Assembly: GCA_008016945.1 (NCBI GenBank)
Contig: SSGN01000004.1
Span: 1-12,147, forward strand
DNA length: 12,147 nt
Reading direction: 5' to 3'
Source of the DNA: Flavobacteriales bacterium
Lineage (GTDB): Bacteria; Bacteroidota; Bacteroidia; Flavobacteriales; PHOS-HE28
Under the pieces are notes generated by a model. That model saw only the letters and a program-made list of their open reading frames with translations. It did no database searches and had not been told where the DNA came from. Made by a program: the position numbers and the translations under genes. Of this stretch, positions 1-12,147 are shown piece by piece; position 1 is the stretch's first letter; each line of letters begins with the position of its first letter.

Positions 1-138
1 CGCTTCAGCGGAATCGACGGTGCTGACGCGATAGCCGTTCGAGCGCAGGCGCAACGAAAGCAGGCGCAGCAGATCGGGATCGTCATCGACCACCAGCACA
101 TGTGCCGAGGCCGGTTCGAGCAAGACAGCGAGATTCAT
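1..138 (-). CDS. glrR: GlrR/QseF-like response regulator, N-terminal fragment
   Basis: Only the first 46 codons are in the window; the gene continues past the left edge. The visible part is the start of a receiver domain: a hydrophobic strand, then the acidic pocket (HVLVVDDDPDLLRLLSLRL), then NGYRVSTVDSAEA. This closely resembles the start of E. coli GlrR (AHLLLVDDDPGLLKLLG...SEGY). GlrR is a sigma-54-dependent activator with receiver, AAA+ and DNA-binding domains, phosphorylated by GlrK. The phospho-acceptor Asp and the later domains are outside the window, so the sigma-54 class rests on this similarity and on the kinase/QseG neighbours. The start ATG overlaps the lipoprotein stop by 4 bp (ATGA) and has an AGGAG-type ribosome site about 7 bases upstream. 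It is the last visible gene of the operon. Confidence 0.8.
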   Translation of the reverse strand, partial: MNLAVLLEPASAHVLVVDDDPDLLRLLSLRLRSNGYRVSTVDSAEA

Positions 139-701
139 CGCGGGTTCTCCTGGGCACCTTTCGGCACCCGCTGCGTACTGGGGGTTGGCAGGCTGCGCTC
201 GATCGCCGACAGTGCATCGAGCTTTTCCTGCAGCTGGTCCTGGCGACGCTGCGCATCGCGCGATTGCGCCTCGAGACGCAGTCGTTCGCCGTATTGCTCA
301 TGCAGCAGGCGTGCCAGCGGCACGAGATAAGCGGCAGAAGGATGCGGACTCTTCAGCACCGCCTCCAGCGCCGACTGTGCACGGGCCAGTTCGGGAGGGC
401 GCGCCTGCCCGAGCTGGATCGCCAGCTGCATGAGCAGATAGGGATCCCTGGGCAGCGGCCGTTCACGCGGCGCAGCAGCGGGGGCACGCGCATTGTTGCC
501 GTAGTAGGCCAGCATCGCGCGCAATGAAATTTCCTCGGGTGCGGTGGTGGACGGCCGCACCGCTTCGTCGACCGGCACGCATTGCGGCGGCGGCACTTCG
601 TCCGCCACACGCTCGCGCTCGGCAAGCCCGGCGCATCCGGTCAGCAGCACCACGCAGAAAAGAAACCAGCGTGGGCAGCAACCCAGTCGATCAGGCTTCA
701 T
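135..701 (-). CDS. qseG: QseG-like outer-membrane lipoprotein
   Basis: A 188-residue protein with a short basic start, a hydrophobic stretch (about residues 12-22) and a clear lipobox LTGC at residues 20-23, so Cys23 should be the lipidated residue after signal peptidase II. The +2 residue is Ala, which fits outer-membrane sorting. The middle is Ala/Pro/Arg-rich and partly helical. The last third (about 133-172) is charged and Gln/Arg/Leu-rich with a probable coiled coil. Weak conservation, size and position between glrK and glrR match QseG (YfhG), which in enterobacteria binds and stimulates the kinase GlrK/QseE. The start at 701 is chosen because it gives the signal peptide and has GGAG about 8 bases upstream, inside the end of the upstream kinase (11-bp overlap). 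The frame stays open further upstream, but only as a shadow of the kinase gene. Confidence 0.75.
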   Translation of the reverse strand: MKPDRLGCCPRWFLFCVVLLTGCAGLAERERVADEVPPPQCVPVDEAVRPSTTAPEEISLRAMLAYYGNNARAPAAAPRERPLPRDPYLLMQLAIQLGQARPPELARAQSALEAVLKSPHPSAAYLVPLARLLHEQYGERLRLEAQSRDAQRRQDQLQEKLDALSAIERSLPTPSTQRVPKGAQENPR

Positions 702-1497
702 ACGGCAACTCCATGCGGAAATGGGCACCCTGCGGTGTCGGCAACAGATAGACCCGTCCGCCCTGCGCGGCGGCCACCTCGCGCACGATGGACAGACCGA
801 CGCCGCTGCCGTGCGGGCCAGCGACCGGGCGTCGTCCGCCCTGCACGGAGGGAGCGAAGATACGGGCGATGTCCGCGGGCGCAACGCCGGGGCCGGCATC
901 GATGCAATCGATGAACAGCCTGTTACCCTCAACGGGCGCGACGGCAAAGCGGATCTCGCCACCGACCGGGCTATAGACGATGGCGTTCGACAGCATGTTC
1001 GAAAGCGCGACGCGCATCTTGTCCGGATCGAGACAGGCCTGCCCGCAATGGCAGTCGATCGTGACGCTCAGCTTCTGCCCCTGCAGTTGCAGGCGATGCG
1101 AGGCCACCACGCCTTCCAGCAGGGCCCGGAGATCGACGCGACGGCGCTGCACCACCACGGCATCCAGCACTGTCGCGTGGTAGTTGAGCAACTCCTCGAT
1201 CTGGCATTGCAGCACCGCGGTGTTGTGTTCAAGGATGCCGGTCACCTCCCGCTGCTCGGCCGTCAGCGGCCCGACGACCTCGTCGCGCAGCAGCGACACG
1301 CCCTCGCGCAGCGCCGCCAGTGGTGTTTTCAGTTCGTGCGACAGATGGCGCAGTACGCGTGCGCGGTCCGCTTCCAGCTCCGACAGGCGATGAATGAGCA
1401 GACGACAGAGTTCGTTGCCGGATTTCGCCGCAGCGATCATGCAACCGGGATCGCCAAGCGCGCCGGCATCGCTGATCGCGTCAGTCTCAGGATTCAT
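691..1497 (-). CDS. Second GlrK-like kinase, soluble truncated duplicate
   Basis: A 268-residue histidine kinase core without a signal peptide, membrane segment or HAMP. Residues 1-38 are a unique leader. From about residue 39 it follows the upstream kinase closely: LEADRARVLRHLSHELKTPL with His54, then VGPLTAEQREV and LLNYHATV. The ATP-binding domain keeps the N box (NMLSNA, about 167-172), G1 (DAGPG, 200-204) and G2 (GSGVGLSIVRE, 230-240). The F-box region reads IFAPSVQ where the upstream kinase has IFDPFVQ, so ATP-lid function may be altered. The start ATG at 1497 overlaps the stop of the upstream kinase by 11 bp and has GGAG about 8 bases before it; an ATG further upstream in this frame would lie within the first kinase gene. 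It probably arose by tandem duplication. It could form heterodimers with GlrK, phosphorylate GlrR from the cytosol, or be a decaying copy; the intact motifs argue against simple decay. Confidence 0.88.
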   Translation of the reverse strand: MNPETDAISDAGALGDPGCMIAAAKSGNELCRLLIHRLSELEADRARVLRHLSHELKTPLAALREGVSLLRDEVVGPLTAEQREVTGILEHNTAVLQCQIEELLNYHATVLDAVVVQRRRVDLRALLEGVVASHRLQLQGQKLSVTIDCHCGQACLDPDKMRVALSNMLSNAIVYSPVGGEIRFAVAPVEGNRLFIDCIDAGPGVAPADIARIFAPSVQGGRRPVAGPHGSGVGLSIVREVAAAQGGRVYLLPTPQGAHFRMELPYEA

Positions 1498-2887
1498 GGG
1501 GAAGCTCCATGCGGAAATGGGCGCCACGAAGGCGAGGAAGCAGATAGACACGGCCATCATGTGCGGCAATCAGTTCGCGCACGATCGACAGGCCCACACC
1601 GCTGCCGGGCGGAGCCGATTCCGGGCGCGCCGGTCCCTGGACGAAGGGATCGAAGATCCGTTCGGCATCGGCGGCCGGAACACCGGGACCGTCATCGATG
1701 CAGTCGAAATACAGCATGCCGTCCGCGATCGTTGCCGCGAGCACGATTTCGCCACCCTCGGGGCTGAAGGCAATCGCGTTCGAGAGCAGATTGCCGAGGG
1801 CAACCGCCAGCTTGTCCGGGTCGAGACAGGCCTGCCGGCGCTCCGCCTCGACACGGATGCTCAACGATCGCGCCTGCGACTGCAGGCGCTGGGCATCCGC
1901 GACCTGCTGCAAGAGGTCAGGCAGCAAGATGCGCAGGCGCCGGAGATGCCCGGCATCGAACACTGTCGCGTGGTAGTTGAGGAGATCGACGATCTGGCGC
2001 TGCAGCGCCCGCGTGTTGTGCTCCAGGATTACCGCAACCTCACGCTGATCGGCCGTCAGCGGGCCGATCACCTGTTCCTGCAGGAGCGCCACACCCTCGC
2101 ACATTGCAGCCAGTGGTGTCTTCAGCTCGTGCGAGACATGGCGCAGCACGCGCACACGATCGGCTTCGAGGTCGGCAAGGCGCTGACGCAGCCAGTCGAG
2201 GCGCTGGCCAAGACGCTGCAGGTCATCCGGCCCGCGGATTTCGATCGGCGCCTCGAACTGCCCGGCGCCCAGGCGGCGGATCGCCGCCTCCAGCGCCAGA
2301 ACCGGCCGAGCCAGCCACCAGCCGATCACCAGTGCGATCGCCAGCGCCGCCGCGACGGCCGCCAGCACCTGCACGGCGAGCGTACGCCGGTTTCTTTCCA
2401 GTTCATCCAGCAGGGTCGCGTTGTGCGCATCGATCCATTGCCGGCCGGCTTCGGCGAGGCGCGCATTACGCACCCCCAGTTCCGCCAGCGCGGCCAGTGC
2501 GGCCTCGCCTTCATTGCGCGGCAAGGCGGCCGCGGCGGCCTGAGCTGCCTGCTGCCAGCCCTCGGCTGCCACGTCGATCGGCGCAATGCCGAGCTTGCCG
2601 ACGCGATCCAGATGCTGTGCAGCGAGTGCCATCGTTGCCGCGTATCGCTCCAGCAACTGCGGCTCCTGCAGCACGAGATACTGGCGCGCGCTACGCTCCA
2701 GATCGACACTCCGCTCTGCCAATTGCCCGATGTCAGCCGTGATCTGGACCGCCCGTGCCGCGCCTGCCCGGCTGCGCTCGGCGAATTCGTCGAGAACGCG
2801 CAGCCCGCGCCAGGCCGCGGCGCCAAGCAGCAGCGACACCAGCAAAAAGCCGAGAAGCAGGGTCAGGCGGAAGGAAAGTCGGCGCAT
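1487..2887 (-). CDS. glrK: GlrK/QseE-like membrane sensor histidine kinase
   Basis: A 466-residue inner-membrane kinase. It has TM1 at about 8-25, a helical Ala-rich periplasmic sensor of about 145 residues, TM2 at about 171-192 and HAMP at about 190-240. The dimerisation domain has phospho-acceptor His253 in RHVSHELKTPLA, and the ATPase domain has the N box NLLSNA (366-371), G1 DDGPG (398-402), F box IFDPF and G2 GSGVGLSIV. Features shared with E. coli GlrK include GPDDLQRLGQRLDWL (GPSELRSVGQRILWL in E. coli) and the EGVALLQEQVIGPLT region. Start 2887 (MRRLSF) is preferred because it places the first membrane helix normally. An in-frame ATG at 2995 would add 36 residues of atypical sequence and overlap the regulatory box. 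The usual partners, QseG and GlrR, follow. GlrK senses envelope state in enterobacteria; the signal here is unknown. Confidence 0.9.
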   Translation of the reverse strand: MRRLSFRLTLLLGFLLVSLLLGAAAWRGLRVLDEFAERSRAGAARAVQITADIGQLAERSVDLERSARQYLVLQEPQLLERYAATMALAAQHLDRVGKLGIAPIDVAAEGWQQAAQAAAAALPRNEGEAALAALAELGVRNARLAEAGRQWIDAHNATLLDELERNRRTLAVQVLAAVAAALAIALVIGWWLARPVLALEAAIRRLGAGQFEAPIEIRGPDDLQRLGQRLDWLRQRLADLEADRVRVLRHVSHELKTPLAAMCEGVALLQEQVIGPLTADQREVAVILEHNTRALQRQIVDLLNYHATVFDAGHLRRLRILLPDLLQQVADAQRLQSQARSLSIRVEAERRQACLDPDKLAVALGNLLSNAIAFSPEGGEIVLAATIADGMLYFDCIDDGPGVPAADAERIFDPFVQGPARPESAPPGSGVGLSIVRELIAAHDGRVYLLPRLRGAHFRMELPHES

Positions 2888-2976
2888 CGGGCGTCGTTCG
2901 CTCGTCGGATAGGAAATTGCGGAAGGCCATGGAAACTGCTGCGAACTGTACGCAGCCGGCGCGGTCGCCCGCAAAC

Positions 2977-2994
2977 TGTCGGGCATTGGCGACA
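2977..2994. promoter_or_regulatory. GlrR-type operator TGTC-N10-GACA
   Basis: The sequence reads TGTCGGGCATTGGCGACA, a perfect match to the TGTC-N10-GACA form reported for GlrR sites upstream of glmY in enterobacteria, and it is a dyad TGTCG-N8-CGACA. It lies about 160-200 bp upstream of the expected start of the sigma-54 transcript of bactofilin, a normal distance for an enhancer-binding protein. It also abuts a possible -10 hexamer of the kinase operon. I saw no second copy of this box in the intergenic region. Binding is inferred from the motif and the adjacent glrR-like gene. Confidence 0.6.
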
Positions 2995-3010
2995 CTATAA
3001 ATCACAAACA

Positions 3011-3023
3011 AATCAACGAACTG
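3011..3023 (+). promoter_or_regulatory. IHF-like site
   Basis: AATCAACGAACTG matches the IHF consensus WATCAANNNNTTR at all but one fixed position (CTG instead of TTG) and sits in an A/T-rich patch between the GlrR-type box and the sigma-54 promoter. IHF bending there would be typical for a sigma-54 system, and glmY of E. coli also uses IHF. One short degenerate match is weak evidence. Confidence 0.3.
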
Positions 3024-3043
3024 AAGAAATTCAGGGCTGCCAC

Positions 3044-3061
3044 CGTAGCCCACCGGCTACG
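3044..3061. repeat. Short perfect hairpin in the control region
   Basis: CGTAGCC and GGCTACG form a 7-bp perfect inverted repeat around a CACC loop. No T-run follows on either strand and no transcript ends here, so it is not a terminator. It may be a copy of a dispersed palindromic element or a protein site; one copy in this window cannot decide. Confidence 0.35.
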
Positions 3062-3150
3062 CCCCCGATGCTGGCACACCTGCGCAGCAGCATCGACGAT
3101 ATTGCGCCACACCCATGATTTGAAACGATTTACGTCATAAATTCCGGCGC

Positions 3151-3165
3151 TGGCACGGAGATTGA
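3151..3165 (+). promoter_or_regulatory. Sigma-54 (-24/-12) promoter of bactofilin
   Basis: TGGCACGGAGATTGA matches the RpoN consensus TGGCACG-N4-TTGC. The -24 element is perfect, the spacing is exact, and the -12 element has TTGA in place of TTGC. Transcription would start near 3175-3178, leaving a leader of about 25 bases before the bactofilin ATG at 3202, with the ribosome site inside it. No convincing sigma-70 promoter was seen in this position. The activator is probably the GlrR-like protein encoded by the divergent operon. Confidence 0.7.
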
Positions 3166-3201
3166 ATAGGACATCGGACGACCAACCAAGGAGCCCTCCT
3201 G

Positions 3202-3771
3202 ATGTTCAACAAGACGAACAACCCCTTCAGCAAACCGAGTGCAGGCGCCACAACCGCCTCCCTGCCGCAGAACACGGCGCCAACCGGCGCCATGCGGCCG
3301 GCTTCGCCGGCTCAGGCAACGGCCCGCCCGAGCGAGACGGCGAACATGGGCGGCACCGCTCCGCCGCCCGCGCCGGCAGTCGCCGAGAGCGGCAGCCGCC
3401 TGATCGTAGGCCCCGACGTAAAACTGAAAAGTGCCGAAATTCTCGATTGCGACACCCTCGTCGTGGAAGGGCGGGTCGAGGCAACGATGGACAGCCGCGT
3501 CATCCGCATCGCGGAGCACGGCATCTATGCCGGCAAGGTCAGCATCGACATCGCGGAGATCCATGGCCATTTCGAGGGCGAACTGACGGCACGCAGCCAA
3601 CTGCTCATCCACGCCACCGGCAAGGTCAGCGGAAAGGTGCGATACGGCAAGATGCTGATCGAGGAAGGCGGGCAGATTTCCGGCGAGATCCGGTCGCTCG
3701 CCGAGGAGGAACTGCCAGCCGCACGGCCTCGCCCTGAAGTACTGGCCAGCGTCAAGACAGCGATGAGCTGA
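3202..3771 (+). CDS. Bactofilin (polymer-forming cytoskeletal protein)
   Basis: A 189-residue protein with the usual bactofilin plan. An unstructured Ala/Pro/Ser/Thr-rich N-terminus (about 1-66) is followed by a right-handed beta-helix core (about 67-165) starting at RLIVGPDVKLKSAEILDCD and continuing through LVVEGRVEA, GHFEGELTA and GKVSGKVRYGKMLIEEGG, with regularly repeated Gly and short strands. A short polar tail ends the protein. Bactofilins polymerise without nucleotide, often at the membrane, and scaffold cell-wall enzymes and shape features in Caulobacter, Myxococcus and Helicobacter. No membrane helix is visible. AAGGAG lies 8 bases before the ATG. The gene stands alone between a sigma-54 promoter and a strong terminator, so it is probably a single-gene unit. 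Family assignment is confident; its exact cellular job here is not known. Confidence 0.9.
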   Translation: MFNKTNNPFSKPSAGATTASLPQNTAPTGAMRPASPAQATARPSETANMGGTAPPPAPAVAESGSRLIVGPDVKLKSAEILDCDTLVVEGRVEATMDSRVIRIAEHGIYAGKVSIDIAEIHGHFEGELTARSQLLIHATGKVSGKVRYGKMLIEEGGQISGEIRSLAEEELPAARPRPEVLASVKTAMS

Positions 3772-3798
3772 CCGGCGCACCGCCGTCCCATTCTCCCT

Positions 3799-3849
3799 GG
3801 CGTCGCGGGCAGCGCACTCTCCTCCGCCTGTGCCCGCGGCGCCTTTTTT
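3799..3849 (+). terminator. Intrinsic terminator after bactofilin
   Basis: A 13-bp stem is formed by GGCGTCGCGGGCA (3799-3811) and TGCCCGCGGCGCC (3831-3843), all paired with one G-U wobble, around a 19-base loop. It is followed directly by six T (3844-3849). This is a textbook rho-independent terminator and isolates bactofilin from the downstream gcvR-like operon. Confidence 0.9.
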
Positions 3850-3971
3850 CATCACCACGCCCTGCACTCTCGCCTGACGGCGGGCCGGCAAACCCGAACG
3901 GGACTGCACCGCATCTCTGACTGACTTCCCCCCCCGCCCCCGCTTACCGCTGAATTGGCCATCCGGCGCGC

Positions 3972-3977
3972 TACAAT
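3972..3977 (+). promoter_or_regulatory. Possible -10 element of the gcvR-like operon
   Basis: TACAAT lies 34 bases upstream of the ATG at 4006 and is close to TATAAT. No good -35 hexamer is found at 16-18 bases; TTGGCC at 3955 is too close. The rest of the 234-bp gap holds the bactofilin terminator and a C-rich run (3928-3940), with no other gene visible. Confidence 0.35.
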
Positions 3978-4005
3978 CTCGCCTTCCAGAAAGCAGGAGC
4001 ACGCC

Positions 4006-4530
4006 ATGTCCGAAACCCTCGTCCTCACCGTCATCGGCAACGATCGTCCGGGACTCGTCGAGCAACTCGCCACGACGATCGCCGCCAACCAAGGCAACTG
4101 GCTCGAGTCGTCGATGGCCCACCTTGCCGGCAAGTTCGCCGGCATTGTCCGCATCGACGTTCCGGCTGGCCGTGTCGACGCGCTCAAGACAGCGCTCGCG
4201 ACCCTCGACGGCCTGCGCGTCACTGCCGAAAATGCAGGCAATCCAGCCGCTGCGGAGGGGCATCGCCGCCTCAAGCTGTCGCTGGTCGGCCATGACCGGA
4301 TCGGCATCGTCCGCGAGGTCTCGCAGGTGCTCGCCCGCCATGCGGTCAACGTCGAGGAACTGAACACGCATACGGCCAGCGCACCGATGTCGGCCGATAT
4401 CCTGTTCCACGCCACCGCCGAGCTGACCGGTGCCGCCGCACTTGACGCACTGGCCCTGATCGCTGATCTCGAGCGCCTCTCGAACGACCTCATGGTGGAC
4501 ATCCAGCTCGACGAAAGCATCCGCCGCTGA
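4006..4530 (+). CDS. GcvR-like protein with two ACT domains
   Basis: A 174-residue soluble protein made of two ACT domains (about residues 4-75 and 88-165). Each begins with the typical strand and turn: LVLTVIGNDRPGLVEQLA in the first and LKLSLVGHDRIGIVREVSQVL in the second. This arrangement is that of the GcvR family, in which E. coli GcvR binds glycine and blocks the activator GcvA of the glycine cleavage operon. No DNA-binding domain is present, so it would act through a partner or by sensing an amino acid. The start at 4006 has AGGAG 6 bases upstream; an in-frame TTG at 3955 has no such support. Its stop overlaps the next start by one base (TGATG), indicating coupled translation with a lipoyl-domain protein, which fits a glycine-cleavage or related C1 theme. 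Confidence 0.8.
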   Translation: MSETLVLTVIGNDRPGLVEQLATTIAANQGNWLESSMAHLAGKFAGIVRIDVPAGRVDALKTALATLDGLRVTAENAGNPAAAEGHRRLKLSLVGHDRIGIVREVSQVLARHAVNVEELNTHTASAPMSADILFHATAELTGAAALDALALIADLERLSNDLMVDIQLDESIRR

Positions 4531-4820
4531 TGAGCACCACCGCGGCCCCCGCCGCCGTTTCGGAAATCCGCATGCCGAAGTACCCCGAGTGCTGGAGCAG
4601 CTGCGGCTCCTGCGCCAGCGGCGACATCTTCGTACTCGAGGTTTTCGTCAATCCCGGCGACCACATCGATTGCGAGGACAACATCATCAGCATCGAAACC
4701 GGCAAGGTCGCCCTCGACATTCCAACGCCCTGGGCCGGCACCGTGCGCTCGGTGCACATCGAGGTCGGCGACAAGCCGGACGAGGGTGCCCTGCTGATCA
4801 CGCTCGATCGCGACCGATAG
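4530..4820 (+). CDS. Stand-alone lipoyl/biotinyl-type domain with Cys cluster
   Basis: A 96-residue protein that is a single lipoyl-type domain. It starts with EIRMPKYPE, has the VNPGDHI turn, then the modification hairpin IISIETGKVALDIP with the likely lipoylated Lys59, and finishes with G-V-I-VGD and GALLITL. In 2-oxoacid dehydrogenase E2 domains the lysine lies in a similar ExDK/ETDK turn. The odd feature is an insertion after the first strand with Cys21, Cys25 and Cys28 (CWSSCGSC), plus Cys48, which could bind metal or be redox active. No catalytic E2 domain follows, so it would be a free carrier, like GcvH in concept but too short and of a different sequence. The first base of its ATG is the last base of the gcvR-like stop codon. 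Confidence 0.8.
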   Translation: MSTTAAPAAVSEIRMPKYPECWSSCGSCASGDIFVLEVFVNPGDHIDCEDNIISIETGKVALDIPTPWAGTVRSVHIEVGDKPDEGALLITLDRDR

Positions 4821-4822
4821 CG

Positions 4823-4993
4823 ATGAGCGAGATCTGGATCGCCGTCATCGTCTGCATCGTTGTCATCCTCAGCGGCGCGCTGCCGCTGCTGCGCGACCGC
4901 CACCAGCAGCGCACGCCCCTGCCGCCACGTCCGGACACGCTGCGTGACTGGCACAAGGAAGAAACCCTCGAGAACTGGCGCGACAAGGAATGA
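4823..4993 (+). CDS. Small single-pass membrane protein
   Basis: A 56-residue protein with a short N-terminus, one hydrophobic helix (about 5-23, IWIAVIVCIVVILSGALPL) and a charged cytosolic-type tail rich in Arg, Pro, Glu and Trp (DWHKEETLENW). The ATG lies two bases after the lipoyl protein stop, and the tail overlaps the next gene's ribosome site, so it is part of the same unit. I do not recognise a family. Coding status is supported by its operon position, the neat membrane segment and the tight spacing. Confidence 0.65.
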   Translation: MSEIWIAVIVCIVVILSGALPLLRDRHQQRTPLPPRPDTLRDWHKEETLENWRDKE

Positions 4994-4995
4994 GC

Positions 4996-5250
4996 ATGGC
5001 CAAGAAGAAACCGCACATGAGCTACGAGGAGCACCTCGACGAAGTCACCACGCAGATCACCGAGATCTACACCGTCGAGGACGACGAGGCGATCCGCATG
5101 GTCATGGCCGCACAGGAAGACGAGTATTTCAGCGGCCACGACGACGACCCGACGATCTGCACGCTGGAACGCGCCGGCGTCGACGCCCGCTACGTTTTCA
5201 AGAACTACAGCCGGAAGGCGCTCGCAAGGAAACCGGGCAAGGCGGACTGA
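4996..5250 (+). CDS. Conserved-looking hypothetical acidic protein
   Basis: An 84-residue soluble protein with a Lys-rich start (MAKKKPHMSYEEHL), an acidic central part (EDDEAIRMVMAAQEDEYF, GHDDDPTICTLERAG) and a basic C-terminus (FKNYSRKALARKPGKAD). No known domain is recognised. Start 4996 is chosen because AAGGA (4985-4989) sits 6 bases upstream; an ATG at 4990 in the same frame would overlap the previous stop as ATGA but lies too close to the ribosome site. It is the last gene of the four-gene unit. Confidence 0.7.
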   Translation: MAKKKPHMSYEEHLDEVTTQITEIYTVEDDEAIRMVMAAQEDEYFSGHDDDPTICTLERAGVDARYVFKNYSRKALARKPGKAD

Positions 5251-5376
5251 GGGCGCTGCCGCCGGCGGCTCGGGACCGCGTACGACTGGATCGCCGAAGC
5301 CGTGCATGACGTCAATTACGCCACTGCACTGTCCTGGCTCAATGAGGAAGAGGCCAGGGCCGGCGGGAAGTCGGCA
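5251..5376. other. Short gap between convergent operons
   Basis: This 126-bp gap has no convincing gene. A GCCGCCGGCGGC palindrome (5258-5270 region) and a CCTGGC/GCCAGG pair (5333-5358) are present, but neither is followed by a T-run, so no clear intrinsic terminator is seen for either operon. From 5281 to 5388 a frame reads YDWIAEAVHDVNYATALSWL and onward to a TAA; it looks protein-like but has no ATG or ribosome site. Confidence 0.4.
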
Positions 5377-5832
5377 TCACCCCAGTAACCGCTGTCCGTA
5401 GGCGAACTCCTGCAGCATCTCGATCGCCAGACCGGGGCGGGCTGCGATCCCGTCGGCGTCGATGCCATTGCTCAAATACGGCGCCAGCGACGGGTGGGAC
5501 TGCATATCAAGTCGGCACACGCGCCGGTAGCCCATGTGCCACGCACCGAAACTGCGTTGGTCGATGGCGCACCGGTCGATCACGACCAGGCCGTGGTGCC
5601 GGGGGTCCGCTGCGATGCGCAACATCGTCGCATCGACGTCGGCTTCCGGACCTTCCAGCACCTGCATGAAATTTCCGCCGGCATAGAGCAGCATCCCGGT
5701 GATTCTCGCCGCCGTATTCCTGCGCACCGAGGAATCCATGATCCGGTCGAGCTCGACGTCGTCGAGTTCTTCCGTGGCAGTACTGACGTAGATGAGATGA
5801 ATCAGGCTCAATTCGCTTTCCTTCAGAGGCAT
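5377..5832 (-). CDS. Short BLUF blue-light photoreceptor
   Basis: A 151-residue single-domain BLUF protein (domain about 9-104) with a short helical C-terminal cap, like PixD/Slr1694 rather than the large BLUF-EAL enzymes. The flavin-pocket residues align with AppA at identical spacing: Tyr15 (AppA Y21), Asn39 (N45), Gln57 in FMQVLEG (Q63), Trp98 and Met100 in AWHM (W104, M106). It should therefore bind FAD and undergo the red-shift photocycle. Short BLUF proteins act by binding a partner. The ATG follows the kinase stop codon with no intervening base (TAAATG) and has no clear ribosome site of its own, suggesting coupled translation and that the kinase or the c-di-GMP enzyme of the same operon is the partner. 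It is the last gene of this operon. Confidence 0.92.
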   Translation of the reverse strand: MPLKESELSLIHLIYVSTATEELDDVELDRIMDSSVRRNTAARITGMLLYAGGNFMQVLEGPEADVDATMLRIAADPRHHGLVVIDRCAIDQRSFGAWHMGYRRVCRLDMQSHPSLAPYLSNGIDADGIAARPGLAIEMLQEFAYGQRLLG

Positions 5833-8800
5833 TTATTCAGACAGCCCGGAGCGCGCGGCATCCACGGGCTCCGACCCGATTGCCGGCAGCCACAGCGTGA
5901 CCGTCGTACCGGCGCCGGGGGTACTGGAAAAATCGAGCACGCCGCCGTGGAGCTCGACAATTTCCTGAACGATGCTCATGCCCAGCCCCGTACCGGGAAT
6001 CTTTCCGGACGTATCGGCACGGTAGAAGCGCTCGCAGATCCTCGCCAGCTGCTCGCTCGTCATGCCGATGCCGCGGTCGCTGATGCGGACACCGAGCATC
6101 CGCGGCGAGGCTGAATCCTGTTCCGTAGCAAGCGGACGTTCGACGATTTCCATCTCGACAGCGCCACCCGCCGGCGAATATTTGTAGGCATTGGAGAGCA
6201 CGTTGGTGATCGCCTGCGTCAGCTTCTTCGTGTCGCCGCGCACCACGCCCGCCACCGACCTTGCCGACACGAGCGGCGCCGCACGTCCGCCGGGCGGATG
6301 GAAACTGGCCAGGATCCGTTCGATCAGCAATGCGACGTCAACCCGCTCGAAGACGAAGTCCTTGCCACGGCGCGACTCGATTCGCGCCAGATCGAGCAAC
6401 TCGTTGATGATCGAGATCATGAGCTCCGACTGGCGGTAGATCGCACCCAGGAATTCCGCCTGTTCCTCGGGCGCAAATTTTTGGGCAAGCATCAGTTCCG
6501 AGAAACCGTAGATCGACGCCATCGGTGTCCGCAGTTCATGCGCCGCGGTCGACAGGAACTCGCTCTTCATCTGATCGACTTCGGTTTCGTACGTCACGTC
6601 GCGGAAATAGAGAATCTGGGAAACGCTCTCACCCTGGGCGACGCGAATTCCAGCCTCGAGGACGCGCTTTCCGGGACCGGCAAGCTCGATCAACTGGCGC
6701 CGATGATGCCCGGCCGCCTCGCCAGCATTCTCCTGTGCGATGAAACTGGCGCGCAGCTGCGCGAGGCCGGGGAAGCGCGCTTGCGGAACGCAGGCACCGG
6801 CGAGCAGATCGGAAAAGGCGGCTTCATCCATGCCGGCAATCGTGGCTTCGTCAATGCCGGTCATGCGGTGGAAGGCCGGCGTCGCATAGCGGACGCGGCG
6901 TGTCGCATCGAAGGAGACGAAACCGTCCGGGCTGAGCGAGAAGATGGCGTCCAGTTGCTCGTTGCGATCCCGGATGCGCGCCTCGGATTCGCGGCGCTCG
7001 GTGATATCGGTGTGCGAACCCGACATGCGCACCGGATTCCCGGTCGCGTCGAACATTGCCTTGCCACGGCAGAGAATCCATTTGTAGCCGCCATCCCTGC
7101 AGCGCAGGCGGAGCTCGGCGGCATACAGCGGCGTCTTGCCGGTCAGGTGCCGCTGCATCTCCACGAGCACGCGCTCGAGGTCCTCGGGATGCACAAGGCG
7201 CTGCCATTCCGAGATGTCGCTGCCGATCTCGTCGATGGCATAGCCGAGCATCGATTTCCACTGCTCGGAGAAGAAGGCTTCGCCGGTCGTCGTATTCCAG
7301 TCCCAGATGCCGTCGTTGGCACCGCGCACCGCCAGTTCGAAACGCAGCTCGCTTTCCTGCAGCGCCTGCTCCATGTGCTTGCGCTCGGAGATGTCGCGGG
7401 CGAAGCCGACGGTGCCGATCACGTTTCCACTGTCGCCGATCACGGGCTTCTTGTAGGTCTCGATCCAGCCGGCGGCCGCGCCACTGGCGACAGGCTCCTC
7501 GACGGTCACCTCGCGGCGCCCCGCCATGACGGCAAGGTCGTCGGCGATATATTTCTCCGCCAGCTCAGCGGGCCAGACATCGCGATCGGTCAGGCCGACG
7601 ACGGACTCGGGACCGGGCTGCCCGCAGGCGTCGGAGAAGACCTTGTTGACGGCCAGGAAACGGCCGTCTGAATCCTTGAGCCAGAAGAAGAACGGCAGGT
7701 TGTCGAGCGTCGCCCGCTGATAGAGCTCTCGCAGGCGAAGGTTCTCGGCCGTGTTCTTCAGCTCGGTGATGTCGATGCGGTTGCCGACGATATAGCCGCT
7801 CGGCGTCCGGTGCTCGATGATCAGCAGCCAGCGTCCGTCGCCAAGCCGCTGCTCGATCATCTGCCCGGATGCGGACTGATGCGCGGCCACGCGGCTCGCC
7901 ACCCATGCGTCAATGTTGCCGATGGCCTCGGTGTACTGGCCACGCTCCGCCCCCTTGCGGACGATGTCCTCGAAGCGGGCACCGGGCACGATCAGGTCGC
8001 GGCTCTGCTCGTAGAAGCTCAGGTACGCCTCGTTGCAAAGCACCAGGCGATCGTCGTCGTCGTAGATCGTGAAACCGACCGCGATGCTCTGTACCGCCTC
8101 GCGCAGCAGCTTGCTGGCACGCTCGGCTTCCTGCTGGCTTTCTTCGAAATCCCGCGTCCGTTCGGCCACGAGTTCCTCGAGTTCACCATAGGATTCGCGC
8201 AAGCGGGCGACCATCGTATTGAATGCTGCCGAGAGACGGCCGAATTCGTCATCGCCACGGGCGGGCAGCCGGCCGACCGGTCGCCCGGTGGCGGCGATGG
8301 CCTCCGCCGCGGAGGCAACCTCGCTCAGCGGGCGGGTGATATAGCGGGTGCCGACGCGCGCGATGAGTGCGACGCCGGCCAGCACGACGACACCGATCGC
8401 GATATAGATCGCCAGCAGGAGGTTGAGCTTGCTGAAGACCGTGGCACGGTCCCGTGCCAGGCCGAGCGTCAACCCGAGTTCGTCGACCGGATGCGGCAGC
8501 TTGAGCTGTGCACGCAGCTCGATGGCGTTGTCGGCGGGCAGTTTGCCAGCGTGCAGCTTGCCGCTGGCATCGACGAGGTAGCGGGCGTCGGCCCAGTCGC
8601 CATTGCCGAGCAGCGCCGCGAGCGGTACGCGCAGCACGACGCCGCCCTCGATGTTGCCCGTCAGGCGATAGCGGACCGGCAGCATGACGACGATGGCGGG
8701 GCCTTCCAACGGCATCCGATCGAGCAACGCCCGCGCCCTGCCATCCTCGATCATGGCGAGGAATTCGGCTGTCGCCGAAACGTCGCCACTCGTCGGGCGC

Positions 8801-9186
8801 GAACTTGCCGCCGTCCTGCCCTGATAATCGGCGACCAGCAGATCGGCGCCGGGGATGCCGAGCGACTGGTTGCGCAGCAGCGGGAAGAGGTAGTTTTCCC
8901 GTCCGAAGGAATCGGCGAGCGCATTGGCCGTCATCGTATTCGCCGCCAGCGATGCCGCCAGCGAGAAAGCGTTGCCGAAGCGCAGCTCGATCTCACGCTG
9001 CTCATTGTGCGCCTTGGCCGCCAGCATCTCCTCGGTATGCGAGAGCAGCTGGTGGCGGGAATAGACATACGACACCAGCGTGACCGCACCGCCGATGGCC
9101 GTCGTCGCGACCAGCAGCACCGCGATCAGCTTGGCGCGCAGGCCCAGCGTATCGAAGGACGACAGGAGGCGACGGACCAGGGACAT
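5833..9186 (-). CDS. Multi-PAS membrane sensor histidine kinase
   Basis: A 1117-residue kinase. TM1 is at about 20-42, followed by a periplasmic sensor of about 210 residues (Cache-like by layout), TM2 at 254-276 and HAMP at 277-345, then a short coiled coil. Four PAS units follow: about 365-475 (NEAYLSFYEQS, PAS-7-like), 490-600 (ends GTVGFARDISERK), 615-730 (WDWNTTTGE, HPEDLERV, ends GSHTDITERR) and 740-865. His883 lies in AAHELRTP; the ATPase has NVLSNAYKYSP (995-1005), DRGIGM (1037-1042) and GTGLGMSIV (1065-1073). All catalytic motifs look intact. No receiver domain is fused and none is encoded nearby, so it is an orphan here. Its ATG overlaps the binding-protein stop by one base, implying a stoichiometric link with that protein. 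The signal is unknown. Confidence 0.92.
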   Translation of the reverse strand: MSLVRRLLSSFDTLGLRAKLIAVLLVATTAIGGAVTLVSYVYSRHQLLSHTEEMLAAKAHNEQREIELRFGNAFSLAASLAANTMTANALADSFGRENYLFPLLRNQSLGIPGADLLVADYQGRTAASSRPTSGDVSATAEFLAMIEDGRARALLDRMPLEGPAIVVMLPVRYRLTGNIEGGVVLRVPLAALLGNGDWADARYLVDASGKLHAGKLPADNAIELRAQLKLPHPVDELGLTLGLARDRATVFSKLNLLLAIYIAIGVVVLAGVALIARVGTRYITRPLSEVASAAEAIAATGRPVGRLPARGDDEFGRLSAAFNTMVARLRESYGELEELVAERTRDFEESQQEAERASKLLREAVQSIAVGFTIYDDDDRLVLCNEAYLSFYEQSRDLIVPGARFEDIVRKGAERGQYTEAIGNIDAWVASRVAAHQSASGQMIEQRLGDGRWLLIIEHRTPSGYIVGNRIDITELKNTAENLRLRELYQRATLDNLPFFFWLKDSDGRFLAVNKVFSDACGQPGPESVVGLTDRDVWPAELAEKYIADDLAVMAGRREVTVEEPVASGAAAGWIETYKKPVIGDSGNVIGTVGFARDISERKHMEQALQESELRFELAVRGANDGIWDWNTTTGEAFFSEQWKSMLGYAIDEIGSDISEWQRLVHPEDLERVLVEMQRHLTGKTPLYAAELRLRCRDGGYKWILCRGKAMFDATGNPVRMSGSHTDITERRESEARIRDRNEQLDAIFSLSPDGFVSFDATRRVRYATPAFHRMTGIDEATIAGMDEAAFSDLLAGACVPQARFPGLAQLRASFIAQENAGEAAGHHRRQLIELAGPGKRVLEAGIRVAQGESVSQILYFRDVTYETEVDQMKSEFLSTAAHELRTPMASIYGFSELMLAQKFAPEEQAEFLGAIYRQSELMISIINELLDLARIESRRGKDFVFERVDVALLIERILASFHPPGGRAAPLVSARSVAGVVRGDTKKLTQAITNVLSNAYKYSPAGGAVEMEIVERPLATEQDSASPRMLGVRISDRGIGMTSEQLARICERFYRADTSGKIPGTGLGMSIVQEIVELHGGVLDFSSTPGAGTTVTLWLPAIGSEPVDAARSGLSE

Positions 9187-10385
9187 CAGCGCGTCCCGCT
9201 GTCGATCGAGCGCAGCATGCCGTCCGCACCATAGCGCCCGAGGCGAACGGCCTTGCGGTCGAGCGCCTCATGGCGCTCCGGCGTAAACGGGCGTGCATAG
9301 CGACGCAGCAGGCCGTCGTAGGCGTCGAGTCGCTCAAGTGCGCTGCGCAGGGCCGACCGGTCGAGGCTGCCGGCCTTGCGAATCGCACGTGCCAGAAGAT
9401 GCGTCAGGTCGTAGGCATGTGCGAATCCCACCTGCCCATGCAGCTCGCCGATCTCCTGACCGAAAACCTGACGGAACCGGCTGGCTACGTCGCGCGCCCT
9501 CGCGCCGCGCGGATCCGCAAAGCTGAAGGTATGCACGACCGACAGATCGACTTCCTGCAGCGCCTTGCCGGTGGCGGCAGCGAAATCCCCGCCGAGGATG
9601 CCCCAGTGCGAGAGTATCGGGAGCCGTTCCGCCGCCGGCAGCTCGGCCATCCTGCGCACGATCGGCGCGCCCTCGGCTTCGTTCGCTACCATCACCAGCG
9701 CCTGTGCACCGGCTGCCCGCGCCTGCCCGATGCGCTCGCCGAGATCGGTTTCACCCCAGTTGTGCCAGTAGGTGGTGTGCACCATTCCACCGTGCTTGCG
9801 TTCCCACGCCAGCATCGCCGCTTCGCTGCTGCGCCCCCAGGCCGTGTTCGGCGCGAACAGCGCGAGCCGGCTGAAGCCACGCTTGCGTGCGGCCTCCAGC
9901 ATGGCCTCGATCGCCCACGTGTCGATCAGGGACAGGCGGAACACATTGTTGCCCGCCGCCGGATTCGACGTGATCGGATCCGCCGCCGCCCAGGGATCGA
10001 GCAACAGCAGACGCTGCCTGCCGGCCACCTGCGAAATCTCGATCGCCACCGGCGAAAAGCGTCCGCAGAAAACTGCCGCGACATCTTCCCTGCCTGCGAA
10101 GGTGATGTAGTTGTCGACACCGCGGGCCGGAACGCCGCGGTCATCGGCGGTTTCAAGGGCCAGCTTGCGGCCGTCGAGTACGCCCCCCGCCGCGTTGATT
10201 TCATCGATGGCGAGCCGGATGCCCTTTTCGATCGATTGCGCCGCATGGCTTCCCTGCACGCCGAACTCCGCCGTCAGCCCGATGACGACCGGCGAGGGTT
10301 CGGCGGCGAGTGTCCGCCACGAAAAAAGCATGCCGCTGAGCCAAATGATCGCCACGACCATGCGTACGAAAATTTGACGTGTCAT
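9186..10385 (-). CDS. Periplasmic Leu/Ile/Val-type substrate-binding protein
   Basis: A 399-residue secreted protein with a Sec signal peptide (about 1-28, cut after TLAA). It then has the type I periplasmic fold: IGLTAEFGVQGSHAAQSIEKG, LAIDEINAAGGVLDGRKL and ETADDRGVPARGVDNY are the family opening, as in LivJ/AmiC-like proteins. No permease or ATPase gene is present; the protein is flanked by a c-di-GMP enzyme and a sensor kinase, so it more likely presents a ligand to the kinase than feeds a transporter. The ligand cannot be read from the sequence. Start 10385 is chosen for GGAGGGGG about 6 bases upstream. An ATG at 10409 overlaps the upstream stop as ATGA and would add 8 residues; it could be used for coupling. 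Confidence 0.88.
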   Translation of the reverse strand: MTRQIFVRMVVAIIWLSGMLFSWRTLAAEPSPVVIGLTAEFGVQGSHAAQSIEKGIRLAIDEINAAGGVLDGRKLALETADDRGVPARGVDNYITFAGREDVAAVFCGRFSPVAIEISQVAGRQRLLLLDPWAAADPITSNPAAGNNVFRLSLIDTWAIEAMLEAARKRGFSRLALFAPNTAWGRSSEAAMLAWERKHGGMVHTTYWHNWGETDLGERIGQARAAGAQALVMVANEAEGAPIVRRMAELPAAERLPILSHWGILGGDFAAATGKALQEVDLSVVHTFSFADPRGARARDVASRFRQVFGQEIGELHGQVGFAHAYDLTHLLARAIRKAGSLDRSALRSALERLDAYDGLLRRYARPFTPERHEALDRKAVRLGRYGADGMLRSIDSGTR

Positions 10386-10405
10386 CGAATCCCCCTCCGG
10401 CTTGT

Positions 10406-12147
10406 TCATTGCTGTGCGCTGGCAGCCAGGCTGCGCGCTTCCGCCTTCGACGACAGCCAGAGCGACAGCATCTCCGGCCGCATCGGCCTGCCGGTCAGGA
10501 ATCCCTGGATGACCTGGCATCCCTGGCCGGAGAGCAGCGCGTACTGCGCATCGGTCTCGACGCCTTCCGCCACCAGTTGCACACCCAGCGCCATTCCCAT
10601 GTTGAGCACCGCCGCGGTGATCGCCTCGGCGCGCGAGCAGCCTTCCCTTTCCAGTTCGCTGATGAAGCTGCGATCGATCTTCAGGCTGTCGATCGGGAGA
10701 TTCATCAGCCGGGCAAGGCTGGAATAGCCGGTCCCGAAATCGTCGATCGCGATCTTCACCCCGAGCTCGCGCAGGCGTGCCAGCTTCCCGCGATCCGCAT
10801 CGAGGTGCTGCATGATTTCCGACTCGGTGATCTCCATCTCGAGGCGGTTCGCGGCAATGCCGTGGCGTGCCAGCGCCGAACGGATGCTCTCGACGAGGAG
10901 CGGATCCCGCAACTGGCGCGGGGAAAGATTCACCGCCATCGTCAAGGATGGCAGCCCGAGGCCGTCCCAGGCCGCCAGCTGCGCGCAGGCCGCCTGCAAG
11001 ACCCATTGGCCGATGGAAAGGATGAGGCCGCTGCGCTCCGCAACGGGAATGAAGTGGGCCGGCGGCACCTGCCCGAGCTTGGGGTGATCCCAGCGCAGCA
11101 ATGCCTCGACGCCGAGGACGCGACCGCTGGCCGCCGCGATCTGCGGCTGGTATTCGAGACGAAGCTGCCCGCGCTCGAGAGCATGGCGAAGCTCCGTTTC
11201 GAGGTGCAGTGCCTCGCCGGGTGCGCCGTCGAACGAATCGAAGACCACATGGGTATTGCCACCGAGCGACTTGGCCACGTACATCGCCGCATCGGCATGC
11301 TTGAGGAGCAGCGCCTCTTCGTCACCATGCTCGGGATACGTTGCACAGCCCAGGCTGGCGCCGATGAACAGCTCGTTGCCATCGATCTGCATCGGCTGGC
11401 TGACGACATCGATGACCTTGTTGCTGACGACGGCAATGGCTTCGTGGCCGGCCAGTTCGGGGGCGATGATCACGAATTCATCACCGCCCAGCCGTGCCAC
11501 CGTATCCACTTCGCGTACGGCCATCGCGAGACGCGCGGCCGCCTCGCGCAGGACGATATCCCCGATTTCATGCCCGAGGGAATCGTTGATCTGCTTGAAG
11601 CGGTCGAGGTCGATGAAGATCAGCGTGAAGCGGCCGGCGTTGCGGCGCGCCTGCGCCACGGCCTGCTCGAGACGATCGTTGAAAAGTAGGCGATTCGGCA
11701 GGCCGGTCAGCATGTCGTGATGGGCGAGATACGACATGCGGCGCTCGGCCTGCAGGATGCGCGACAGATCGGTGAACACCGCGATGTAGGCGATGGTCTG
11801 GCCATTCCCATCGCGGGCCGCGTTGACGGTCAGCCATTCCGAGAAGATCTCGCCATTCTTGCGGCGATTGTAGATTTCGCCCTGCCAGTAGCCCTTCTCC
11901 TGCAGGGATCTCCAGAAACTCGTGTAGAACCCGGCATCGTGCATGCCGGAACGCAGCATCGTCGGCCGGCGACCGACGGTTTCATCGGCGGAATATCCGG
12001 TAATGCGCGAAAACGCCGGATTGACCGCCAGGATCTCGCCACCGACATCGGTGATCATCACCGCTTCGGAGGTTTCCTTGAACACCATCGACGAAATCTG
12101 CGATTCGAACTGGATCTCCCGGATGCGGGTGATGTCGCGCAGGACCC
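10406..12147 (-). CDS. PAS-GGDEF-EAL c-di-GMP enzyme, N-terminus cut off
   Basis: About 579 residues are visible; the frame stays open to the right edge and reads VLRDITRIREIQFESQ, the end of a preceding PAS and a linker, so the true start is outside. Next come a PAS domain (MITDVGGEILAVNPAFSRIT, ending near YIAVFTDLSR), a GGDEF domain with intact GGDEF and an RxxD inhibitory site (REVDTVARLGGDEF), and an EAL domain with EALLRW, NLSPRQL, EITESEIM, IDDFGTGYSS, LKIDRSF, AEGVET and QGFLTGRP. Both synthesis and breakdown motifs look complete, so the enzyme may be bifunctional and switched by its sensors. No membrane segment is in the visible part. Its stop lies 20 bases upstream of the binding-protein ATG, so it heads the visible part of the sensory operon. 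Confidence 0.93.
   Translation of the reverse strand, partial: VLRDITRIREIQFESQISSMVFKETSEAVMITDVGGEILAVNPAFSRITGYSADETVGRRPTMLRSGMHDAGFYTSFWRSLQEKGYWQGEIYNRRKNGEIFSEWLTVNAARDGNGQTIAYIAVFTDLSRILQAERRMSYLAHHDMLTGLPNRLLFNDRLEQAVAQARRNAGRFTLIFIDLDRFKQINDSLGHEIGDIVLREAAARLAMAVREVDTVARLGGDEFVIIAPELAGHEAIAVVSNKVIDVVSQPMQIDGNELFIGASLGCATYPEHGDEEALLLKHADAAMYVAKSLGGNTHVVFDSFDGAPGEALHLETELRHALERGQLRLEYQPQIAAASGRVLGVEALLRWDHPKLGQVPPAHFIPVAERSGLILSIGQWVLQAACAQLAAWDGLGLPSLTMAVNLSPRQLRDPLLVESIRSALARHGIAANRLEMEITESEIMQHLDADRGKLARLRELGVKIAIDDFGTGYSSLARLMNLPIDSLKIDRSFISELEREGCSRAEAITAAVLNMGMALGVQLVAEGVETDAQYALLSGQGCQVIQGFLTGRPMRPEMLSLWLSSKAEARSLAASAQQ

Follow-up and report, generated by a model that had tools for sequence, protein, structure and literature searches.

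Conserved GlrR-type boxes and a sigma-54-type -24/-12 element suggest control of bactofilin by a GlrR-type regulator

The region upstream of the bactofilin gene in the stretch of DNA analyzed here (12,147 nucleotides, hereafter the window) is, judging by its sequence, very probably a GlrR-dependent sigma-54 promoter. The original prediction that the GlrR two-component system is directed at bactofilin gains support from the conservation of the sites, from the resemblance of the regulator to GlrR, and from the presence of an encoded RpoN in all seven genomes of the window's genus. In particular, the conservation counts combined with the similarity of the regulator make GlrR control of bactofilin well supported by comparison.

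The bactofilin gene (3202-3771, plus strand) encodes a protein of 189 aa that matches Pfam PF04519 with 60.1 bits against a cut-off of 27.9, and is preceded by a Shine-Dalgarno sequence, AAGGAG, at 3188-3193 on the same strand. Divergent to it lies a gene for a glrK-like histidine kinase of 466 aa (1487-2887, minus strand) with HAMP, HisKA and HATPase_c domains, which shows 34% identity to E. coli GlrK over 445 aa. A small protein with a lipobox-like LTGC occupies the position of qseG (135-701, minus strand); it had no Pfam match, and no significant BLASTP match to E. coli QseG. The glrR gene follows on the minus strand (138-1), and the edge of the window cuts it, so that of the divergent operon with a GlrR-type regulator described in the original prediction, only the first 46 codons of the regulator gene are present in the window itself. 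The complete gene comes from the nearest genome examined (G001, in which 83% of sampled 31-letter words are common with the window), at L053:3860-5230 on the minus strand, and there the GlrR-like character of the product was borne out (see below). In the window as in L053, the genes stand in the order glrK, lipoprotein, glrR, and glrK is followed by an additional kinase-like ORF. In the window, this second ORF (691-1569, minus strand, behind glrK) contains HisKA and HATPase domains without HAMP, and its product is 40% identical to E. coli GlrK over 233 aa; two glrK-type kinase matches were found in G001 and G006, and only glrK in the regions examined of G002, G003, G004 and G007. At 5833-12088, on the minus strand, a PAS-rich histidine kinase, a periplasmic binding protein ORF and a PAS-GGDEF-EAL protein stand in a row, likely a separate signalling cluster. 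A search of the whole window against Rfam at gathering thresholds found nothing.

The intergenic region contains a distal GlrR-type box, TGTCGGGCATTGGCGACA, at 2977-2994, which is, as originally described, an exact TGTC-N10-GACA, and is the sole one in the window; under dinucleotide shuffling, 0.0023 exact boxes would be expected in the 308-nt region. This sequence conforms to the consensus of the GlrR upstream activating site and is a candidate site of this kind, the consensus tested (TGTC-N10-GACA / TGTN12ACA) being that given in the accessible parts of PMC8745638 and PMC6075780. A second box, absent from the earlier account, lies 67 bp after the first, at 3044-3061 (CGTAGCCCACCGGCTACG). This proximal box is degenerate; across the genus, 7 of its 18 columns do not vary, and its position resembles that of the second exact box of relatives, which lies 65-69 bp from the first among the best 80 of 578 loci. 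The predicted order of box, IHF-like site, promoter and bactofilin is as stated, and the IHF-like site is indeed present between the two boxes, at 3011-3023 on the plus strand (AATCAACGAACTG), where it agrees with eight of the nine specified positions of the IHF consensus, WATCAANNNNTTR. However, the site is weak: about 12% of shuffles reach its score, and we do not regard it as significant, its function being uncertain. The site includes AATCA, an invariant run in the genus, and on the reverse strand the motif might belong to a glrK promoter.

The sigma-54-type -24/-12 element is located at 3150-3166 on the plus strand and reads CTGGCACG-GAGA-TTGAA (in full, CTGGCACGGAGATTGAA); the Shine-Dalgarno sequence follows after about 20 nt and the bactofilin start codon after about 35 nt. 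The -24 portion, TGGCACG at 3151-3157, is perfect, in accord with the original prediction, and carries the characteristic GG; the -12 portion, TTGAA at 3162-3166, departs from the consensus in that GA, instead of GC, is found ten bases past the GG, both in the window and in all eight genus sequences. Hence the element aligns with and resembles sigma-54 promoters but falls outside the strict consensus. TGGCACG alone is not rare, with nine copies in the window on both strands together; TGGCACG-N4-TTG is expected 0.001 times in the 308-nt region under dinucleotide shuffling. Among the 48 exact-box promoters that were scored in the best 80 of 578 loci, positions -13/-12 were GC in 46, GT in one (L121) and GA in one (L058), and the lone GA promoter belongs to a member of the window's genus. 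The GA at -12 is therefore a conserved deviation of the genus, and it may tune the bactofilin promoter there. Other sigma-54 promoters, such as pspA, also lack GC at -12. A second TGGCAC, with no matching -12, is present at 3072-3077 on the plus strand, downstream of the degenerate box and upstream of the promoter.

Conservation within the genus was assessed over eight sequences, those of the window and of seven genus genomes. The distal box is exact in six of the eight sequences and takes the form CGTC in the other two, and all eight have CTGGCACG-N4-TTGA with A or T as the next base. When the near-identical row of G001 (L001) was dropped and the remaining seven rows were compared, the invariant runs of at least four columns were GTCG and CGACA, which belong to the two halves of the box, AATCA, CTGGCACG and TTGA, with no others in the alignment. 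These observations bear on the best surviving alternative, to which we assign a low probability, namely that the promoter of this genus is being lost or survives as a weak variant after drift of both the -12 and the proximal box, with bactofilin expressed mostly from another promoter. Indeed, the promoter may be weak in the window's genus because GA at -12, so different from the nearly universal GC of the 48 scored promoters, is combined with a degenerate proximal box. However, the -24 and the TTGA are invariant over the seven genus rows, compared to only 23 of the 254 columns outside the elements, a difference that looks like constraint rather than decay, and a sigma-70 scan of both strands of 2880-4010 found no match that could serve as the other promoter.

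The preferred reading, a GlrR-dependent sigma-54 promoter of bactofilin, draws much of its support from more distant relatives. The original prediction had proposed searching for the box and the -24/-12 element upstream of bactofilin genes in related genomes, and such a search bore it out. A bactofilin alignment scan of named genomes yielded at least 578 confirmed loci, and the best 80, which include two of the window's genus (L057 and L058), were analyzed; among the names in their titles are Thauera, Azoarcus, Aromatoleum, Dechloromonas, Azonexus, Methyloversatilis, Accumulibacter and Denitromonas, as well as Chitinimonas, Amantichitinum, Methylobacillus and one Moraxellaceae MAG. The region scored comprised the 420 nt before the start codon, and the strict -24/-12 was sought in the last 140 nt. 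Among these best 80 of 578 loci, the exact box was found in 64 upstream regions and was absent in 16 (mean of 200 shuffles, 0.28), tandem boxes in 32 (shuffle mean, 0), the strict -24/-12 in 52 (1.68), and the box together with the strict -24/-12 in 46 (0). The arrangement is also constrained in distance, the nearest exact box starting 92 or 93 bp before the TGG in 22 of the 48 scored regions from the best 80 of 578 loci. For a few loci (for example, L100, L136 and L096), the start codon might be miscalled, an error that would shift boxes, not create them.

Simpler patterns are less informative. The numbers of single TGTCG-N8-CGACA boxes, compared to the control, were 18 versus 18 in G007, 17 versus 14 in G064, 7 versus 9 in G018 and 44 versus 19 in G012, and because three of the four genomes show no clear enrichment, a single box is weak evidence alone. 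Similarly, a box followed at 60-90 by TGGCAC was found in 54 of 199 family genomes, and many of these matches are due to chance because the reversed control matched 31 of 199 (counted by hand); G001 itself matched through the second TGGCAC (window 3072-3077), which lacks a -12.

The location of the box between two divergent genes raises a less probable alternative, one that we consider improbable: that the box serves the glrK-glrR operon by autoregulation and that bactofilin is a mere neighbour. The box begins 90 nt before the glrK ATG (2887), and the AT-rich block beside it reads TATAAT on the glrK strand in four of the eight genus sequences (L003, L005, L006 and L007), as autoregulation might suggest, although the sigma-70 scan described above found no match on either strand. 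The arrangement of promoters across relatives argues against this alternative. Among the best 80 of 578 loci, glrK is divergent to bactofilin in 60, and the box is present in 56 of these 60; of the same divergent loci, 44 of 60 carry the strict -24/-12 in the orientation of bactofilin and only 2 of 60 in that of glrK. We therefore reject glrK autoregulation as the sole role of the box; control of both sides, glrK and bactofilin, by the same box might still occur.

Loci in which bactofilin is separated from the two-component system provide further evidence against autoregulation. In the best 80 of 578 loci, the box was found in one of the four loci with only a glrR-like gene nearby, which counts against the preferred reading; the exact box is kept in seven of the 16 loci with neither glrK nor glrR nearby (L096, L098, L116, L120, L121, L124 and L134), where "nearby" refers to matches within 6 kb a side, or less at contig ends (1.2 kb before bactofilin in L134). 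Compared to 78 of 3654 control windows, in each of which both strands were counted and some of which may be true GlrR sites (they contain 14 pairs), 7 of 16 corresponds to a binomial p of about 2e-8. Tandem boxes with a spacing of 65-67 bp were detected, at a tolerance of one mismatch, in L096, L098, L116, L121, L124, L134 and L135. A GlrR search of 24 genomes, those of the 16 and the 4 loci and of four others, found a match with E below 1e-120 in 20, and no such match in the genomes of L096, L106, L127 and L131; among these four, the exact box is found in L096 only, and in L106 a shorter match of the GlrR type (58% over 332 aa) adjoins bactofilin. Conversely, the Methylobacillus loci L078, L095 and L103 come from genomes that encode GlrR, yet show no exact box before bactofilin.

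The regulator itself, as read in L053, looks like a GlrR orthologue by sequence comparison. It shows 59% identity to E. coli GlrR over 436 aa, contains a receiver domain (PF00072) and a sigma-54 activator domain (PF00158), both over the cut-off, and the GAFTGA motif, and has a Fis-type HTH_8 domain that scores 21.1 bits, just below the cut-off of 22. The recognition helix is NRTEFYRLL here and NRTEFYKLL in E. coli, RNRTEFY being common to both, within helix-turn-helix segments that read GNVSDAARLADRNRTEFYRLLQKHEL and GNVTHAARMAGRNRTEFYKLLSRHEL, respectively. The NCBIfam GlrR model NF011695 ranked first among 113 models, with a lead of 195 bits on the next; its score of 628.8 bits is below the curated cut-off of 763. 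Genomes of this kind encode several sigma-54 activators, so that another one, for example a PrsR-type or NtrC-type protein, might use the box. However, this appears even less plausible than autoregulation given the nearly identical recognition helix, the rank of the GlrR model, and the same form and similar spacing of the GlrR sites at E. coli glmY. Finally, the notion that the palindrome and the -24/-12 both arose by chance has a negligible probability: the nine copies of TGGCACG in the window and the near-background numbers of single boxes in three of four genomes speak for it, but it is contradicted by the conservation counts in the best 80 of 578 loci and by the invariant runs in the genus.

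The arrangement upstream of bactofilin closely parallels that of known GlrR targets. In the accessible parts of PMC6075780 and PMC8745638, GlrR/QseF recognizes the consensus TGTCN10GACA and has glmY and rpoE as targets, with IHF assisting at glmY. E. coli glmY resembles the window in having tandem TGTC-N10-GACA boxes, a TGGCAC -24 and a location adjoining glrK (PMC6075780, accessible part). Its three boxes are at -230, -197 and -134, and its -24/-12, TGGCACAGTTACTGC, begins at -27, such that a spacing of 63 bp separates the two nearer boxes, compared to 67 bp in the window and 65-69 bp in relatives, and the distances from these boxes to the TGG are 170 and 107 bp, compared to 174 and 107 bp for the distal and proximal boxes of the window. 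There are also differences: glmY is a small RNA whereas the target in the window is a protein scaffold; three exact sites are present at E. coli glmY as opposed to one exact and one degenerate site in the window; and glmY runs in the same direction as glrK whereas bactofilin is divergent from it. The P2 promoter of E. coli rpoE, another GlrR target, is likewise envelope-related and has similar upstream sites, although it serves a different gene and the likeness is drawn from the description alone (PMC6075780, accessible part). In Proteus mirabilis, according to the accessible part of PMC8745638, the glmY-qseEGF locus shows the same consensus, TGTCN10GACA, with three putative QseF sites and two putative IHF sites, and one overlapping sigma-70/sigma-54 promoter; unlike the window, it forms one operon with glmY at its head, and that part of the source makes no mention of bactofilin. 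The mapped sites of another two-component system, NtrYX (RSP genes), include a region beside a bactofilin-family gene; however, the regulator is a different one, and the values for the bactofilin gene, 0.06 and 0.99, are read as no change (PMC7240162, accessible part).

These features lead us to infer the following course of events. An envelope signal would be received by the GlrK-type kinase, with the small lipoprotein in the QseG position, and passed by phosphorelay to GlrR. Phosphorylated GlrR would bind at 2977-2994 and, more weakly, at 3044-3061, and the bound regulator would loop to RNA polymerase held with sigma-54 at the -24/-12 element (3150-3166), where ATP hydrolysis by GlrR would open the polymerase-promoter complex. 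The transcript would start near 3177, which would place about 25 nt of leader ahead of the bactofilin start codon.

Additional sites of the same type are found elsewhere. Paired boxes with a spacing of 40-60 bp are present in 56 of 199 family genomes, compared to none in the reversed control among the matches listed, some of the matches having the appearance of coding repeats. Loci L193-L272, which comprise 30 loci from each of two pattern scans and 20 hand-picked regions, contain 43 distinct box-plus-promoter sites, of which 19 precede bactofilin, a proportion that is not an unbiased rate because the loci were selected; tandem exact boxes are present at 30 of the 43 sites, 16 of these before bactofilin. 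When ten non-bactofilin products were compared to Pfam, five were glycine-zipper proteins over the cut-off, three were BON proteins, one was a periplasmic binding protein and one had no match. GlrR-type boxes with a -24/-12 precede the glycine-zipper or BON proteins in L240, L255, L257, L259, L260, L261, L263 and L268, and L255 comes from the window's genus. With similar sites ahead of these small envelope proteins as well, bactofilin appears to be one of several members of an envelope regulon. The output of the system is probably an envelope-maintenance regulon, with bactofilin the most frequent target among the sites examined.

Several of these sites have peculiarities of their own. In L242 and L243, tandem boxes, one of them TGTCCGG-N4-CCGGACA, and a -24/-12 precede the periplasmic binding protein, and these boxes perhaps serve a different activator. 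The ORF without a Pfam match (74-75 residues; L253:1437-1664, minus strand, and L254:911-1135, plus strand) is found in G002 and G007, where its box starts 72 bp past the end of glrR and its -24/-12 has GC; an ORF of the same kind after glrR in G001 (L053 from 3650, minus strand) is preceded by apparent degenerate boxes and CTGGCACGAATGTGGC. In L224 (G025), tandem boxes and a promoter precede a 92-aa ORF that resembles the N-terminus of bactofilin only, and this ORF may be a decayed bactofilin because G025 has no bactofilin match.

The mechanism itself, with GlrR, sigma-54 and paired upstream sites, is already known, and bactofilin appears to be a new target of it. In the accessible parts of PMC7240162, PMC9218911 and PMC11819568, GlrR or sigma-54 control of bactofilin is not stated, and our search, which covered the open literature and few subscription papers, found no report of GlrR/QseF with bactofilin. 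The present results suggest a GlrR output set beyond enterobacteria that is concerned with the physical build of the envelope. To our knowledge, little has been established on how bactofilin synthesis is controlled, and the sites described here tie bactofilin to an envelope-sensing two-component system in a directly testable manner. On balance, we favour the view that in Rhodocyclales and their neighbours, GlrK-GlrR functions as an envelope-architecture switch, with bactofilin, glycine-zipper and BON proteins as its main outputs and bactofilin in the place of glmY. If so, the same sensor would be wired to wall supply in enterobacteria and to wall scaffolding in Rhodocyclales and their neighbours.
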